From NCBI RefSeq assembly GCF_003402975.1, contig NZ_QURB01000002.1, positions 62,001 to 126,000 on the forward strand: 64,000 nt of DNA, read 5' to 3'. A program made the position numbers and the translations under genes. The stretch is from Brumimicrobium aurantiacum. GTDB lineage: Bacteria > Bacteroidota > Bacteroidia > Flavobacteriales_D > Crocinitomicaceae. Positions 1-64,000 of the stretch are shown piece after piece. The notes under the pieces were generated by a model that saw nothing but the letters and a program-made list of their open reading frames with translations, searched no databases and had not been told where the DNA came from. Position 1 is the first letter of the stretch. Each line of letters starts with the position of its first letter.

Positions 1-462
1 CTTATATGGAGCACCTTGTTCAACATTGTACATCGGAAAAGAATTACAAACATCATTTATATCATTGCAATATTTTTCGATGGTTTTTCGTTCACTTGGA
101 AAAATGTTAGTCAGTTGTAAAATGAAATTGTCATATCCTTGTGCATGAGGGTACTTAATTGGATCATCATCAAAAGTTACATAATCATAAGCATTTTGAT
201 CCATTCTTTTTATGCGAAGATCATCGATGATTCCTAAGTACTTAAAATATTGATATAGGTTTTGATCTTTTTCTAAACCACCTATATAATGTACACCTGT
301 GTCAAAAATAGTTTTATCTCTAACAAAGGTTTGTAGGTTACCTCCATATTGATTGTTCTTTTCTAGAACGCAAACCTTCAAACCTTCTTTGGCAAGAATT
401 ATAGAAGCAGATAAACCGCCCATTCCACTACCAATTATGACAATATCATATTCTTTTTCCAA
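1..462 (-). CDS. FAD-dependent oxidoreductase, carotenoid-desaturase-like (N-terminal part)
   Basis: Only the first 154 codons are inside the window; the gene runs off the left edge. The translation opens with a dinucleotide-binding motif (DIVIIGSGMGG) followed by a second FAD-contacting stretch (VCVLEKNNQYGG) and TGVHYIGG, the layout of phytoene desaturase / retinol saturase-like flavoproteins. The start is read as TTG at 462, one base after the stop of the upstream MMPL gene; an in-frame TAA lies four codons further up and the first ATG would delete the FAD motif. It is the last gene seen of the minus-strand pigment operon. The full-length enzyme encoded at 12189-13847 opens with a similar motif order. 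A redox step on a polyene or its precursor is inferred; the exact substrate is unknown. Confidence 0.8.
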   Translation of the reverse strand, partial: MEKEYDIVIIGSGMGGLSASIILAKEGLKVCVLEKNNQYGGNLQTFVRDKTIFDTGVHYIGGLEKDQNLYQYFKYLGIIDDLRIKRMDQNAYDYVTFDDDPIKYPHAQGYDNFILQLTNIFPSERKTIEKYCNDINDVCNSFPMYNVEQGAPYK

Positions 463-463
463 G

Positions 464-3400
464 CTATATTTTTTTTAAAATAGAATAATTATTTTCTTCG
501 ATTTCTAATTGAAAACCAAATTTAAGCAAATCCGTTTGGTAAATTGAAGATGAAACAATAATAACTTGTTCAAACTCATGTTTATTCAATAGTGCTTCAA
601 TTTTTTCAGAATTCACATTTGTGGTTATCAATAGTGTTTCATATGCTGAATGTGGATCTCTATTATAATTGATTTTTCTTTTGTTTATCAAGTAGTTTTG
701 TTCGGCAATTTGTTGGTTTTCTATATTTTCAATAAAAGTAAATACTTTTCTTTTGGCTTCTTGAAGCGTGAGCATGATATCCCAAATTCCTAAATCATCT
801 CCTATACGAAGAATTTTTGCATCCGGTTTTATATGTGGATTGACTTGGTGATATGTTTTTTTGTTGAGTTCAAACTCAAGTTTTGCCTTTTTTACAATTT
901 CATTTCTTTTATAGAGAAAGCTTAACTTCACTTTTTGTGCAAAATAATCTTCATCTTCTAATTTATAACGGATAGTTTTAAATTTGGATTTAAACTTTTT
1001 ACTGATCGTTTTTGTGAGTTCCCTTAAAGTAAGGTTTTTATATTCTTGATTTACTGAAATTCGTTCTCCAATCTCTATGGTATGTTTACCATCAAAAATG
1101 ATAAAATCTCCTTTCGGAAGTAAGTCAGCATTTCCATGAATATAAAGAGGAACAATGTCTAAGTCATATTTTTGAGCCAAAAGAAATGCACCTTTATGAA
1201 ATCTATTGATATCATTGGTGAGAGATCTAGTACCTTCAGGAAATATAACCAATGAATTTCCTTTACGCACCATTTCAATCAATTCTTCCTCATTTGATTC
1301 TAATCCTTTTGTAATAGGAAAATACCCCGCTAATTGAACCGCTTTACCAAATATTGGAGAGTTATACACCCAATTGTTTACAAAGAAGATAAATGGAGTG
1401 TTTATAAATCCAATGCTCAATGTATCTAAAAAAGAGGTGTGATTAGGAAGGATTATTGCAGGCTTGTCAAACGCTTCGTGATGTGGATTATAAACCATGT
1501 TTTTTAAACCATAATTGGTGTACATTACTGACTTGAGTAATCGCGAAATTTTCTTTCTAAAAAGCCTTTGCTTAAACTCCATATTGAAGGGAAGTAACTT
1601 TATAAAAACAATACCAATTAAAGAAAATAACAATCCTCCCAAACCATAATATAGATGGGATAAAACTGCAGAAATAAAAAGACGCAGAGAAACGGGAGAT
1701 TTACCCTGCTTTGGTCTCGATTCAAATATAAAACTGAATATTATTGGATAAATAGAGAAGGTAATCAACATTGCTGAAATGATTCCGAACAAAGAGATTA
1801 AAGAAATAGATTTTAATGCTGGATGCTTAGCAAAAATGAGTACACCAATCGATAAAACAGTTGTGAGTACCGCCAATAAGATTGAAATTCGGTAGGTTTT
1901 TAAATTATTTTGACCATTGGTATATTTATTTTGTAGACCGGTAGTCATGAATATACTAAAATCAATTCCCAAACCTAAAATTAAGGTGGTAACAATGGTA
2001 CTGAATATGTTTAATTCTAGCCCAAATAAATATATAAATGTTGTCGTTGCAATACCCGTTAGAACTATAGGAATTATACTTACTAACGCCAATTCAATAC
2101 GTCTAAAAAAGAAAAGTAATATTATAAAAACAGCAATAAATGAATAATTCATCAATCGTTTAAAATCATCTTTAATTTCCCCTAAAAATTGTTCATTAAG
2201 GTGTTTTCGATCGATCACCACAATGTTTTCTTCTTTGGCTAAAGTTTGAAGTACATTTGCTCTGGAAATAGAGTCTGTTTTAACAATAGTCGATAAGGTC
2301 TTAAATTCATTTTTCTCTGAATAAAACTCGTCTAAAAATAAGGTCTTTATTTCTTGGTAATCTCTTAAATGAATGTGTTGATATTTTTTATTTAGCATTG
2401 TATCAACTTGACTAAAAGCGTCTTCTTTAAATCCCAATTTTTTTGCAGCTAAATTGACATATTTGATGGTTGAATCAATTTTTTGGTCATTCCAGAAATG
2501 ATTCCATAATCTAAGTTTTTCCTTTTGTTTTTCTTTGGATAATACGAATTCACCTATCGAAGTATAATCTTCTATAACTCCTTCCTTTTCTAACTGGTGG
2601 AGTTTTTCTTCTAATTGATTATTCCTGTTTAAAACTGATTCTAATGTGTCAGAATATGCAGTAACATAAATGCTTTTAGCACCAATACTTCCTAGTGATT
2701 CTAATTGCTTTTCTGAGGCTTGCATTTCATCAGGAACAAAATTTAAATCGGCAATATTGTTATTGAACTCCACTTTGTCATAGGAGAATATCCCAAAAAG
2801 TATTGCAATGATTGCAATTGATAATAGTACTTTGTTTTTATGAAATTTGTGTTCAGCTAAATTATCAATAATAGTGACATTGGGTCTTTGTTTTGGCTTG
2901 TATAAATGTGGAATAATTAATAACGCAAAGATGGCAGTAGAAACTATACTAATCGAAGCAAAAATCCCTAAATCCTGAAGTACTTTAGAATTTACAAAAG
3001 TTAGGCATAAAAAAGCTATTGATGTAGTTATGCTACTGGTTAAAATGGGTTTAGTAACGCTTTTGTATACAGATGCTATATCTGATTTTTCTCGATAATG
3101 TGTTGCAATGTGTAGCGAATAATCAATGGTAATACCCAATAATACGGCTCCAATACTAATAGAGATTGCAGATATAGCCTCAGTTGTTAAAGAGACTATT
3201 GCCAAAGCAAATAATCCACCACAAATTACTGGAACAAACAGAGTAATCGGTATTAAAATTCGACGATAGAATAGAATAAGAATAAGGAATAGTATGCTTA
3301 AGGAAAAAAGTACTGTACTTTGAATATCTGATTTAATTTGTCTAGCATTTGCTAATGCTATAAAAGGTGAACCAAAATAACTGATTTCTATTGCTCCTTT

Positions 3401-4126
3401 GTATTGTTCATTTAAACTTTTTTGATAAGCATAAAGGTGATCTACAAATACCTCACTTTTTTTTGTGTCAGTCCCTGAGAAATTGGGAGTAATAAACAAC
3501 ATGATCGTTGAACTATCATTTGAACTTAAAAATCCATTGTTTATAATGAAGTCTTTTGAAACACCTATAGATTTCAATTTGTTAAGTCCTAATGATGTAA
3601 AGCCAAGAGGATCATTTAAAATAAATTCTCGAGCAACGATTCCTGTAGGTGAAATTAAGGTCTTATAACTATTTTTAATTTGCTTATCAATTTCATCTTT
3701 CTCTATTTTTTTTGATAGCTTTTTATAGTCTTCTCGGTTTAAAAAGTAAGGCAAGTTTTGATGAACGAAGGAAAAAGTTTGATCAATTTGATTCATGTCT
3801 ACCTTTCCCTGAACTTCTGAATAATAAATGGAGTCTCGTTTTATTGTGTCTAGAAATAGTTCGGCAACTTCTGCTGCTTTATCAAGTGAACTAGAGGTTG
3901 TAGACTTCACCATTACTGTTATTTTATCAGCAAAATTAAGTTGTTGAAGTACTTTTGAAGTTTTATTGTTTTGCTCTCCTTTTGGAAGGATTTGGGTGAT
4001 ATCTTCACTGAAATTTATGCGTAATGCAAAGAAGAAGCAACTCGACAAAAATAGAATCAATAGCGTAACAAAAAGAAGGCTATTCTTTTGTATTGATTTA
4101 TAGGTTTTGATTAGATAATTGATCAT
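464..4126 (-). CDS. MMPL/RND-type exporter fused to a PlsC-like acyltransferase
   Basis: A 1220-residue membrane protein in three parts. Residues about 1-860 form an MMPL/RND-type lipid exporter: a first membrane helix near 18-36, a large periplasmic loop, a helix bundle near 265-410, a second loop and a second bundle near 690-860. A 1-acylglycerol-phosphate acyltransferase-like domain follows, with the catalytic HX4D motif NHTSFLD (H896, D901) and a FPEGTRS motif. The last ~170 residues (KILRIGDDLGIWD onward) resemble a worn methyltransferase fold and are not assigned. It overlaps the upstream glycosyltransferase gene by 4 bases (ATGA), so the two are probably translationally coupled. MMPL exporters are standard in aryl-polyene/flexirubin clusters, so moving the acylated pigment to the outer membrane is the likely role (inference). 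Confidence 0.88.
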   Translation of the reverse strand: MINYLIKTYKSIQKNSLLFVTLLILFLSSCFFFALRINFSEDITQILPKGEQNNKTSKVLQQLNFADKITVMVKSTTSSSLDKAAEVAELFLDTIKRDSIYYSEVQGKVDMNQIDQTFSFVHQNLPYFLNREDYKKLSKKIEKDEIDKQIKNSYKTLISPTGIVAREFILNDPLGFTSLGLNKLKSIGVSKDFIINNGFLSSNDSSTIMLFITPNFSGTDTKKSEVFVDHLYAYQKSLNEQYKGAIEISYFGSPFIALANARQIKSDIQSTVLFSLSILFLILILFYRRILIPITLFVPVICGGLFALAIVSLTTEAISAISISIGAVLLGITIDYSLHIATHYREKSDIASVYKSVTKPILTSSITTSIAFLCLTFVNSKVLQDLGIFASISIVSTAIFALLIIPHLYKPKQRPNVTIIDNLAEHKFHKNKVLLSIAIIAILFGIFSYDKVEFNNNIADLNFVPDEMQASEKQLESLGSIGAKSIYVTAYSDTLESVLNRNNQLEEKLHQLEKEGVIEDYTSIGEFVLSKEKQKEKLRLWNHFWNDQKIDSTIKYVNLAAKKLGFKEDAFSQVDTMLNKKYQHIHLRDYQEIKTLFLDEFYSEKNEFKTLSTIVKTDSISRANVLQTLAKEENIVVIDRKHLNEQFLGEIKDDFKRLMNYSFIAVFIILLFFFRRIELALVSIIPIVLTGIATTTFIYLFGLELNIFSTIVTTLILGLGIDFSIFMTTGLQNKYTNGQNNLKTYRISILLAVLTTVLSIGVLIFAKHPALKSISLISLFGIISAMLITFSIYPIIFSFIFESRPKQGKSPVSLRLFISAVLSHLYYGLGGLLFSLIGIVFIKLLPFNMEFKQRLFRKKISRLLKSVMYTNYGLKNMVYNPHHEAFDKPAIILPNHTSFLDTLSIGFINTPFIFFVNNWVYNSPIFGKAVQLAGYFPITKGLESNEEELIEMVRKGNSLVIFPEGTRSLTNDINRFHKGAFLLAQKYDLDIVPLYIHGNADLLPKGDFIIFDGKHTIEIGERISVNQEYKNLTLRELTKTISKKFKSKFKTIRYKLEDEDYFAQKVKLSFLYKRNEIVKKAKLEFELNKKTYHQVNPHIKPDAKILRIGDDLGIWDIMLTLQEAKRKVFTFIENIENQQIAEQNYLINKRKINYNRDPHSAYETLLITTNVNSEKIEALLNKHEFEQVIIVSSSIYQTDLLKFGFQLEIEENNYSILKKI

Positions 4127-5289
4127 TTGTTTCCCCTTTTTCTTTGAATTGAAATAAGTATAAAATAACTAATAGTTCCAACGAGGATAGCAGCGGTTGT
4201 AGCCAAAACAAAACTTCCAAGAAGATATTCTATAAGGTGGTTTTTAAAATCTACGACATTACTATATTCTTCTTGGTCAATATTGTGATTGGTAAAAAGT
4301 CCTCCCAGGTATAAAGAGGAAATGACAATAATTGGAATCATCGGAGGAATACTAACATTTGAAGCCGCAAAAGCTAATAGTTTGTTTAGCTTAAATGACA
4401 CAGCCAAAAATAATACAGCTACAGTTTGAACCCCCCAAATTGGAATGATCCCAATAAATACGCCTAATGCAAGTGATAAAGATTTGACTTTCGGACTATC
4501 TCCACTTCCTAAAATGTCTTCTTTAATAAAGTTGCGTAGACTTTTTTTTTTGAATGAATTAAAAAATGATTTTGGAAGATAATATAGCAAAGTAAATATC
4601 ACTAATACAGTGTTTAAAATGCTTATACGGGTAAAATCTTTGAATGGTCTAAAATGACTTACCCTTTCATTTTCATCATATTTAATTTGAACAGGTATGT
4701 TTTTTACTTCTATACCTTTCCAAGCGGATCTTACGATACATTCAATTTCGAATTCAAACTTCTTTGTAAACCATCGTTTAGGCATAATATGAATAGGGTA
4801 GAGGCGGAAACCAGACTGTGTGTCTTCAAGCTTCTTTCCAGTTTCAAACCAAAACCAAAAATTGGAAAATTTATTTCCAAAACTACTTTTTGCAGGCACA
4901 CCTTCCTGTTTCATATTACGGGAACCGATAAATAAAGCCGTGGGTTCTTTTTTGGAGGCAGAAAGTAAAATAGGAATATCTTCTGGAAAATGTTGTCCAT
5001 CTGAATCTATGGTAATGGCATGGGTATATCCTAAAGCTATTGCTTTTTTAAATCCTTGCCTTAATGCATATCCCTTGCCTATATTTTTAGGGAATTCAAT
5101 TAAATTGATTCCTTCAAATGCTTTGAGCACTTTTGATGTGCCATCAGTAGAACCATCATTTACAATTATGATGTCTTTTTCGTCAACCTTAGTCAATACA
5201 CCATCAATAACTCTCTTTAAAGTTTTGATATTATTATAAGTCGGAATAATAACACAATGTGATAATGTGGTTGAAACTGTTGATTCCAT
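4123..5289 (-). CDS. Family 2 glycosyltransferase with C-terminal DUF2062 membrane domain
   Basis: 388 residues counted from the Met at 5289, preferred because it sits 4 bases behind the upstream stop; the open frame extends to 5331 but that would overlap the upstream gene. The GT2 fold shows IIPTYNN (14-20), NDGSTDG (44-50) and the metal-binding type DSDGQH (95-100). The C-terminal third is a DUF2062 membrane domain, recognisable from its GVFIGIIPIWGVQT stretch, and ends in a hydrophobic helix. GT2-DUF2062 proteins recur in flexirubin/aryl-polyene clusters. An undecaprenyl- or lipid-linked sugar transfer, or decoration of the pigment anchor, is inferred. It lies between a small secreted protein gene and the MMPL exporter gene in one tight operon. 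Confidence 0.88.
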   Translation of the reverse strand: MESTVSTTLSHCVIIPTYNNIKTLKRVIDGVLTKVDEKDIIIVNDGSTDGTSKVLKAFEGINLIEFPKNIGKGYALRQGFKKAIALGYTHAITIDSDGQHFPEDIPILLSASKKEPTALFIGSRNMKQEGVPAKSSFGNKFSNFWFWFETGKKLEDTQSGFRLYPIHIMPKRWFTKKFEFEIECIVRSAWKGIEVKNIPVQIKYDENERVSHFRPFKDFTRISILNTVLVIFTLLYYLPKSFFNSFKKKSLRNFIKEDILGSGDSPKVKSLSLALGVFIGIIPIWGVQTVAVLFLAVSFKLNKLLAFAASNVSIPPMIPIIVISSLYLGGLFTNHNIDQEEYSNVVDFKNHLIEYLLGSFVLATTAAILVGTISYFILISIQRKRGNK

Positions 5290-5293
5290 TGAA

Positions 5294-5779
5294 CTACTGA
5301 AGTTTTTTAAGTTCATCTTCGTTGAAGACACTTGTTTCTTTAGCTACGGTTTTTATGAACTGTTTGACATCACTTTCCGATGACATATAACTTTCTAAGA
5401 TAAATTTTTTGTCGGAGGCTATCGCATCAGAATAAGTCAAAAATGAAGGTATGTTTGATTGTATGATTACGCGTATAAGTCTAATTTCAATGTTAGAAGG
5501 TGAATCCTTAACAGCTTCTTCTAGAATTTTAACTCCCTTTTTAAATTGTTTTAATTTATCAATTGGTGAATCATGATATTTTGACAACATGATCTCCGAA
5601 GCACCTATATATGCAGATTGTAAATTCGCTTGAATAGTATCACTTTTGGTCGCTACTTCATTAAAGTATACGGCGCTTTCTTTATCGCTTTCGGCTTTTC
5701 GAAATGCATTTCGCAATGTATCTAACTGGTTCACGCTAGAAAACAAGGTAAGCACCAATGTCAAAAGTATTGCTTTCAT
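5294..5779 (-). CDS. Small secreted protein of the pigment operon, unknown function
   Basis: 161 residues beginning with a clear signal peptide (MKAILLTLVLTLFSSVNQ) and otherwise helical and charged. The middle (SAYIGASEIMLSKY, then KLKQFKKGVKILEEAVKDSP) reads like TPR-type helices. I recognise no catalytic motif. It is packed between the dehydratase gene (2-base gap) and the glycosyltransferase gene (4-base gap). Proteins of this size occur at this position in flexirubin-type clusters, so a periplasmic helper of pigment transport or assembly is the best guess, but the role is not established. Confidence 0.75.
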   Translation of the reverse strand: MKAILLTLVLTLFSSVNQLDTLRNAFRKAESDKESAVYFNEVATKSDTIQANLQSAYIGASEIMLSKYHDSPIDKLKQFKKGVKILEEAVKDSPSNIEIRLIRVIIQSNIPSFLTYSDAIASDKKFILESYMSSESDVKQFIKTVAKETSVFNEDELKKLQ

Positions 5780-5781
5780 AT

Positions 5782-6165
5782 TTATAAGATTGAATATTTT
5801 ACACTCATTTTAAGTGCAATTTTATCCTCAATATAGCAAATGTTTTTCACTTTTATAATATCTTCATTATCTGTATTTAAAGTAATTGATAATTTGATCT
5901 CAGGACTTGTGTTGGGGTTTATTAATGACATGAATTTAATATTATTCGAAGTATTCATGATCAGTTTTTTAGCTGTGATTTCGGAAGTTAATTCTTTCAA
6001 AACTTGCACCATGCATACACCTGGAACCACTGGATTCCCAGGGAAATGACCTAAGAAGATTTCATGATCTTTATTTAAGTGGATAAAGGCATTGTACTCC
6101 TTTTCACTGACTTTTACTATTTCTTTAATGGTATAAAACCCCTTTAATAACATATTATTTTTCAT
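5782..6165 (-). CDS. Hot-dog fold 3-hydroxyacyl-ACP dehydratase
   Basis: 127 residues, the usual size of a single hot-dog dehydratase (FabZ/ApeI-like). The key segment is GHFPGNPVVPGV, with the catalytic His and the glycine/proline-rich turn of the FabZ family. It would remove water from the 3-hydroxyacyl-ACP made by the FabG-like reductase during polyene elongation. The first Met at 6165 overlaps the halogenase-like gene by 11 bases; a second Met at 6153 would start just past that stop codon and is also possible. It sits directly downstream of the halogenase-like flavoprotein gene in the minus operon. Confidence 0.88.
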   Translation of the reverse strand: MKNNMLLKGFYTIKEIVKVSEKEYNAFIHLNKDHEIFLGHFPGNPVVPGVCMVQVLKELTSEITAKKLIMNTSNNIKFMSLINPNTSPEIKLSITLNTDNEDIIKVKNICYIEDKIALKMSVKYSIL

Positions 6166-7396
6166 TTTCTAAATCTAAAGTATAAGCCATATTACTTAAT
6201 ACACGATGATGTTTTCTAACAAATGGATTCTCTTCATTCCACACATATCCTGCCAATACTGCACATATTTTTCTCTTAACATCTAGATTAGCAGGTTCAT
6301 GGAAGAATATTTTTTGTAAATTTCCTGTGTACCATTCTTTTACGTAGGTAGAGAAAACTTCGACCCCTTTCTCGATATATTCTGCGTATTCTTTTTCCCA
6401 ATCTACATGTTCACCATTTAATTGGCGTGTAATTAATTTTGCCGCTAATATACCGGATTCTGTAGCAAATGCAACACCAGATGAAAATACTGGATCGAGA
6501 AAACTAGAGCTGTTCCCAGTTAGCACAAAGCCTTTACCATAGAGTTTACTCACAGAACAGGAATAGTTTTTTAAAAATACGGGTTTAAATAAAAATGAAT
6601 TATGTTCAAATCTCTTTCTATAGAAGTCTGATAAGGAAATCGCTTTACGAATAGCTTCTTCGGCATCTCCTTCTGACGAAAGGTTTTCAATATATTCTGT
6701 TGGTCCAACAACACCAATACTGGTTACACCATTTGAAAAAGGTATGACCCATAGCCAAACTTCTGTTTCTAAAATATCAAAAGTAATCAGTGTTCCTTCT
6801 TGTCCATTTGGACGATTGATGTCTTTTGTATGTGTAAAAATAGACGAATTTCCCGATACTGATGCAGGTGCGTCAAGATCGAGTAATTTAGGTAAAACTC
6901 TTCCAAATCCACTAGAATCAATAATGTGTTTTGCAGTTATCTCTCGAGCGTTTCCATCTTTATCTTTAATGGTTACCAACGAATTATCATTTTCAAATTT
7001 AACGGCTGTTACTTCTGATTCAAATTCTATATTTACTCCTTTTTTTTGAGCTTCATTAGCAATAACAAGATCAAAATCGGCCCGAGGAACTTGGTAGGTC
7101 CAATTCCAGCCTTCTCCAAATTTATCGCTAAAATCAAATACACAAACTTTTTCTTTATCAATAAATCGAGCTCCCCATTTTTTTTCAAAACCAGCCTCTT
7201 CAATTGCAGGGATTAAACCGACTTCGTCGAAATGATCCATTACTCTTGGAATGAAGCTTTCGCCAATTACTGGCCTCGGAAACTTGGCTTTTTCAACAAC
7301 TAAAACGTCAACGTCTTGATTATTTAAATAGGTAGAGGAAACAATTCCTGATGGACCAGCACCAATAACAAGTACATCAACATCTACTTTTTTCAT
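6155..7396 (-). CDS. Halogenase-like FAD-dependent oxidoreductase
   Basis: 413 residues. The FAD-binding GAGPSG is at 12-17 and a GESFIP element at 45-50. Residues 214-219 read WLWVIP, matching the WxWxIP motif that marks flavin-dependent halogenases. A lysine pair at 72-73 (GFEKKWGARF) falls where the catalytic Lys of these enzymes is expected, though this was aligned only by eye. DPVFSSGVAFA is the later FAD-contacting loop. It is the first gene of the minus operon, driven by the promoter at 7462-7492. Flexirubins are often chlorinated, so aryl-ring halogenation is plausible; plain oxidation or reduction in the geranylgeranyl-reductase style is the alternative. Confidence 0.8.
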   Translation of the reverse strand: MKKVDVDVLVIGAGPSGIVSSTYLNNQDVDVLVVEKAKFPRPVIGESFIPRVMDHFDEVGLIPAIEEAGFEKKWGARFIDKEKVCVFDFSDKFGEGWNWTYQVPRADFDLVIANEAQKKGVNIEFESEVTAVKFENDNSLVTIKDKDGNAREITAKHIIDSSGFGRVLPKLLDLDAPASVSGNSSIFTHTKDINRPNGQEGTLITFDILETEVWLWVIPFSNGVTSIGVVGPTEYIENLSSEGDAEEAIRKAISLSDFYRKRFEHNSFLFKPVFLKNYSCSVSKLYGKGFVLTGNSSSFLDPVFSSGVAFATESGILAAKLITRQLNGEHVDWEKEYAEYIEKGVEVFSTYVKEWYTGNLQKIFFHEPANLDVKRKICAVLAGYVWNEENPFVRKHHRVLSNMAYTLDLENEK

Positions 7397-7397
7397 A

Positions 7398-7426
7398 TTG
7401 ATAAAATAAAAACATTTTTATATTTG
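7398..7426 (+). promoter_or_regulatory. Promoter of the tyrosine ammonia-lyase operon
   Basis: The -7 box TATATTTG (7419-7426) fits the Bacteroidetes TAnnTTTG consensus, with TTG at 7398-7400 and an 18-base spacer. It ends 48 bases before the ATG at 7475. Confidence 0.7.
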
Positions 7427-7461
7427 CATATATATATAAGTGTTATACTATATACTATGAA

Positions 7462-7492
7462 CAAAAATATCTAAATGATCGTCTTAAACAAA
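7462..7492 (-). promoter_or_regulatory. Promoter of the minus-strand pigment operon
   Basis: On the minus strand the sequence reads TTTG (7492-7489), 19 bases, then TATTTTTG (7469-7462): a full match to the Bacteroidetes promoter with the preferred spacer. The -33 box lies inside the first codons of the divergent ammonia-lyase gene. The leader to the start at 7396 is about 60 bases. Confidence 0.75.
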
Positions 7493-8992
7493 CTTTTGAA
7501 GAATAAAGATTTTATTCTTCTTGTTGAAAACAAAACACCACTTGAACTCCATAAAGATCTAATTGAAAGGGTCGAAAAGAATCATGATTTTCTTAAAGAA
7601 TTTGCGGATGATAAAGTAATTTACGGAGTGAATACTGGATTTGGTCCTATGGCTCAATATAGGGTTTCTGACGAGAAAAGAATCAAACTACAATATAACT
7701 TAATTAGAAGTCATGCTTCTGGAGCGGGACAGCCTATACCCGTAAATCATGTTCGTGCAGCAATGATTGCACGACTAAACTCTTTAAGTCAATCCAAGTC
7801 AGGTGTTCATCCAAGTGTAATCAATACCTTGACGGATTTGATCAACAAAGAAGTTTATCCAGTAGTTTTTGAGCATGGTGGTGTTGGTGCAAGTGGCGAT
7901 TTAGTTCAACTTGCTCATGTTGCACTCGTGTTGATTGGTGAAGGTGAGGTGATATACAAAGGTGAAAGACAGGCGACAAAAGAAGTTTTTGATAAATTGA
8001 ATATTTCTCCTATTGAAGTGACATTAAGAGAAGGTTTGGCATTAATGAATGGTACTTCTGTAATGACAGGAATAGGATTGCTAAATCATCACAATGCAAC
8101 TAAGTTGTTGAAATGGTCAATGAATTGTTCTGCAATGATTAATGAATTGGTTGAAGCCTATGATGATCATTTTTCAGTTCCTTTAAATGGGGCAAAAATG
8201 CATGATGGACAAAATAAGGTTGCTGAAAATATGCGTGAACTATTGAAAGATAGTCAGCTTACAAAAAAAAGAGAGCAGCACTTATATACCGGAGAAAATA
8301 AAGAAGAAATTTTTAAAGAAAAGGTACAAGAGTATTATTCCATTCGTTGTATTCCACAGATTTTAGGACCTGTTTATGAAACAATCAAAAATGTAGGGAA
8401 TGTGCTTGAGTCTGAACTTAATTCTGCCAATGATAACCCGATTATTAATAGTGATTTAGGGCAAGTTTTTCACGGTGGAAACTTTCATGGTGATTATGTC
8501 TCACTTGAAATGGATAAATTGAAATTGGTGGTAACAAGATTGACAATGTTAGCAGATCGTCAATTGAACTATTTATTAAATGCTAAAATCAATGAAATTT
8601 TACCTCCATTTGTGAATAGAGGGGTTTTAGGGTTAAACTATGGTGTTCAAGGAGCGCAATTTACTGCAACTTCTACAACTGCCGAAAACCAAGCTTTATC
8701 AACATCAATGTATGTTCACTCTATTCCATGTAATAATGACAATCAAGACATTGTGAGTATGGGGACCAATGCTGCACAAATGGCATCGAAAACCATTAAC
8801 AATGCTTTTGAAGTAATGGCGATTGAATTGATTGCCATATATCAAGCGATTAAACATCTCAAAATTGAAGACAAGCTTTCTTCTAATAGTAGGAATATTA
8901 TGGAAGATTTAAAGGAGTTTATGCCTGAAATTATTGAAGACAATCCGATATATCCGATTATTGAGAATACAGTAAATTACCTGAAATCATAG
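7475..8992 (+). CDS. Tyrosine ammonia-lyase (aromatic amino acid ammonia-lyase)
   Basis: 505 residues, full length for the HAL/PAL/TAL family. The MIO cofactor triad Ala-Ser-Gly is at 139-141 (GGVGASGDL), the catalytic Tyr at 50 (VIYGVNTGFGP), and the substrate-selectivity pair is Ser79-His80 (RSHASG). The wording follows the Flavobacterium johnsoniae tyrosine ammonia-lyase closely from memory, including the EHGGVGASGDLVQL block and the SANDNPI loop. It would turn tyrosine into 4-coumarate plus ammonia, the aryl starter of flexirubin-type pigments. It opens the plus operon; an 86-base gap separates it from the FabG gene. A histidine ammonia-lyase role is less likely because of the cluster and the sequence match. 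Confidence 0.9.
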   Translation: MIVLNKLLKNKDFILLVENKTPLELHKDLIERVEKNHDFLKEFADDKVIYGVNTGFGPMAQYRVSDEKRIKLQYNLIRSHASGAGQPIPVNHVRAAMIARLNSLSQSKSGVHPSVINTLTDLINKEVYPVVFEHGGVGASGDLVQLAHVALVLIGEGEVIYKGERQATKEVFDKLNISPIEVTLREGLALMNGTSVMTGIGLLNHHNATKLLKWSMNCSAMINELVEAYDDHFSVPLNGAKMHDGQNKVAENMRELLKDSQLTKKREQHLYTGENKEEIFKEKVQEYYSIRCIPQILGPVYETIKNVGNVLESELNSANDNPIINSDLGQVFHGGNFHGDYVSLEMDKLKLVVTRLTMLADRQLNYLLNAKINEILPPFVNRGVLGLNYGVQGAQFTATSTTAENQALSTSMYVHSIPCNNDNQDIVSMGTNAAQMASKTINNAFEVMAIELIAIYQAIKHLKIEDKLSSNSRNIMEDLKEFMPEIIEDNPIYPIIENTVNYLKS

Positions 8993-9078
8993 AATAAATA
9001 TCAATAGACAGAATATATATTTTTATATCTGATTTTATTACTAAATTAGAAGAAGTATCATTTTACAATAAATACAGA

Positions 9079-9816
9079 ATGGCATTGAAATACGCATTAA
9101 TAACAGGTGGCTCAAGAGGAATTGGTCGTGCAGTATGTGAAGTATTGGCTGAAAATACTGATTACGGAATTATAATAAATTATTCTTCAAATAAGGAGGC
9201 TGCTTTAGAAACTAAAAAGCTAGTTGAAGCGCATGGAAATCAAGCAGAAATAATGGCTTTTGATGTAGCTGATAAAAAAGCGGTAGATGACTCTTTGAAC
9301 GCATGGCAAGAAAGAAATCCTGATGCATGGATAGAAGTTTTGGTGAATAACGCAGGAATCACAAAAGATGGATTGTTCATGTGGATGAAAGAAGAAGATT
9401 GGTCTAGCGTTGTGAATACAAGCCTAAATGGTTTTTACAATTTGAGTCAATTTGTAATTCAAAAAATGTTGCGTAAAAGGTACGGTAGAATTGTCAATAT
9501 GGTATCTGTTTCAGGAGTTAAAGGAACTGCTGGTCAGGTTAATTACTCTGCTGCTAAAGGAGCTGTTGTTGCTGCAACAAAGGCTTTAGGACAAGAGGTG
9601 GCCAAAAGAAATATTACGGTAAATGCCGTAGCTCCTGGATTCATTAAAACAGATATGACTGAAGAAATTAATGAAAAGGAAATGGCTAAACTTGTTCCTG
9701 CGAATCGTTTTGGTGAAGCTAGAGAAGTTGCTGATTTAGTGGCATTCTTAACTTCCAAAAAAGCATCGTATATTACAGGAGAAGTTATCAATATTAATGG
9801 TGGAATTTATTCTTAA
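9079..9816 (+). CDS. 3-oxoacyl-ACP reductase, FabG-like
   Basis: 245 residues of a classical short-chain dehydrogenase. The NAD(P)-binding TGGSRGIG is at 9-16, NNAG at 90-93, the catalytic Ser at 145, and YSAAK (Tyr156, Lys160) supplies the proton relay. The end (TGEVININGG) is typical of FabG. It would reduce the 3-keto group after each elongation by the ketosynthase encoded 5 bases downstream. Its position within the pigment operon suggests a dedicated copy rather than the housekeeping FabG. Confidence 0.92.
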   Translation: MALKYALITGGSRGIGRAVCEVLAENTDYGIIINYSSNKEAALETKKLVEAHGNQAEIMAFDVADKKAVDDSLNAWQERNPDAWIEVLVNNAGITKDGLFMWMKEEDWSSVVNTSLNGFYNLSQFVIQKMLRKRYGRIVNMVSVSGVKGTAGQVNYSAAKGAVVAATKALGQEVAKRNITVNAVAPGFIKTDMTEEINEKEMAKLVPANRFGEAREVADLVAFLTSKKASYITGEVININGGIYS

Positions 9817-9821
9817 AAACT

Positions 9822-11045
9822 ATGGATAATCGCGTCGTAATCACTGGAATGGGAATACATTCATGTATTGGAAACAATCTTGAGGAAGTAACCCAATCTC
9901 TACAAAATGGAAAGTCTGGAATTGTATTTGACCCTGAAAGAAAGGAATTTGGGTTTCAATCTGCATTAACAGGTAAAATTGAAAGACCTGAACTGAAAAA
10001 ACTGTTGAAAAGAAGGCAGCGTATTAGTATGGGCGAAGAAAGTGAATACGCATATATGGCAACCATAGAAGCCCTTAAAAATGCTAAGATTACTGATGCC
10101 TTTTTTGATGAAAATGAAGTTGGCTTGATTTATGGAAATGACAGCGTGTCAAAATCTATAATTGAAGCAACTGATATAATGCGTGAAAAAAGAGATACAG
10201 CATTAATTGGATCAGGTGCAATTTTTAAATCGATGAATTCAACAGTTTCGATGAATTTGTCGACGATTTTCAAAATGAGAGGGGTAAATATGACAATAAG
10301 CGCAGCTTGTGCGAGTGGTTCTCACGCAATAGGTTTGGCTTATTTAATGATTAAGAACGGCCTACAAGATATAGTGATTTCTGGTGGTGCCCAAGAGGTG
10401 AATAAGTACGCAATGGGTAGTTTTGATGCGCTAGGAGTTTTTGCATCTGATGATCATAATCCAGCCGAAGCATGTAAACCTTTTGATAAAAATAGGAGTG
10501 GTTTAATTCCAAGTGGAGGTGGAGCAACCTTGATTATAGAAAGTTATGAATCTGCTGTAAAAAGAGGAGCACCAATTATCGCCGAAATTCTAGGTTATGG
10601 TTTTTCTTCAAATGGTGGACATATTTCTACACCAAATATTGTTGGACCAGCTACAGCTATGCGAAAAGCATTAAACCAAGCAGGAGTTAGCCCAGAAGAG
10701 ATTGAATACATTAATGCTCATGCTACATCTACACCGATTGGAGATGCGAATGAAGCTCAAGCTATCATTGATGTTTTTGGTGAAAACGGTCCTTATGTGA
10801 GTTCAACTAAGTCTATGACTGGACACGAATGTTGGATGGCAGGGGCAAGTGAAATCATCTATTCAACATTAATGATGCAAAACGATTTTATTGCTCCAAA
10901 TATTAATTTTGAAGAAGGAGACGAAAAAACGAATGGGGTGAATATAGTTAAAAACACAGTACATAAAAAATTTGATACCTATTTGTCGAACTCTTTCGGG
11001 TTTGGAGGAACTAATTCGGCACTAGTTTTAAAAAAAATTAAATAA
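9822..11045 (+). CDS. Beta-ketoacyl-ACP synthase (FabF/KAS II type)
   Basis: 407 residues, full length for a KAS I/II enzyme. The Cys-His-His triad is complete: Cys163 in AACASGSH, His300 in NAHATSTPIGD and His335 in MTGHECW, with the C-terminal glycine-rich SFGFGGTNS. It would condense malonyl-ACP onto the 4-coumaroyl or growing polyene chain. It is spaced 5 bases from the reductase gene and 10 from the ACP gene, so it belongs to the same transcript. Aryl-polyene systems normally use a second, often catalytically reduced ketosynthase; none is seen inside this window. Confidence 0.92.
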   Translation: MDNRVVITGMGIHSCIGNNLEEVTQSLQNGKSGIVFDPERKEFGFQSALTGKIERPELKKLLKRRQRISMGEESEYAYMATIEALKNAKITDAFFDENEVGLIYGNDSVSKSIIEATDIMREKRDTALIGSGAIFKSMNSTVSMNLSTIFKMRGVNMTISAACASGSHAIGLAYLMIKNGLQDIVISGGAQEVNKYAMGSFDALGVFASDDHNPAEACKPFDKNRSGLIPSGGGATLIIESYESAVKRGAPIIAEILGYGFSSNGGHISTPNIVGPATAMRKALNQAGVSPEEIEYINAHATSTPIGDANEAQAIIDVFGENGPYVSSTKSMTGHECWMAGASEIIYSTLMMQNDFIAPNINFEEGDEKTNGVNIVKNTVHKKFDTYLSNSFGFGGTNSALVLKKIK

Positions 11046-11055
11046 TAAGAGTAAA

Positions 11056-11304
11056 ATGAAGATGAACGAAATAATCGAACAAGTTAACGAAGTGCTTGTA
11101 GATGAGTTTGAAGTAGAGGCGGAAACGATAACGCCAGAAGCTAACCTAAGAGAAACTCTTGACCTAGATAGTTTGGATTATGTTGACCTTGTCGTTGCCA
11201 TAGAATCGATCAGTGGGGTAAAACTCGGTGAAGAGGATTTTAAAAGTATCGAATCTTTTAAAGATTTTTATGGTGTATTGGAGAGTAAAATTCAAGAAAA
11301 ATAA
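11056..11304 (+). CDS. Acyl carrier protein
   Basis: 82 residues, acidic, with the phosphopantetheine attachment motif DLDSLDYVDL (Ser39). The size and four-helix layout are normal. A second in-frame Met two codons in could also be the start. It lies between the ketosynthase and acyltransferase genes, so it is the likely dedicated carrier of the aryl-polyene chain. Confidence 0.93.
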   Translation: MKMNEIIEQVNEVLVDEFEVEAETITPEANLRETLDLDSLDYVDLVVAIESISGVKLGEEDFKSIESFKDFYGVLESKIQEK

Positions 11305-11309
11305 GATCG

Positions 11310-12179
11310 ATGTCAGAATGGGAAGGGAAATCAAAAGGAAACCTCTTAGGTTATAAGATTTTTGTTTTTCTTATACACAATATGGGGTTAAGGTTTGCTT
11401 ACTTTATTCTCATTTTTGTGGCATTGTATTACTTTTTATTTTCCTGGTCAAGTAGTAAAAGCATATATTATTACTTAAGGAAAAGGCAAAAATTCTCTGC
11501 ATTTAAATCCTTTGTGGGAATTTACAGAAGTTATTATGTTTTTGGACAAACATTAATAGATCGTTTGATGATTTCTTCTGGGAAGAAAGATCGTTTTACC
11601 TATGATTTCGACGGTATAGAAAACATTGAAAAAGTAATTGAGGAAGGAAATGGAGCAGTTTTGATTAGTGGGCATGTCGGGAACTTCGAAATTTCTGAAT
11701 ATTTTTTAGAAGATGTTGATGAACACCTGATGACCAATATTGTAACCACTGATCTTGAAAAGAAAAAGATTAAAGATTACCTAGAGCATCTCTCATTAAA
11801 ATCGAGAATGAAATATATTCTTATCAAAGAGGATATGTCACATATTTTTGAGTTTAATGAAGCACTTTCAAAAAATGAATTTATTTGTATTACAGGTGAT
11901 CGCTATATGCCTGGAAGTAAATTTATGGAAAAAGACTTTTTAGGTAAAACAGCAAAGTTTCCTGCTGGTCCTTTTCAGATTGGTTCCAGACTTAGAGTAC
12001 CAGTTATATTTGTATATGTGATGAAGGATAGTGCCACACATTATCATTTATATGCTCGTATCGCTGAAGTGGAGCATCGCAATGAAAAAAAATTACTAGA
12101 TGCTTATGTAAACAGTATTTCAACAATCATGGATAAATATCCTTATCAATGGTTTAACTATTTTCAATTTTGGAATTAA
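11310..12179 (+). CDS. LpxL/HtrB-type lipid acyltransferase
   Basis: 289 residues with an N-terminal hydrophobic segment (about 27-47) that would anchor it to the inner membrane. The catalytic HX4E motif is HVGNFE (122-127), as in lipid A late acyltransferases. A GDRYMPGS stretch further on replaces the usual second conserved block. The start is 5 bases after the ACP gene, so it probably takes its acyl group from that ACP. In flexirubin-type clusters such enzymes are thought to move the polyene acid onto its acceptor. A role in ordinary lipid A synthesis is possible but less likely from context. Confidence 0.88.
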   Translation: MSEWEGKSKGNLLGYKIFVFLIHNMGLRFAYFILIFVALYYFLFSWSSSKSIYYYLRKRQKFSAFKSFVGIYRSYYVFGQTLIDRLMISSGKKDRFTYDFDGIENIEKVIEEGNGAVLISGHVGNFEISEYFLEDVDEHLMTNIVTTDLEKKKIKDYLEHLSLKSRMKYILIKEDMSHIFEFNEALSKNEFICITGDRYMPGSKFMEKDFLGKTAKFPAGPFQIGSRLRVPVIFVYVMKDSATHYHLYARIAEVEHRNEKKLLDAYVNSISTIMDKYPYQWFNYFQFWN

Positions 12180-12188
12180 ACATATAAT

Positions 12189-13847
12189 ATGGGGATTAAA
12201 ACTTATGATGCTGTAGTAATTGGTTCAGGTGTTGGTGGATTATCAACCGCAATTGCACTCGGAGAAAATGGTTACAATGTGCTTGTAATAGAACAACATG
12301 AAGTACCCGGGGGATGGAGTCATAGTTTTAGTTTAAATAGTCATAGATTTAGTCCAGGAGTACATTATGTTGGTCAGTTAGACGAAGGTCAAACCACGAA
12401 TGAGATGTATAAGAAGCTAGGTATCGCTAATGACTTGGTGTTTTTTAGAATGAACCCCAAAGGTTTTGAACATTGTATTTTAGGAAGTGAAAGATTTGAT
12501 ATTCCTGCCGGACTTGAAAACATTATTTCTGCATTTCAAAATCGATTTCCAAAAGAACATAAAGCGATAGATAAATATGTGAGATTGGTAGCACGCGTAA
12601 ACTATCAAATTCAGCTAATGTCTACTTTTAAAACATTCTTTGAAAAACTTACAGCGCCTTTTAAAACAAAACACGTTGGAAAGTTTGGACTTTTCTCTCT
12701 TGAACGTGTGATTGGTTGGCACCTCAAAGATTCACTTTTAAAATCTTTTTTAAATATTCAATGTGGCGACCACGGTTTACCTCCAAAGAAGGCACCTTTT
12801 CCGGTTCACAGTTCTGTTATGGGACATTATATGAATGGTGGATTTTATCCTCATGGCGGTGGCGGCGGATTGGTGAAAAGTATGACAAAGGCTGTGAAAA
12901 AACACGGTGGTGAAATTATTTTGAGTACCAAAGTCAAAAAAATTCTATTAAACGATGCTAATGAAGCAATAGGGGTAGAAACCGAAAAAGGTGATGTATT
13001 TAAAAGTAATTGTATTATTTCTAATACCGATCCGCACAACACCTACAAAAAGTTGGTTGGAGAACAATTCTTAAGCAAAAAACTACTTAAGAAACTTAAT
13101 GGAACAAAATATTCTGTGACTTCCTTCATACTTTTCTTGACACTTAAAATTGATCTCTCGAATTCACCACTTGATTCTGGAAACTATTGGATTATGGAAG
13201 ATGAAGATTTGAATCAGCATTTTTCAGAATTAACAAGTGAAGATGTAACAAAAGGGGATAAGTTTTCTGCAGTTTTTATGAGTTGTACGACCTTAAAGGA
13301 CCCACCAAGTTTTAATGGTGTTCATCATAATTTTGAAGTGGTAACCTATGTTAATTATGACTGTGTTGAACATTTTGCGCATTTAAAAGATTACAAGACC
13401 GAAGAATATCGCTCTTTTAAAGAAAAGGTTAAAAATAAGTTGATTAATAATGTTGAAGAACTTATTCCAGAGGTGAAAGACTGCATAGCATTTGCAGAAT
13501 TAGGTACACCACTAACCAACGAATATTATATCAATAGTACTGACGGCAACGTCTATGGGACAGAAAAAACACTACGAAATATTGGACCTTTAGCTTTTAA
13601 AAACAAATCAGAAATTAAAAATCTTTATTTGGCTGGTGCAAGTACCCTTTCTCACGGTGTTTCAGGAGCAACTTCTTCGGGAATTAATGCAGCTGCAAAT
13701 ATTTTAAATGTTCATCCAGATGAAGTTTTAACTTCTAAAGCAGATCAAAAATTAAGGGTTTACGATGCCGATGATGAAAGTACATGGCCAGATTGGGTTC
13801 ATGTCAAGCGACAAACCAAAGCAAAGAAAGTAAAGGATAAAGTATAA
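12189..13847 (+). CDS. Carotenoid-desaturase/retinol-saturase-like FAD oxidoreductase
   Basis: 552 residues. The N-terminus has GSGVGGLS (12-19) and VIEQHEVPGG, the FAD-binding pair of the phytoene desaturase / all-trans-retinol 13,14-reductase superfamily. HYMNGGFYPHGGGGGLV in the middle and LAGASTLSHGVSGATSSG near the end are the other conserved blocks. The last ~30 residues are charged (WVHVKRQTKAKK). It is the last gene of the plus operon and meets the convergent barrel gene almost end to end. A desaturation or saturation step on the polyene is inferred from the family; no substrate is shown. Confidence 0.85.
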   Translation: MGIKTYDAVVIGSGVGGLSTAIALGENGYNVLVIEQHEVPGGWSHSFSLNSHRFSPGVHYVGQLDEGQTTNEMYKKLGIANDLVFFRMNPKGFEHCILGSERFDIPAGLENIISAFQNRFPKEHKAIDKYVRLVARVNYQIQLMSTFKTFFEKLTAPFKTKHVGKFGLFSLERVIGWHLKDSLLKSFLNIQCGDHGLPPKKAPFPVHSSVMGHYMNGGFYPHGGGGGLVKSMTKAVKKHGGEIILSTKVKKILLNDANEAIGVETEKGDVFKSNCIISNTDPHNTYKKLVGEQFLSKKLLKKLNGTKYSVTSFILFLTLKIDLSNSPLDSGNYWIMEDEDLNQHFSELTSEDVTKGDKFSAVFMSCTTLKDPPSFNGVHHNFEVVTYVNYDCVEHFAHLKDYKTEEYRSFKEKVKNKLINNVEELIPEVKDCIAFAELGTPLTNEYYINSTDGNVYGTEKTLRNIGPLAFKNKSEIKNLYLAGASTLSHGVSGATSSGINAAANILNVHPDEVLTSKADQKLRVYDADDESTWPDWVHVKRQTKAKKVKDKV

Positions 13848-13848
13848 A

Positions 13849-14859
13849 CTAGTTTTCTTTTTGTTTATCGAAGAGCTTTTTCATTTTATTTCCACTAAAA
13901 CGATAGCCGTAAGTAACACTAAAATTGTAGTAAGTTTGGTTGTATTTATAAGATGAGTACTTTATGTTTTTCTGGTCAAAAGTAGAAGTCAACATCATAA
14001 ACCATTGGTCAACGTTATATCCAAATTGCAATTTTAAATCAACGCGTGGAGCTAAGCCTAAAAAGCCACGACTTGTATTGTCGAATTTGTACCTTTTGGC
14101 TTGAATAACTGCCCCAACTCCAGCAAAAGCACCAAATTGCCAACCATCTATGTTATTGACAAATCCATAACCTGGAACAGCACCAAAATCAAAGGCAGAA
14201 ATTGTATTCGCACGATGTATAGAAGCCGCTGTATTTAAATATTGGTGAGGAATAATTCCATTACTGGAACTCAGTGAATGAATATTAGTAGTTAGTCTTA
14301 AATATGCCCCGTGAACTAAATCGGTGTAGCGTCCAATGATTCCAACAGCTGGTTTCATTCGCATATCTGGATTATTGAAATAATAGGCATTAACTCCAAA
14401 AGCACGTGACCTTAAACTTGAGTTGAGATAATATCCTTCCTCTGTGACGGGAAGTTGATTAGAAATCATTAAGGCATCTTTAATTCCAAACCCTTTAAAT
14501 TCTTGAAAACTTACACCAAAATCCCATCTTTTATAGCTGAATTGAGCTCCGAGATTAAAATAACTGGTTTTTCCATAATCTTCAACATCTTTAATGTGTC
14601 CAGGTAATTTGTAACTAATATTTAATGTTAGCCATTTATAGGCAATTCCAATTCCTTGAATGAGGTTGAGGTTGGGTTTTAATTTAAGTTGATTAAAGCC
14701 TCCAAAATCATCACTTAATTTTATGGGTGCTCCGTTGATAGTTAATGAAGTGTAGCCTACCAAATTGTTGGGGTACATAACATAAGGCAACGCTTTATCT
14801 TGTGCCTTTAATGTGCCTAAAAGTAGGATGTTCAAGAAAAAGAAAAACAACACTTTCAT
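13849..14859 (-). CDS. Outer-membrane beta-barrel protein, DUF4421-like
   Basis: 336 residues from the Met at 14859, chosen because it opens directly into a signal peptide (MKVLFFFFLNILLLGTLKAQ); the frame is open up to 14883. The mature part alternates hydrophobic and polar residues, has many aromatic-ended strands (YNFSVTYGYRFSG) and ends in a short polar tail. The segments YGKTSYFNLG and SFQEFKGFG remind me of DUF4421 proteins of Bacteroidetes; this is recognition by eye. It converges with the pigment operon with a one-base gap, so it is a separate transcript. PorP/SprF was considered and set aside. Confidence 0.65.
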   Translation of the reverse strand: MKVLFFFFLNILLLGTLKAQDKALPYVMYPNNLVGYTSLTINGAPIKLSDDFGGFNQLKLKPNLNLIQGIGIAYKWLTLNISYKLPGHIKDVEDYGKTSYFNLGAQFSYKRWDFGVSFQEFKGFGIKDALMISNQLPVTEEGYYLNSSLRSRAFGVNAYYFNNPDMRMKPAVGIIGRYTDLVHGAYLRLTTNIHSLSSSNGIIPHQYLNTAASIHRANTISAFDFGAVPGYGFVNNIDGWQFGAFAGVGAVIQAKRYKFDNTSRGFLGLAPRVDLKLQFGYNVDQWFMMLTSTFDQKNIKYSSYKYNQTYYNFSVTYGYRFSGNKMKKLFDKQKEN

Positions 14860-14889
14860 GGGGTTCAAAGTTACGTTATTCAAATTAAA

Positions 14890-14921
14890 TTGCCACTATG
14901 TGCTTCAACTTTATATTTTTG
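14890..14921 (+). promoter_or_regulatory. Promoter of the methyltransferase-peroxidase operon
   Basis: TTG at 14890-14892, a 21-base spacer, and the -7 box TATTTTTG at 14914-14921, matching TAnnTTTG. The start codon follows 42 bases later at 14964. Confidence 0.6.
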
Positions 14922-14963
14922 TATCAATTAAACCTCAAATTTGATTAAATTTGTTTTAAGCAT

Positions 14964-15737
14964 ATGAAAAAATTATACAAGTTTTTACTCAATAAACTTC
15001 CACGACCTTTACTGATTCGTTTAAGTTACGTTTTTAAGAGAATAGCACCTTTATTGTACAAAGGAAATAATGTGGCTTGTCCTGTTTGTGAGCGTTCTTT
15101 TAGCAAGTTCCTTTCTTATGGTTCTGATATCGCACATAGAGATAATGTGTTGTGTCCTTACGATTTAACTTTGGAGCGCCACCGTTTAATGTGGTTGTAT
15201 TTGCAACAAGAAACAGATTTTTTCAAAAACAAGAAGGAAATGTTGCATATCGCACCAGAACAATGTTTCCACGGCTTATTTAAGAAACAAAAAAACTTAA
15301 ATTACGTTACAGGTGATCTTGAATCTCCTTTGGCAGAATTGCATTTTGATTTACATTCTATTCCGTTAGAAGAAAATAGGTTTGACGTCATTTTCTGTAA
15401 TCACGTGCTTGAGCATGTTGATGACGCAATGCAATGTATGAAAGAATTGAATCGTGTGATGAAGCCTGGAGGATGGGGAATATTCCAAGTACCTCAAGAT
15501 TTTGATCGTGAAATTACTTACGAAGACCCAACAATTACTTCTCCTGAAGAAAGAGAGAAACATTTCTGGCAAAAGGACCATGTGCGTTTATTTGGAAGAG
15601 ATTATCCAGAGTGGTTGAAGCGTGCTGGTTTCGAAGTGGAAGAGTTTCATACTTCTAAGGAATTTCCTGCTAAAGACATCGAAAGATACCGCTTGAATCC
15701 AAAAGAAATTCTTTATATTGTAAGTAAAAAAGCATAA
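14964..15737 (+). CDS. Class I SAM-dependent methyltransferase with N-terminal Cys motif
   Basis: 257 residues. An N-terminal CPVC (about 33-36) with a later LCPYD suggests a small metal-binding knuckle. The methyltransferase core has a weak motif I region (VTGDLESPL) and a clear motif IV/post-motif block, FDVIFCNHVLEHV, followed by LNRVMKPGGWGIFQVP. The substrate is unknown; similar proteins in Bacteroidetes are annotated only as SAM-dependent methyltransferases. Its stop overlaps the peroxidase start by one base (TAATG), so the two are translationally coupled. Confidence 0.82.
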   Translation: MKKLYKFLLNKLPRPLLIRLSYVFKRIAPLLYKGNNVACPVCERSFSKFLSYGSDIAHRDNVLCPYDLTLERHRLMWLYLQQETDFFKNKKEMLHIAPEQCFHGLFKKQKNLNYVTGDLESPLAELHFDLHSIPLEENRFDVIFCNHVLEHVDDAMQCMKELNRVMKPGGWGIFQVPQDFDREITYEDPTITSPEEREKHFWQKDHVRLFGRDYPEWLKRAGFEVEEFHTSKEFPAKDIERYRLNPKEILYIVSKKA

Positions 15738-16693
15738 TGAAACGAAAAGTATGGATTGGTATTTTATTGCTTTGTCCATTTCTATTTCATTGTTCTGAAA
15801 AATCAACTATTGAGACATATCACTTTGAACCTCTCGATTCTTTGACTTTCAATAAGGAGCTTATTTCATTAGGTGAAAAACTTTTTTTTGATCCAAAATT
15901 ATCCTACAACAACACAATTTCGTGTGCTTCTTGTCATCAACCAAATCGTGCGTTTACAGATGGTAAAAAACGCAGTATTGGAATTCACCGTAGGTCAGGA
16001 AAAAGAAATGCTCCTACGCTTTGGAATGTTAAAAATCAAGATAAATTCATGTGGGAAGGAGGAGTGAAAACCCTCGAGTTACAAGCCATCGTTCCGCTCC
16101 AAGACACTAACGAAATGGGTGTTTTGGTAGCCGATCTTTTCCCTAAATTATCAGATATTCCCTATTACGACAGTCTCGCTCATATTTTATACGATCGGGA
16201 TTTTGATCCTTTCGTTTTAACCCGTGCTTTGGGTGCTTACCAAAGAAGTTTATATGCTGAAAACAGTGCGTTTGACGATTGGAGAAATCGGAACAGTCTT
16301 AAAGATTCAGCACTCGTTAGAGGATATGAAATTTTTACAGAAAAACTCAACTGTGTTCAATGTCACGGAGGTAAACAATTTACCAATAATGCCCTAGAGA
16401 ATAATGGACTTTATTCAATTTATAAAGACCAAGGATATTATATGATTTCCGGTGATTCGAGTGACATAGGGAAATTTAAAGTTCCCACTTTGAGAAATAT
16501 AGAAATAACCGCTCCATATATGCACGATGGTAGTTTTCAAACATTGGAAGAAGTCGTAAAACATTATGAAAAAGGAGGGGCAAAGCATTCAAATCAAAGT
16601 GAATTGATTACACCGTTTTCTTTATCAGAAAAAGAGCGAAAAGATTTACTTTACTTCCTAAATTCACTTACCGATCATCGATTTAAGAAATAG
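15737..16693 (+). CDS. Di-haem cytochrome c peroxidase (MauG/CcpA family), lipoprotein
   Basis: 318 residues with a lipoprotein signal peptide ending in the lipobox LFHC. Two CXXCH haem-binding motifs are present: CASCH in the first domain and CVQCH in the second, the standard di-haem plan. The MHDGSF segment near the end is also typical, and the size is normal. It would reduce hydrogen peroxide with electrons from a small cytochrome or act as a MauG-like oxidase at the cell envelope. It shares a transcript with the upstream methyltransferase gene, whose relation to it is not obvious. Confidence 0.92.
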   Translation: MKRKVWIGILLLCPFLFHCSEKSTIETYHFEPLDSLTFNKELISLGEKLFFDPKLSYNNTISCASCHQPNRAFTDGKKRSIGIHRRSGKRNAPTLWNVKNQDKFMWEGGVKTLELQAIVPLQDTNEMGVLVADLFPKLSDIPYYDSLAHILYDRDFDPFVLTRALGAYQRSLYAENSAFDDWRNRNSLKDSALVRGYEIFTEKLNCVQCHGGKQFTNNALENNGLYSIYKDQGYYMISGDSSDIGKFKVPTLRNIEITAPYMHDGSFQTLEEVVKHYEKGGAKHSNQSELITPFSLSEKERKDLLYFLNSLTDHRFKK

Positions 16694-17397
16694 ACTATAA
16701 TGGCCTATATCTATAGGTTTTAACTTCACAGATAGCGTGTGTTTGACAAAACAATTCTATTTTCTTTTCTATTTTGATTTAAATCATTCAACTATTCATT
16801 GAAAAGTTCTCTCATCGTTCCGATTTCACGATGACGGATTTTTAGAGGTTTCGCTTGAAAAAAATTCATCTCAAACGATACTGTCGGAGAATTATGTTCA
16901 ATTAATATTTAGCTGTTTCTAATTTTAGAAAAACTATTGTCATTAATAAAACCTTGCACCTCACATCGTAGCGACATAAAATTACATCAACTTTTTTAAT
17001 TCGCTTAAGGTCATTGATTTATGAATAAGTTTACAATGATCTCTAGCTGTGGGTTTCAACCCACAGATAGCGTGTGTTTGTTTAAACTGTTTTGGCGCGT
17101 ATTTTTATATAAAAATCGTGACAAAATAATACTATTTTCTTTTCCATATTCTTTGATTTAAATCATTCAACAATTAATAGAATAGTTCTCTTTTTTTTCC
17201 GATTTAGAGATTTCGCTTCAAAGAAGTTCATCTCGAACGACATTGTCGGAGAGATTTTTTTTTAATATAAAGCGGTTTAATAATTAAAGCAGATACAATT
17301 GTTGAACAAAACACTTCGATTAAATTAGTGGTAGAAGCTTGAACTTAAAACTAATATTAAACGTATTTTTGTTATTCAATTAAAAGATCCTTTATTT
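16694..17397. repeat. Gene-free gap holding two diverged direct repeat copies
   Basis: No gene is seen in this 704-base stretch. Two imperfect direct copies lie at about 16716-16891 and 17048-17253. Both run through CAGATAGCGTGTGTTTG, ATTTAAATCATTCAAC, CCGATTT, GATTTCGCTT or GGTTTCGCTT, and end near TGTCGGAGA. The second begins with a perfect 9-base-pair hairpin (CTGTGGGTT/AACCCACAG, 17047-17066). The last 60 bases carry the promoter of the next gene. Confidence 0.75.
17339..17371 (+). promoter_or_regulatory. Promoter of the ABC ATPase-BrkB operon
   Basis: TTG at 17339-17341, a 22-base spacer, and TATTTTTG at 17364-17371 as the -7 box. The ATG at 17398 is 26 bases downstream. Confidence 0.55.
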
Positions 17398-17823
17398 ATG
17401 AAGTGTACAGCTCGATTTTATAAAATGAATTACGATTTTTCTCCTGAATTTGCCGAAGCGCATCACGATGGAAATGAATCTGAAAATAATCGATTTTACG
17501 ATTGGGAAGATGAATTGGCTCTTACAAACGAAGTTAAAGACATTGAAGTAATTGAAGAAGGAGTTTACCAGCTTCAAGGGGAAAAAGGAGGTGAAGCATT
17601 TACTGAAGATATTAAAAATGTGGTTTTGTTTAACATCATTGGAGAAGATGATTCAGTTACACAAATGGCATGTTCTAAGTCTTTGGTAATGAAATTTGAT
17701 GTTGAAAAAACAGAAAATGAAATTAATTTGAGTGTTTACCTTGAAGAAATGGAACCTTTAACGAATCCAATTCCAGGAATTTACATTGCGATTCAAGATT
17801 TTCCTAAATTCTTGGTGGATTGA
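17398..17823 (+). CDS. Small acidic protein of unknown function
   Basis: 141 residues, strongly acidic (EEMEPL, ENNRFYDWEDELAL), without signal peptide or membrane helix. I do not recognise a family. It is the first gene of a three-gene unit: its stop codon overlaps the TTG start of the ABC ATPase, so the two products are likely made together. A cytosolic partner of that ATPase is possible but not shown. Confidence 0.75.
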   Translation: MKCTARFYKMNYDFSPEFAEAHHDGNESENNRFYDWEDELALTNEVKDIEVIEEGVYQLQGEKGGEAFTEDIKNVVLFNIIGEDDSVTQMACSKSLVMKFDVEKTENEINLSVYLEEMEPLTNPIPGIYIAIQDFPKFLVD

Positions 17824-18755
17824 GTTTAAAAGCTGAAAATATTAGCTTTTCTTATATAGATCAAAAAATGGTCTTCAAGGATATTAGTTTTACCCTTCAA
17901 GCTGGTGAAATCTTAAGTATCGTAGGACCTAGTGGAACTGGAAAGTCAAGCTTACTCAAATGTTTAGCTGGTTTAATTCCTTTGAATAGTGGCAAAATTT
18001 ATTTTGAGGATGAATTATTACCTAATCCGAGAGATTTACTGATTCCAGGACACCCTGAGATTGCTTTGGTGAATCAACTGTTTAAATTAGATGAATATTT
18101 TTCCGTAAGGGAGAATATCTCTAATCAGTTGCATCATTTAAACAATGAAGATCGAAAAGAATTTACCAATGAATTGCTTGAAATATTTGAACTAGAAAGT
18201 TTATCTGAGGTGAAGTCAAGAGAAATTTCTGGAGGTGAACAGCAACGACTTTCCATGGCTTGTGCTTTAGCGAAAGAACCCAAGTGTTTGTTTTTGGATG
18301 AACCCTTTGTGCATTTGGATGTCCATTTGAATAAAAAAATAGAAGATTATATTCGTGAATTGGCTAAAGTCAGGAATATGAGTGTGGTTTTGGTCACGCA
18401 TAATGGAGTAGAAGCACTTTCATGGTCAGACCGAATAATGGTAATGAGTAATGGTGAAATAAAATCTAATTATACACCACATCAAGCCTATTTTAAACCT
18501 AAGAACTTGTTTGAAGGTCGATTCTTCGGAGAGTTGAATAGTGTTTATATCAACAAAAAACAAGTGCTATTTCGTCCAAATGAATATACTTTAATGGCCA
18601 ATGAAAAGGCTTTAAAAATAGATGTTTCATGGAAAAATGCTAGTTTTAAAGGTACTTACTTTGCGAATTACTTTCGTTTAGAAAATGGTAAGACGATTGT
18701 TTTGTATGCCGACGAAGAATTAAAGAAGACAAAAGAAATCTATGTCACGAAGTAA
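17820..18755 (+). CDS. ABC transporter ATP-binding protein
   Basis: 311 residues starting with TTG at 17820, overlapping the upstream stop. Walker A is GPSGTGKS, the signature ISGGEQQRLS, Walker B CLFLDEPFVHLD, and the switch His is in VTHNG: a complete nucleotide-binding domain of the import type (CysA/PotA-like order). The last ~90 residues form an extra domain like the TOBE-type tails of such ATPases. No permease or binding-protein gene is nearby; the next gene, overlapping by 14 bases, is a BrkB/YihY membrane protein. The partner permease must be elsewhere, or the operon works differently. Confidence 0.88.
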   Translation: MSLKAENISFSYIDQKMVFKDISFTLQAGEILSIVGPSGTGKSSLLKCLAGLIPLNSGKIYFEDELLPNPRDLLIPGHPEIALVNQLFKLDEYFSVRENISNQLHHLNNEDRKEFTNELLEIFELESLSEVKSREISGGEQQRLSMACALAKEPKCLFLDEPFVHLDVHLNKKIEDYIRELAKVRNMSVVLVTHNGVEALSWSDRIMVMSNGEIKSNYTPHQAYFKPKNLFEGRFFGELNSVYINKKQVLFRPNEYTLMANEKALKIDVSWKNASFKGTYFANYFRLENGKTIVLYADEELKKTKEIYVTK

Positions 18756-19683
18756 AAGATATCACGAAAGTGAACATAAAGATATTCAAGTTGTAAAGGA
18801 TAAGAATAGAGGCAGAAGACTTACTTGGCCAGAGATTTGGGAACTCACTAAAATTAGTTTTAAAGAGTTTTTTAATGGCGATAGTTTTATGCATGGTGCG
18901 GCTTTAGCCTATTATACCATTTTTGCTTTGGTTCCTATTTTATACCTTGGTATTACGTCTTTCGGCTTAATCATGGGACAAGATGCCGTAATTGCAATTG
19001 TAGGAGATTTATTGGAAACCAACATGGGCATTAGTGATGTTTCCTTTTTTACGGATTTAATGTACCAATGGGAAATAGGAAAAGGAGGAACACCTTTCTT
19101 GCAAATCGTAGGTATTATCTTCTTGATTTTTATCTCCACAGCCATGTTTAACTCACTCAGTAAAAGTTTGAATACCTTCTTTGGTATTGTCCCTATTCAA
19201 CGCTATAATGTTGTTTTAGAGGAGTTGGTAAAACGATTATTATCCTTCGGGTTAATGGCTGTTTTTGGCGCAATTATCATTATTATTTACTTTGCACAAT
19301 CTATTTTAATCGGAGTAGGAACAAGAATACTTTCAGATGGAAGTGTCTTTCAAGAAGTGGTTTTCTCTATTTTCGAACACGTTTCCATTTTATCCATCAA
19401 CTTTTTGGTATTTACTTTTATGTTTAAATACCTCCACGATGGAAAAGTAAGTTGGAAACTCGCCATGGCTGGTTCTTTGTTTACCTCCATACTTTTATAT
19501 TTAGGTCAGTTAGGAGTCAACTATTACCTCGCCAATTATTTCTTTGCTGCCAATAGTGGAGTTGCAGGAACACTTTTAGCTGTACTTACTTGGATATTCT
19601 ACATCTCACAAATCATTTTCCTCGGAGCGAAATTTACTTCTGTCTACGCCAGGATGATTGGGATGCCAATTAAAGCGAAGTAA
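18742..19683 (+). CDS. YihY/BrkB family inner-membrane protein
   Basis: 313 residues with about six membrane helices. The block DSFMHGAALAYYTIFALVPI is the hallmark of the BrkB/YihY family (once called RNase BN by mistake), and the C-terminal NSGVAGTLLAVLTWIFYISQI fits too. The function in bacteria is unsettled. It starts inside the end of the ABC ATPase gene, so it is co-expressed with it. The N-terminal ~40 residues are charged and cytosolic. Confidence 0.9.
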   Translation: MSRSKRYHESEHKDIQVVKDKNRGRRLTWPEIWELTKISFKEFFNGDSFMHGAALAYYTIFALVPILYLGITSFGLIMGQDAVIAIVGDLLETNMGISDVSFFTDLMYQWEIGKGGTPFLQIVGIIFLIFISTAMFNSLSKSLNTFFGIVPIQRYNVVLEELVKRLLSFGLMAVFGAIIIIIYFAQSILIGVGTRILSDGSVFQEVVFSIFEHVSILSINFLVFTFMFKYLHDGKVSWKLAMAGSLFTSILLYLGQLGVNYYLANYFFAANSGVAGTLLAVLTWIFYISQIIFLGAKFTSVYARMIGMPIKAK

Positions 19684-20399
19684 GCTGTGGAAGCTTTAGC
19701 TTTGCTAGGGAGAGTATTTAGGGAGAGGTTGCTAACGAGCCTTGCTTTTTAAGGACAAGCATTTATATTCTTTAATATAGAATAGCTATCATATTTCAAA
19801 TTCTAATGCTTAGATTTCTCCAGCATTTAATGCTGTTTGAAATGACATCGATTTGGGGTGAATCTTCGTCGCGCAGCGCGCGACGATATGATCCTAATAA
19901 AAATGTCATTTCGATGGAACATAGTGACTGAGAAATCTTCTGTTTCACGACTGAATCTTTATTATTTACTTTTTCCCATCACCGCAAAAAGTAAAACCAA
20001 AAGGGCTAGCGCTTAGAAAACCTTTTACCCACTATTGTCTTCACTTTCTAAAATTTATAAACTCAAACTCTTCTCGTCGTTTTCAAACACTATAAATTTT
20101 ATAGAAAGAATGAAGCCAAGTGGGGCCCAAACGTGGTTTTCTTAGGCACATCCGAAAGACTAAACATCCGAATTCATTTTTTAGTTAAATTATGGAAGAA
20201 GTTGAGTTCTTAATTACTCCAAACTCTTGCTCAAAACTGTTGTTGCATATTTTTTGACCTTTTCTCTGTTACTTCGTTAGCTGAAGGGGGATCAAGGGGG
20301 AGGATAATAGTGAAACGAGATTAGTTCTAACGTAAATTCATAATGCTATCAAACAAAAATGTTATCTTTATCTATCGTAAAATTTAAAGGACGTACCAT
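19684..20399. repeat. Gene-free, repeat-rich left border of the defence island
   Basis: 716 bases without a gene. In order it holds: the left copy of a ~93-bp direct repeat (19721-19813); a large imperfect palindrome (19813-19938) whose arms carry AGATTTCTC and GAGAAATCT with a perfect central hairpin CGTCGCGC-AGC-GCGCGACG (19867-19885); a second folded stretch (about 20010-20150) with pairing arms CTTTCTAAAATTTATA and TATAAATTTTATAGAAAG; and a GC-rich GGGGGATCAAGGGGGAGGAT box (about 20286-20305). The first palindrome resembles dispersed repeats common in Bacteroidetes genomes. A weak TATCTTTA lies upstream of the restriction gene, but no clear promoter was found. Confidence 0.7.
19721..19813 (+). 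repeat. Left copy of ~93-bp direct repeat bracketing the island
   Basis: From GGGAGAGGTT to TTCTAATGCTTAG. The right copy is 30682-30773 in the same orientation; about nine differences were counted by eye, including one single-base gap. Confidence 0.8.
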
Positions 20400-23300
20400 A
20401 TGAATCTAGAGCTGTTGAAACCTAAAAAAGCTTTAAACAAAGCATATCTGAAAATCAAACCTATTCGTAATCAAATTGAATCTTTTAAAGAAAATTTAAT
20501 TGAGTTACTGGATAATTCTAATGATCACGAATCAGAAGAGTTTCATAAGAATTTAGTTTCAGACTTCTTAAAAAGTACATATTATGCTCCTGACTATTTT
20601 ATCAATACAAAAGGACGTAATGACTTAGTAATTCATAACGGTAGTAAAGCAAAATCTCCAGTAGGAGTTATTTTAGAAACAAAAAAGCCTACCAATTCGG
20701 GGGAAATGATGGCTGCTGACAAACCCAATACGAAAGCGTTACAAGAATTGATCTTGTATTATCTTCGTGAACGAATTACGGGCAAAAATCTAGAAGTTAA
20801 AAAGCTGATTATTACCAATATTTATGAGTGGTATATCTTCGATGCAAGTGTTTTTGAAAGGTACTTCGCTCAGAACAAAAAACTCGTAAAACAATTTGAA
20901 GATTTTGAAAATGGTAGCCTTTCAGGTACATCAACTGATTTTTTCTATAAAGAAATTGCTGCTCCAGTAATTGAAAATATAGAGGAGGAAATAGAATGTA
21001 CACACTTTGATTTTAGAAAATATGAAAAACCGCTCAGAAATACCGATAAAAAAGATGATGTTCAACTTGTAGCATTGTTTAAACTTTTGTCTCCAGAACA
21101 TCTACTTAAAAAGCCTTTTTCCAATGACAGTAACAGTTTAGATAAAAGTTTTTACGCTGAATTATTACATATTATTGGGTTAAGTGAGCAAAAACAAGGT
21201 GGAAAGAAAATTATAGAACGAAATCCTCAGAAAGATAGAAATTCTGGGTCTATACTAGAAGATGCGATTATTCAAATCGATAGTATGGATAAACTTAGTC
21301 GATTGGATAGACCTTCACAGTTTGGTAAAACACAAGAAGAACGCTTGTTTAATGTTGGACTGGAATTGTCAATTACGTGGATCAATAGAATTTTGTTTCT
21401 TAAACTGTTGGAAGCACAATTAATTTCCTATCACGAAGGAGATAAAAGTTATGCCTTTTTAAATTTTCAACGTATTAGTAGTTACGACGATCTCAATAGC
21501 TTGTTTTTCCAAGTTTTAGCACGGAAATTTGAAGACAGAAACGCTGATGTTAGTAAAGCTTTTGAAAAAGTTCCTTACTTAAATAGTTCTTTATTTGAAC
21601 CAACAGAAATTGAACACAACGCTTTATTCATTAGTAATCTTCGCGATGATAAAACACTTCCAATTCACGAGAAAACTGTTTTAAAAGATGCCAAAGGTAA
21701 AAGAAGAACAGGTGAACTTTCTACTTTAGAATATTTGTTTGATTTCCTAAATGCTTACGATTTTAGCGGTGAAGGCTCTGAAAATATTCAAGAAGACAAT
21801 AAAACATTGATTAACGCTTCTGTTTTAGGCTTAATCTTTGAAAAAATAAATGGTTACAAAGATGGTTCTTTCTTTACGCCTGGTTTTATCACCATGTACA
21901 TGTGCCGTGAAACTATCCGAAAAGCTGTAGTACAAAAATTCAACGAAGCTACAAATGTTTTAACAAAGGATAATCCAACTCCCCCTTTGGAGGGGGGCAG
22001 GGGGGAGGATTCCAGCGGAGCAAACAAATACTCTTCCATCACCGACATTTACAACGCCATAGGTTCACGTGGCGAATTTTCACACGAAGAAGCTAACGCA
22101 CTTATTAATGATGTTAAAATATGCGATCCTGCGGTAGGTTCTGGACACTTTTTAGTTTCTGCGCTCAACGAAATGATTGCCGTAAAACACGATTTAGGTG
22201 TTTTGCATGATCGTAAAGGAAAATTGCTCCGCGATTATGATGTACATGTTGAAAATGATGAATTGATTATCACAGATTACAACGGCGAATTATTTGAGTA
22301 CCATCCTAAAAATAGAGAAAGTCAGCGGGTGCAGGAAACCTTATTCCATGAAAAGCAAAGCATCATTGAAAACTGTCTGTTTGGCGTTGACATCAATGCC
22401 AACTCGGTTAAAATTTGTCGTTTGCGACTCTGGATTGAACTCCTCAAAAATGCTTACTATAAAAATGAAACGGAACTTGAAACCTTACCCAATATTGACA
22501 TTAATATCAAATGTGGGAATTCATTGATTAGTCGTTTTGATTTGGATGCTGATTTAAGCAAAGCCCTGCGCAGTAGCAAATGGAATATGGACAGTTATCG
22601 CATAGCTGTGCAAACTTACCGCAACGCCGAAAACAAAGAGCAGAAACACGAAATGGATCGCTTAATTGCCGACATTAAAGGTGATTTTAAAACCGAAATC
22701 TCTCGAAATAGTAAAGAACAACGTTTATATGATAAACTTAGTGCAGAACTGTACGAAAAGCACATGTCTCCAAAACTTTTTGAGGACACCTTAACGAAAA
22801 CCCAAAAATCTAAACTGAAAAAAGACAGAGAAACGTTAGAAAAGAAAGTGACAAAGCTGAAAAAGCAATTGGACGAAATCAAAGAAAATAAGATTTACGA
22901 AAATGCTTTTGAATGGCGATTTGAATTTCCTGAAGTGTTGGATGATGACGGTGGATTTGTTGGATTTGATGTGGTGATTGGGAATCCGCCTTATTTTATA
23001 ATGACAAAGAACAATACTGATCGAAAAGAACTCGAACATTATTTATCCAATTATAGAACAATAAATAATTCTTCTTCAAAAAACATATTTAATCTATTTA
23101 TAGAACTAGGAATATTAATTGGTGATGAGAATGTTTATCACTCTATGATAGTACCCGAGGGATTGTTTGAAACTAGAAGCTATTCCGATACCCTTAAATA
23201 TTTCGAGCAGAATGGAGGTGTTACCAACATTATCCGAATTGAAGGTATGGTATTCGATGAGGCTAATACAGGAAATGTGATATTCATCTTTTCAAAAGGA

Positions 23301-24092
23301 AGTTTTAATGAGAAAGTGGTTGAAAGTCTTTTTAACGAGGATAAAAAACTAGTATTAATAGAGAAAATCACTAATCCCGTAATAAGCAAAATGGAGAGTA
23401 ATAAATTTATACCTCTTAAAGAAATTTGTATGCTTTTCAAAGGAATGGTCGTTAGTGATCGAAAAAATCACCTCTTTGAAAAAGCTGATGAGAAAAATAC
23501 AGATAAATTCTTACTAGGAAATTGTATCTCTCAATGGTCAATTAATAAATCTTTTTACACAGACTATGATTCTTTGAAAATTGTAGGAGGAACTAAGTTA
23601 AAAAGTAAACATGATGTTTCTCCAAGGATTCTAATTAGAAGAACCGGTGACCATTTGTGCTCTGCATTTTTAGAAGAACCTGCTTTAACAGAATCTACCT
23701 TATATTCTTGCTGGTCTTTAAAAGAGGAAATTGACACAAAATACATTTTCGGTTTATTACAATCAAGGCTATTAGATTATTTCCTGAAAAAGAAATTCAT
23801 TACGAATAAACAGGCTTTTCCACAAGTTTTAATGTCAGACTTACAGCTTTTACCTATTTCCATTGACAACTTGGATTTACAACCTGCTTTAATCAATCTC
23901 GTCGACCAAATCCTCACCGCCAAGCAAGAAGATCCATCAGCCGACACCACCGCTTTGGAGCGCGAGATAGACGTTTTGGTTTATCGCTTGTATGGTTTGA
24001 CGTATGAAGAAGTGAAGGTAGTTGATGAGGATTTTTGGATGGGGGAGAGTGAGTATGAAAGAGTGGATACTGAGATTAGGAACCTAAATTAA
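20400..24092 (+). CDS. Single-chain type IIG-like restriction-modification enzyme (Eco57I-type methylase)
   Basis: 1230 residues. The N-terminus holds a probable PD-(D/E)xK nuclease: Asp75 in NDLVIHN and ETK at 93-95 in GVILETKKP. An adenine-N6 methyltransferase follows, with motif I DPAVGSGHF near 575 and the catalytic NPPY in GNPPYF near 860. The remaining ~350 residues look like a target-recognition domain, and a coiled stretch (KSKLKKDRETLEKKVTKLKKQ) precedes NPPY. Cutting and methylating in one chain is the type IIG plan, related to type ISP and BREX PglX-like enzymes. The peptide TPPLEGGRGE near 527-536 is coded by a GC-rich repeat inserted in frame. The NACHT gene begins within a few bases of its stop, so the two are probably co-transcribed. 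Confidence 0.9.
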   Translation: MNLELLKPKKALNKAYLKIKPIRNQIESFKENLIELLDNSNDHESEEFHKNLVSDFLKSTYYAPDYFINTKGRNDLVIHNGSKAKSPVGVILETKKPTNSGEMMAADKPNTKALQELILYYLRERITGKNLEVKKLIITNIYEWYIFDASVFERYFAQNKKLVKQFEDFENGSLSGTSTDFFYKEIAAPVIENIEEEIECTHFDFRKYEKPLRNTDKKDDVQLVALFKLLSPEHLLKKPFSNDSNSLDKSFYAELLHIIGLSEQKQGGKKIIERNPQKDRNSGSILEDAIIQIDSMDKLSRLDRPSQFGKTQEERLFNVGLELSITWINRILFLKLLEAQLISYHEGDKSYAFLNFQRISSYDDLNSLFFQVLARKFEDRNADVSKAFEKVPYLNSSLFEPTEIEHNALFISNLRDDKTLPIHEKTVLKDAKGKRRTGELSTLEYLFDFLNAYDFSGEGSENIQEDNKTLINASVLGLIFEKINGYKDGSFFTPGFITMYMCRETIRKAVVQKFNEATNVLTKDNPTPPLEGGRGEDSSGANKYSSITDIYNAIGSRGEFSHEEANALINDVKICDPAVGSGHFLVSALNEMIAVKHDLGVLHDRKGKLLRDYDVHVENDELIITDYNGELFEYHPKNRESQRVQETLFHEKQSIIENCLFGVDINANSVKICRLRLWIELLKNAYYKNETELETLPNIDINIKCGNSLISRFDLDADLSKALRSSKWNMDSYRIAVQTYRNAENKEQKHEMDRLIADIKGDFKTEISRNSKEQRLYDKLSAELYEKHMSPKLFEDTLTKTQKSKLKKDRETLEKKVTKLKKQLDEIKENKIYENAFEWRFEFPEVLDDDGGFVGFDVVIGNPPYFIMTKNNTDRKELEHYLSNYRTINNSSSKNIFNLFIELGILIGDENVYHSMIVPEGLFETRSYSDTLKYFEQNGGVTNIIRIEGMVFDEANTGNVIFIFSKGSFNEKVVESLFNEDKKLVLIEKITNPVISKMESNKFIPLKEICMLFKGMVVSDRKNHLFEKADEKNTDKFLLGNCISQWSINKSFYTDYDSLKIVGGTKLKSKHDVSPRILIRRTGDHLCSAFLEEPALTESTLYSCWSLKEEIDTKYIFGLLQSRLLDYFLKKKFITNKQAFPQVLMSDLQLLPISIDNLDLQPALINLVDQILTAKQEDPSADTTALEREIDVLVYRLYGLTYEEVKVVDEDFWMGESEYERVDTEIRNLN
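21979..22011 (+). repeat. GC-rich hairpin repeat inserted in the restriction gene
   Basis: The sequence CCCCCTTTGGAGGGGG followed by a GCAGGGGGGAGGAT tail lies in frame within the coding sequence. The same design, with ATCA in place of GCAG, occurs between genes at 30787-30818 and, in part, at 20286-20305. It codes for a Pro/Gly-rich loop just before the methyltransferase motif I. Confidence 0.85.
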
Positions 24093-24099
24093 ATTGAGG

Positions 24100-27000
24100 A
24101 TGTTAGAAGCGATAGGTGTCGGAATAGCTATTAGCATTATTACAAGTAGTGCAGAGTCTCTAGCCAAAAAGATTAATATTTTTCATTGCAGCAAAAAAGT
24201 AATAAATGAAATTGAAGCAGCATATGACGATGTTATAAAGGATTGGACTAAAAATCATGGAGCAAGAGACAAAGCTTTCATTGTGGATAAAGAAATCCTG
24301 CGTGATTTTTTTAATGGTGAATTAAAAAGTGAAGACTTTTCAAACTTACCAAAAGAAAAAAAAGAGTTTATAGAACTCTTTAAATATGCTTTGGCAAAAA
24401 GGGAAAATGCGCATAGGTATTTAACCTTTAATGTTTATGAGAACAGATTTAATGAGTTGATAAAAATTCAAAGACAACATAGCTCAAGTCAAAATTCTTT
24501 AATAACTGGTCAGGAGCAAATTTTAGGGAATACAGTTGAGATTTTAGAAAAATTCAATGGAAAGGTAAAAATTAAATATGATAAAGGAAGTGCTCATGAG
24601 AATCAAGATTTTTTTATAGGAAAATTAACTGATCATGAAACGCTAGTAGCTAGTTTTATTAAAAGACATATTAAAACTATAAGTAGTAATAAAGAAAATA
24701 CTTTTGATTTCTTTGAAGACTCAAATTCATTAGAAAATTTCAAAGATGTTTTTAATGCAAAGAATAACGAATCAAAGATTATTTTAATAGGAAATCCTGG
24801 CTCAGGAAAATCAGGGGAATTGAGAAGATTGGCCCTTGATTTATGGAACGATAAGGACAATGATTTAATTCCGTTCTACAGGGATTTACGTAACTTTACA
24901 ATAAATGATGATATTTCAAGCTTCTTTGATTTAGACAAAGTTGATGAATATCTCAATGTTGTTTTTATTCTTGATGGATTAGATGAAGTTAAAGATGAAC
25001 AAGATTTCCTTAGTAAATTCAATAATTACTTTATTAATCGTCGCAATAAATCACATCGATATGTTTTGAGTTGTAGATCAAATATATTCGAAAACTATAA
25101 AAAAGAGCTAGATAAATTTGAAACTTATGAGTTACAAAAGTTATCAACTCTTCAAGCTCAAAAGATGCTTTACATTTTAACGAATGAGGAGTTTGACATT
25201 AATCAACTCTATGAGTTCTCACTGAATTCAAGTTTCATCGATGATCCATTTAAATTGCAGCTTTTAGCTAATTATTATAAGGATTTCAGAAAGTTAGAAA
25301 CGAATCAAACAGTTTTATGGAATAAGTATTTAGAAACAATCTTAGAACATGACAAGACAGTTAAGTTTAGTAAGAAAAAGCTCATTTACTATGATATAAA
25401 AGATGACAGTCAGCGTGTTGCATTGTTTCTTGAAATGACAAAATCTTTAGAAATTAGTGTAGAGAATATTTATAAATTGTTAGAGCGAAATCAGGAACGA
25501 ACAGAATCATTTATTCATTGTGCATTTGTTCTAAATAATCAAAATGATTGTTTGTTTGAGCACAAGCAGTTACAGGAGTATTTATCAGCATCATTAATAA
25601 GTTCCTTAGATTTAGATAGAATAAAAGAGCTTTTTACTATCGAAAGTCTTCCAGCAATTAAACCTAGTTTAGAGAATTCATTGACAATGTTGCTCGATTT
25701 ATTGGGTGATCATATAAATAAGCAAAAGGAATTACTTCAATGGATTTCTGAAATAAAACCAGACATATTGTTCAAAGCTGATTTGGACAGGGTTAAAAGT
25801 TTTCAGATTCCAGTTTTCCAAGAATACTTCAAAAAACAATGCGTCGAAACTACCCTTTGGGTAGGAAATACAACTAGTGTTTCAGTGAAGGAAATTGCTA
25901 GATTTGCTGATTGTCATAATAACCAAGAGTTTTTATTGGCTTATTTTTTAGATGAAAACGAGCACTTTAGAGTACGAATTTCGGCTCTTAATTTATTAGA
26001 GCATTTTAAACCAAAGAATACTGATGAACTGAAAGAACGATTTATTGGGATTCTTAAAAATCCTGATACAAAATTAAATCTGAAAGGGTACTTGATTAAC
26101 TTAATTCGAAAATGGAATTTTGTTAAAGAACACCCTAACATAATTCATGAAATCATTGAAATATTTAAGGAAGAAGATCACTCAGAGATTAGTACAGGTA
26201 TTCTTAGCATAATTAAAACAGATGAACATAATATAGATGACTATTTTGATTTTATAAAAAAAGAATTTGATTTTATTTTTGGAAAGCAAAAACGTAGAAA
26301 TGATGATCGAGTTATAAGAGGAAATCGTTTGAAAGTTGAGGATTTGATGTTGAAATTAAAAGAGAATTCAAACTTTTTAGAGCTTCTTACGGAATATCTC
26401 CACAACAATAAATCTAGAAACCGCTATCCAGATAATGAAGAGAAAATTATCGAAAGATTAAAAGAAATGAAAAAAGATGATTCAGAAATTATTTTAAAGC
26501 TTGCCAAATCAGTTGTAACTCAAAATGATTTTAATTTTCACTTCAGGGATGATTTTATTGTTCGAGTTGTACAAATGTTTGATGAATGTTTAAGATTGTT
26601 CAAATGGCTATTTGAGGAACAAGACTTTTCAAAGTCAAAATGGTTAATGGCTAGAATAGTAAATAAGGAATGTATTAACTATTACATTAACAATTGGCTT
26701 CAAGTTTTGGGTGAAAACAATCCTCACTTGGAAGGGTTTAGGAATATTGTTTCTAGTTATCATAAACAAGAAGATTGGCATTTCAAAATTGAAAAGTCTT
26801 ACGAAAAAAGTAATGTGAGAATTAAAAATCCTTTAAAATCTATAACTCCAATGGAAGAGTTAAATAGAGAATATAAAAAGAAAGTCGAACAAGACCTTAA
26901 ACTATTGTTTAATCGAGACGGACTCATTAAAGAAGTTGATGCTTTATTTAAGCAGTTAGATAAAGATAAGGTCACCCAAAAAGAGTTGTATCATGAATTC

Positions 27001-28329
27001 TTAATTAAGAACAATAGAGATGATGATTTTTTTATACTTTTTGGATATCATGGTGTTGGTTATGATTTAATAAATTCATTATTGATTCAAGAAGATAACA
27101 AAGAAGTTTCGATAGAAGAATGCGAGCATTATATTGATGAACCTAAGTTTTTTGTGTTCTTTATTGAAAGACAAGTTAAAGATGCTATGATTCATGATAA
27201 TATTGTTATAAATGCTTCAATAATAAAACAAAATATGGAGCTCTTTGTCATAGACTTGATTACGAAAATAAACGTTACTGATATCTTGGAGTACAGCAGT
27301 AGTTCTAAATTCTCTATTAAAAATCAAGATAAAGATAACTATCAATCTTTTCAAATTATTCAAGCTATTCATGAACTTATTTTAATTGATTCGCTTAGTA
27401 TTAGTGTTCCTGAAGACTTCTTGTTGAAAACGCTCGAGTACTTTGATATTAGAAGTTTTGATAATAATGAAAATAAATTTGAAAAGTATCTGAATAAAAT
27501 ACAAGATAAAGAAAATCTGGATAATAAAATATTAGAAAACTTAAGTCGACCGATATTCTCTTCTGTTTATATAAAGCATGCATATTATGCATTGGAAAAC
27601 GATCTGAAAGAGTCTTTTGAATTTATAAAAGAATATTTATTAAGAAGTGATGATATAAGGAGTGAATTACCTTTGCTCGATAAATATATTGAAAAAAACG
27701 GTCCTGAAATTCTTTTAGAAATGATGACAGACATCTATTCCATTGCCTGTTGGAAAGCAATTGAAATTTCAATGAAAAAGGAGGTTCATGAGGATGAATG
27801 TATATTAAAAGCAAAAAAATATCTTGACTCAAATAGGATTAAATATAAAACGAATGCTGCAAATGTTCTATTAAGAACCAATCAGCCAGAAATTATCAAT
27901 TATATTGCAAAGGATTTAGAAAATCGAATTCAATTTCTTCACCCTGATCAAAGAATTAGTATAAAGAATTATACCCAATTGCCAGATGAAGGTTTTAATT
28001 TTATCGAGCGATCATTTGATGCTATTTTCAAAATAAATGAAGACGATTCAGATGATAAGTATACAAGGTCAGCTTTAAATGATTTTTTCCGAAATTACAT
28101 TATAAATATTGCCCTAAAAGATGGGAACTATGAAAAGGTGCAAAAAGTATTAAAAAAAATCAAAGCAAGTTTAAGAACTAATGAAAAGGAAACATCGGAT
28201 GAATTAGATGAAAAATACTTTTACATTAATTCATTTATAGATGAATGTGAAAAGGCTTATATAAATAAAATGTCTAAACCTTTAAGTTTTAAAAAGGCTT
28301 TTAAACTTGTAAACGATCTTAAAATTTAA
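24100..28329 (+). CDS. NACHT-domain STAND NTPase, bacterial NLR-like
   Basis: 1409 residues from the ATG at 24100; a TTG two codons earlier (24094) would add two residues. The N-terminal ~130 residues are helical (VINEIEAAYDDVIKDWTKNHG) and resemble the helical leaders of bacterial NACHT proteins. Walker A is GNPGSGKS (231-238) and Walker B is ILDGLDEV (290-297), the NACHT form with paired acidic residues; LSCRSNIF follows as the sensor-like arginine block. From about 560 to the end the chain is a long helical repeat region without enzyme motifs, as expected for a ligand-sensing superhelix. Bacterial NACHT proteins are known antiphage sensors. It lies just behind the restriction gene and 10 bases ahead of an 88-residue ORF. 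The effector activity is not evident from the sequence. Confidence 0.87.
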   Translation: MLEAIGVGIAISIITSSAESLAKKINIFHCSKKVINEIEAAYDDVIKDWTKNHGARDKAFIVDKEILRDFFNGELKSEDFSNLPKEKKEFIELFKYALAKRENAHRYLTFNVYENRFNELIKIQRQHSSSQNSLITGQEQILGNTVEILEKFNGKVKIKYDKGSAHENQDFFIGKLTDHETLVASFIKRHIKTISSNKENTFDFFEDSNSLENFKDVFNAKNNESKIILIGNPGSGKSGELRRLALDLWNDKDNDLIPFYRDLRNFTINDDISSFFDLDKVDEYLNVVFILDGLDEVKDEQDFLSKFNNYFINRRNKSHRYVLSCRSNIFENYKKELDKFETYELQKLSTLQAQKMLYILTNEEFDINQLYEFSLNSSFIDDPFKLQLLANYYKDFRKLETNQTVLWNKYLETILEHDKTVKFSKKKLIYYDIKDDSQRVALFLEMTKSLEISVENIYKLLERNQERTESFIHCAFVLNNQNDCLFEHKQLQEYLSASLISSLDLDRIKELFTIESLPAIKPSLENSLTMLLDLLGDHINKQKELLQWISEIKPDILFKADLDRVKSFQIPVFQEYFKKQCVETTLWVGNTTSVSVKEIARFADCHNNQEFLLAYFLDENEHFRVRISALNLLEHFKPKNTDELKERFIGILKNPDTKLNLKGYLINLIRKWNFVKEHPNIIHEIIEIFKEEDHSEISTGILSIIKTDEHNIDDYFDFIKKEFDFIFGKQKRRNDDRVIRGNRLKVEDLMLKLKENSNFLELLTEYLHNNKSRNRYPDNEEKIIERLKEMKKDDSEIILKLAKSVVTQNDFNFHFRDDFIVRVVQMFDECLRLFKWLFEEQDFSKSKWLMARIVNKECINYYINNWLQVLGENNPHLEGFRNIVSSYHKQEDWHFKIEKSYEKSNVRIKNPLKSITPMEELNREYKKKVEQDLKLLFNRDGLIKEVDALFKQLDKDKVTQKELYHEFLIKNNRDDDFFILFGYHGVGYDLINSLLIQEDNKEVSIEECEHYIDEPKFFVFFIERQVKDAMIHDNIVINASIIKQNMELFVIDLITKINVTDILEYSSSSKFSIKNQDKDNYQSFQIIQAIHELILIDSLSISVPEDFLLKTLEYFDIRSFDNNENKFEKYLNKIQDKENLDNKILENLSRPIFSSVYIKHAYYALENDLKESFEFIKEYLLRSDDIRSELPLLDKYIEKNGPEILLEMMTDIYSIACWKAIEISMKKEVHEDECILKAKKYLDSNRIKYKTNAANVLLRTNQPEIINYIAKDLENRIQFLHPDQRISIKNYTQLPDEGFNFIERSFDAIFKINEDDSDDKYTRSALNDFFRNYIINIALKDGNYEKVQKVLKKIKASLRTNEKETSDELDEKYFYINSFIDECEKAYINKMSKPLSFKKAFKLVNDLKI

Positions 28330-28339
28330 AATAGAAATC

Positions 28340-28606
28340 ATGATATCAAACGACAGAATTGAAAATTACTTTTTCCTTAGAAAAAAGATGTTCAGAATAA
28401 ACAAAACTGTTTCAGGATTAAATAAAACGGTACTTCAAAAATGGGATAAAGCAACATTTTTTGATGATTGTCCAAAAGAAAAAATTAAAGAAGTTATTGT
28501 TTATGAAAACCCAAAAGAACTTCCTGAAGAAATGCTTTTACCTTACATTAGTTTTTTAGAGTCAAAAGTATATAAATCCAATGATTTAATGTTTACAAAG
28601 GATTAA
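28340..28606 (+). CDS. 88-residue protein downstream of the NACHT gene, unknown
   Basis: Starts 10 bases after the NACHT stop and looks translated: ATG start, no competing frame, and codon use like its neighbour. It is basic at the N-terminus (FFLRKKMFRINKTVSGLNKTVLQKW) and acidic later (DDCPKEKIKEV, ENPKELPEEM). No signal peptide, membrane helix or known domain is visible. A small regulator or accessory of the NACHT protein is inferred only from position. A 38-bp direct repeat begins 11 bases behind its stop. Confidence 0.65.
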   Translation: MISNDRIENYFFLRKKMFRINKTVSGLNKTVLQKWDKATFFDDCPKEKIKEVIVYENPKELPEEMLLPYISFLESKVYKSNDLMFTKD

Positions 28607-28616
28607 TGACATGTTT

Positions 28617-28654
28617 TAAAAGCCAATAAAATTTTCAACTAAGCATTAGAGAAG
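28617..28654 (+). repeat. Left 38-bp direct repeat bounding the TcmP cassette
   Basis: Begins TAAAAGCCAATAAAATTTTC and ends near AAGCATTAGAGAAG. The second copy at 30599-30636 differs at two positions, both transitions. Confidence 0.85.
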
Positions 28655-28719
28655 TGGATGAGGGTAGATTGAAAAATGCCGTATTACTTTTAAAATCAAA
28701 GACAAATCAGATCGGATTT

Positions 28720-28751
28720 ATTGTTTTGATTAAAAAATAATCTTATATTTG
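28720..28751 (+). promoter_or_regulatory. Promoter of the TcmP module
   Basis: ATTG at 28720-28723, a 20-base spacer, and TATATTTG at 28744-28751. The ATG at 28771 is 19 bases further on, so the module has its own promoter separate from the NACHT operon. Confidence 0.65.
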
Positions 28752-28770
28752 ATTAGAAAAACACCTAAAT

Positions 28771-29871
28771 ATGGCGGCAATAGATTTACACGACAAACCT
28801 TTTGATGAGGTTACACAAATAAAATTAACCTTATTTGAAAGTTATGCCCAAGCTTGGATTCCAACTTTTTTAATGACACCCTTTGCAAAAGAATTACATA
28901 TTTTCGATTTCTTTGCAGGAACTGGATATGATCTAGACGGAAATAGTGGAAGTCCGATTAAAATCCTTGATAAGGTTATTGAACAAAAAGAATTAATTCT
29001 TCAAAAAGATAAAAAAGTTGTATTGCATTTTAATGAATTTAATTTCAAAAAATTTAAACTTTTAAAAGAAGCTTGTGAAAATAAAGTGAATGACAATGGC
29101 CTTTTAGGTTTTGTTGACCTTAAATTATATAATGAAGATTTTGCAGTTTTGTTTCCTGAATTACTTAAAACAATTAAAAAACATCCAGCCTTGGTATTTC
29201 TTGATCAAAATGGAGTGAAATATATTTCTGACGATTATTTCTCTGAATTGGAGAAAATGCATCAAACTGATTTTATTTATTTTTTGTCGAGCTCTTATAT
29301 TAAAAGGTTTATAAGTAGACCTGAATTTATGAAGCATTTGAATTTAGATTACGAGGAAATTAAAAGAAGCAAATATTCAAACATTCATAGAATTATTTGT
29401 GAACAACTAAAGAAGAATTTACCTTTGGATTCAAAATTAAAATTATATCCGTTTTCCTTAAAAAAAGGAGTTAATATACATGGATTAATTTTTGGATCTA
29501 AACATCCTAGCGCAGTTGATAAGTTTTTAAATATTGCTTGGAAACTAAATGATAAAAATGGAGATGCTAATTTTGATATTGATGATGAAGCAAATGCAAA
29601 TCAACTTGATTTATTTACGGGTGAACGACGTTTAACGAAAAAGCAAGCTTTTCAGGAGGAGGTGAAGGCAAAAGTTCTAAATGGTGAAATAGAAAGCAAC
29701 AAACAATTGCTAGAGTTTACTTATGAAAAAGGTCATATTGGAAAACATGCCCAAGAATGTTTAAAGAAATTGAAAAAAGAGAGGAAAATAGAATATAATG
29801 GACGTTCACCGTTGGTTACCTACAACAACGTTTTTAAGGATAAAAAAATAATTCATTATGAAAAAATCTAA
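28771..29871 (+). CDS. tcmP: Three-Cys-motif partner protein TcmP
   Basis: 366 residues. The segment HIFDFFAGTGYD with NSGSPIKIL behind it is the TcmP signature and resembles the SAM-binding motif I of Rossmann methyltransferases. NQLDLFTG and a C-terminal winged-helix-like stretch (GHIGKHAQECLKKLKKERKI) follow. The family is defined by its pairing with Gp37/Gp68-type three-Cys proteins, and exactly such a gene overlaps its last 14 bases. The biochemical role of the pair is not established. The setting next to restriction and NACHT genes points to defence, which is inference. Confidence 0.88.
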   Translation: MAAIDLHDKPFDEVTQIKLTLFESYAQAWIPTFLMTPFAKELHIFDFFAGTGYDLDGNSGSPIKILDKVIEQKELILQKDKKVVLHFNEFNFKKFKLLKEACENKVNDNGLLGFVDLKLYNEDFAVLFPELLKTIKKHPALVFLDQNGVKYISDDYFSELEKMHQTDFIYFLSSSYIKRFISRPEFMKHLNLDYEEIKRSKYSNIHRIICEQLKKNLPLDSKLKLYPFSLKKGVNIHGLIFGSKHPSAVDKFLNIAWKLNDKNGDANFDIDDEANANQLDLFTGERRLTKKQAFQEEVKAKVLNGEIESNKQLLEFTYEKGHIGKHAQECLKKLKKERKIEYNGRSPLVTYNNVFKDKKIIHYEKI

Positions 29872-30601
29872 AATCGAATGGACAGAAGAAACATGGAATC
29901 CTACGACTGGTTGTACAAAGGTATCGGCAGGTTGTAAACATTGTTATGCTGAAACCATGGCTAAACGACTAAAAGCGATGGGTGCTCCTGGATATGACAA
30001 TGGATTTAAATTTTCCATGATGCCAGAGCGGTTGGAACAACCACTGAAGAAAAAGAAGCCTACGAAGTATTTTGTAAATTCAATGAGTGATTTATTTCAC
30101 GAAGAAATGGATCCTTTGTTTTTAGATAAAATCATGGGGGTAATGGATTTAACTCCTCAACATGTTTATCAGATATTAACAAAAAGAGAAACGGCTATGT
30201 TTGATTACTTTCAACATAGGAAAATCCCCGATAATATATGGCTAGGAGTAACATGTGAAGATAAAAAACATGGTGTTCCACGAATTGATAAATTGAGAAA
30301 TATTCCCGCCAAGATAAAGTTTTTATCTGTAGAACCGCTACTAGAGGATATTGGGGAAATCGATTTAACTGGAATAGATTGGGTAATTGTTGGTGGGGAA
30401 AGTGGTCCGAAAGCACGTCCAATGGATAAAGAATGGGCTTTGAATGTTAAACGTCAATGTGAAGAACAAAATGTAGCATTTTTCTTCAAGCAATGGGGAA
30501 CATGGGGTGCAGATGGTGTAAAAAGAAGTAAAAAATCCAATGGAAGAATTTTAGAAGGGCAAGAATGGAATGAATATCCTGAAAGCATATTAACGGAATA
30601 A
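29858..30601 (+). CDS. Gp37/Gp68-like (DUF5131) three-Cys-motif protein
   Basis: 247 residues. The N-terminus reads IEWTEETWNPTTGC followed by CKHCYAE, giving the cysteine cluster C..C..C that defines the family and recalls a radical-SAM iron-sulfur site. VGGESGPKARPMD and FFKQWGTWG are the other family blocks. It overlaps the tcmP gene, so the pair is translationally coupled. The stop codon lies inside the right 38-bp direct repeat. Family members occur in phages and on mobile elements; the chemistry is unknown. Confidence 0.9.
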   Translation: MKKSKIEWTEETWNPTTGCTKVSAGCKHCYAETMAKRLKAMGAPGYDNGFKFSMMPERLEQPLKKKKPTKYFVNSMSDLFHEEMDPLFLDKIMGVMDLTPQHVYQILTKRETAMFDYFQHRKIPDNIWLGVTCEDKKHGVPRIDKLRNIPAKIKFLSVEPLLEDIGEIDLTGIDWVIVGGESGPKARPMDKEWALNVKRQCEEQNVAFFFKQWGTWGADGVKRSKKSNGRILEGQEWNEYPESILTE

Positions 30602-30636
30602 AAGCCAATAAAATTTTCAACCAAGCATTAGAAAAG
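30599..30636 (+). repeat. Right 38-bp direct repeat bounding the TcmP cassette
   Basis: The copy of 28617-28654 begins at the stop codon of the DUF5131 gene. The cassette between repeat starts is 1982 bases. Confidence 0.85.
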
Positions 30637-31001
30637 CAGAGAATAAAATGACTTTGTCCTCCCTCTGTGTCTCCCTCCAAAGGGAGAGGTTGTTAACGAG
30701 CCTTACTTTTAAAGACAAGTATTTTTGTTCATTAATATAGAATAGCTATCGTATTTCAAATTCTAATGCTTAGTTTCGAAGCATTTCCCCCTTTGGAGGG
30801 GGATCAAGGGGGAGGATAAAGTTGTATTTAGTTTGATGTTTGATTTCTCCTACTCACATTAAAAACACCTATTAAATCCGCTTTTATCTGCGTTCGAAGA
30901 TCTGTGTTACCGAAAGTTTTCGGTACCGCGTACCATTACAGCGCAAAATAAACCAACAAAACTAAGAGCGAGTTTGAAAATGAGTGTGAGAAAGAAGTTC
31001 T
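30602..31001. repeat. Gene-free right border of the defence island
   Basis: 400 bases without a gene. After the 38-bp repeat comes a CTCCCTCCAAAGGGAG hairpin, the right copy of the ~93-bp direct repeat (30682-30773), a GC-rich CCCCCTTTGGAGGGGG/ATCAAGGGGGAGGAT unit (30787-30818), and a perfect ACCGAAAG/TTTTCGGT type hairpin near 30909-30924. TTCAACCAAGCATTAGAA at 30617-30634 and TTCTAATGCTTAGTTTCGAA at 30761-30780 form imperfect inverted ends of a ~165-bp block. Confidence 0.7.
30682..30773 (+). repeat. Right copy of ~93-bp direct repeat bracketing the island
   Basis: Matches 19721-19813 in the same orientation with about nine differences, from GGGAGAGGTT to TTCTAATGCTTAG. Confidence 0.8.
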
Positions 31002-32681
31002 TTAAAAACCAGCCTCCGCTTCAAATCTCAACCTTTCCTTTGTTTCTGGGTGAGTAATTTCTAGCGTAGTGGCGTGGAGGTGCAAACGGTTGTCTACCTG
31101 ACCATATAAATCGTCGCCTTTGATGGGCGTGTCTAATCCTTTACTGTGGGCACAATGCACACGCAATTGGTGTGTTCGACCAGTAATTGGAATTAATTTT
31201 ATTCTTGTCGTTCCTTTTCTTCTTTCCAAAACTTCCCATTCTGTTCTGGCAGATTTCCCATTTTCAAAATCTACCTTCTGTCTTGGTCTGTCAAGCACAT
31301 CCAAAGCCAATGGTAAATCAATAACACCAGAAGTTTCTTTGAGGTATCCAACGAGTAGGGCTGTATATGTTTTGGCAACGGTGCGCTTAATAAATTGCTG
31401 TTGTAAGTGATGATTTGTCGTTAAATCCTTGGCAATTATCATGAGTCCAGAGGTTGACATGTCCAAACGGTGAACAATTAACGGACCTTCAGCATCGGGA
31501 TATTCCTTTTTGATGCGACTAAAAACAGAATCGTAGATTTCCTTTCCAGGAACAGAGAGTAAATCGTGTGGTTTGTTGATGACAAGAATTTTATCGTCTT
31601 CAAAAACAGTTTCAATCACTTTATCTATACCAGGATTTTTCAATAAAGGATTTTCGTCAACAGGAATTCCGTCGAGCATGTGACTCAAAATAGGTTTACA
31701 TTTTCCTAAACAAGCAGGGTAAAAATGCTGATGTTTACGTACTTCAGTTCCCGGAGGAGCTCCCCACCAAAACTCAGCAAGCGCAACTGGTTTTAAGTCA
31801 TTTTTGAATGCATATTGTAATAATTTCGGTGCTGCACATTCTCCAGCTCCAGCAGGTGGCCTTTTGAAAGCTGTACCGCTAAAAATATCTAACAATGCTT
31901 CTTGATCACCATCAATATTTAAGAATTTATAGGCTTTAAATAAACGTTGTTGAAGTTTTGCTGAATCTGTTTTTCTTTTGAGCAATAATTGATCAAACTC
32001 ATCTTGAAATGGTGCGATTTCATTTTTTAATTGCTGAAGTTTTTCCTGACTTGCAGTTTTAAACTTAGCGAGTTTATTTTTATAGGCGATACTTTCGTTG
32101 GCCAATTCAGTTTTTAATTCTTCAAACAGAGTAGGAGATAAGCTAGATTTTCCCGCTGTTCGTTTTTTCTTACGAGCTGCTTTGGCTTCTCTCATTTCAG
32201 AACGCAAACTCTCTTCTTGCGTTTTTAATTGCTCTTGAAGTTTTTGAAACTTTAGTTTTAAATCGAGAAACTCTTGTTCTTTTTCTAGTTCAGCAATTCT
32301 TTCATTGATGGCATTTATTTCTAATTCTCCTTCTAAAAAGAAACTTCCTTCTGTGAGCATGTCAAAAACTGGAGGAACAAAGTTTTGATGGTGATTTGAA
32401 TTAGCCAATTTCCCAGAAAATGCAGCCAAATAGCCGATTTCATTTTGATCATTTTGCACCACTAAAACCCCAAACATTTTTCCGATTTCTAATCCTTCAT
32501 CCTTCGGATTTAAACCGAAATTATGATCCCACTCTTGTGAAGAAATATAATCTTGCAACTCTTTTGCAGCTATTTCAGCCAGTGGGTGAGGTGTATAATA
32601 AAAAGGATAAGTAAATTTTTCTGGTAAAGAATATTCAGAAATATCAGAGAGGAAAGAAATGAATTTACTTGGGTTTTGCAT
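31002..32681 (-). CDS. RluA-family RNA pseudouridine synthase with long N-terminal extension
   Basis: 559 residues. The C-terminal third is the catalytic domain with the RluA motif HRLDMSTSGL containing the essential Asp, followed by KTYTALLVG and TGRTHQLRVH. Residues about 110-250 are a coiled coil (many Glu/Lys/Leu; AKAARKKKRTAGKSS in the middle), and the front part contains a globular domain seen in longer RluA relatives. It isomerises uridine to pseudouridine in rRNA or tRNA; the site cannot be told from sequence. It is transcribed toward the island border. Confidence 0.9.
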   Translation of the reverse strand: MQNPSKFISFLSDISEYSLPEKFTYPFYYTPHPLAEIAAKELQDYISSQEWDHNFGLNPKDEGLEIGKMFGVLVVQNDQNEIGYLAAFSGKLANSNHHQNFVPPVFDMLTEGSFFLEGELEINAINERIAELEKEQEFLDLKLKFQKLQEQLKTQEESLRSEMREAKAARKKKRTAGKSSLSPTLFEELKTELANESIAYKNKLAKFKTASQEKLQQLKNEIAPFQDEFDQLLLKRKTDSAKLQQRLFKAYKFLNIDGDQEALLDIFSGTAFKRPPAGAGECAAPKLLQYAFKNDLKPVALAEFWWGAPPGTEVRKHQHFYPACLGKCKPILSHMLDGIPVDENPLLKNPGIDKVIETVFEDDKILVINKPHDLLSVPGKEIYDSVFSRIKKEYPDAEGPLIVHRLDMSTSGLMIIAKDLTTNHHLQQQFIKRTVAKTYTALLVGYLKETSGVIDLPLALDVLDRPRQKVDFENGKSARTEWEVLERRKGTTRIKLIPITGRTHQLRVHCAHSKGLDTPIKGDDLYGQVDNRLHLHATTLEITHPETKERLRFEAEAGF

Positions 32682-32854
32682 TGTTATTTTACGCTGAAAT
32701 TAAGGATGCAAAGATAAAAAGGAATAATAGATATTAAGGTAATTTCAAGAATTAAGCTTTCTCCAACTTTTCTATTATTAAAAGTACATTTCTTCATATT
32801 AATTTGAACCGATTTGATCAAGAGCTGTACAGTGGTGCATTAAACCAATATATT

Positions 32855-34702
32855 ATGAAAAATCAAATTACTTTTTTGTGCTGCATCACTTTGTTTTTGA
32901 TCTCAATATCAACTTTTGGTCAATCGATTAGTGGTAACATGAATTCGGGGAATATTGCATCACTCGGCTATGGAAATGTAGATATTTATCAAGGGGAGAA
33001 GAAAATTGCTTCAGTATTAACAGATGAATTAGGAAACTTTAATGTTGAACTAGACACAGGATACTACCGAGTAGAATTTAATTATGAAGGTCATGAAAAA
33101 TTAGTTCAAAATATTCATGTGGATGGAGATGAAAAAAATGATTTTGCTTTAAAGCGTAAAAAAGGATATGCTCCACCTGTCGAAGTGTTAAGTGAGGTTC
33201 ATACAGAATCAACCGAATCATATAGTTATTCAAAGGAAGAACGTATGATGTTTGGAGATGCTTTAGCTGAAATAGAAATCAAGAATAGGGGAGATGGAGG
33301 AACGCCAAAGATTGTGAAGCACCCCATTATTGCTCATGATGCACCAATAAAATCCGATTATCGTGAGGTTCAATCACGCAGTAATACTTTAACCGCTGGA
33401 GAAATTAATGATTTTGCAAAATGGGATATGTGGAATGATATCACTGCGGATGAATTGTCACAATATAAAACGAAATGGGATATGTTTTTCAGTGATCGTT
33501 ATACGGTGTTATTGAAAAACGAAGATGATTATCCAATCGTTGATGCTGTAGTTCAATTGCTTGATGAATCAGGAAATTTACTTTATGAAAGTCGAACAGA
33601 CAACACAGGAAAAGCTGAATTATGGGGGAAGATTGGAGTCGATGATATATCAAAAGAAAATGTTTCGGCGCGTATTTTTTATGGTGAAGCTTCTTATCGC
33701 ATACGCAGGCTAATTCCTTTTAAAGAAGGTGTAAATAGTAAAGTTATAAATGTAGATTGTGGAGCCTCAAATCAAGTCGATATTGCATTTGTAGTTGATG
33801 CAACAGGATCAATGGGAGATGAAATAAATTATCTAAAAAAGGATTTGAATGAGGTGATTTTTAAAGCGAAGAATGCAAACCCATCATTAACTTTCAACTT
33901 CGCCAATGTTTTTTACCGTGATGTAGCTGATGATTATTTAACCAAAAAACAGGATTTTACAACAGTATTGTCTACTGCTGTTAATTTTATTACTCAACAA
34001 AAAGCCGCTGGAGGAGGCGATTACGAAGAAGCAGTTGCCAAGGCTTTGAGTGTTGCTATTCATCAGCTAAAATGGAGTGAATCTGCAAGAACACGAATTC
34101 TATTCCTGGTACTTGATGCACCACCTCATAATTCACTTCAAAAATTGCGTGAACTTAAAGAATTAGCAAGAGCAGCAGCTTCTAAAGGAATTCGTATTGT
34201 TCCTTTAGCTGCAAGTGGAATAAAGAAAGATACAGAATATTTAATGCGTTCTTTTGCATTAGCGAGCAATGGTACATATGCTTTTCTTACAAACCATAGT
34301 GGTATTGGTAACACACATATTGAACCTTCAACAGATGAATATGAAGTTGAACTGCTCAATGATTTAATGATTAGAATTATTGATACTTATGCTTTTGTTG
34401 ATGAATGTAATGACGAAAAAGCCATTGAGGAACCAATTATTCCAGATGAAAGTGATACACTCATTAGCTTAGAGTGGAATGTTTGGCCAAATCCAACTCA
34501 AGGTGATTTAAATATAAAGATAGGGGAGGACATTGGTGAATTATTCATCACAGATCTTACAGGGAAAATTATGATGAGATTTGGTGCACAGCAAAAGAAT
34601 AGGGTGTTAACTACCAATATCGCACAATTCTCAAGAGGTATATATTTGGTTACTTTTACTTATAATGAGAAGGTTTATACCAAGAAAATTGTTTTGTTAT
34701 AG
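32855..34702 (+). CDS. T9SS-secreted von Willebrand factor A domain protein
   Basis: 615 residues from the Met at 32855, chosen because it opens into a signal peptide (MKNQITFLCCITLF...FGQ); the frame is open upstream to 32804. A carboxypeptidase-regulatory-like beta domain comes first (VDIYQGEKKIASVLTDELGN), a second beta domain later, then a vWA domain with the MIDAS motif DATGSMG at 315-321. The last ~75 residues are a type A sorting domain (WPNPTQGDLNI ... GIYLVTF ... KKIVLL), so the protein is exported by the type IX system and probably surface-attached. Ligand binding or adhesion is inferred. Confidence 0.9.
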   Translation: MKNQITFLCCITLFLISISTFGQSISGNMNSGNIASLGYGNVDIYQGEKKIASVLTDELGNFNVELDTGYYRVEFNYEGHEKLVQNIHVDGDEKNDFALKRKKGYAPPVEVLSEVHTESTESYSYSKEERMMFGDALAEIEIKNRGDGGTPKIVKHPIIAHDAPIKSDYREVQSRSNTLTAGEINDFAKWDMWNDITADELSQYKTKWDMFFSDRYTVLLKNEDDYPIVDAVVQLLDESGNLLYESRTDNTGKAELWGKIGVDDISKENVSARIFYGEASYRIRRLIPFKEGVNSKVINVDCGASNQVDIAFVVDATGSMGDEINYLKKDLNEVIFKAKNANPSLTFNFANVFYRDVADDYLTKKQDFTTVLSTAVNFITQQKAAGGGDYEEAVAKALSVAIHQLKWSESARTRILFLVLDAPPHNSLQKLRELKELARAAASKGIRIVPLAASGIKKDTEYLMRSFALASNGTYAFLTNHSGIGNTHIEPSTDEYEVELLNDLMIRIIDTYAFVDECNDEKAIEEPIIPDESDTLISLEWNVWPNPTQGDLNIKIGEDIGELFITDLTGKIMMRFGAQQKNRVLTTNIAQFSRGIYLVTFTYNEKVYTKKIVLL

Positions 34703-34721
34703 TTATAATTATGAATGATAA

Positions 34722-34756
34722 AAAAAAGCGCTTAACTGTTTGTTAAGCGCTTTCAT
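34722..34756. terminator. Bidirectional intrinsic terminator
   Basis: AAAGCGCTTAAC and GTTAAGCGCTTT form a long perfect stem between two convergent genes, with A and T runs on the outer sides. Confidence 0.85.
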
Positions 34757-34775
34757 AATTTATATTGAGATGAAT

Positions 34776-35735
34776 TTATTTGAATGTAGCGATAATTTTA
34801 TCTGCTAATTCAGTTCCGATTCTACCTTGTGCTTCTGTTGTTGCCGCTCCAATGTGCGGAGTGTTTGCAATTTTTTCATTTTCTAATAAATCAACTCTTG
34901 GAGTAGGCTCTTTTTCAAATACATCTAAAGATGCTGCAGCCACTTTTCCACTTTCTAAAGCTTTCAATAAATCATCTTCATCAATTACACCTCCACGTGC
35001 AACGTTGATGATTCTAACTCCATCTTTCATTATTTTGAATTCCTCACTTGTGATAACAGATTTCCCATCTGCTGGTTTAGGAACATTCATGGTAATGAAA
35101 TCTGCTTTTGGTAAAGCTGCTTTAAGGTCTGTTGTTGTAGTAATTGTACTCACAACCTCACCAACACCTTCAATTTGAATAGGAACCTCGATGTCTTCTT
35201 CTTGAAGAGAAACACCAATAACTTTCATTCCAACACCTAATGCATAACTAGCAAGTGCCTGACCGATTCTACCAAAACCGATAATCAAAAGTGTTTTACC
35301 TCTTAATTCAACTCCTTTACTGTATTTCTTCTTTAGACTTTTAAATTCAGAATGTCCATTTTTAGGCATTTCTTTATAAGAATCATAAGTTGAACGCGCC
35401 AAGGTAAACATTGAAGCCATTGCTAATTCAGCAACTGATTGTGAAGAGGCTGCAGGTGTATTTTCAACAGTCAATCCTTTCTCACGTGCATATTCAACAT
35501 CAATATTGTCCATTCCAACACCACCACGTCCAATAAATTTCAAATTAGGACATGCATCAATGAGGTCTTTTCTAACAGTTGTTGCAGAACGAACAAGTAA
35601 TCCAACATAGTTCTCCTTGTTTATTGTGTCAATAAGCTCGTCTTGTTTAACGTGCTCAGTAACAACAGTAAATCCTGCTTTTTCTAATTTCTCTATACCT
35701 TCTGACGAAACTCCGTCGTTTGCTAATATTTTCAT
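34776..35735 (-). CDS. serA: D-3-phosphoglycerate dehydrogenase (short form)
   Basis: 319 residues of a D-2-hydroxyacid dehydrogenase without the C-terminal ACT domain. The NAD-binding IIGFGRIGQALA, the catalytic-Arg block NVARGGVIDEDDL, and the Glu and His in FEKEP and NTPHIGAAT are all present. It oxidises 3-phosphoglycerate to 3-phosphohydroxypyruvate, the first step of serine synthesis. The assignment rests on the neighbour: serC lies 13 bases upstream in the same operon. The missing ACT domain suggests it is not feedback-inhibited by serine in the usual way. Confidence 0.9.
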   Translation of the reverse strand: MKILANDGVSSEGIEKLEKAGFTVVTEHVKQDELIDTINKENYVGLLVRSATTVRKDLIDACPNLKFIGRGGVGMDNIDVEYAREKGLTVENTPAASSQSVAELAMASMFTLARSTYDSYKEMPKNGHSEFKSLKKKYSKGVELRGKTLLIIGFGRIGQALASYALGVGMKVIGVSLQEEDIEVPIQIEGVGEVVSTITTTTDLKAALPKADFITMNVPKPADGKSVITSEEFKIMKDGVRIINVARGGVIDEDDLLKALESGKVAAASLDVFEKEPTPRVDLLENEKIANTPHIGAATTEAQGRIGTELADKIIATFK

Positions 35736-35748
35736 TTAACTAATAATT

Positions 35749-36798
35749 TTATAATGCTTTCATTATTTCAACCAATGCTTTAACGCTTTCAATTTCTAAT
35801 GCATTGTACATTGAAGCTCTGTATCCACCAACTGATCTGTGACCTTTTAAACCTACAATGTTACCATCATTCCAAAGTTGATCAAAACGTTCTTTTTTGC
35901 TGTCATCTGTTAATCTAAATGTAACGTTCATTAAGGAACGGTCTTTTACTTCCGTTGTTCCTTCGAAGTTTGGATTGTTGTCAATTTCATTATACAACAA
36001 TTCAGCTTTTTCTTCATTTCTTTTGGCAATGGCATCAACACCACCATTCTTGATCATGTATTTCAAGTTTAAGTTTGCTACATATACTGAAAATACTGGT
36101 GGAGTATTGAACATACTGTCCTTTTTAGCATGAACTTGAAGATCTAAATAGGTTGGGATATCTAAAGTAGATTTTCCTAAAACGCTGTCTTTTACAATGT
36201 ATAAAGTTGAACCTGCTGGACCTAAGTTTTTCTGAGCTCCTGCATAAATTAGATCAAATTTAGAAACATCAATTGGTTGTGAGAATATATCAGATGACAT
36301 ATCACAAATCAATGGAATGTTTGTTTCTGGAATAGATTTAAATTGTGTTCCAGCTATCGTATTATTTGATGTATAGTGGATGAAGTCTAAATCTTCTGGA
36401 ATATCATTTAATTCAGGAATGTAATTGAATCCTTTATCTTCTGAAGAAGCAATTTCGATTACTTCCAATCCAGCATTTTTTCCTTCCTTAACTGCTTTAG
36501 TTGACCAAGTACCAGTATTTACATAACCTGCTTTTTTATTTTTTCCAGCAAAATTATACGCTGAAATTAAAAAACCAAGACTTGCACCACCTTGTAGAAA
36601 AAGTACCGTGTATCCTTCAGGTACATTTAAGGCCTTTTTCACATTTTCACGGGCTTCTTCCATAACTTTTACGAAATCTGCACTTCTATGTGATACTTCC
36701 AAAATTGATAATCCGTTGAAATCGAGTACTGCCGCTGCAGCATCTTTAAAGACCTCTTGAGGTAAAATACATGGTCCTGCTCCAAAATTATGTTTCAT
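35749..36798 (-). CDS. serC: Phosphoserine aminotransferase
   Basis: 349 residues, normal length. The start MKHNFGAGPCILP is diagnostic, with SHRSADF and the PLP-lysine segment YAGAQKNLGPAG further on. It converts 3-phosphohydroxypyruvate and glutamate to phosphoserine and 2-oxoglutarate. It is the first gene of the serC-serA operon. No good -7 box was found; ACATATTTG in the upstream gap is one base off the consensus. Confidence 0.96.
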   Translation of the reverse strand: MKHNFGAGPCILPQEVFKDAAAAVLDFNGLSILEVSHRSADFVKVMEEARENVKKALNVPEGYTVLFLQGGASLGFLISAYNFAGKNKKAGYVNTGTWSTKAVKEGKNAGLEVIEIASSEDKGFNYIPELNDIPEDLDFIHYTSNNTIAGTQFKSIPETNIPLICDMSSDIFSQPIDVSKFDLIYAGAQKNLGPAGSTLYIVKDSVLGKSTLDIPTYLDLQVHAKKDSMFNTPPVFSVYVANLNLKYMIKNGGVDAIAKRNEEKAELLYNEIDNNPNFEGTTEVKDRSLMNVTFRLTDDSKKERFDQLWNDGNIVGLKGHRSVGGYRASMYNALEIESVKALVEIMKAL

Positions 36799-36880
36799 AA
36801 TACTTTTTTTTACAAATATGTTAATAAATCATCGAATTACTCGTGATTTTACGATTAAAATAAAATGAATTTTTAAATAA

Positions 36881-36909
36881 AAAGAGCCGACACTTTGGTC
36901 GACTCTTGA
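36881..36909 (-). terminator. Terminator of the THX gene
   Basis: On the minus strand AAGAGTCGAC, a short loop and GTCGGCTCTTTTT make a stem with a one-base bulge and a T run, just past the stop at 36926. Confidence 0.75.
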
Positions 36910-36925
36910 TAGATTATATGAATGT

Positions 36926-37222
36926 TTATTCTTCTGCTTTCTTTTTAGTCGTTTTCTTTTTTGGCTTTTCTTCTTTTTTTGCTGAAGTTTTAGTCTTGGC
37001 AGTAGTTTTAGCAGCTGTAGTTTTCTTTTTTACAGGCGCCTTTGCTTCTTTTTTCTTGGTTGCTTTTTTCTTGTCTTCAGACTTTGCTGCCGTTGTAATT
37101 TTAGGTTCCTTGGGTTGCGTTCCTGTAATTTGAATTCCTGTACCAGATTTTCTTGGTCTGGTTTTACCATATGAACCTCTAAATCGTTTTCCTTTTGCTG
37201 TTTTTACATCACCTCTTCCCAT
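36926..37222 (-). CDS. Ribosomal protein THX-like, with long Lys/Ala tail
   Basis: 98 residues. The first ~27 residues (MGRGDVKTAKGKRFRGSYGK, then TRPRKSG) match the small-subunit protein THX (bTHX), which is normally only some 25-45 residues long. The rest is a low-complexity basic tail of Lys, Ala and Thr (KKKATKKKEAKAPVKKK, TAAKTTAKTKTSAKK) that resembles histone H1-like tails. A bound position in the 30S head is expected from the family; what the tail does is unknown. It has its own terminator. Confidence 0.85.
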   Translation of the reverse strand: MGRGDVKTAKGKRFRGSYGKTRPRKSGTGIQITGTQPKEPKITTAAKSEDKKKATKKKEAKAPVKKKTTAAKTTAKTKTSAKKEEKPKKKTTKKKAEE

Positions 37223-37295
37223 GTTCTAAAAAATTTTTAGTTTGTTTGCTAAATGTAAGAATTTTAGACTAATAAAAAGAATTTTTGTGGAGTTT

Positions 37296-37979
37296 TTAGA
37301 GCTCTCCTTCTTTTATCCGACGGATGAAATCTTTAATAACATTGTCTGGATTCCTGATGATGTTTTTACACCATTCAATTTTTAAGGCCGTTTGTTCTTC
37401 CTTGGTTAATTTCCAATTTAGCCCTTCCATATTTTCTAATCTGGTACGAATGGTATTCATGGTGAGTGCTGCAGAAACTGAAATATTAAAACTTTCTGTA
37501 AATCCAACCATAGGTATTTTGACATAATAATCAGCCAAATCTAAAGCCTTCTCAGAAAGTCCTGTTTGCTCTGTTCCAAAAACAAAAGCAATTGGTTCAT
37601 CCAAAGGAACATTATTGATGGTGTAAGCGTCTGTATGTGGAGTAGTGGCAGCAATTTTATAACCTTTCTCCTTTAAAGTTGTAATACATGTCGTGGTTGG
37701 ATATAAAATATCAGTATAGTGATGATGGTCTACCCATTGTCCCGCACCTAAAGCTATGTCACGATTAACATTGAATTTATTGTCTTGTTCAATGATGTGT
37801 AAATCCTGTATTCCAAAACAATCACAACTTCTCATTACAGCACTCGCATTGTGTTCTTGAAATAAGTTCTCTACAGCTACGGTAGCATATCTTGTTCTTT
37901 CAGCAGCAATTCGTTCAAATTTTTCAACTTTTTCTGGTGTGATAATTTGATATAAAGCCTCTAGTAATTTCTCTTGCAT
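37296..37979 (-). CDS. trmH: SPOUT-family RNA 2'-O-methyltransferase, TrmH-like
   Basis: 227 residues with the three SpoU motifs: HNASAVMRSCDCFG, FVFGTEQTGLS and IPMVGFTESFNISVSAA. The length and the C-terminal helical tail suit TrmH, which methylates the 2'-OH of G18 in tRNA; rRNA-directed relatives cannot be fully excluded. It lies just past the HU terminator, so it likely has its own promoter in a short gap or relies on read-through. Confidence 0.88.
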   Translation of the reverse strand: MQEKLLEALYQIITPEKVEKFERIAAERTRYATVAVENLFQEHNASAVMRSCDCFGIQDLHIIEQDNKFNVNRDIALGAGQWVDHHHYTDILYPTTTCITTLKEKGYKIAATTPHTDAYTINNVPLDEPIAFVFGTEQTGLSEKALDLADYYVKIPMVGFTESFNISVSAALTMNTIRTRLENMEGLNWKLTKEEQTALKIEWCKNIIRNPDNVIKDFIRRIKEGEL

Positions 37980-37995
37980 TGATAAATGTATTAAA

Positions 37996-38024
37996 CAAAA
38001 AAAAAGGGAGCTTTAGAGGCTCCC
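37996..38024 (-). terminator. Terminator of the HU gene
   Basis: On the minus strand GGGAGC-CTCTAAA-GCTCCC followed by a run of nine or more T, about 25 bases past the HU stop. Confidence 0.85.
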
Positions 38025-38049
38025 AACAATTTTTTTAAAGAAATTGCTC

Positions 38050-38322
38050 CTAGTTAACTGCAGAAGCCAATTCAGAACCAGCTTTAAATTTAACTACATT
38101 TTTAGCTGCAATTTGGATTTCTTTACCTGTTTGAGGGTTTCTTCCAGTTCTAGCTGCACGCTTAGATATAGAGAATGAACCAAATCCGATTAAAGATAAA
38201 CGGTCACCGTCTTTTAAACATCCAGTTGTTGCGTTAATAAATGCGTCTAAAGCCTTTTTTGAGTCTGCTTTTGACAATCCAGCTTCTGAAGCCATTGCTT
38301 CGATCAATTCTGCTTTGTTCAT
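38050..38322 (-). CDS. HU-family DNA-binding protein
   Basis: 90 residues, the classic size. It opens MNKAELIEAMA and contains GFGSFSISKRAARTGRNPQTG, the beta-arm with the DNA-intercalating proline. It binds and bends DNA as a dimer and organises the nucleoid. Single-gene transcript with a strong promoter (38361-38390) and a strong terminator, which suits an abundant protein. Confidence 0.96.
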   Translation of the reverse strand: MNKAELIEAMASEAGLSKADSKKALDAFINATTGCLKDGDRLSLIGFGSFSISKRAARTGRNPQTGKEIQIAAKNVVKFKAGSELASAVN

Positions 38323-38623
38323 AGTTATGGTTTTTTTATTTGTAAAAAATTATACTCCAACAAATATAGCGGAATATCCACTACTCACAAGTGTTTCAGA
38401 AAAAAAAATCAAAGAATACACAAAAAAAATCATGAAAATTTGGGGGTAAATAGCGCTAAACGCCTTTGTTTTTGATGTTTAGCGCTGTTTTATTGCTTTG
38501 TAATGTTTTTGTTAAGTGTTTAAAATCAGCTGTTTATGCTTGTTCACTTTTTGCTTCTGATTCAATTTTACTTTTTTTGTGAATTCTCAGTAGATTTTTT
38601 GAAAAAAAACTCGGTTTTATGGG
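38323..38623. other. Gap upstream of HU with promoter and a 10-bp palindrome
   Basis: Apart from the HU promoter (38361-38390), this 301-base gap holds a perfect inverted repeat AGCGCTAAAC (38452-38461) / GTTTAGCGCT (38477-38486). It lacks a strong T run on either side, so it is a weak terminator for fmt or a protein-binding site. No gene is seen. Confidence 0.6.
38361..38390 (-). promoter_or_regulatory. Promoter of the HU gene
   Basis: Minus-strand TTG (38390-38388), a 19-base spacer and TATATTTG (38368-38361); the start codon is 39 bases downstream. Confidence 0.72.
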
Positions 38624-39583
38624 CTATTCAGTGATAATCTGCCATTCATCTACTGGAAATCCAGCTAAAAATGACTTCGCGTCTAGGCGTTTTTTACCTT
38701 GTAATTGAACTTCTTTTAAGTCCAAAGCTCCATTGGGTGTCGTTAACAATAGCTTTTTTTCTTCCTTTATTAGTTTTAAAGGCTTACCATTTTCACTATT
38801 TACGACTTCCGAAGAGAAGATTTTTAAGGTTTTCTCTTCTTTACTTTCAATGTGCTGTAATTTAATCCAAGCTGTAGGGTAGGGAGACATACCACGAATG
38901 AAATTGTGTATTTTGACAATCGCTTGATCTAAATCTAATAAACAATCTTGTTTCGATATTTTAGGAGCCAGTTTTAAATCTTTCTCAGATTGTGGTTGTG
39001 GATTGGCTTCTCCTTTACGAATCATTTCTACCGTATCAACAACTGTTTGTGCACCTAAAACCATCATCCTATCATGTAGTTGACCTGCCGTTTCATTTTC
39101 TCCTATGGTCATGGTATCATGCTTTAAAATCTCTCCAGTGTCAATTTTTTCATCAATAAAGAAGGTAGTAACACCTGTTTCGGTTTCTCCATTGATTACA
39201 GCCCAGTTGATTGGAGCTGCACCTCTATATTGTGGCAATAATGATCCATGAAGGTTGAAAGTACCCATTGCCGGTATTTTCCAAACTATTTCAGGTAGCA
39301 TTCTAAAGGCCACAACAATGAATAAATCAGCTTTGCATTGTTTTAACTCTTCAATAAATGATTCGTCTTTTAAGGATGTTGGCTGTAAAACAGGTAAATC
39401 ATTTGCGATCGCACATTCTTTTACGGCACTTCCTTTTAATTTTCTACCTCTTCCTGCTGGTCGATCTGGTGCAGTTACAACAGCTTTGATATTGTATTCT
39501 TCCTTAATAAGCTTTTCTAAAATGGTTACAGCAAACTCAGGTGTCCCCATAAAAACGATATTCAAATCTTTCTTTTCTTTCAT
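38624..39583 (-). CDS. fmt: Methionyl-tRNA formyltransferase
   Basis: 319 residues, normal length. The N-terminal IVFMGTPEFA and the folate-binding/catalytic region HGSLLPQYRGAAPINWA ... GETETGVT are diagnostic, and the C-terminal OB-like domain is present. It formylates Met-tRNA for translation initiation. The start directly abuts the stop of the MATE transporter gene with no gap, so the two are co-transcribed. Confidence 0.96.
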   Translation of the reverse strand: MKEKKDLNIVFMGTPEFAVTILEKLIKEEYNIKAVVTAPDRPAGRGRKLKGSAVKECAIANDLPVLQPTSLKDESFIEELKQCKADLFIVVAFRMLPEIVWKIPAMGTFNLHGSLLPQYRGAAPINWAVINGETETGVTTFFIDEKIDTGEILKHDTMTIGENETAGQLHDRMMVLGAQTVVDTVEMIRKGEANPQPQSEKDLKLAPKISKQDCLLDLDQAIVKIHNFIRGMSPYPTAWIKLQHIESKEEKTLKIFSSEVVNSENGKPLKLIKEEKKLLLTTPNGALDLKEVQLQGKKRLDAKSFLAGFPVDEWQIITE

Positions 39584-40915
39584 TTAGTACTCTTTTTTAC
39601 GCCAATTAAATATAGACAAATATAATATTGATAATCCTCCTAAGGTTATGAAATAGAGGTATTCTACAGTCCAAATGGCTGAAATACTCCATTCCCAAAC
39701 TTTAATCGTGAAATAAGCATAAAGAATATAACCGATCATTGCTATTATTTCAATAAGAAGTGTGATTCTCGTGTTTCCAGAACCATTGATGGCTTGAAAA
39801 TAGGGGGTACATACTCCAAAAATAATGATGGAACCAAAAACGAGTCTTAAAATATATGCACTGTCTTTGATATAAGCTTCTTCTGGATTAATGATTGAAA
39901 TTAATGTTTCAGGATACAATAAGGCACCATGAAATATGGCCAACAGAAAAATTAATGTGAGGAACTGTATTCTTCGAATGATTTTAGGAATAATATAAGT
40001 TTCCTTATGGTCCATGTATTGCGCAATATAAGTTTTTGTGGTGGCTCCAAACCCGAAGATTGGTACAAAGGCTAAAAAGTAAATTGCACGAATGTTTTGT
40101 GAAACAGTTAGATCATAGGTACTCATCTGTTCTATCCAGATGAAAAAAACAGTCCAAGTAGCCAATGCGAAAAAGCCTTGGATTAATAAAGGAAGTCCTA
40201 CTTGAAATAGATTTCTTAAACTCAAAAGTGTCACTTGGAATTTAGAGAATATACCGTAAATGTGTCTTTCTTTAGAAGTAAATAAGAAAATCAATAAAAC
40301 CACAGTGGTTAATCCTTCTGATATCACAGAGGCAAGAGCGGCTCCTTCAACTCCTAAGGGCTCAATATTCCAAAAACCAAATATGAGTAAATAATCAAGA
40401 ATGATATTTGAAGCAGCAAAAAATGCAGTGCTGACCATGATTACCCATGTTTTTCCTGTGGCCATGAAAAAACTGTTTAAGGTGAGCATTAAAATTCCAA
40501 CAAAGAATCCGTAAGATCGAATGGAAAGAAAGTCTATTTGCTCTTGGGCTAATATTTTGTTCTTGGAAAAATCCATCAGTAAATCACCAATGTTGAACTG
40601 GATGAACAAAAAGAAAACCATTGCAAAACATGTGATAACGAATAAAGCAGATTGGAAAGTAGCGTTCAGCGCTTTTACTTTTGCTTGTCCTATTCTTCTG
40701 GCCATGATGATTTGTGCAGCGTCACCAAGACCTGTTAGTCCCATAAAGAGCGTAACATATATCAGTCCGGCATTTCCACTGGCGTCAAAGCTTATGGTGC
40801 TGTAACGACTCAAAAAAGAGGCGTCGGTAATCATTACGATAGATTGGATAAATGTTCCCAGCATCAGAGGTAATGCAACCTTTAGAATTTGTTTGTATGT
40901 AATGGATAATTGCAT
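39584..40915 (-). CDS. MATE family efflux transporter
   Basis: 443 residues with about twelve membrane helices and a two-fold repeat, beginning with YKQILKVALPLMLG, the usual first MATE helix. MARRIGQAKV in the first half and the matching region of the second half are family blocks. It would export drugs or organic cations with Na+ or H+. First gene of a pair with fmt. A -7 box (TATTTTTG, 40943-40936) lies 20 bases upstream without a well-placed -33 box. Confidence 0.92.
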   Translation of the reverse strand: MQLSITYKQILKVALPLMLGTFIQSIVMITDASFLSRYSTISFDASGNAGLIYVTLFMGLTGLGDAAQIIMARRIGQAKVKALNATFQSALFVITCFAMVFFLFIQFNIGDLLMDFSKNKILAQEQIDFLSIRSYGFFVGILMLTLNSFFMATGKTWVIMVSTAFFAASNIILDYLLIFGFWNIEPLGVEGAALASVISEGLTTVVLLIFLFTSKERHIYGIFSKFQVTLLSLRNLFQVGLPLLIQGFFALATWTVFFIWIEQMSTYDLTVSQNIRAIYFLAFVPIFGFGATTKTYIAQYMDHKETYIIPKIIRRIQFLTLIFLLAIFHGALLYPETLISIINPEEAYIKDSAYILRLVFGSIIIFGVCTPYFQAINGSGNTRITLLIEIIAMIGYILYAYFTIKVWEWSISAIWTVEYLYFITLGGLSILYLSIFNWRKKEY

Positions 40916-40935
40916 GTGTACTTCTCAATGTCTGG

Positions 40936-40943
40936 CAAAAATA
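40936..40943 (-). promoter_or_regulatory. Probable -7 box of the MATE-fmt operon
   Basis: Minus-strand TATTTTTG fits TAnnTTTG; no clear TTG at the expected distance. Confidence 0.4.
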
Positions 40944-41027
40944 ATCAATCGTTTTGTTGGACTATCGATTATTGTAAACAATAGTCTAAAATACTTTGAT
41001 TTGGATTGGATAAATATGTGGTTTCAT

Positions 41028-41058
41028 AAAAAAACCAGTACAAAATGCACTGGTTTTT
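41028..41058 (-). terminator. Terminator of the large T9SS protein gene
   Basis: AAAAACCAGT and ACTGGTTTTT pair across an 11-base loop, 22 bases past the stop at 41080. Confidence 0.82.
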
Positions 41059-41079
41059 CCATCATCAATTTTATTGATC

Positions 41080-43152
41080 TTATTCTTTTACAATTTTTTC
41101 TTGTTTGAGTATTTCTTCATTTGAAATCAATTGGACTGTATAAACTCCTGTTGACAAAGGATCCATTGTGAAAAGATATTCATTTAATCCTTTTTTGGCT
41201 GGTAAGGTTTCTAATCTTTTGACTAATTGTCCATTTGAATTATAAATCTCTAAATAAACCGTTTGTGGTTCTTCAATAGTAAATTGAATTGCAGCAAAAT
41301 CAGAAGTTGGGTTGGGGTAGATGCTCCCAGATGAGTTGGTATTTGGAGGGATAATATAGTTTAAGGTGTCTATACAACCTCGTGCATCTCTAACAATACA
41401 TTGAACAGTGTCATTTGTACATCCACCAATATATTGATTGTCTGAAGTGAAAGTTTCGTTGTTCCATGAGTATTCAAATGGTGCAACTCCACCTATTGTT
41501 GAAGCTTTTAAAGTTGTGTTACAAAGTTCGTAATTTTCAACTTCAAGTTTTACAACTAATCGGTTGGTGTCTGGACTATACAATTGTGTTAAGAATCCAG
41601 TGTTTCTATTGTTCACCATGACCATGTAACCAAATGAATAGATTTCTCCTGTATTGTATTTTCGTTGAAGTCCATAATAATCTCCCCATCTTTCATAGCT
41701 GCTACTTAAACGATTTACATAGTTTTCTCCTGCTTTGATTTCTAAAACCTCTGAATATTGTCGTTCATTATTACAATACACTGTTGAATTCCCAGGAAAG
41801 TCAGTAAAAGAAGAGTGGTTGAAAGCAATAATTACTTCGCGGTCACAAGCTTCATTTCCAGACCATGCAATATTAGGATAGCCAAAATCTTTCACTGGAT
41901 CACCGATTATGTTTGCTGTAACAGAAGGACCGTTGTAAATGTTTGAAACTACACCGTGATAAATCGCACTGAAACCTGTGTTTGGGTTAACGGTATTACT
42001 TACAAATTGAATTTCATCATCAATCAAAATTGCACCTAAAACTCGTGCATCATTGGTTTGTAATCCGTTAGTTGCATCAGAAGTATCAGTGTCCTGTTGT
42101 CTAGCATTTGGGGGAACGCCATAAGGTGTATCAGCTTTTAAAGCAGAAATATTTAAACTGCCTTCTGCGATTTCAACCATAAAAATAGAATCGTTTTGTA
42201 CATCAAAATTTCGGTTAGAAAGTAAATATTGAGTAGCCGTATTTCCATTTGCTCCAGTTACCAAGTGCAGATTTCTTAGGTAGTCACCATCATAAGTAAT
42301 ATTATCATATAACGAAGCTTGCATCGTTGTATCTCCAGAAAAAGCTTCAAATTTATCCATTTCCCAAATGATTGAACCGTCAAAACCTGTTTGCCATGGT
42401 TCGTTAGGAATAATCAAATTTGCCGAGAAATAAATTTTGTCATGTGTAACAGAAATTGTTGGAAAATCTGTCCATCTGTTGTTGTTTAATGGATTTCCTG
42501 GTAAATTATAAACATACCAAGGGTCACGTGGGTCGTTGGTCGAACTAAAACACATGATAACTTCACTTGTAGAAGGTTCATTATCTTTAAGTAAAGCTAA
42601 AATAAAGCGATCCATTTCTGGGTCATAAGCAAGTTTGGGATCGTAGTAATTACTTAATCCTAGTCCATCTACGAAGTGTCTTAAAGAAATGCTTTGATCT
42701 TCGAAAAGTGTGGTGTCAGTATTCATATCGTATGCCCAAACAGTGCTATTCATAGACAATAGAAGTACTCCATCATTAGAAACGGCTAAGGTATTATCAC
42801 TTGGAATACCTCCATAAACAGGATATTGTGTTCCATTATACCATCTTTTTGGAACCATCGAATCACCAACAATTGGTTGTGCAGTTGACTTTAAAAATGA
42901 AGCTTGACCTACACCTTTATAATTTTTATAAAAGTTTTTACTTTTTTGCTTTTGTCTTAATAAATAAGATTTTGCGGATGTTCCTCCAGGTGAGGGCATT
43001 TCCAAATTATTGACTTTTTCTTGAAAAGGTCCTTGGCCTTTGAATTCAGAAATTGTATTTGATTTTTTGATGCTAAAGTTAGACTTGTTATAGTCCTGAC
43101 TCCACAAAGAAATTGAAGTCAAAAAGGTAAAAATGAATACGGGTATTCGCAT
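41080..43152 (-). CDS. Large T9SS-secreted protein of unknown function
   Basis: 690 residues with a signal peptide (MRIPVFIFTFLTSISLWSQ). The long middle part is beta-rich with many Asn, Asp and aromatic residues and reads like a propeller-type fold (YDPEMDRFILALLKD, NRWTDFPTISVTHDKIYFS); no enzyme motif was spotted. A single SprB-like repeat (CNTTLKASTIGGVAPFEYSW) follows, then a type A sorting domain (SIYPNPTSDFAAIQF ... GVYTVQLIS). It is exported by the type IX system. Single gene with its own terminator. Confidence 0.88.
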   Translation of the reverse strand: MRIPVFIFTFLTSISLWSQDYNKSNFSIKKSNTISEFKGQGPFQEKVNNLEMPSPGGTSAKSYLLRQKQKSKNFYKNYKGVGQASFLKSTAQPIVGDSMVPKRWYNGTQYPVYGGIPSDNTLAVSNDGVLLLSMNSTVWAYDMNTDTTLFEDQSISLRHFVDGLGLSNYYDPKLAYDPEMDRFILALLKDNEPSTSEVIMCFSSTNDPRDPWYVYNLPGNPLNNNRWTDFPTISVTHDKIYFSANLIIPNEPWQTGFDGSIIWEMDKFEAFSGDTTMQASLYDNITYDGDYLRNLHLVTGANGNTATQYLLSNRNFDVQNDSIFMVEIAEGSLNISALKADTPYGVPPNARQQDTDTSDATNGLQTNDARVLGAILIDDEIQFVSNTVNPNTGFSAIYHGVVSNIYNGPSVTANIIGDPVKDFGYPNIAWSGNEACDREVIIAFNHSSFTDFPGNSTVYCNNERQYSEVLEIKAGENYVNRLSSSYERWGDYYGLQRKYNTGEIYSFGYMVMVNNRNTGFLTQLYSPDTNRLVVKLEVENYELCNTTLKASTIGGVAPFEYSWNNETFTSDNQYIGGCTNDTVQCIVRDARGCIDTLNYIIPPNTNSSGSIYPNPTSDFAAIQFTIEEPQTVYLEIYNSNGQLVKRLETLPAKKGLNEYLFTMDPLSTGVYTVQLISNEEILKQEKIVKE

Positions 43153-43270
43153 TGTTTAAGAATTTTAAATAAAAGTACATAATTTTTTTTGATAAAAAAG
43201 AAGTCGAACCATTAAGCAAGCTTTTGTAAAAGGAATAACTTTCTTGAGTGGGTCTTTATTTTATCTAATT

Positions 43271-43861
43271 TTACATCCAGTTTGGAATTACTTCATTGGG
43301 ATGAATTTCGACAACATCTCCGGGTTTCATATTGTCGATGGTGAAATTTCCTACAGAATACCGTACCAATCTTAATGTAGGAAAACCAACTGCGGCCGTC
43401 ATTTTTCTCACTTGTCGATTTTTTCCTTCTTTGAGTGTTAAGGAGATCCAACTGGTTGGAATTTCTTTTCTAAAACGGATAGGAACACTTCTTTCAGGCA
43501 AATCAGGTTCGTTTATTTTTTGGCATTTTGCTGTCGCAACTTGATGTTGTTTTCCATTGTGTTTTATCTTTATTTTGCCTTCACTTAATGCTTTACAAGC
43601 TGCTGGTGTGATGTCGTGATCCACTTGAACATAATATGTTTTAGTGAGTTTGTTTTTTGGGTCTAAAACTTTGTTTTTAAATTCATTATCGTTTGTGAGT
43701 AGAAGTAGTCCTTCACTTGTTTTGTCGAGTCGACCAATCGAATAAACATCTTTTGGGAAGTTATATAGATCACCTAAAAGACTAGCGTTTTCATCTCCTG
43801 TAAATTGGGAGAGCATATCGAAAGGTTTAAAAATAGCGAAGTAATATTTCTTCATGTTCAA
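43271..43861 (-). CDS. RsuA/RluE-family rRNA pseudouridine synthase
   Basis: 196 residues, without an S4 domain, as in RluE. The catalytic segment is SIGRLDKTSEGLLLLTND with the essential Asp, preceded by FKPFDMLSQF; GKNRQVRKMTAAVG is the second conserved block. It modifies 23S rRNA uridine (RluE acts on U2457 in E. coli; whether the same site is used here is not shown). A second Met two codons in (43855) is an equally good start. Single gene. Confidence 0.9.
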   Translation of the reverse strand: MNMKKYYFAIFKPFDMLSQFTGDENASLLGDLYNFPKDVYSIGRLDKTSEGLLLLTNDNEFKNKVLDPKNKLTKTYYVQVDHDITPAACKALSEGKIKIKHNGKQHQVATAKCQKINEPDLPERSVPIRFRKEIPTSWISLTLKEGKNRQVRKMTAAVGFPTLRLVRYSVGNFTIDNMKPGDVVEIHPNEVIPNWM

Positions 43862-43959
43862 TGATTTTTTTCAAAAATGTATAGAATTATTCGAAAAATC
43901 AAAGATGAAGTACTGCTAGTGCATGATTCTTTTCTATTTTTAGCAAAAAAGATAAAAAA

Positions 43960-44733
43960 ATGGTTTTACAATTTTCAAAAGAAAACGGTGTTGCAACTTT
44001 AAAGTTTAACCGTCCAGATAAATACAATAGTTTTAATCAAGAATTAGCTTTTGCTGTTCAAAAGGCCCTAGATGACTGCGAACAAGATGATGCAGTTCGT
44101 GTAATTGTAATCACAGGTGAAGGAAAAGCATTTTGTGCAGGGCAAGATTTGGCAGAAGCAACAGATCCAAATGGGCCACCATTAAAGAAAATTGTAGGTG
44201 ATCATTATAATCCAATTGTTTTAAAATTGCGTGCCATTGAAAAACCAATTATTGCGGCAGTGAATGGAGTAGCAGCAGGTGCAGGAGCAAACTTAGCATT
44301 GGCTTGTGATATGGTGGTTGCAAAGAAATCGGCTACATTTATTCAAGCATTTTCTGCAATTGGATTGATTCCAGATTCAGGTGGAACATACTTTTTACCG
44401 CGTTTAGTAGGGGCTCAAAAAGCACTTGCTTTAATGTTGTCTGGCGACAAAGTTCCGGCGGCTGAAGCAGAGGCGATGAATATGATTTATAAGGCAATTG
44501 AAGATGAAGAATTCGATGCTTATATCAATAAAATGACTGCTAAAATGGCGAAAATGCCAACGAAAGGATATGGTTTGACGAAGAAGGCAGTAAATGAGTC
44601 ATTCAATAATACTTTGAAGGAACAACTTGAATTAGAAGAGAAGCTTCAAGCTATTGCTGGTTCAACGGAAGACTTTAAGGAAGGTACTCAAGCTTTTCTA
44701 GAAAAGCGCAAACCAGAATTCCAAGGGAAGTAA
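43960..44733 (+). CDS. Enoyl-CoA hydratase/isomerase, PaaG-like
   Basis: 257 residues of the crotonase fold. FCAGQDLAEA supplies the first oxyanion hole and NGVAAGAGANLALACD the second; IGLIPDSGGTYFLPRLVG has an Asp in place of one of the two hydratase Glu residues, as in PaaG-type isomerases. It probably isomerises the ring-epoxide CoA of phenylacetate breakdown or a related enoyl-CoA. The next gene, 39 bases on, encodes a PaaH-like dehydrogenase; no other paa genes are in the window. Confidence 0.88.
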   Translation: MVLQFSKENGVATLKFNRPDKYNSFNQELAFAVQKALDDCEQDDAVRVIVITGEGKAFCAGQDLAEATDPNGPPLKKIVGDHYNPIVLKLRAIEKPIIAAVNGVAAGAGANLALACDMVVAKKSATFIQAFSAIGLIPDSGGTYFLPRLVGAQKALALMLSGDKVPAAEAEAMNMIYKAIEDEEFDAYINKMTAKMAKMPTKGYGLTKKAVNESFNNTLKEQLELEEKLQAIAGSTEDFKEGTQAFLEKRKPEFQGK

Positions 44734-44772
44734 AACAAAACTTATTTTAGAATAAAATCAAGAAATTAGAAT

Positions 44773-45936
44773 ATGAGTAAAATTAAAGTAGGTGTACTTG
44801 GTGCAGGAACAATGGGAGCTGGAATTGCTCAGGTTGCTGCACAATCGGGACACAAAGTTGTTTTGGTGGATGTAAACCAAGAAGCGATCAATACTGCCAA
44901 AGAAAAGTTGCTTAAAATCATCGAACGTTTGATTGAAAAAGGGAAATGGACGCAAGATTTTGGTGATGAAGTTTTCGGAAGAATCTTGTTTTCGAATGAG
45001 GTAGAAGATTTTAAAGGTGCTGGATTAATCATCGAAGCGATTGTTGAAAATATTGACATTAAACATTCGGTTTTCTCTAAGTTGGAATCTATCGTTGATG
45101 AAGACTGTATCTTGGCGTCGAACACATCTTCACTTTCTATTGCTGCAATTGGTTCAATTTTGAAAAATCCTAGACGAGTAATTGGAATACACTTCTTTAA
45201 TCCTGCGCCATTAATGCCGTTGGCAGAAATTATTCCAGCTGTTCAAACAAGTGATGAAGTAAAAGACCAAGCAAGACAAATTATTGATTCTTGGGAAAAA
45301 GTAACTGTATTGGCGAAAGACACTCCAGGATTCATCGTAAATCGTGTGGCAAGACCTTTTTATGGTGAGGCTTTGCGAATTTACGAAGAAGGAATTGCAG
45401 ATTTTGCAACCATTGACTGGGCCATGAAAGAATTAGGTGGTTTTAGAATGGGACCATTTACTTTAATGGATTATATTGGAAATGATGTGAATTATACGGT
45501 GACTGAAACGGTATTTAAAGCCTTCTATTACGATCCACGTTATAAACCATCATTTACACAAAAACGTCACTCTGAGGCCGGTTATTACGGACGTAAGTCG
45601 GGGAGAGGGTATTATGATTATAGCGAAAATGCAAAAGCAGTTGAACCAAACAAGGATGAGGAATTAGGAAAAGAGATTTTAAACCGAATTTTGGTTATGT
45701 TAATTAATGAAGCTGCTGATGCTTTATTCTTAAATGTTGCATCAAAAGAAGATATCGATCTAGCAATGACCAAAGGTGTAAATTATCCGAAAGGGTTATT
45801 ACGTTGGGCAGACGAAATAGGACTTGATAATGTACTTAATCAGTTAAAAGACTTATTTGAAGAGTATGGTGAAGACCGTTATAGACCTAGTCCAATGTTG
45901 AAAAGAATGGTGAAGAAACAGCAAAATTTCTTCTAG
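44773..45936 (+). CDS. 3-hydroxyacyl-CoA dehydrogenase, PaaH-like
   Basis: 387 residues. The NAD-binding GVLGAGTMGAGIAQVAAQSG opens the protein, GIHFFNPAPLMPL carries the catalytic His, and DTPGFIVNRVARP starts the C-terminal dimer domain, which is present twice in part (MKELGGFRMGPFTLMDYIG, then KGVNYPKGLLRWADEIG). It oxidises 3-hydroxyacyl-CoA to the keto form. It follows a PaaG-like isomerase gene, pointing to beta-oxidation-like steps in phenylacetate or fatty acid catabolism. Confidence 0.92.
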   Translation: MSKIKVGVLGAGTMGAGIAQVAAQSGHKVVLVDVNQEAINTAKEKLLKIIERLIEKGKWTQDFGDEVFGRILFSNEVEDFKGAGLIIEAIVENIDIKHSVFSKLESIVDEDCILASNTSSLSIAAIGSILKNPRRVIGIHFFNPAPLMPLAEIIPAVQTSDEVKDQARQIIDSWEKVTVLAKDTPGFIVNRVARPFYGEALRIYEEGIADFATIDWAMKELGGFRMGPFTLMDYIGNDVNYTVTETVFKAFYYDPRYKPSFTQKRHSEAGYYGRKSGRGYYDYSENAKAVEPNKDEELGKEILNRILVMLINEAADALFLNVASKEDIDLAMTKGVNYPKGLLRWADEIGLDNVLNQLKDLFEEYGEDRYRPSPMLKRMVKKQQNFF

Positions 45937-45965
45937 CTTAATTCATTGACTGAAAATAAATTAAA

Positions 45966-46002
45966 ACACCAGTTTAGCTCAGGCTAAACTGGTGTTTTTT
46001 TT
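45966..46002. terminator. Strong intrinsic terminator
   Basis: ACACCAGTTTAGC and GCTAAACTGGTGT form a perfect 13-bp stem with a 4-base loop and a T run, between convergent genes. Confidence 0.92.
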
Positions 46003-46014
46003 ATGTTTATAAAT

Positions 46015-47166
46015 CTAAATTTCCTTAAGTAATTCTTCAGCTTGTTTACTATAGAATCCTTCTTGCTTCTTGATTTTAATTAATAAATTTTTAGCTGTAG
46101 ATACTTTATTTTGTTCTAAATAGGCTCTTGCAGAAAACCATTCAGCTTCTTGTTTAAAATTTCCATATTGTAGTGAGTAAGATTGTTTAAGTAGCTTTAA
46201 AGCTTGATCAAATTCACCTAAATTAAAATAACAAAGTCCTCCATAAAAATTAGCATTAACATCATCTGGATATGTTTCAATGATGTTTAAATAATGTTTT
46301 AAGGCCAATTTATAACGTCTGTTTTTAAAGTTATTAGAAGCAGTCGTTAAATAATTGATATAAGTTATTTCATGTGACTTTGCTGAAGTAAATTTGTCTT
46401 CCTCTTCTTTTGAGGATTTACTCGCTGGAACTCCAATGTTTAAATCTGGCTTTTTAGTCATCGGACGATTTCTGTAAGCGCGATAATCAACGTTTTTAAG
46501 TCCCGCGATGTAAACCTCCTTCGCTGATTTATGAACCAAGTTTGAAGGAGAAGCATTAGGAATTTTACCAGATGATTGAATAGGGAGTTTTAATTGATGA
46601 TCGTCTGTCAATTCAATTTGTTCTTTTTCTAGAACATCCTGTTCTAAATTTTGATCTACTGAAATGTTGGACTGTTTTGAGTTGTCAGATTTCTCTTGAT
46701 TTACCATCAATTCTTTTGAAGTAATTTGCTTTTCTAATTGAATAGGAGAAAGTTGGTCAATAGTAGAAGACTTATTATTTGCTTGTGTACGTTCATTGGC
46801 TACAATTTGCGTTTCAACGGGTTTAGTTTCCACTGCTTTATTGCCTTGATATGTAAAGGCGATAATGGCTATCATTGCTGCAGAAAATAAAGCAAAACTT
46901 AAAGCCATTCCTTTCGAATTTCCTCCTTTTGTATTTTCATTGTGAACGAATTGATCCATTTTTTGATCCAGATTTGACATTTCCTTAGAAGTCTTTCCAG
47001 ATGTGCTTTTCCAACCTTCCATGGCATTTCGGTCAAATTCAGAATTGGCTAATTTGGAATCTAATTCGTGGGTAGTAGATTGACCAGATTTTAACGCATC
47101 AATATCTTGACGTGAAAGTGGCTTTTTCGGACCAAAAATTCTATTTAGTATATTTAAAAAGATCAT
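46015..47166 (-). CDS. Membrane-anchored TPR protein linked to an ECF sigma factor
   Basis: 383 residues. The N-terminal ~90 residues are cytosolic, a single membrane helix follows (MALSFALFSAAMIAIIAFTY), then a disordered polar stretch, and the end holds TPR helices (ALKHYLNIIETYPDDVNANFYGGLCYFNLGEFDQALKLL). It overlaps the sigma factor gene by 26 bases, the arrangement of an anti-sigma factor, but no zinc-binding anti-sigma motif is seen. A regulatory or envelope-sensing partner is inferred. An internal NRPMTKKPDLNIG could be a processing or anchoring region, with no proof. Confidence 0.78.
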   Translation of the reverse strand: MIFLNILNRIFGPKKPLSRQDIDALKSGQSTTHELDSKLANSEFDRNAMEGWKSTSGKTSKEMSNLDQKMDQFVHNENTKGGNSKGMALSFALFSAAMIAIIAFTYQGNKAVETKPVETQIVANERTQANNKSSTIDQLSPIQLEKQITSKELMVNQEKSDNSKQSNISVDQNLEQDVLEKEQIELTDDHQLKLPIQSSGKIPNASPSNLVHKSAKEVYIAGLKNVDYRAYRNRPMTKKPDLNIGVPASKSSKEEEDKFTSAKSHEITYINYLTTASNNFKNRRYKLALKHYLNIIETYPDDVNANFYGGLCYFNLGEFDQALKLLKQSYSLQYGNFKQEAEWFSARAYLEQNKVSTAKNLLIKIKKQEGFYSKQAEELLKEI

Positions 47167-47716
47167 GTTCCTTGAGTTTAATTTTTAAATTACGCTTTCC
47201 ATTTTGAATTGCGCTTTTGACTTTATTCAGCGTGATGTTGAGCTGATCACTTACTTCCTTATAAGAAAGCTGTTTTAAATAAAAAAGACGGATGATAGTG
47301 TCTTGCGGAGGTTCAAGCGCATCTATAGCACTTTCTAATTCACTGAGCTTAATTTCCTGAATTTGTTTCTCTTTAACTTCATCAGTATATGCAACTTGCT
47401 CTTCATTCAATTCCGAATTGAAATCTTTCTTCTTTCTCAATTGCATCAAACATTCATTTTTAGTCAGGATAAACAACCAAGACTTAAAGTATTTTACTTC
47501 GTGCTTTTGAATTTTATCACCTAATTTTATGAATATTTCCATTACCGTGTCTTCAGCATCACTTTTATTTTTGAGGTAATTGAGGCATGAACCCATTACC
47601 AGATGACCATAACGATTGTAAAGTTCACCAATGATTTTTTTATCTTGGTTGCTGCGAAATTCAGACAACAATTCATTGTCAGAATAATTTAAGAATTTCT
47701 TTCTAGTTCTGCTCAT
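47141..47716 (-). CDS. ECF-type RNA polymerase sigma factor
   Basis: 191 residues. Region 2 is seen as GELYNRYGHLVMGSCLNYLKN with SDAEDTVMEIFIKL, and region 4 as TIIRLFYLKQLSYKEVSDQLNI with a helix-turn-helix and KSAIQNGKRNLK. It directs polymerase to envelope-stress or similar promoters. It is co-transcribed with the overlapping membrane TPR protein gene. No region 3 is present, as usual for ECF factors. Confidence 0.93.
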   Translation of the reverse strand: MSRTRKKFLNYSDNELLSEFRSNQDKKIIGELYNRYGHLVMGSCLNYLKNKSDAEDTVMEIFIKLGDKIQKHEVKYFKSWLFILTKNECLMQLRKKKDFNSELNEEQVAYTDEVKEKQIQEIKLSELESAIDALEPPQDTIIRLFYLKQLSYKEVSDQLNITLNKVKSAIQNGKRNLKIKLKEHDLFKYTK

Positions 47717-47932
47717 CTATTTATTGAGATCAAAATATTCTAATTTTCCATAAATATATTGCAATTATTTTATGTGCTGTTAAACAAAAACAGAATAAAT
47801 GTGTTGTACAAGTAGCACTTTGATATAAATCGATGACATTTAATTTAAGTTTTTTTAATAGTTGAATTTGTAAAAAAATCGGACATTCTTGTTACATTTA
47901 GAAATATCAATGTTTTACTTAAAAAATTAACT

Positions 47933-48136
47933 ATGAACAAGAAAGAAGCGTTAGAGAAAGAAATCAATGAATTGACAAACAAATTACGTGATGAAAAACC
48001 TGCAGTTTATGAGCATTTAATGGAATCGCCTCAGACAATTCCAAATGATCAAGACGAAGAAAGTGATGATTTTATTAAGGCATTGAAAGAATACAAAGAA
48101 CAACTCCTTAATTTGTTGGGAGATGACAATAAATAA
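47933..48136 (+). CDS. Small acidic protein upstream of dps
   Basis: 67 residues, helical and acidic (PNDQDEESDDFIKALKEYKEQL). No known domain. It has an ATG start and lies 26 bases ahead of dps on the same strand, so it may share its transcript. No clear promoter box was seen; TACATTTA upstream is one base off. Confidence 0.65.
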   Translation: MNKKEALEKEINELTNKLRDEKPAVYEHLMESPQTIPNDQDEESDDFIKALKEYKEQLLNLLGDDNK

Positions 48137-48162
48137 GAAATCAAAAAAGAAAAAAAGATAAA

Positions 48163-48642
48163 ATGAAAGAGTTTAAAAATTTAGGTTTTGATTCAGAAGA
48201 ATCAGAAAGAGTAGTAGAAAATTTGAATTCATTATTGGCGAATTTACATGTACACTATCAAAAATTACGTAACTATCACTGGAATGTAACAGGAGGTGAG
48301 TTTTTTGATATTCACGAAACAACCGAAGCAGAATACACAGAGGTAGTAGGTGAAATTGATGAAATCGCCGAAAGAATTAGAGTTTTTGGAGCAACACCTA
48401 TAAGTACACTAAAGGAATACTTGGAAGTTTCAGAAATTGAAGAAACAGGAACGGATTTAAGTTCGAAAGAAATTATCGAAGAGATCCTTAGAGATTATGA
48501 AATTCTTTTCTCATTCATGGTTGAAACAATCGAAACAGCAAGAGAAATTGGTGATATTTCAACAGATGACTTGGTGACAGGATTTATGAGAAGAAGAGAG
48601 AAAATGCACTGGATGTTGAGTTCTTTCAACAAAGAAGATTAA
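48163..48642 (+). CDS. dps: Dps-family DNA protection / mini-ferritin protein
   Basis: 159 residues of a four-helix bundle. The ferroxidase ligands are in NYHWNVTGGEFFDIHETTEAEY and DEIAERIRVFG: two His, then Asp/Glu in the expected order. It stores iron and shields DNA from oxidative damage in a 12-mer. It ends at a strong terminator. Confidence 0.93.
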   Translation: MKEFKNLGFDSEESERVVENLNSLLANLHVHYQKLRNYHWNVTGGEFFDIHETTEAEYTEVVGEIDEIAERIRVFGATPISTLKEYLEVSEIEETGTDLSSKEIIEEILRDYEILFSFMVETIETAREIGDISTDDLVTGFMRRREKMHWMLSSFNKED

Positions 48643-48676
48643 TTAAGTAATAGATTCAATTCTATAGATTAAGTTG

Positions 48677-48733
48677 AGCAGTAAATTAAAGCTAGAAGTA
48701 GTCTACTTTGAACTTTAATTTACTGCTTTTTTT
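48677..48733 (+). terminator. Terminator of dps
   Basis: AGCAGTAAATTAAAG and CTTTAATTTACTGCT form a perfect 15-bp stem with a 21-base loop and a T run after the stop. Confidence 0.88.
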
Positions 48734-48758
48734 TGTGATCATCCAATTGGAGTTTCAA

Positions 48759-49409
48759 CTATAATACTTTTAGTTTACTGATGGTTTCAACAGGATTTTC
48801 AGAACCAAAAACGAAACTACCGGCAACCAAAGCATCTGCACCAGCTTCAACCAGTTGTTTTCCTGTATCAAGATTTACACCTCCATCAACTTCGATAAGT
48901 GTTTTTGCACCCGCTTCATTGATTATTGATTTTATTGCAGCTACTTTTTGTACTGCTTGTGGAATAAACTTTTGACCTCCAAATCCAGGATTAACAGACA
49001 TGATCAAAACCAAGTCGATGTCGTGAATAATATCTTTTAATAAATCAACAGGTGTATGCGGATTTAAAGCAACACCAGTTTTCATTCCTTCACTCTTAAT
49101 ACGTTGTAAAGTTCTGTGAAGGTGAGTACAAGTTTCATAATGAACAGTTAAAATTTCAGCTCCTGCATCTTTGAATTCTGAGATGTAATCATCAGGCGTA
49201 GCAATCATTAAATGCACATCCAAAGGTTTTGTTGCATGTTTGTGAATCGCTTTCATAACAGGTAAACCAAATGAAATGTTAGGAACAAATTGACCATCCA
49301 TAATATCAATGTGTAACCATTCAGCTTCACTGCTGTTTAACATCTTAACATCACGCTCTAAATTTGCAAAGTCTGCAGATAATACAGAAGGGGAAACAAT
49401 CGTACTCAT
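48759..49409 (-). CDS. rpe: Ribulose-phosphate 3-epimerase
   Basis: 216 residues from the Met at 49409; the frame stays open to 49568, but that would run into the next gene and lacks family similarity. SPSVLSADFANLE, HIDIMDGQFVPN and DVHLMI with VNPGFGGQKF and VDGGVN are the classical metal-binding and phosphate-binding blocks. It interconverts ribulose-5-phosphate and xylulose-5-phosphate in the pentose phosphate pathway. Confidence 0.96.
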   Translation of the reverse strand: MSTIVSPSVLSADFANLERDVKMLNSSEAEWLHIDIMDGQFVPNISFGLPVMKAIHKHATKPLDVHLMIATPDDYISEFKDAGAEILTVHYETCTHLHRTLQRIKSEGMKTGVALNPHTPVDLLKDIIHDIDLVLIMSVNPGFGGQKFIPQAVQKVAAIKSIINEAGAKTLIEVDGGVNLDTGKQLVEAGADALVAGSFVFGSENPVETISKLKVL

Positions 49410-49426
49410 ATCTTTTCGTTTTTTCA

Positions 49427-49434
49427 CAAAAATA
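49427..49434 (-). promoter_or_regulatory. Probable -7 box of rpe
   Basis: Minus-strand TATTTTTG, 17 bases upstream of the chosen start at 49409, which supports that start. The best -33 TTG is 25 bases away, longer than ideal. Confidence 0.45.
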
Positions 49435-49473
49435 AGAATTTCTTGTGGAGTGGAACCGCCAATAAAATTGAAT

Positions 49474-51081
49474 TTAAAACTCCTTAAATGGAGCTTCGAA
49501 CAATTGATATAAAGCTTTTTCTTTGGTATAGATATCTTTATAGAATTGAATTTGTTGCGTAGAATCATTTATTCCGGCAGTATGATAAACAAGATTCACA
49601 GGAAATTTCTCATTTAATATCAAATATGTCTCTTCCTCTTTTTTCTTGAAAACCTCAATTGAATCCAAATATGGATGTTCCTCAGCAACTAAAATATCAT
49701 TGACCAATTGAAATGGAGATTGAGTTCGAATGCATCCATGACTAAATGCACGATGGTCTTTTGCAAATAAATACTTTGATGGAGTATCGTGAATGTAGAT
49801 CGATTGATTGTTTGGAAACATGAGTTTTACTCTTCCTAAACTGTTGCTTGGACCTGGTTTTTGACGAATAAAGAATGGAAAGTTTCTCGCATTGTACATA
49901 TTCCAATTTATGCTATCCGTGTTGATAGGATTTTTTCCATTATCGAGGACTTCATAATTTTTTTTGGCTAAATAGGTGGAGTCTTTTTTGAGGTTTGGCA
50001 AAATCTCTCGACTTGAAATTGAATAGGGAACATTCCAATATGGATTTACCACGATGTATTTCATTACAGAAGCAAATTCCGGGGTTTGATTGTTTTTTGT
50101 CCCAATAATTATTTTTGAAGTATTCACAACTTTATTGTCAATCAAAAAGGCTAAATTATAACTGGGAATATTTACGGTAATCATCTTGGTGTTCAAAAGA
50201 GAATCAGGTGTTAGCCGCATCTTGTCTAGGGTAATAACACCTTTGATATAGCGAGAGTAATTTGTTTCTTTAAGCGCCTCCATGGTGTTTTTGCCCAATT
50301 TAGCATCTGTGTTTAATCCGTTTAGGAGTTGAAATTCACGTAATTTATTTTTGATTAATGTTGTGTCCGAAATTGTATCATTAAGATAGTTTCTCAGATT
50401 CAATTGTTGTGTGATGAAAAGTCTTGCCAAACTATCTTCTGGCGTTTTTAAATAGATCTTTTCATTGACGTTGTTTTCGACACCGAAATTTGAAGTGAAT
50501 TCGTTTAGCGCTAAATGCAATTGAATTAGTTGCGGATTGTTTTCTTTGTAATGCAGAAGGTGATGAATCCAGTTTTCTTCAGGTGACTTTTCTTGAATGA
50601 ATTGAAGAAAAGCATCTTGAGAGACCAGTTGAACTGGAACCAATGAGTTGTTTTGATAATTAATTATCGTAGTGTCTTTAAGCGATAAAAAGCTTGCACA
50701 TCTCAAAATACTTAACAATTCCTTTTTAATTGGTGCATCCTTTTGAAGGAATGTAGGACTAGATAAATACTTGAAAGGTAAATTTAATGTGACATCAGAA
50801 TTGATGTAATTGAGAAACTTTCCAATAGAATCTTTATCCATGTTTTTTTGAATCCAAAATGGTGTATAGTCTACTTTTTCATATAGTTCATGAAGCCACG
50901 ATTTATAAGAGTCCTTAATCTTTAGGTCGTCAATCGTAATTTTATCAATTCTTATGTTTTTTTGCTCCTCTTTTTGACTGCCATTCAATTCATTTTCTTT
51001 AAATTCATCGTCGTTTCCACAACAAGTGAACAAAAGTAAAGAAGAGAGTAGTATAGAAAAAAAGTATATTTTGTTTTTCAT
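49474..51081 (-). CDS. L,D-transpeptidase (YcbB-like), lipoprotein
   Basis: 535 residues with a lipoprotein signal (LLLFTCCGND). The catalytic YkuD motif is HRAFSHGCIRTQSPF, with the active Cys; IYIHDTP is the preceding block. The middle has a peptidoglycan-binding-like segment (LREFQLLNGLNTDAKLGKNTMEAL). It would cross-link peptidoglycan 3-3 or attach proteins. It is a single gene next to rpe on the same strand, with a 64-base gap to the rpe start. Confidence 0.9.
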   Translation of the reverse strand: MKNKIYFFSILLSSLLLFTCCGNDDEFKENELNGSQKEEQKNIRIDKITIDDLKIKDSYKSWLHELYEKVDYTPFWIQKNMDKDSIGKFLNYINSDVTLNLPFKYLSSPTFLQKDAPIKKELLSILRCASFLSLKDTTIINYQNNSLVPVQLVSQDAFLQFIQEKSPEENWIHHLLHYKENNPQLIQLHLALNEFTSNFGVENNVNEKIYLKTPEDSLARLFITQQLNLRNYLNDTISDTTLIKNKLREFQLLNGLNTDAKLGKNTMEALKETNYSRYIKGVITLDKMRLTPDSLLNTKMITVNIPSYNLAFLIDNKVVNTSKIIIGTKNNQTPEFASVMKYIVVNPYWNVPYSISSREILPNLKKDSTYLAKKNYEVLDNGKNPINTDSINWNMYNARNFPFFIRQKPGPSNSLGRVKLMFPNNQSIYIHDTPSKYLFAKDHRAFSHGCIRTQSPFQLVNDILVAEEHPYLDSIEVFKKKEEETYLILNEKFPVNLVYHTAGINDSTQQIQFYKDIYTKEKALYQLFEAPFKEF

Positions 51082-51156
51082 AGTGTGAGATTACATTATA
51101 AAAATAAGAATTATTTACTTGAGGACGCACATCTTATAAAAGGTTAACATATAGAT

Positions 51157-51786
51157 ATGGAATTAATTAATTTTCCCGTAACAATTGCAATTATTATTGC
51201 CACTGTAATCATTTCACTAAAGGCATTTAAAGATGCTGAAATGAAATACAAATGGATTTTTTATCCGTATAAAGTCAATCACAATAATGAATTTTACCGT
51301 ATCCTTTCTCATGTTTTTATTCATGGAGATATGACTCATTTATTCTTTAATATGTTTGTCCTCTTTTCATTTGGTCAAAATATGGAGTACATATTTATTC
51401 ATTATTTTGGTGAAGGCTTGGGTAGTGTGCATTTCTTTTTGCTTTATTTCTTAGGTGGATTAGCTGCGTCACTTTGGCCTTATACAAGAAATTACAACAA
51501 TCCAAACTATATGAGTTTGGGTGCTTCAGGTGCTGTTTCTGCAGTATTGTTTGCTTCTATCTTATGGATGCCTGAAGGTGGGATATATTTACTATTTATA
51601 CCTTTTGAAATTCCAGCTTGGTTGTTTGGTATTTTATATTTGGCCTTTGAATATTATATGAGTAAAAAGGGTGGAACCGGTATTGCTCATGATGCCCATT
51701 TTGGAGGTGCTATATTTGGAATCATCTATGTATTATTGATCAACTTCTCTAAAGGATCAGAATTTTTTGAATATATTTTAAGCTAG
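51157..51786 (+). CDS. Rhomboid-family intramembrane serine protease
   Basis: 209 residues with six membrane helices. The catalytic Ser is in LGASGAVSAV and the His in HDAHFGGAIFG; HVFIHGDMTHLFFNMF is the N-terminal family block. It cleaves membrane proteins within the bilayer. It is followed after one base by a class IV aminotransferase gene, so the two are co-transcribed. Confidence 0.94.
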   Translation: MELINFPVTIAIIIATVIISLKAFKDAEMKYKWIFYPYKVNHNNEFYRILSHVFIHGDMTHLFFNMFVLFSFGQNMEYIFIHYFGEGLGSVHFFLLYFLGGLAASLWPYTRNYNNPNYMSLGASGAVSAVLFASILWMPEGGIYLLFIPFEIPAWLFGILYLAFEYYMSKKGGTGIAHDAHFGGAIFGIIYVLLINFSKGSEFFEYILS

Positions 51787-51787
51787 A

Positions 51788-52630
51788 ATGAATATGAACT
51801 TTGTGAATAACAACGGAGAAATAATTCCCAACGAAGGTTTTACAATGGCTTCAGCCAACAGAGGGCACTTGTATGGTGATGGATTGTTTGAAAGTATACG
51901 CATTGTAGATGGAAAGGTCGTAAATATTGATGTTCATGTTTATAGATTATTAGAAGGAATGTCTGTGCTTAAAATGAGGGTTCCAAACTATTTTACACCT
52001 GAGTTTTTTTTGCATCGCATCAATGAATTGATTCAAAAATCAAATATCTCAGCAGGTGGAAGAGTTCGTATTTCAGTAGATAGAGCTAGTGGAGGTACTT
52101 ATCGACCATTGACCAATGAAGTGACATTTTTTATTGAGGTTTATCCGTTAGATAAAAACGAGTTTGTCTTGAATTCAAAAGGCCTAGAAATTGATTTATA
52201 TACAACTGTAAAAAAACATAATAATATACTCGCTAATTTTAAAACAAAAAATGCTTTGGTATATGTTTTAGGTGCTATTGAAGCCAAGGAAAAAGGATTA
52301 GATGATTTGTTGATTACCAATCAAGATGGAAACGTAATTGAAAGTACAAATTCCAATATGTTCATCGTAAGTAATGGAATTTTGTATACGCCGAGTTTAA
52401 ATGATGGTTGTTTGGGAGGAACAATGCGTATGAGAATTATCAATTTAGCCATAGCCAACAACATCAAGGTTTATGAATCATCGATTACTCCACAAAATTT
52501 GTTGGTAGCCGATGAGATATTTTTGACCAATGCCATTAATGGAGTCGTTTGGGTGAGCGGTTACAGAACAAAAAGATACATGAACAGTGCTGCTAAAAAG
52601 TTTATTACCTTACTGAACGACACGCTTTAA
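51788..52630 (+). CDS. PLP-dependent aminotransferase class IV
   Basis: 280 residues. RGHLYGDGLFESIRI opens the fold, the PLP-lysine is in FKTKNALVYVLG, and ESTNSNMFIV with LGGTMRMRI are cofactor contacts. The family includes branched-chain aminotransferases, D-amino acid transaminases and 4-amino-4-deoxychorismate lyase (PabC); the length and the DGLFES start fit PabC or a similar small-molecule enzyme, but the substrate cannot be fixed. It lies between the rhomboid protease and FMN reductase genes. Confidence 0.88.
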   Translation: MNMNFVNNNGEIIPNEGFTMASANRGHLYGDGLFESIRIVDGKVVNIDVHVYRLLEGMSVLKMRVPNYFTPEFFLHRINELIQKSNISAGGRVRISVDRASGGTYRPLTNEVTFFIEVYPLDKNEFVLNSKGLEIDLYTTVKKHNNILANFKTKNALVYVLGAIEAKEKGLDDLLITNQDGNVIESTNSNMFIVSNGILYTPSLNDGCLGGTMRMRIINLAIANNIKVYESSITPQNLLVADEIFLTNAINGVVWVSGYRTKRYMNSAAKKFITLLNDTL

Positions 52631-52641
52631 AACTTAATATT

Positions 52642-53178
52642 ATGAAAATTATAGGATTCGCAGGAAGCAATAGTAGTCAATCAATTAATAAACAACTTGT
52701 AAAATATACTCTAAGTAAGATAGAGCAAGTAGAAGTGGAGTGGGTTGATATTACAGATTATCCTTTGCCTATTTTTGGAGTAGATTTAGAAGAAGCAGAA
52801 GGTATTCCAGAAAATGCAAAGCAATTTGTCGAAAAACTTCAATCTGCAGATGGAATAGTACTTTCTTTGGCGGAGCATAATCAATCGTATACCGTTGCAG
52901 CCAAAAACTTATTTGATTGGTGTTCGAGACATTCTTTAAAATTTTTCAATGATATTCCTGTATTTTTAATGGGAACTTCACCAGGTGGATATGGAGCCAA
53001 AAATGTAATACATGCAGCCGAATCACGATTACCTAAGTTCGGAGCTAATATCATTTCAGTATTCTCCTTGCCTTCCTTTTATGACAATTTTAATTCCGAA
53101 AATGGAATAATTCATCAAGATTTAAGGCAAGAACATCAGGAGTTGTTAAATCAATTTATTAATAAAACCTTAAAATAG
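52642..53178 (+). CDS. NADPH-dependent FMN reductase family protein
   Basis: 178 residues of a flavodoxin-like fold. The phosphate-binding loop GFAGSNSSQSIN and the FMN contact MGTSPGGYGAKNV are visible. It may reduce FMN, quinones or azo compounds with NAD(P)H. Its stop codon overlaps the left arm of the inverted repeat that heads the glutamine synthetase leader. Confidence 0.9.
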   Translation: MKIIGFAGSNSSQSINKQLVKYTLSKIEQVEVEWVDITDYPLPIFGVDLEEAEGIPENAKQFVEKLQSADGIVLSLAEHNQSYTVAAKNLFDWCSRHSLKFFNDIPVFLMGTSPGGYGAKNVIHAAESRLPKFGANIISVFSLPSFYDNFNSENGIIHQDLRQEHQELLNQFINKTLK

Positions 53179-53268
53179 GGTTGTTTTTTAAGGGGGGTGA
53201 TGTTGTAAAAAGTGTGTTTTTTTTAAAATCAACCCTGTTTTAAATAGGGGGTGTTGATAAAAAGTGTG
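53170..53268 (+). promoter_or_regulatory. Structured region upstream of glutamine synthetase
   Basis: Arms TTAAAATAGGGTTG (53170-53183) and CAACCCTGTTTTAA (53230-53243) pair with one mismatch. Two direct copies of GGGGGTG..GTT...AAAAAGTGTG lie at 53193-53216 and 53247-53268, 52 bases apart (five helical turns). It may be a terminator, a regulator site or both. Confidence 0.5.
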
Positions 53269-53300
53269 ATTTTTTTGGTGTTTTTTGTGAAAACTATTTC

Positions 53301-53308
53301 TACTTTTG
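53301..53308 (+). promoter_or_regulatory. -7 box of the glutamine synthetase promoter
   Basis: TACTTTTG fits TAnnTTTG and lies 20 bases upstream of the ATG at 53329; candidate TTTG boxes upstream (53274-53277, 53284-53287) have non-ideal spacers of 23 and 13 bases. Confidence 0.55.
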
Positions 53309-53328
53309 CTTCAAACAAAAAATAGCTT

Positions 53329-55512
53329 ATGTCAACAGTTAGAAAAAATGCCATTCAAGATGTTTTACATCGCGAAACAGAAAAGTTCGAGTGGACTGGA
53401 AAAATTTCAGAAAAATTTGGAGAAAATGTATTTTATGAAGATAAAATGCGTGAATATCTTCCAGAACAAGCCTATAAATCTATTAAAAGTGCAATTTCAC
53501 ACGGAACAAAAATAGATAGAGGAATTGCAGATATCGCTGCTTCAGCAATGAAGGAGTGGGCATTGGAAAAAGGTGCTACACATTATACACACTGGTTTCA
53601 GCCGTTGACAGGAGCAACAGCAGAAAAGCATGACGCTTTCTTTAAGCCAATTGGCCCAGGTAGAGCAATCGAACAATTTAGTGGTGATTTATTAGTACAG
53701 CAAGAGCCAGATGCTTCTTCTTTCCCAAATGGAGGAATTAGAAATACATTTGAAGCAAGAGGTTATACCGCATGGGATCCTTCTTCTCCAGCATTTGTAA
53801 TCGCCAATACTTTATGTATTCCAACTATTTTTATTGCTTATACAGGAGAGGCATTAGATTATAAAATGCCATTATTGAAAGCATTAAACGCCGTTGACAA
53901 AGCAGCAGTTGATGTTTGTAAATACTTCGATAAAAATGTAACGAAAGTAAATGCAACCTTAGGATGGGAGCAAGAATACTTTTTAATTGACAAAGCTTTT
54001 TATAATGCACGTCCAGATTTAATGATGACAGGGCGTGTACTTTTTGGTCATCCTCCTGCAAAGGGACAACAATTAGATGACCATTACTTTGGTTCTATTC
54101 CTGCACGTGTAACGAATTTTATGCGTGAATTTGAAATGGAAGCTATTCGTTTAGGTATTCCTGTTACAACTCGTCACAATGAGGTAGCACCAAATCAGTT
54201 TGAATGTGCGCCAATTTTTGAAGAATGTAACTTAGCCAATGACCACAACTTATTGTTGATGGATTTATTGGAAAAAGTGGCAAGAAAGCACGACTTTAGA
54301 GTTGTTTTACATGAAAAACCATTCCCAGGATTAAATGGTTCAGGGAAACACAATAACTGGGCATTGGCCACAGATACTGGAGTTAACTTATTGGCACCAG
54401 GTAAAAACCCAAAAAGTAATCTACAATTTTTAACTTTCTTGGTGAATACACTTAAGGCCATTCACGAGCATTCAGATATGTTAAGAGCATCTATTGCGAG
54501 TGCATCTAATGATCACCGTTTAGGAGGTCACGAAGCACCACCAGCAATAGTTTCAGCATTTATTGGTTCTCATTTGTCTTCATTATTAGATGATTTAGAA
54601 GAAAACATCAAAGTTGGAAAAATGACTCCAGCTGATAAGACAGAATTGAAATTAAACATTGGTAAAATTCCTCAAATCTTGTTGGACAATACAGACAGAA
54701 ATAGAACTTCTCCGTTTGCATTTACAGGAAACAAATTTGAGTACCGTGCAGTAGGTTCATTAGCGAATTGTGCACAACCAATGATTACCATCAATACAAT
54801 CATGGCGCGTCAGTTGAAACTATTTAAAGTTGCTGTTGATCAACGTATTAAAGATGGAAATGGTAAAGACGAAGCAATTCTTAAGGAATTACAAAAATTA
54901 ATTAAGGAATCTAAAAGTATTCGTTTTGAAGGAAATGGATATGGTGAGGAATGGGTTAAAGAAGCTGAAAAAAGAGGTTTAAGTAACTTGAAAGATACAC
55001 CAAGCGCACTTAAAGTATGGGAACGTCAAGAAGTGATTGATGTTTTTGAAGAAATGGAAATTTTCTCTAAACGTGAATTACTTGCTCGTCAGGAAATTGA
55101 ATACGAAAAATACATTATGCGTAATCAAATTGAAGCACGTTTGATTAGTGATTTAACGCAAAATCATGTAATTCCAGTAGTTGTAAATTACCAGAATAAA
55201 CTGATTGAAAATATCAAAGGAATTACAGAAATTCTTGGTAAGGAGGCAGAACAAGGAATTGCTGCTCAAAAAGGAATTTTAATTGATCTTTCTATGCACA
55301 TGAACAAAATGCAAGAGTATTCTCGTTTGATGTTGGAAAATAGAAAGAAAGCCAATAAAATTGAAGATATCGCTAAGAAAGCAGAAGCTTATAAAGAAAC
55401 GGTTCAAGTTTACTTTAAAGATATTGCTTACCATACAGATAAATTGGAGATTTTAGTTGATGATGAAACATGGCCTTTCCCAAAATTACGTGAAATGCTA
55501 TTCACTAGTTAA
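53329..55512 (+). CDS. glnN: Glutamine synthetase type III
   Basis: 727 residues, the length of GSIII, which is about 250 longer than GSI. The N-terminal HWFQPLTGATAEKHDAF and SFPNGGIRNTFEARGYTAWDP blocks, WEQEYFLID and LHEKPFPGLNGSGKHNNWA (metal and glutamate binding) are diagnostic; the C-terminus is a helical extension. It forms glutamine from glutamate, ammonia and ATP, and GSIII is common in Bacteroidetes. A repeat-containing leader precedes it and a terminator follows, so it is a single-gene transcript with probable nitrogen control. Confidence 0.96.
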   Translation: MSTVRKNAIQDVLHRETEKFEWTGKISEKFGENVFYEDKMREYLPEQAYKSIKSAISHGTKIDRGIADIAASAMKEWALEKGATHYTHWFQPLTGATAEKHDAFFKPIGPGRAIEQFSGDLLVQQEPDASSFPNGGIRNTFEARGYTAWDPSSPAFVIANTLCIPTIFIAYTGEALDYKMPLLKALNAVDKAAVDVCKYFDKNVTKVNATLGWEQEYFLIDKAFYNARPDLMMTGRVLFGHPPAKGQQLDDHYFGSIPARVTNFMREFEMEAIRLGIPVTTRHNEVAPNQFECAPIFEECNLANDHNLLLMDLLEKVARKHDFRVVLHEKPFPGLNGSGKHNNWALATDTGVNLLAPGKNPKSNLQFLTFLVNTLKAIHEHSDMLRASIASASNDHRLGGHEAPPAIVSAFIGSHLSSLLDDLEENIKVGKMTPADKTELKLNIGKIPQILLDNTDRNRTSPFAFTGNKFEYRAVGSLANCAQPMITINTIMARQLKLFKVAVDQRIKDGNGKDEAILKELQKLIKESKSIRFEGNGYGEEWVKEAEKRGLSNLKDTPSALKVWERQEVIDVFEEMEIFSKRELLARQEIEYEKYIMRNQIEARLISDLTQNHVIPVVVNYQNKLIENIKGITEILGKEAEQGIAAQKGILIDLSMHMNKMQEYSRLMLENRKKANKIEDIAKKAEAYKETVQVYFKDIAYHTDKLEILVDDETWPFPKLREMLFTS

Positions 55513-55538
55513 TTTTAAAAGCTAATTAATTATTTATA

Positions 55539-55570
55539 AGGCAGAAATCGATTACGGTTTCTGCCTTTTT
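55539..55570 (+). terminator. Terminator of glutamine synthetase gene
   Basis: GGCAGAAA and TTTCTGCC pair across a ten-base loop and are followed by TTTTT. Confidence 0.88.
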
Positions 55571-55613
55571 ACATTTTTAAAAGACATTTTGATAGAGTTA
55601 TGATTACTTTTCT

Positions 55614-55641
55614 TTTGAGCGATAGAATTTAACTACATTTG
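55614..55641 (+). promoter_or_regulatory. Promoter of the secreted EEP protein gene
   Basis: TTTG (55614-55617), a 16-base spacer and TACATTTG (55634-55641). The ATG begins only five bases later, so the transcript would be almost leaderless. Confidence 0.45.
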
Positions 55642-55645
55642 CATC

Positions 55646-57358
55646 ATGAAATATATTTTAATCCTTTTTATTGCTGTTTCGACAATGGTTTCGGCACAAG
55701 ATGAAACCTTGTCTATCGTTTCTTACAATCTACTTAATTTCCCAGACGGAAGAGATGATTGTGGTTCAAATACCGTAGTTCCAAATCGGGCTGACACCTT
55801 AAAAAAAATCACTGATTATCTTCAGCCAGACATTTTTGTGGCCTGTGAAGTTCAGAATCAAACGGGTGTTAATGCCGTTCTAAATGATGCTTTAAACACT
55901 GGAGGAAATACCAATTATGTTGCAGCAAATTTTAACGGAAGCGGTTATTTGCACAACGCAATGTTCTACAATTCGGATAAACTTACTTTGAAAAGTCAGC
56001 ATGTGGTAGCAAGCTCTCCAAGAGATATAGATCATTATGTATTTTATATGAACGACCCCAATTTGAATGTATTTTATGATACTACTTTTATTGAAGTGTA
56101 TATGATGCATTTAAAAGCGGGAAGCTCAAGTTCTAGTGAAGCACAGCGTGATACACAAACGCAACTTTTAATGAATTATTTGGCCAATCGTCCAACGGAT
56201 AGAAATGTGTTTTTCTGTGGAGACATGAATGTATATAGTTCTAACGATGACGGATATCAAAATATGATTTCTGGACCTTTTGCAATGCAAGATCCAATCA
56301 ATACCCCTGGAAATTGGAATAATAGTTCTTCTTATGCTGTGATTCATACACAATCTACGCGTACAAGTGGTAGTTTTGATTGTGGTTCGAGTGGAGGATT
56401 AGACGATCGTTTTGATCAAATTTTAGTTTCCCAAAACGTAATGAATAACGGCGATAATGTTCAGTATCAAACAGGAAGTTACCGTGCAGTAGGAAATGAT
56501 GGAAATCATTATAATGGAAGTTTAATTTCTGGTTCAAATAGTATGTATCCAACTGATGTTGTACGTGCCTTGTATTATATGTCTGACCATCTACCCGTCG
56601 AATTAAAAGTAGATGTAACCTATCCAACAAGCAATGGTTTGGCATTGGTACCAAGTCACGAGAATACTTCTTGTGATGGAGGGAGTGATGGAGAAGCTAC
56701 TATTACACCAAATTTGGGTCAAGCACCTTTTACTTATCAATGGGATGCCAATGCAAATAATCAAACGACACAAACGGCAACAAATTTAAGCGAAGGAACT
56801 TATTGTGTGATCGTAACTGATGCTTTAGGGGAAGTAGATGATTATTGTATAACGATAGCTTCACCAGATCCGCTTATTTACAATTCATTTGTGAGTCCAG
56901 ACAACACAGGGAATTGTTCAGGAAGTATTCAATTGATTGTCGATGGAGGAACAGGACCTTATACTTATGTCTGGGATGATTTCCCAAATAACAATACATC
57001 GAGTGCCTTAAACCTTTGTGCAGATGATTACGATTTAACTGTAACCGATGCCAATGGTTGTAACTTAGACCTATCAATTGAAGTTGGAGGAATTGTAGGT
57101 TTAAGCACCATAGATAAAGCTAGTGATTTAATAAAGATTTACCCAAATCCATCCAATGAAAAAATCACGATTTCCTCAACCGTAGAAATCAATGAAATAC
57201 TTGTTTATGCCATCACAGGCCAACGCGTTAAAGTTCCCGTCCAACAAGTTCATTCCAATTTATTCACCTTAAATGTTGCTCAATTGCATCAAGGAAGCTA
57301 TCTTGTAAAACTAAAAATCGACGATGTTTGGTTCAACTCAAGAATTAGTATTTATTAG
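55646..57358 (+). CDS. T9SS-secreted endonuclease/exonuclease/phosphatase-family protein
   Basis: 570 residues with a signal peptide ([18 protein letters not shown]). Residues about 22-335 have the EEP layout: [18 protein letters not shown] with the metal-binding Glu, [11 protein letters not shown] with the Asp/Asn pair, and SDHLPVEL with the catalytic Asp-His. Two SprB-like repeats follow ([20 protein letters not shown] and [16 protein letters not shown]), then a type A sorting domain ([14 protein letters not shown]). It probably hydrolyses extracellular nucleic acid or phosphodiesters. Its stop codon directly abuts an RHS remnant. Confidence 0.9.
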
Positions 57359-57359
57359 T

Positions 57360-58148
57360 GGGTATCGTTATGGCTTCCAAGGACAGGGAATGGATGACGA
57401 GGTGAAAGGGAAAGGAAACTCTGTGAATTATAAGCATAGAATGCACGACCCGAGAGTTGGGAGGTTCTTTGCGGTGGATCCGTTGGCAGATAAATATCCT
57501 TAGAATAGTCCTTATGCATTTAGTGAGAATCAAGTCATTCATTCTCATGAATTAGAGGGGTTAGAAGTGTACATCCCTTTAGGACCTAATGCAATGTATG
57601 CCGTAACTGAAGGGTTTAGAAGGTATTTTTCAGGCGTTGCAAATACTGTTTCTAGTTGGTTTACTTTAGAAGTTGGTAGTGTAGTAGAAAGTAATACTAC
57701 TACAACTTCTATTAGTCTTGTAGATGCGAGCCAAATAAATATAACCTTTGATTTATCTGGGTATTTAGATTATTCAGGAAATAATACATATGTTGCCCCA
57801 GATAATCTTCCGTTTAGTATTGAATTTGTAAAAGTTGATAAGGTGGTTAAAGAAATTAAAGTTACAAGTCCTTCTGGCGTGCCAGTTGAATTTTTTAATC
57901 AAGAAGAAATAAGTACTGATGGAAGTTCAAAAAAAACAACAGGTGTAACAGTTGGTCCAAACACAGGTGTTGTCAATGCAGGTGTAACTTTACAAACTGA
58001 AGAAAGTACTAATTCAGAAGGGAGAACGAAAGAAAGTATAAGTTCCTCTGTAAAATTAGAGATTACTTTACCTACGTCCACCAATTCAAACATTTATATA
58101 TCTGGAGAGTCAGGGGTTTCTTTATCGAATCCAAAAAATGAAGAATAA
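57360..58148 (+). pseudogene. RHS repeat-associated core remnant with C-terminal domain, broken by TAG
   Basis: The frame starting right behind the EEP stop reads [14 protein letters not shown], then [19 protein letters not shown], the conserved RHS-core end of polymorphic toxins. In that frame TAG at 57501 stands where the family has a Trp codon (KYP-W-NSPYAFSEN). Beyond it the same frame continues with SPYAFSENQVI, LEGLE and a 193-codon domain (open from 57567) of beta character rich in Thr and Ser, with no known toxin motif. Nothing upstream of the core is kept. This is a gene fragment, not a working RHS protein; the tip may still be translated from GTG at 57567. Confidence 0.82.
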
Positions 58149-58151
58149 TCT

Positions 58152-58898
58152 ATGAGAAGAGTTATCTGTGTGTTTTTAGTAGCTTTAATATTTACTTCAT
58201 GTAGTAAAAATTCATATACTTTAATTTACGTTGAAAATGGTGTGTTACGTAAAACTATTTTAGATTTGGATATTGATAATATCGAATCATGTGAAAATGG
58301 ATACTGGGAAGTTGAAAATGAAAATAAAGAAATCTTGTTTTATGGAAACTATTCATATTCTTCGAAAATAGGTGAGTGGGTATATGGTTTTGAAAATAAT
58401 TTAAAAAAGATTAAATGGTATGAATTCACGTCTCCAAACATGAAGATATCTGTACCCTCAACATGGAGAATTAATACTTCTACAAAACATGTTTTTGAAA
58501 CTGTAATTCCTGTTAAGGATTCATTTAATTTAAACAATTATATGGTTATTCATAAGAGTGACGAAAAGTCAATTGACCATTACTCTAAACAGTACTACTC
58601 CGATGTTAAAGAAGAAATAAATTATTTAAAACAGGCGACAAAGACCATTTTAGCAAGTGAAAGTGATACAATTATTATGATGAGTATTAACGGAACTACC
58701 CAAAAAGAAGAAATTAATTATAATTCAATATTATTCTCTAAAGATGGGGATTTATTTGATTTGGGAATGGTAAGTACTAATTCAAGTATCAATGAAAGTA
58801 AAACAATGATTATTGAAGTTTTAAAAAGCCTGTCGTTCAATAATGAACGCGTATTCAAACCTTTGAAGGAGTGGAGTATTACAAGGTACAATATTTGA
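58152..58898 (+). CDS. Lipoprotein following the RHS tip, possible immunity-type protein
   Basis: 248 residues with a lipoprotein signal (MRRVICVFLVALIFTSC). A MORN-like piece (GYWEVENENKEILFYGNYSYSS, IGEWVYG) follows, then a globular part. It starts three bases after the stop of the RHS tip, the spacing of a toxin-immunity pair; a function as immunity or surface protein is inferred only from that. No enzyme motif is visible. Confidence 0.75.
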   Translation: MRRVICVFLVALIFTSCSKNSYTLIYVENGVLRKTILDLDIDNIESCENGYWEVENENKEILFYGNYSYSSKIGEWVYGFENNLKKIKWYEFTSPNMKISVPSTWRINTSTKHVFETVIPVKDSFNLNNYMVIHKSDEKSIDHYSKQYYSDVKEEINYLKQATKTILASESDTIIMMSINGTTQKEEINYNSILFSKDGDLFDLGMVSTNSSINESKTMIIEVLKSLSFNNERVFKPLKEWSITRYNI

Positions 58899-58967
58899 GC
58901 CAGACAACCCCAAGAATCATCTTACGATAGCAGGGGTAAAATTGTTTAAGTAGAAATGAATTACTTT

Positions 58968-59334
58968 ATGAAACATAATAAAATAACTATATAGTTCTCA
59001 ACTTTATTGACAGTTTTTACTCTATTGATTATGAGTTGTAAAGTTGATATAAGCGATATTGATTTGACCTCGACAGTGTTGAAAAATATTAAAGAGTCAA
59101 AAAATGAGAGTTATAAAACTACACTTGAAAACTTATTAAACACTAATTCCATTGATAATATTTATATTAATTATGATTTCTGCAACTTTCCTTATTCTCA
59201 ATAGGAAAGTAAAAATGACTTTTTATTATAAAATAAATTATGTTTATATTGCGATTCAAAACACAAATGTTTTAGACTCAAACATTTCAATGTTTCAAGA
59301 GGACATCGATTTCGTCACCATTTTAACTCTATAA
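58968..59334 (+). pseudogene. Decayed small lipoprotein gene
   Basis: From ATG 58968 the frame reads MKHNKITI, then TAG at 58992, then FSTLLTVFTLLIMSC, a lipoprotein signal peptide with its lipobox cut by the stop. After KVDISDIDLTS it ends at 59204, but the neighbouring frame carries on from there with KVKMTFYYKINYVYIAIQ to 59334, so a frameshift near 59190-59205 is likely. The gene is broken at least twice. Confidence 0.65.
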
Positions 59335-59337
59335 GAT

Positions 59338-61986
59338 TTGAAATATATATATAGTTTTTTCACCCTTGTTTTAGTATTAAGCTACTCCCAATCCGCTTTT
59401 GCACAATGTGGACCAACGTTTTTGGAATCCAATCCAAAAGCCATGATTTTATGCCAAGGAATAACAGACACCGTAGCATTTTCTGCAACTGGAACTTGTG
59501 CTGGAGATTTTGAATTCCAAGTACTCAATTCTTCAAATAGTGTTATTCAGGCGTGGTCTACAAATGATCAATACATATCCACAAATTTAACATCTGAAAC
59601 ATATTTTGTTGAAACCAGATGTTCAACTTGTCCGGGTGTAGTTATTCAAGATACATTTTTAGTTGAAATCATTCAAGAACCAACAATAACCGCCGATACA
59701 TTTATATGTCATGGAAATACAGCTACAGTCAGCGCTACAGAATTTCCAAATAACAACATCACATGGTGGGACAATGAAACCATCGGGAATCAACTCATAG
59801 ACAGTTCAAGCTACACTACACCACCTTTATTTGAAGATGACACTATTTATATGCAAGTAGATGGAACGGCATCTATTCAAAATTCTGGGTCAAATGCTGG
59901 ATCAATTTTAATTACTGAAGCAGGACTTCATGGATTTTCTGGAGGACTATCTGCAGATTATTTAGAAATTTCTAATTTATATAGCTCACCTGTTAATACT
60001 GCAGGGTGGTCTTTGGCAATTAGTAATTCTTATACAAATATTAATCTCGTAAATACATCCCTTTGGAGTTTCCCCAATAGTTTTGCTCCTTGTACAATGA
60101 TTTCTGTAACTGATGTTTTAAATTCCCCTAATTATTGGGGTAATAATATGTTTTGGAATCCTAGCTATCCAGGGTGGGCAGCCATAATTGATGATCAAGG
60201 GAATCTCGTAGATTTTGTTGCTTGGGGATGGACATTAGCTGATTTAGCAGGCTTCGCACCTACCATAGCTGGAAATGTAATCACATTGGGTTCAGAATGG
60301 AGCGGCATAAGTTGCGATCCTGCCTGTACCAATGTCGGCCCAATTCCTTATAGCTTATCCAGAAATGGTTCAACGGACACGAATACAGAGGCAGATTTCG
60401 TTTGTCAGGCTACTTCATTAGATTTAGTTAATCCGGGATTGAATTGTGGATGGGGATCGGTCTATGGAACTTGTACCCAAGAGGTGATTGTTCACATTGA
60501 TTCTTTACCATTTGCGGATACTCCAGACACAACATTTATTAATTGTATTTCTGATGTTCCAGCGCCAGATCCTTCTATTATTACAAATGTAATGGATGAT
60601 TATACAGCTTCTCCGACAGTAAGCTATGTTGGAGAAGTTTCAGATGGAAATACTTGTCCTGAAATTTTAACAAGAACTTATCAAGTTGCTGACTCCTGTA
60701 ATTTCGTTGAAATATATCATGTTATAGTAATTAATGACACCGTAGCACCAGTTTTAGAAGCAGCACCAGCAGATTTAACTGTTGCTTGTTACTCCGAAAT
60801 TCCAACCATAGGAACTTTGACCTGGACAGACAACTGCATGGGCTCTGGAAATGTGCTTGGAACAGAGGTTTCAGGTGGCTCAGCATGCGCTGAAGTATAT
60901 ACAAGAACTTGGACCATTACAGATAGTTGTGGGAATTCTGCAACACAAACCCAAGTGATTACAGTTAACGATACAATTGCACCAATCATAAATTTTGTAC
61001 CCGCAGACTTAAGCATACAATGTCCATCAAATCTTCCACCAATGGCTACTCTTCCTTGGACAGATAATTGTGGTGCAAATGGTACAATTAGCGGTGTTGA
61101 AGTTTCAGATGGTCAAATTTGTCCAGAAACAATTACTCGAACTTGGACAATAGCTGACAATTGCGGCAATACAAGAACTGAGGTTCAAGTTATTGTTTTA
61201 CATGATGATATTGCACCCACAGCTAGTGATTTACCATCTGAAAATGTAGAAGCTTTACCACTTCCAGATATCAGCTTGATTACAGATGCAACTGATAATT
61301 GTAGTACTACTCCAGTTGTAGAATGGGTTGGTGATGATTCTGATTTTGGATATTGTCCAGAAAATGTAGTGAGAACATATAGTGTTACGGACGATTGCGG
61401 AAACGTAGCTTTCATAAATCAAAATTTTTCAATTGGTGATTCGATGCCAAATGCTGCATTCACAGCAAATCCTACTGTTTTGGATGACCTAAGTAATGGT
61501 TGGGTACAATTTCAAAACCAATCGACGGGAGCTTCCGCCTACACATGGGATTTTGGAGACAATTCTCCTTATGTTTATGACACAAATACGACTCATCAAT
61601 ACAATATTGGATTGACCACAACTTATGAGGTACGTTTGGCTGCCACATCTGATTATGGCTGTACAGATAGCGCTACAATCGAAATATTGGTTGTTCAAGG
61701 CCCCCTGTATTTTATTCCAAATGCTTTCACTCCAAATAATGATGTAAACAATCAATTATTTACGCCCATTTTTGTGGCTGGATTCAATCCGAATGATTTC
61801 AACTTTCAAATTTACAACCAACGTGGAAAGTTAATTTTTGAATCCTTCAATCCTCAAATTGGATGGGATGGAAAATATAAGGGTACAGAATGTCCCGAAG
61901 GAACGTATGTTTATAGAGTTGAATATGGAACAGATGAAAGTTCTGATCCTGAAGTTGTAACCGGACATATTAACTTATTAAGATAG
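59338..61986 (+). CDS. Large secreted protein with type B (CHU_C) T9SS sorting domain
   Basis: 882 residues starting from TTG with a signal peptide (KYIYSFFTLVLVLSYSQSAFAQ). In order: an Ig-like front, a lamin-tail-type domain (ILITEAGLHGFSGGLSADYLEISNL), about four HYR-like repeats with DNC/DSCGN motifs (WTDNCMGSG, WTITDSCGNSATQ, WTIADNCGN), a PKD domain (TWDFGDNSPYVYD) and a gliding-motility C-terminal domain (PNAFTPNNDVNNQLF, GWDGKYKGTECPEGTYVY). It is a surface or secreted adhesin-type protein exported by the type IX system. The stop at 61984-61986 is directly followed by another RHS-type remnant. Confidence 0.9.
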   Translation: MKYIYSFFTLVLVLSYSQSAFAQCGPTFLESNPKAMILCQGITDTVAFSATGTCAGDFEFQVLNSSNSVIQAWSTNDQYISTNLTSETYFVETRCSTCPGVVIQDTFLVEIIQEPTITADTFICHGNTATVSATEFPNNNITWWDNETIGNQLIDSSSYTTPPLFEDDTIYMQVDGTASIQNSGSNAGSILITEAGLHGFSGGLSADYLEISNLYSSPVNTAGWSLAISNSYTNINLVNTSLWSFPNSFAPCTMISVTDVLNSPNYWGNNMFWNPSYPGWAAIIDDQGNLVDFVAWGWTLADLAGFAPTIAGNVITLGSEWSGISCDPACTNVGPIPYSLSRNGSTDTNTEADFVCQATSLDLVNPGLNCGWGSVYGTCTQEVIVHIDSLPFADTPDTTFINCISDVPAPDPSIITNVMDDYTASPTVSYVGEVSDGNTCPEILTRTYQVADSCNFVEIYHVIVINDTVAPVLEAAPADLTVACYSEIPTIGTLTWTDNCMGSGNVLGTEVSGGSACAEVYTRTWTITDSCGNSATQTQVITVNDTIAPIINFVPADLSIQCPSNLPPMATLPWTDNCGANGTISGVEVSDGQICPETITRTWTIADNCGNTRTEVQVIVLHDDIAPTASDLPSENVEALPLPDISLITDATDNCSTTPVVEWVGDDSDFGYCPENVVRTYSVTDDCGNVAFINQNFSIGDSMPNAAFTANPTVLDDLSNGWVQFQNQSTGASAYTWDFGDNSPYVYDTNTTHQYNIGLTTTYEVRLAATSDYGCTDSATIEILVVQGPLYFIPNAFTPNNDVNNQLFTPIFVAGFNPNDFNFQIYNQRGKLIFESFNPQIGWDGKYKGTECPEGTYVYRVEYGTDESSDPEVVTGHINLLR

Positions 61987-61988
61987 AT

Positions 61989-62466
61989 TTTTTACTGGCT
62001 AACCAATATGCCTTAAGAGCTAAGGAATTAAACGGAGAATTTAATACTTCTAATAATTAAGATTCAAACGACCACGAGAAGAATATCGAGGTAGCAAAGG
62101 AAAGGATTTGGACGATCAATTCTAATATCTGATAAAAGCGAAACGGATAAAGAAACAATAGCACATGAATTTGGACATAACTTGGGATTAACTCACAAAA
62201 GTGGATTAATGTACTCTCAACTAAACGGTATTTTGAAGTTATCTCCGCATGATATTGAGGAAATATTAGGTCGTGAAGGAATTGGAGACAATAAAGATTT
62301 AAAGGGAAAGAAGTGGTTAGGTGGAGAAATGAGAGGAGACGTGAGAGGAAACTCCACAATTAATGATAATTTTAATTTAGATGGTAAAGTATATACACAA
62401 AGAAAAGCTAACAAACGGGTTAAAAGATTTGAGAAAAAGAAGGCTAGGAAAGAGAAAAAAGATTAA
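61989..62466 (+). pseudogene. Metzincin-type protease tip of a polymorphic toxin, decayed
   Basis: A frame from 61989 reads LLANQYALRAKELNGEF, then stops at TAA. A second frame, open from 62095 to 62466, carries HEFGHNLGLTH (62164-62196), the zinc-binding HExxHxxGxxH of metzincins, and the Met-turn SGLMYS. An in-frame TAG at 62092 precedes it and no ATG, GTG or TTG lies before the zinc motif (the first TTG, 62182, is inside it). Such protease tips are known at the end of RHS proteins. The C-terminal 60 residues are very basic. Confidence 0.78.
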
Positions 62467-62848
62467 GTCACTCTTAATTCCTTTTGTTTTACTATTGCAC
62501 TTTTCAGTTATTGGACAGAGTGATACTCTTGAGATTGAATTGAACTGGTCGAATAAGAACATCAAATATATAACTGGAAGGGTAACTGTAAGTGATTCTA
62601 GTATTAATCTATATTACGGTAAATTATTTAAAGGAGAGGATGAACGAAATACACAAATCACTTTAAAAGTCCCAATATCTGTTAATAAAGAGGTAAATAA
62701 CTGTAAAATTGAAGTAAGCTTAGATCAATTTTATAATGAAAAGATTTATATATTCGCTTCGAATAATTTAGAGAAAGTAGTGTTCTTTTTGAATGAATAT
62801 CCTTTTTGTGAATTAAAACGAATTGAAAAGCAAAACAAAAAAAGGTGA
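62429..62848 (+). CDS. Small exported protein overlapping the protease remnant
   Basis: 139 residues if started from TTG at 62429 (open frame to 62381). KSLLIPFVLLLHFSVIGQ is a signal peptide with a basic front; the mature part is beta-rich without known motifs (INLYYGKLFKGEDERNTQITLKV). It begins inside the 3' end of the protease remnant, the usual place for an immunity gene, and is therefore a candidate periplasmic immunity protein. No family recognised. Confidence 0.6.
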   Translation: MRKRRLGKRKKIKSLLIPFVLLLHFSVIGQSDTLEIELNWSNKNIKYITGRVTVSDSSINLYYGKLFKGEDERNTQITLKVPISVNKEVNNCKIEVSLDQFYNEKIYIFASNNLEKVVFFLNEYPFCELKRIEKQNKKR

Positions 62849-62877
62849 TTTGCTATTCGAATACCCCAGCTCGTGCG

Positions 62878-62947
62878 CGATCCGTACAGCTGTCGGATCC
62901 CCAAGATGCCGCCCCCGCTCGTGCGAGATTCCATCTCGTTTGCGGGG
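62878..62947. repeat. GC-rich palindromic element, left of the toxin-antitoxin pair
   Basis: Holds CGATCCGTACAGCTGTCG (62878-62895) and a hairpin with CCCCGC/GCGGGG outer arms and CGAGAT-TCC-ATCTCG core (62913-62947). Base composition is far more GC-rich than the neighbours. The 18-base core recurs inverted at 63625-63642. Confidence 0.8.
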
Positions 62948-62952
62948 AATTG

Positions 62953-63225
62953 TTACCAATAATGTCCTTTCAAAGAAAGAACAATAACCTTATTATCTTC
63001 TTTAATTACTTGGTAAACAATACGGTGTTCTTTGTTGATTCTTCTTGACCAGTAACCAGAAAGCTCATGTTTTAATTGTTCGGGTTTACCAGTTCCAGTG
63101 TAAGGATGCTCAATAATTTCAAGGAGTAAGTGATTTAGTTTTTTAAGGAGAACCTTATCTCCACTTTTTCTATAATATTTAATATCCTTAGTAGCTGTAT
63201 CTGAAATGTCTAATTGATAACTCAT
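62953..63225 (-). CDS. YoeB/Txe-family mRNA interferase toxin
   Basis: 90 residues, the normal size. LDISDTATKDIKYYRKSG opens the RelE-type fold; GKPEQLKHELSGYWSRRINKEHRIVYQV carries the conserved Glu, Arg, His residues, and LSLKGHYW the C-terminal His-Tyr. It cuts mRNA at the ribosome when the antitoxin is lost. It overlaps the antitoxin gene by 4 bases (ATGA). Confidence 0.94.
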   Translation of the reverse strand: MSYQLDISDTATKDIKYYRKSGDKVLLKKLNHLLLEIIEHPYTGTGKPEQLKHELSGYWSRRINKEHRIVYQVIKEDNKVIVLSLKGHYW

Positions 63226-63446
63226 TTTAGTCCTAAAAATGATTCTAAATTATCTTTATTTACAGTGGTATATTTTCCTTCTTGAAATTCTTTCTTACTG
63301 CGCTTTATCTTTTTGACAAAATCAGGATTATAAGATTTATCATTAGTTTCCTCCAATTTCATTTTAAGCGCCTTTACAAAAGCTTTCAAGGCGTTTGCCT
63401 GTTCTTGATTTTCGGTATGTATGATATATGTATTTCCTGCTTCCAT
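63222..63446 (-). CDS. Antitoxin of the YoeB-type module
   Basis: 74 residues, first gene of the pair. It starts MEAGNTYIIHTENQEQANAL and ends with a charged helix (KKIKRSKKEFQEGKYTTV) suited to wrap the toxin; it resembles DUF2683-type antitoxins rather than a classic Phd/YefM. DNA-binding autoregulation is expected for the family but the motif is not clear here. Confidence 0.85.
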   Translation of the reverse strand: MEAGNTYIIHTENQEQANALKAFVKALKMKLEETNDKSYNPDFVKKIKRSKKEFQEGKYTTVNKDNLESFLGLK

Positions 63447-63504
63447 AATCTTCTGTGTTGCAAATATTTGCTTTGTTTTAATTCGTCAATGTTGCATTCT
63501 AAAG

Positions 63505-63512
63505 CAAATATA
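63505..63512 (-). promoter_or_regulatory. Probable -7 box of the toxin-antitoxin operon
   Basis: Minus-strand TATATTTG fits TAnnTTTG; 58 bases to the antitoxin start. No good TTG box at the proper distance. Confidence 0.45.
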
Positions 63513-63624
63513 CGGCAAAAAAAGTGCGCGTAAAAATTTAAAACTAAATGAATAATGTACAGTTGAAAGGAAAAAACGAGCTGCAGAGAGAACAAGCTAT
63601 GCTGCTCCTAAGCTGGTGCACAAT

Positions 63625-63700
63625 CGACAGCTGTACGGATCGGCGAAGCCCAAAGCTGCCGCGAGAATAGGCACAGCCTTCTCGTGGCCTTGGGTTTCCA
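63625..63700. repeat. GC-rich palindromic element, right of the toxin-antitoxin pair
   Basis: Begins with the inverted copy CGACAGCTGTACGGATCG (63625-63642) of the left element and continues with arms AAGCCCAAAGCTGCCGCGAGAA in part mirrored by TTCTCGTGGCCTTGGGTTT. Confidence 0.8.
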
Positions 63701-63727
63701 ATCATAAACCTCACTCAAAAAACCTCA

Positions 63728-63764
63728 AAAAAAAGCGAGAAACAATTACGTTTCTCGCTTTTAT
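63728..63764. terminator. Strong intrinsic terminator
   Basis: GCGAGAAAC and GTTTCTCGC pair across a 6-base loop with A and T runs outside. It fits the minus-strand gene ending at 63908 and could also work on the other strand. Confidence 0.85.
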
Positions 63765-63907
63765 AATTATAATATTCCTTTTTATGTAGTTTGAGATAGA
63801 AAGTTCGTTAGCAAGGCGTTCGTATTTTTTTAAGTTAAGGAGTTGACAATTGTCAATGACTGCTTTAAAAAATATGTGCAACGCCGATAACGGGTTTTAT
63901 ATCCAAT

Positions 63908-64000
63908 CTACAAGTGTATAACTTCATCATACGCCGCAGCCGCTGCTTCCATAACAGCTTCTGACATTGTTGGGTGAGGGTGAACAGTTTTGATTAACTC
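63908..64000 (-). CDS. lpdA: Dihydrolipoyl dehydrogenase (C-terminal end)
   Basis: Only the last 30 residues are inside the window; the gene continues off the right edge. The segment KTVHPHPTMSEAVMEAA holds the conserved catalytic His-Pro and the typical dimer-interface end of E3 enzymes. It would serve the pyruvate or 2-oxoglutarate dehydrogenase complex. Confidence 0.88.
   Translation of the reverse strand, partial: ELIKTVHPHPTMSEAVMEAAAAAYDEVIHL

Follow-up and report, generated by a model that had tools for sequence, protein, structure and literature searches.

Palindromic REP sequences lying in frame inside protein-coding genes, those of tRNA synthetases included, are described for many bacteria in the sections of PMC3733652 that treat them. 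The same sections report that the TIRs of some TIRYT genes have the motif GGGGWSAS, and the paper leaves open how palindromic repeats of the CGTC type, which lack a RAYT, are spread. DUF559 proteins are placed among the EDxHD homing endonucleases in the relevant part of PMC9403480. VsrA of Caulobacter, a DUF559 protein, is held responsible for an SOS response in cells that lack a methyltransferase (PMC12907096, in the portion dealing with it). For Legionella, PMC12308824 presents repeated segments that carry a transposase and DUF559 as recombination hotspots, and going by that part of the account they are perhaps a similar element to the one analysed here.

The window analysed here comprises 64,000 nucleotides of Brumimicrobium aurantiacum, whose genome assembly totals 3,423,338 bases over 22 contigs. 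The original prediction was that a repeat otherwise found between genes forms an in-frame segment of a restriction-modification (RM) protein. This is confirmed: the palindromic repeat, called R here, is real and the gene remains open across it (Table 1). We read the label 'type IIG-like' for this gene from its DUF7149, DUF7814, Eco57I and TaqI_C domains. The 16-nt palindrome CCCCCTTTGGAGGGGG has exact copies at 21981-21996 and 30787-30802, plus one with two mismatches on the minus strand at 30671-30686. These three matches compare with 0.06 expected, and three were reached by none of 100 shuffles. The predicted near identity to the intergenic unit also held, with 29 of 33 alignment columns in agreement. 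The protein reads ...KDNPTPPLEGGRGEDSSGANK... around the insert, with TPPLEGGRGE as residues 527-536. This peptide had been located just before methyltransferase motif I; it does lie upstream of DPAVGSGHF, which we take to be that motif, at a distance of about 40 residues and not directly adjacent to it. A looser R pattern found six copies in the whole genome and its reversed control none.

Table 1. Coordinates in the window of the RM gene, its insert and the related intergenic units
Feature	Position	Strand	Description
Type IIG-like RM gene, host of the insert	20400..24092	+	Open frame, 1230 aa; Pfam DUF7149, DUF7814, Eco57I, TaqI_C, MmeI_Mtase
Whole insert, approximate	21951..22022	+	ATNVLTKDN-TPPLEGGRGED-SSGA; from homologous loops, borders uncertain by a few residues
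25 bp ahead of R	21954..21978	+	Flank-like; last 20 bases compared with same-genome DUF559-linked R flanks
R unit, 32 bp	21979..22010	+	CTCCCCCTTTGGAGGGGGGCAGGGGGGAGGAT; palindrome, spacer and G-rich tail ending GGGGGAGGAT
Motif DPAVGSGHF	22125..22151	+	Starts at residue 576
Degenerate intergenic R	30656..30688	-	Head facing the R at 30785..30817; palindrome with two mismatches
Intergenic R	30785..30817	+	Exact palindrome; head-to-head doublet with the degenerate R

The insert had been equated with the 33-bp repeat, and this proved too short. It exceeds the short homologues by approximately 21-26 aa, more than R alone would account for, and alignment suggests that it is made up of R and some 25 bp of flank. 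Homologues of the RM protein were matched in 28 of 149 relatives and 20 of 399 genomes of the order (the source genome is counted in both), and eight distinct homologous loops, the window's own excluded, were readable with the anchor used. Seven of the eight lack the segment and are short (VVQKFNETKNWN...IKICDPAVGSG and similar). The PPLEGG peptide is found in none of the eight, so the alignment proposed earlier as a test shows that it is not common to all homologues. Since the homologue in G011 (L010/L142) holds an unrelated, longer in-frame insert at the same loop, this position appears to be an insertion spot in general. The notion that the repeat has turned into a protein linker stands as far as an in-frame segment missing from homologues is concerned; that it is a tolerated loop or neutral linker is what we infer. 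An exact empty site at the DNA level was not found for the RM insert, the available homologues being too diverged. No target duplication was seen at the RM insert, nor a clear one at the LeuRS and IleRS insertions.

The flank also bears on the origin of the insert. Because the last 20 bases ahead of R match, at 15 and 14 positions, those of the two R units that border the genome's own DUF559 gene, the insert most likely derives from this DUF559-linked sort of R. Of 63,975 window positions, 3 reach a score of 15/20, among them the tested one, and four other R copies of the genome have just 4-5 of the 20 bases in common with the flank of the RM copy.

Copies of R make up a dispersed family. The strict pattern matched in 48 of 149 relatives' genomes, and a reversed control pattern gave no match. 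From 80 stretches around listed copies and six other sources we assembled 120 strict copies, 12 of which lay well inside open frames of at least 150 aa. Two were antisense and were dropped; the remaining ten are sense and in frame, in LeuRS (four), IleRS (three), HsdM (two) and the RM gene (one), the IleRS and HsdM hosts being named from sequence. LeuRS was surveyed in the best 30 of 142 matching genomes (among 150) with a query that holds R, which biases the sample towards R. A forward R is present in ten of these 30 loops (in one of them decayed) and a reverse R in two; three contain only a repeat of the CTTCGACTCCGCTCAGCCAAC type, and the remaining 15 neither, ten of them with a length of 16-17 residues. 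The reverse copies, assigned their orientation by eye, come from two genomes of one genus (g10) and occupy the same loop as the forward ones. Two of nine IleRS genes of the genus hold R, and that of the source genome may hold a decayed copy. These R loops are about 3 residues longer than the shortest loop, and replacement is therefore as likely as addition. Several genes carry an in-frame R at a loop that is free of it in relatives. The use of all three forward frames by the in-gene copies, together with both orientations, points to repeated insertion of DNA and not to a conserved peptide. Among close R pairs the head-to-head arrangement is the commonest in the relatives (25 of 42), and 23 of those 25 are spaced 80-106 bp. 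The CTTCGACTCCGCTCAGCCAAC type constitutes a second repeat family, seen in frame in the R-accepting LeuRS loop at L271, L274, L279 and L255.

The description of R as an intergenic-type unit was borne out by these data; what the original prediction missed is its tie to DUF559 nuclease genes. A 122-aa DUF559 gene of the source genome is flanked by two R copies. Including this locus, 36 named ones and 30 of relatives, 67 DUF559 loci were collected, with L039 and L121 on the same contig and a few other near-duplicates, and 63 were scored. Inverted matches between the upstream and downstream flanks exceeded all 100 shuffles at 42 of the 63 (24 of 34 named, 17 of 28 from relatives, and our own locus), and a flank score of at least 20 was obtained at 29 of 63, compared with 0.8% of 355 control anchors. 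The test failed at 21 loci, including the in-frame MetH and both LeuRS cases discussed below. By record titles, the positive loci represent about eight phylum-level groups: Bacteroidota, Cyanobacteria, Chloroflexi, Planctomycetes, Clostridia and relatives, Alphaproteobacteria, Lambdaproteobacteria and Chitinivibrionales. The palindrome differs from group to group, often with a G-rich tail towards the gene as judged by eye; L050 and L057 fit less simply. Because palindromes are self-complementary, the flank test does not by itself fix orientation. Orientation was read from the nearest R in 22 distinct loci of R-sharing lineages: upstream of DUF559 it lay on the plus strand in 15, on the minus strand in two and was absent in five; downstream it was minus in 12, plus in three and absent in seven. 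The tail of a bordering R thus points to the DUF559 gene in most cases. At L002 (~1425-1530 and 2085-2197), the R stretch before the source-genome DUF559 gene recurs directly behind it, 667 bp on.

The structure model of the DUF559 protein (mean pLDDT 89.8) matched 3hrl (E 2.9e-8), the catalytic domain of I-Bth0305I (3r3p, E 1.8e-4) and, weakly, Vsr (1vsr, E 0.024); the predicted fold is of the homing-endonuclease/Vsr-like kind. Four acidic residues, D54, E65, D67 and D78, are invariant in 26 sequences and have a putative catalytic role. DUF559 itself also resides in frame in larger proteins. Six of the relatives' 75 DUF559 matches of at least 74 bits lie in open frames of more than 300 aa. 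Pfam places the domain inside MetH, a SpoIIE-type protein, the G103 homologue of the window's RM protein, and the LeuRS of two families of the order; the sixth frame (G022, 308 aa) is outside this Pfam-confirmed set. DUF559 is also hosted by a DegT aminotransferase of Bacteroidaceae. The inverted-flank test was passed at the SpoIIE-type and DegT loci, and by eye the joints of in-frame DUF559 resemble R-type peptides. The DegT gene (L048) contains, besides DUF559, in-frame segments of the LTPNPSPEREG and QPSPEGKGALQSHPLGGD types.

On balance we consider it probable that the RM segment is a solo copy of a REP-like mobile unit, R with about 25 bp of flank, whose likely partner is DUF559 and not a RAYT transposase. 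DUF559 would cut at or near R-like sites; repair of the break would copy in R, or R with the DUF559 gene; and insertions would survive solely in intergenic DNA or in permissive loops that leave the reading frame intact. The movement of R by DUF559 is what we infer; no movement or cleavage was observed. The R-free homologues, the flank likeness, the varied frames and orientations, the flank test, the in-frame DUF559 cases, and the co-occurrence and Y1-stretch results given below favour this reading; the 21 loci that fail the flank test, the R-bearing genomes with no DUF559 match and the co-occurrence of Y1 genes with R count against it. More tentatively, and with the case for and against it nearly in balance, DUF559 homing nucleases (EDxHD/PD-(D/E)XK-type), not HUH transposases, may drive REP-like palindromic elements across many phyla, with the repeat and the whole nuclease element inserting in frame in housekeeping proteins such as LeuRS and MetH and remaining there as unspliced loops or domains.

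The best-surviving alternative, which we nonetheless regard as unlikely, makes R the target and not the product: DUF559 would home into R-like sites without spreading R, and host recombination or another factor would spread or keep the repeat. The gap between YceI and ArsR speaks for this, although it is also in keeping with the reading that we prefer. Across three species, with G001 and G002 as sisters of the source genome's, G001 has a decayed R-like unit there and G002 an intact R, both without DUF559, and the source genome has a decayed R-like unit adjoining an R-DUF559-R block with a direct duplication. From sequence comparison at this one locus, the history fits the arrival of a nuclease gene at an R-like site. 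A DUF559 match is also absent from 15 of the 48 R-bearing genomes. The resemblance of the RM copy's flank to that of DUF559-linked R argues against R as a mere target, as does co-occurrence. Over 149 genomes, R and DUF559 were found together in 33, R only in 15, DUF559 only in 30 and neither in 71 (p 7e-6); inside the genera of the family they coincided in 30 genomes compared with 22.7 by permutation (p 5e-5).

Somewhat less probable still is that R is an ordinary REP/TIR-type repeat mobilized by a Y1 tyrosine transposase (RAYT or TIRYT), with DUF559 as a bystander. By eye, several repeats that flank DUF559 have G-rich tails similar to the TIRYT motif GGGGWSAS in the form given in PMC3733652, and on the small contig G051:C191 a Y1 match lies ~1.6 kb from an R doublet. 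Y1 transposase genes were found in 88 of 149 relatives and co-occur with R (both 38, R only 10, Y1 only 50, neither 51; p 4e-4), but the association is weak inside the family (p 0.055). Further against a Y1 mover, none of 30 Y1 stretches contained even a relaxed R; four of the first ten came from genomes without strict R, the other six and all of the remaining twenty from strict-R genomes. Several Y1 genes are, by eye, flanked by other repeats, such as GTCCC...GGGAC. A RAYT as the mobilizer of R is accordingly unsupported, despite the co-occurrence. Separately, a Y1_Tnp-like (TnpA-REP type) segment was seen in frame in another type IIG-like RM protein, at L304 (G022:C18) and L305 (G076:C54).

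We think it very improbable that R acts as a nucleic-acid signal, regulatory or structural (a terminator-like hairpin or G-quadruplex), and was copied into the gene by accident. R does have G-runs and a short stem, and an R-like unit is kept between YceI and ArsR in all three species. Against this, single-stranded RNA folding of the RM-gene and intergenic units was no better than that of shuffles (z 0.24 and -0.66), an Rfam search of 20000-31500 gave no match, and R occurs in coding loops, at one of them in both orientations. Over six frames the RM-gene R contains no stop and the intergenic copy one, in a single reverse frame. The idea that the peptide has always belonged to the RM fold and resembles R at the DNA level by chance, for which the intact gene might speak, we reject as barely credible, given the eight homologous loops that lack it and a palindrome identical to that of the intergenic copy.

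The in-frame R in the RM gene adds a further case to a phenomenon already known, the in-frame REPs that PMC3733652 describes; the new part is DUF559 as the nuclease partner of a REP-like repeat. A literature search of open-licence PMC papers found no link between DUF559 and repeats. A nuclease-linked family offers a testable mobilizer for repeats that have no RAYT partner, and would trace lineage-specific loops of essential enzymes to inserted DNA. Segments of the PPLEGG/PLWRG type in proteins of this bacterial family would thereby have an explanation.

Compared with the REP/REPIN families (GTAG, CGTC) in the relevant sections of PMC3733652, R is likewise short and dispersed as singlets and inverted doublets. 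It likewise adjoins an enzyme gene, a nuclease gene where REPs have a transposase, and sits in frame in genes including those of tRNA synthetases. Unlike in those families, neither a GTAG nor a CGTC tag was read in the R unit or its immediate flank, and unlike GTAG REPs with a RAYT R is absent from all 30 Y1 stretches and has DUF559 as its neighbour gene. The Rickettsia palindromic elements (RPE), to which the original prediction compared the insert, are apt in principle, R too being palindromic DNA in frame in protein genes and absent from homologues; the comparison is too narrow, in-frame REPs being known from many bacteria according to the part of PMC3733652 cited. R is set apart from RPE by a presumably unrelated sequence, a shorter unit (RPE-1 is longer, PMC3733652) and its wide linkage to DUF559. 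DUF559 resembles the EDxHD homing endonucleases and Vsr (I-Bth0305I) in its predicted fold, and differs from them in being flanked by REP-like palindromes and lying in frame, apparently with no intron or intein, in MetH, LeuRS, RM and DegT proteins. Finally, TIRtrons, as outlined in PMC3733652, likewise have a gene framed by inverted repeats in which a G-rich motif occurs, and their TIRs also occur as dispersed dimers; the gene of a TIRtron is a Y1 transposase, whereas here it is DUF559.
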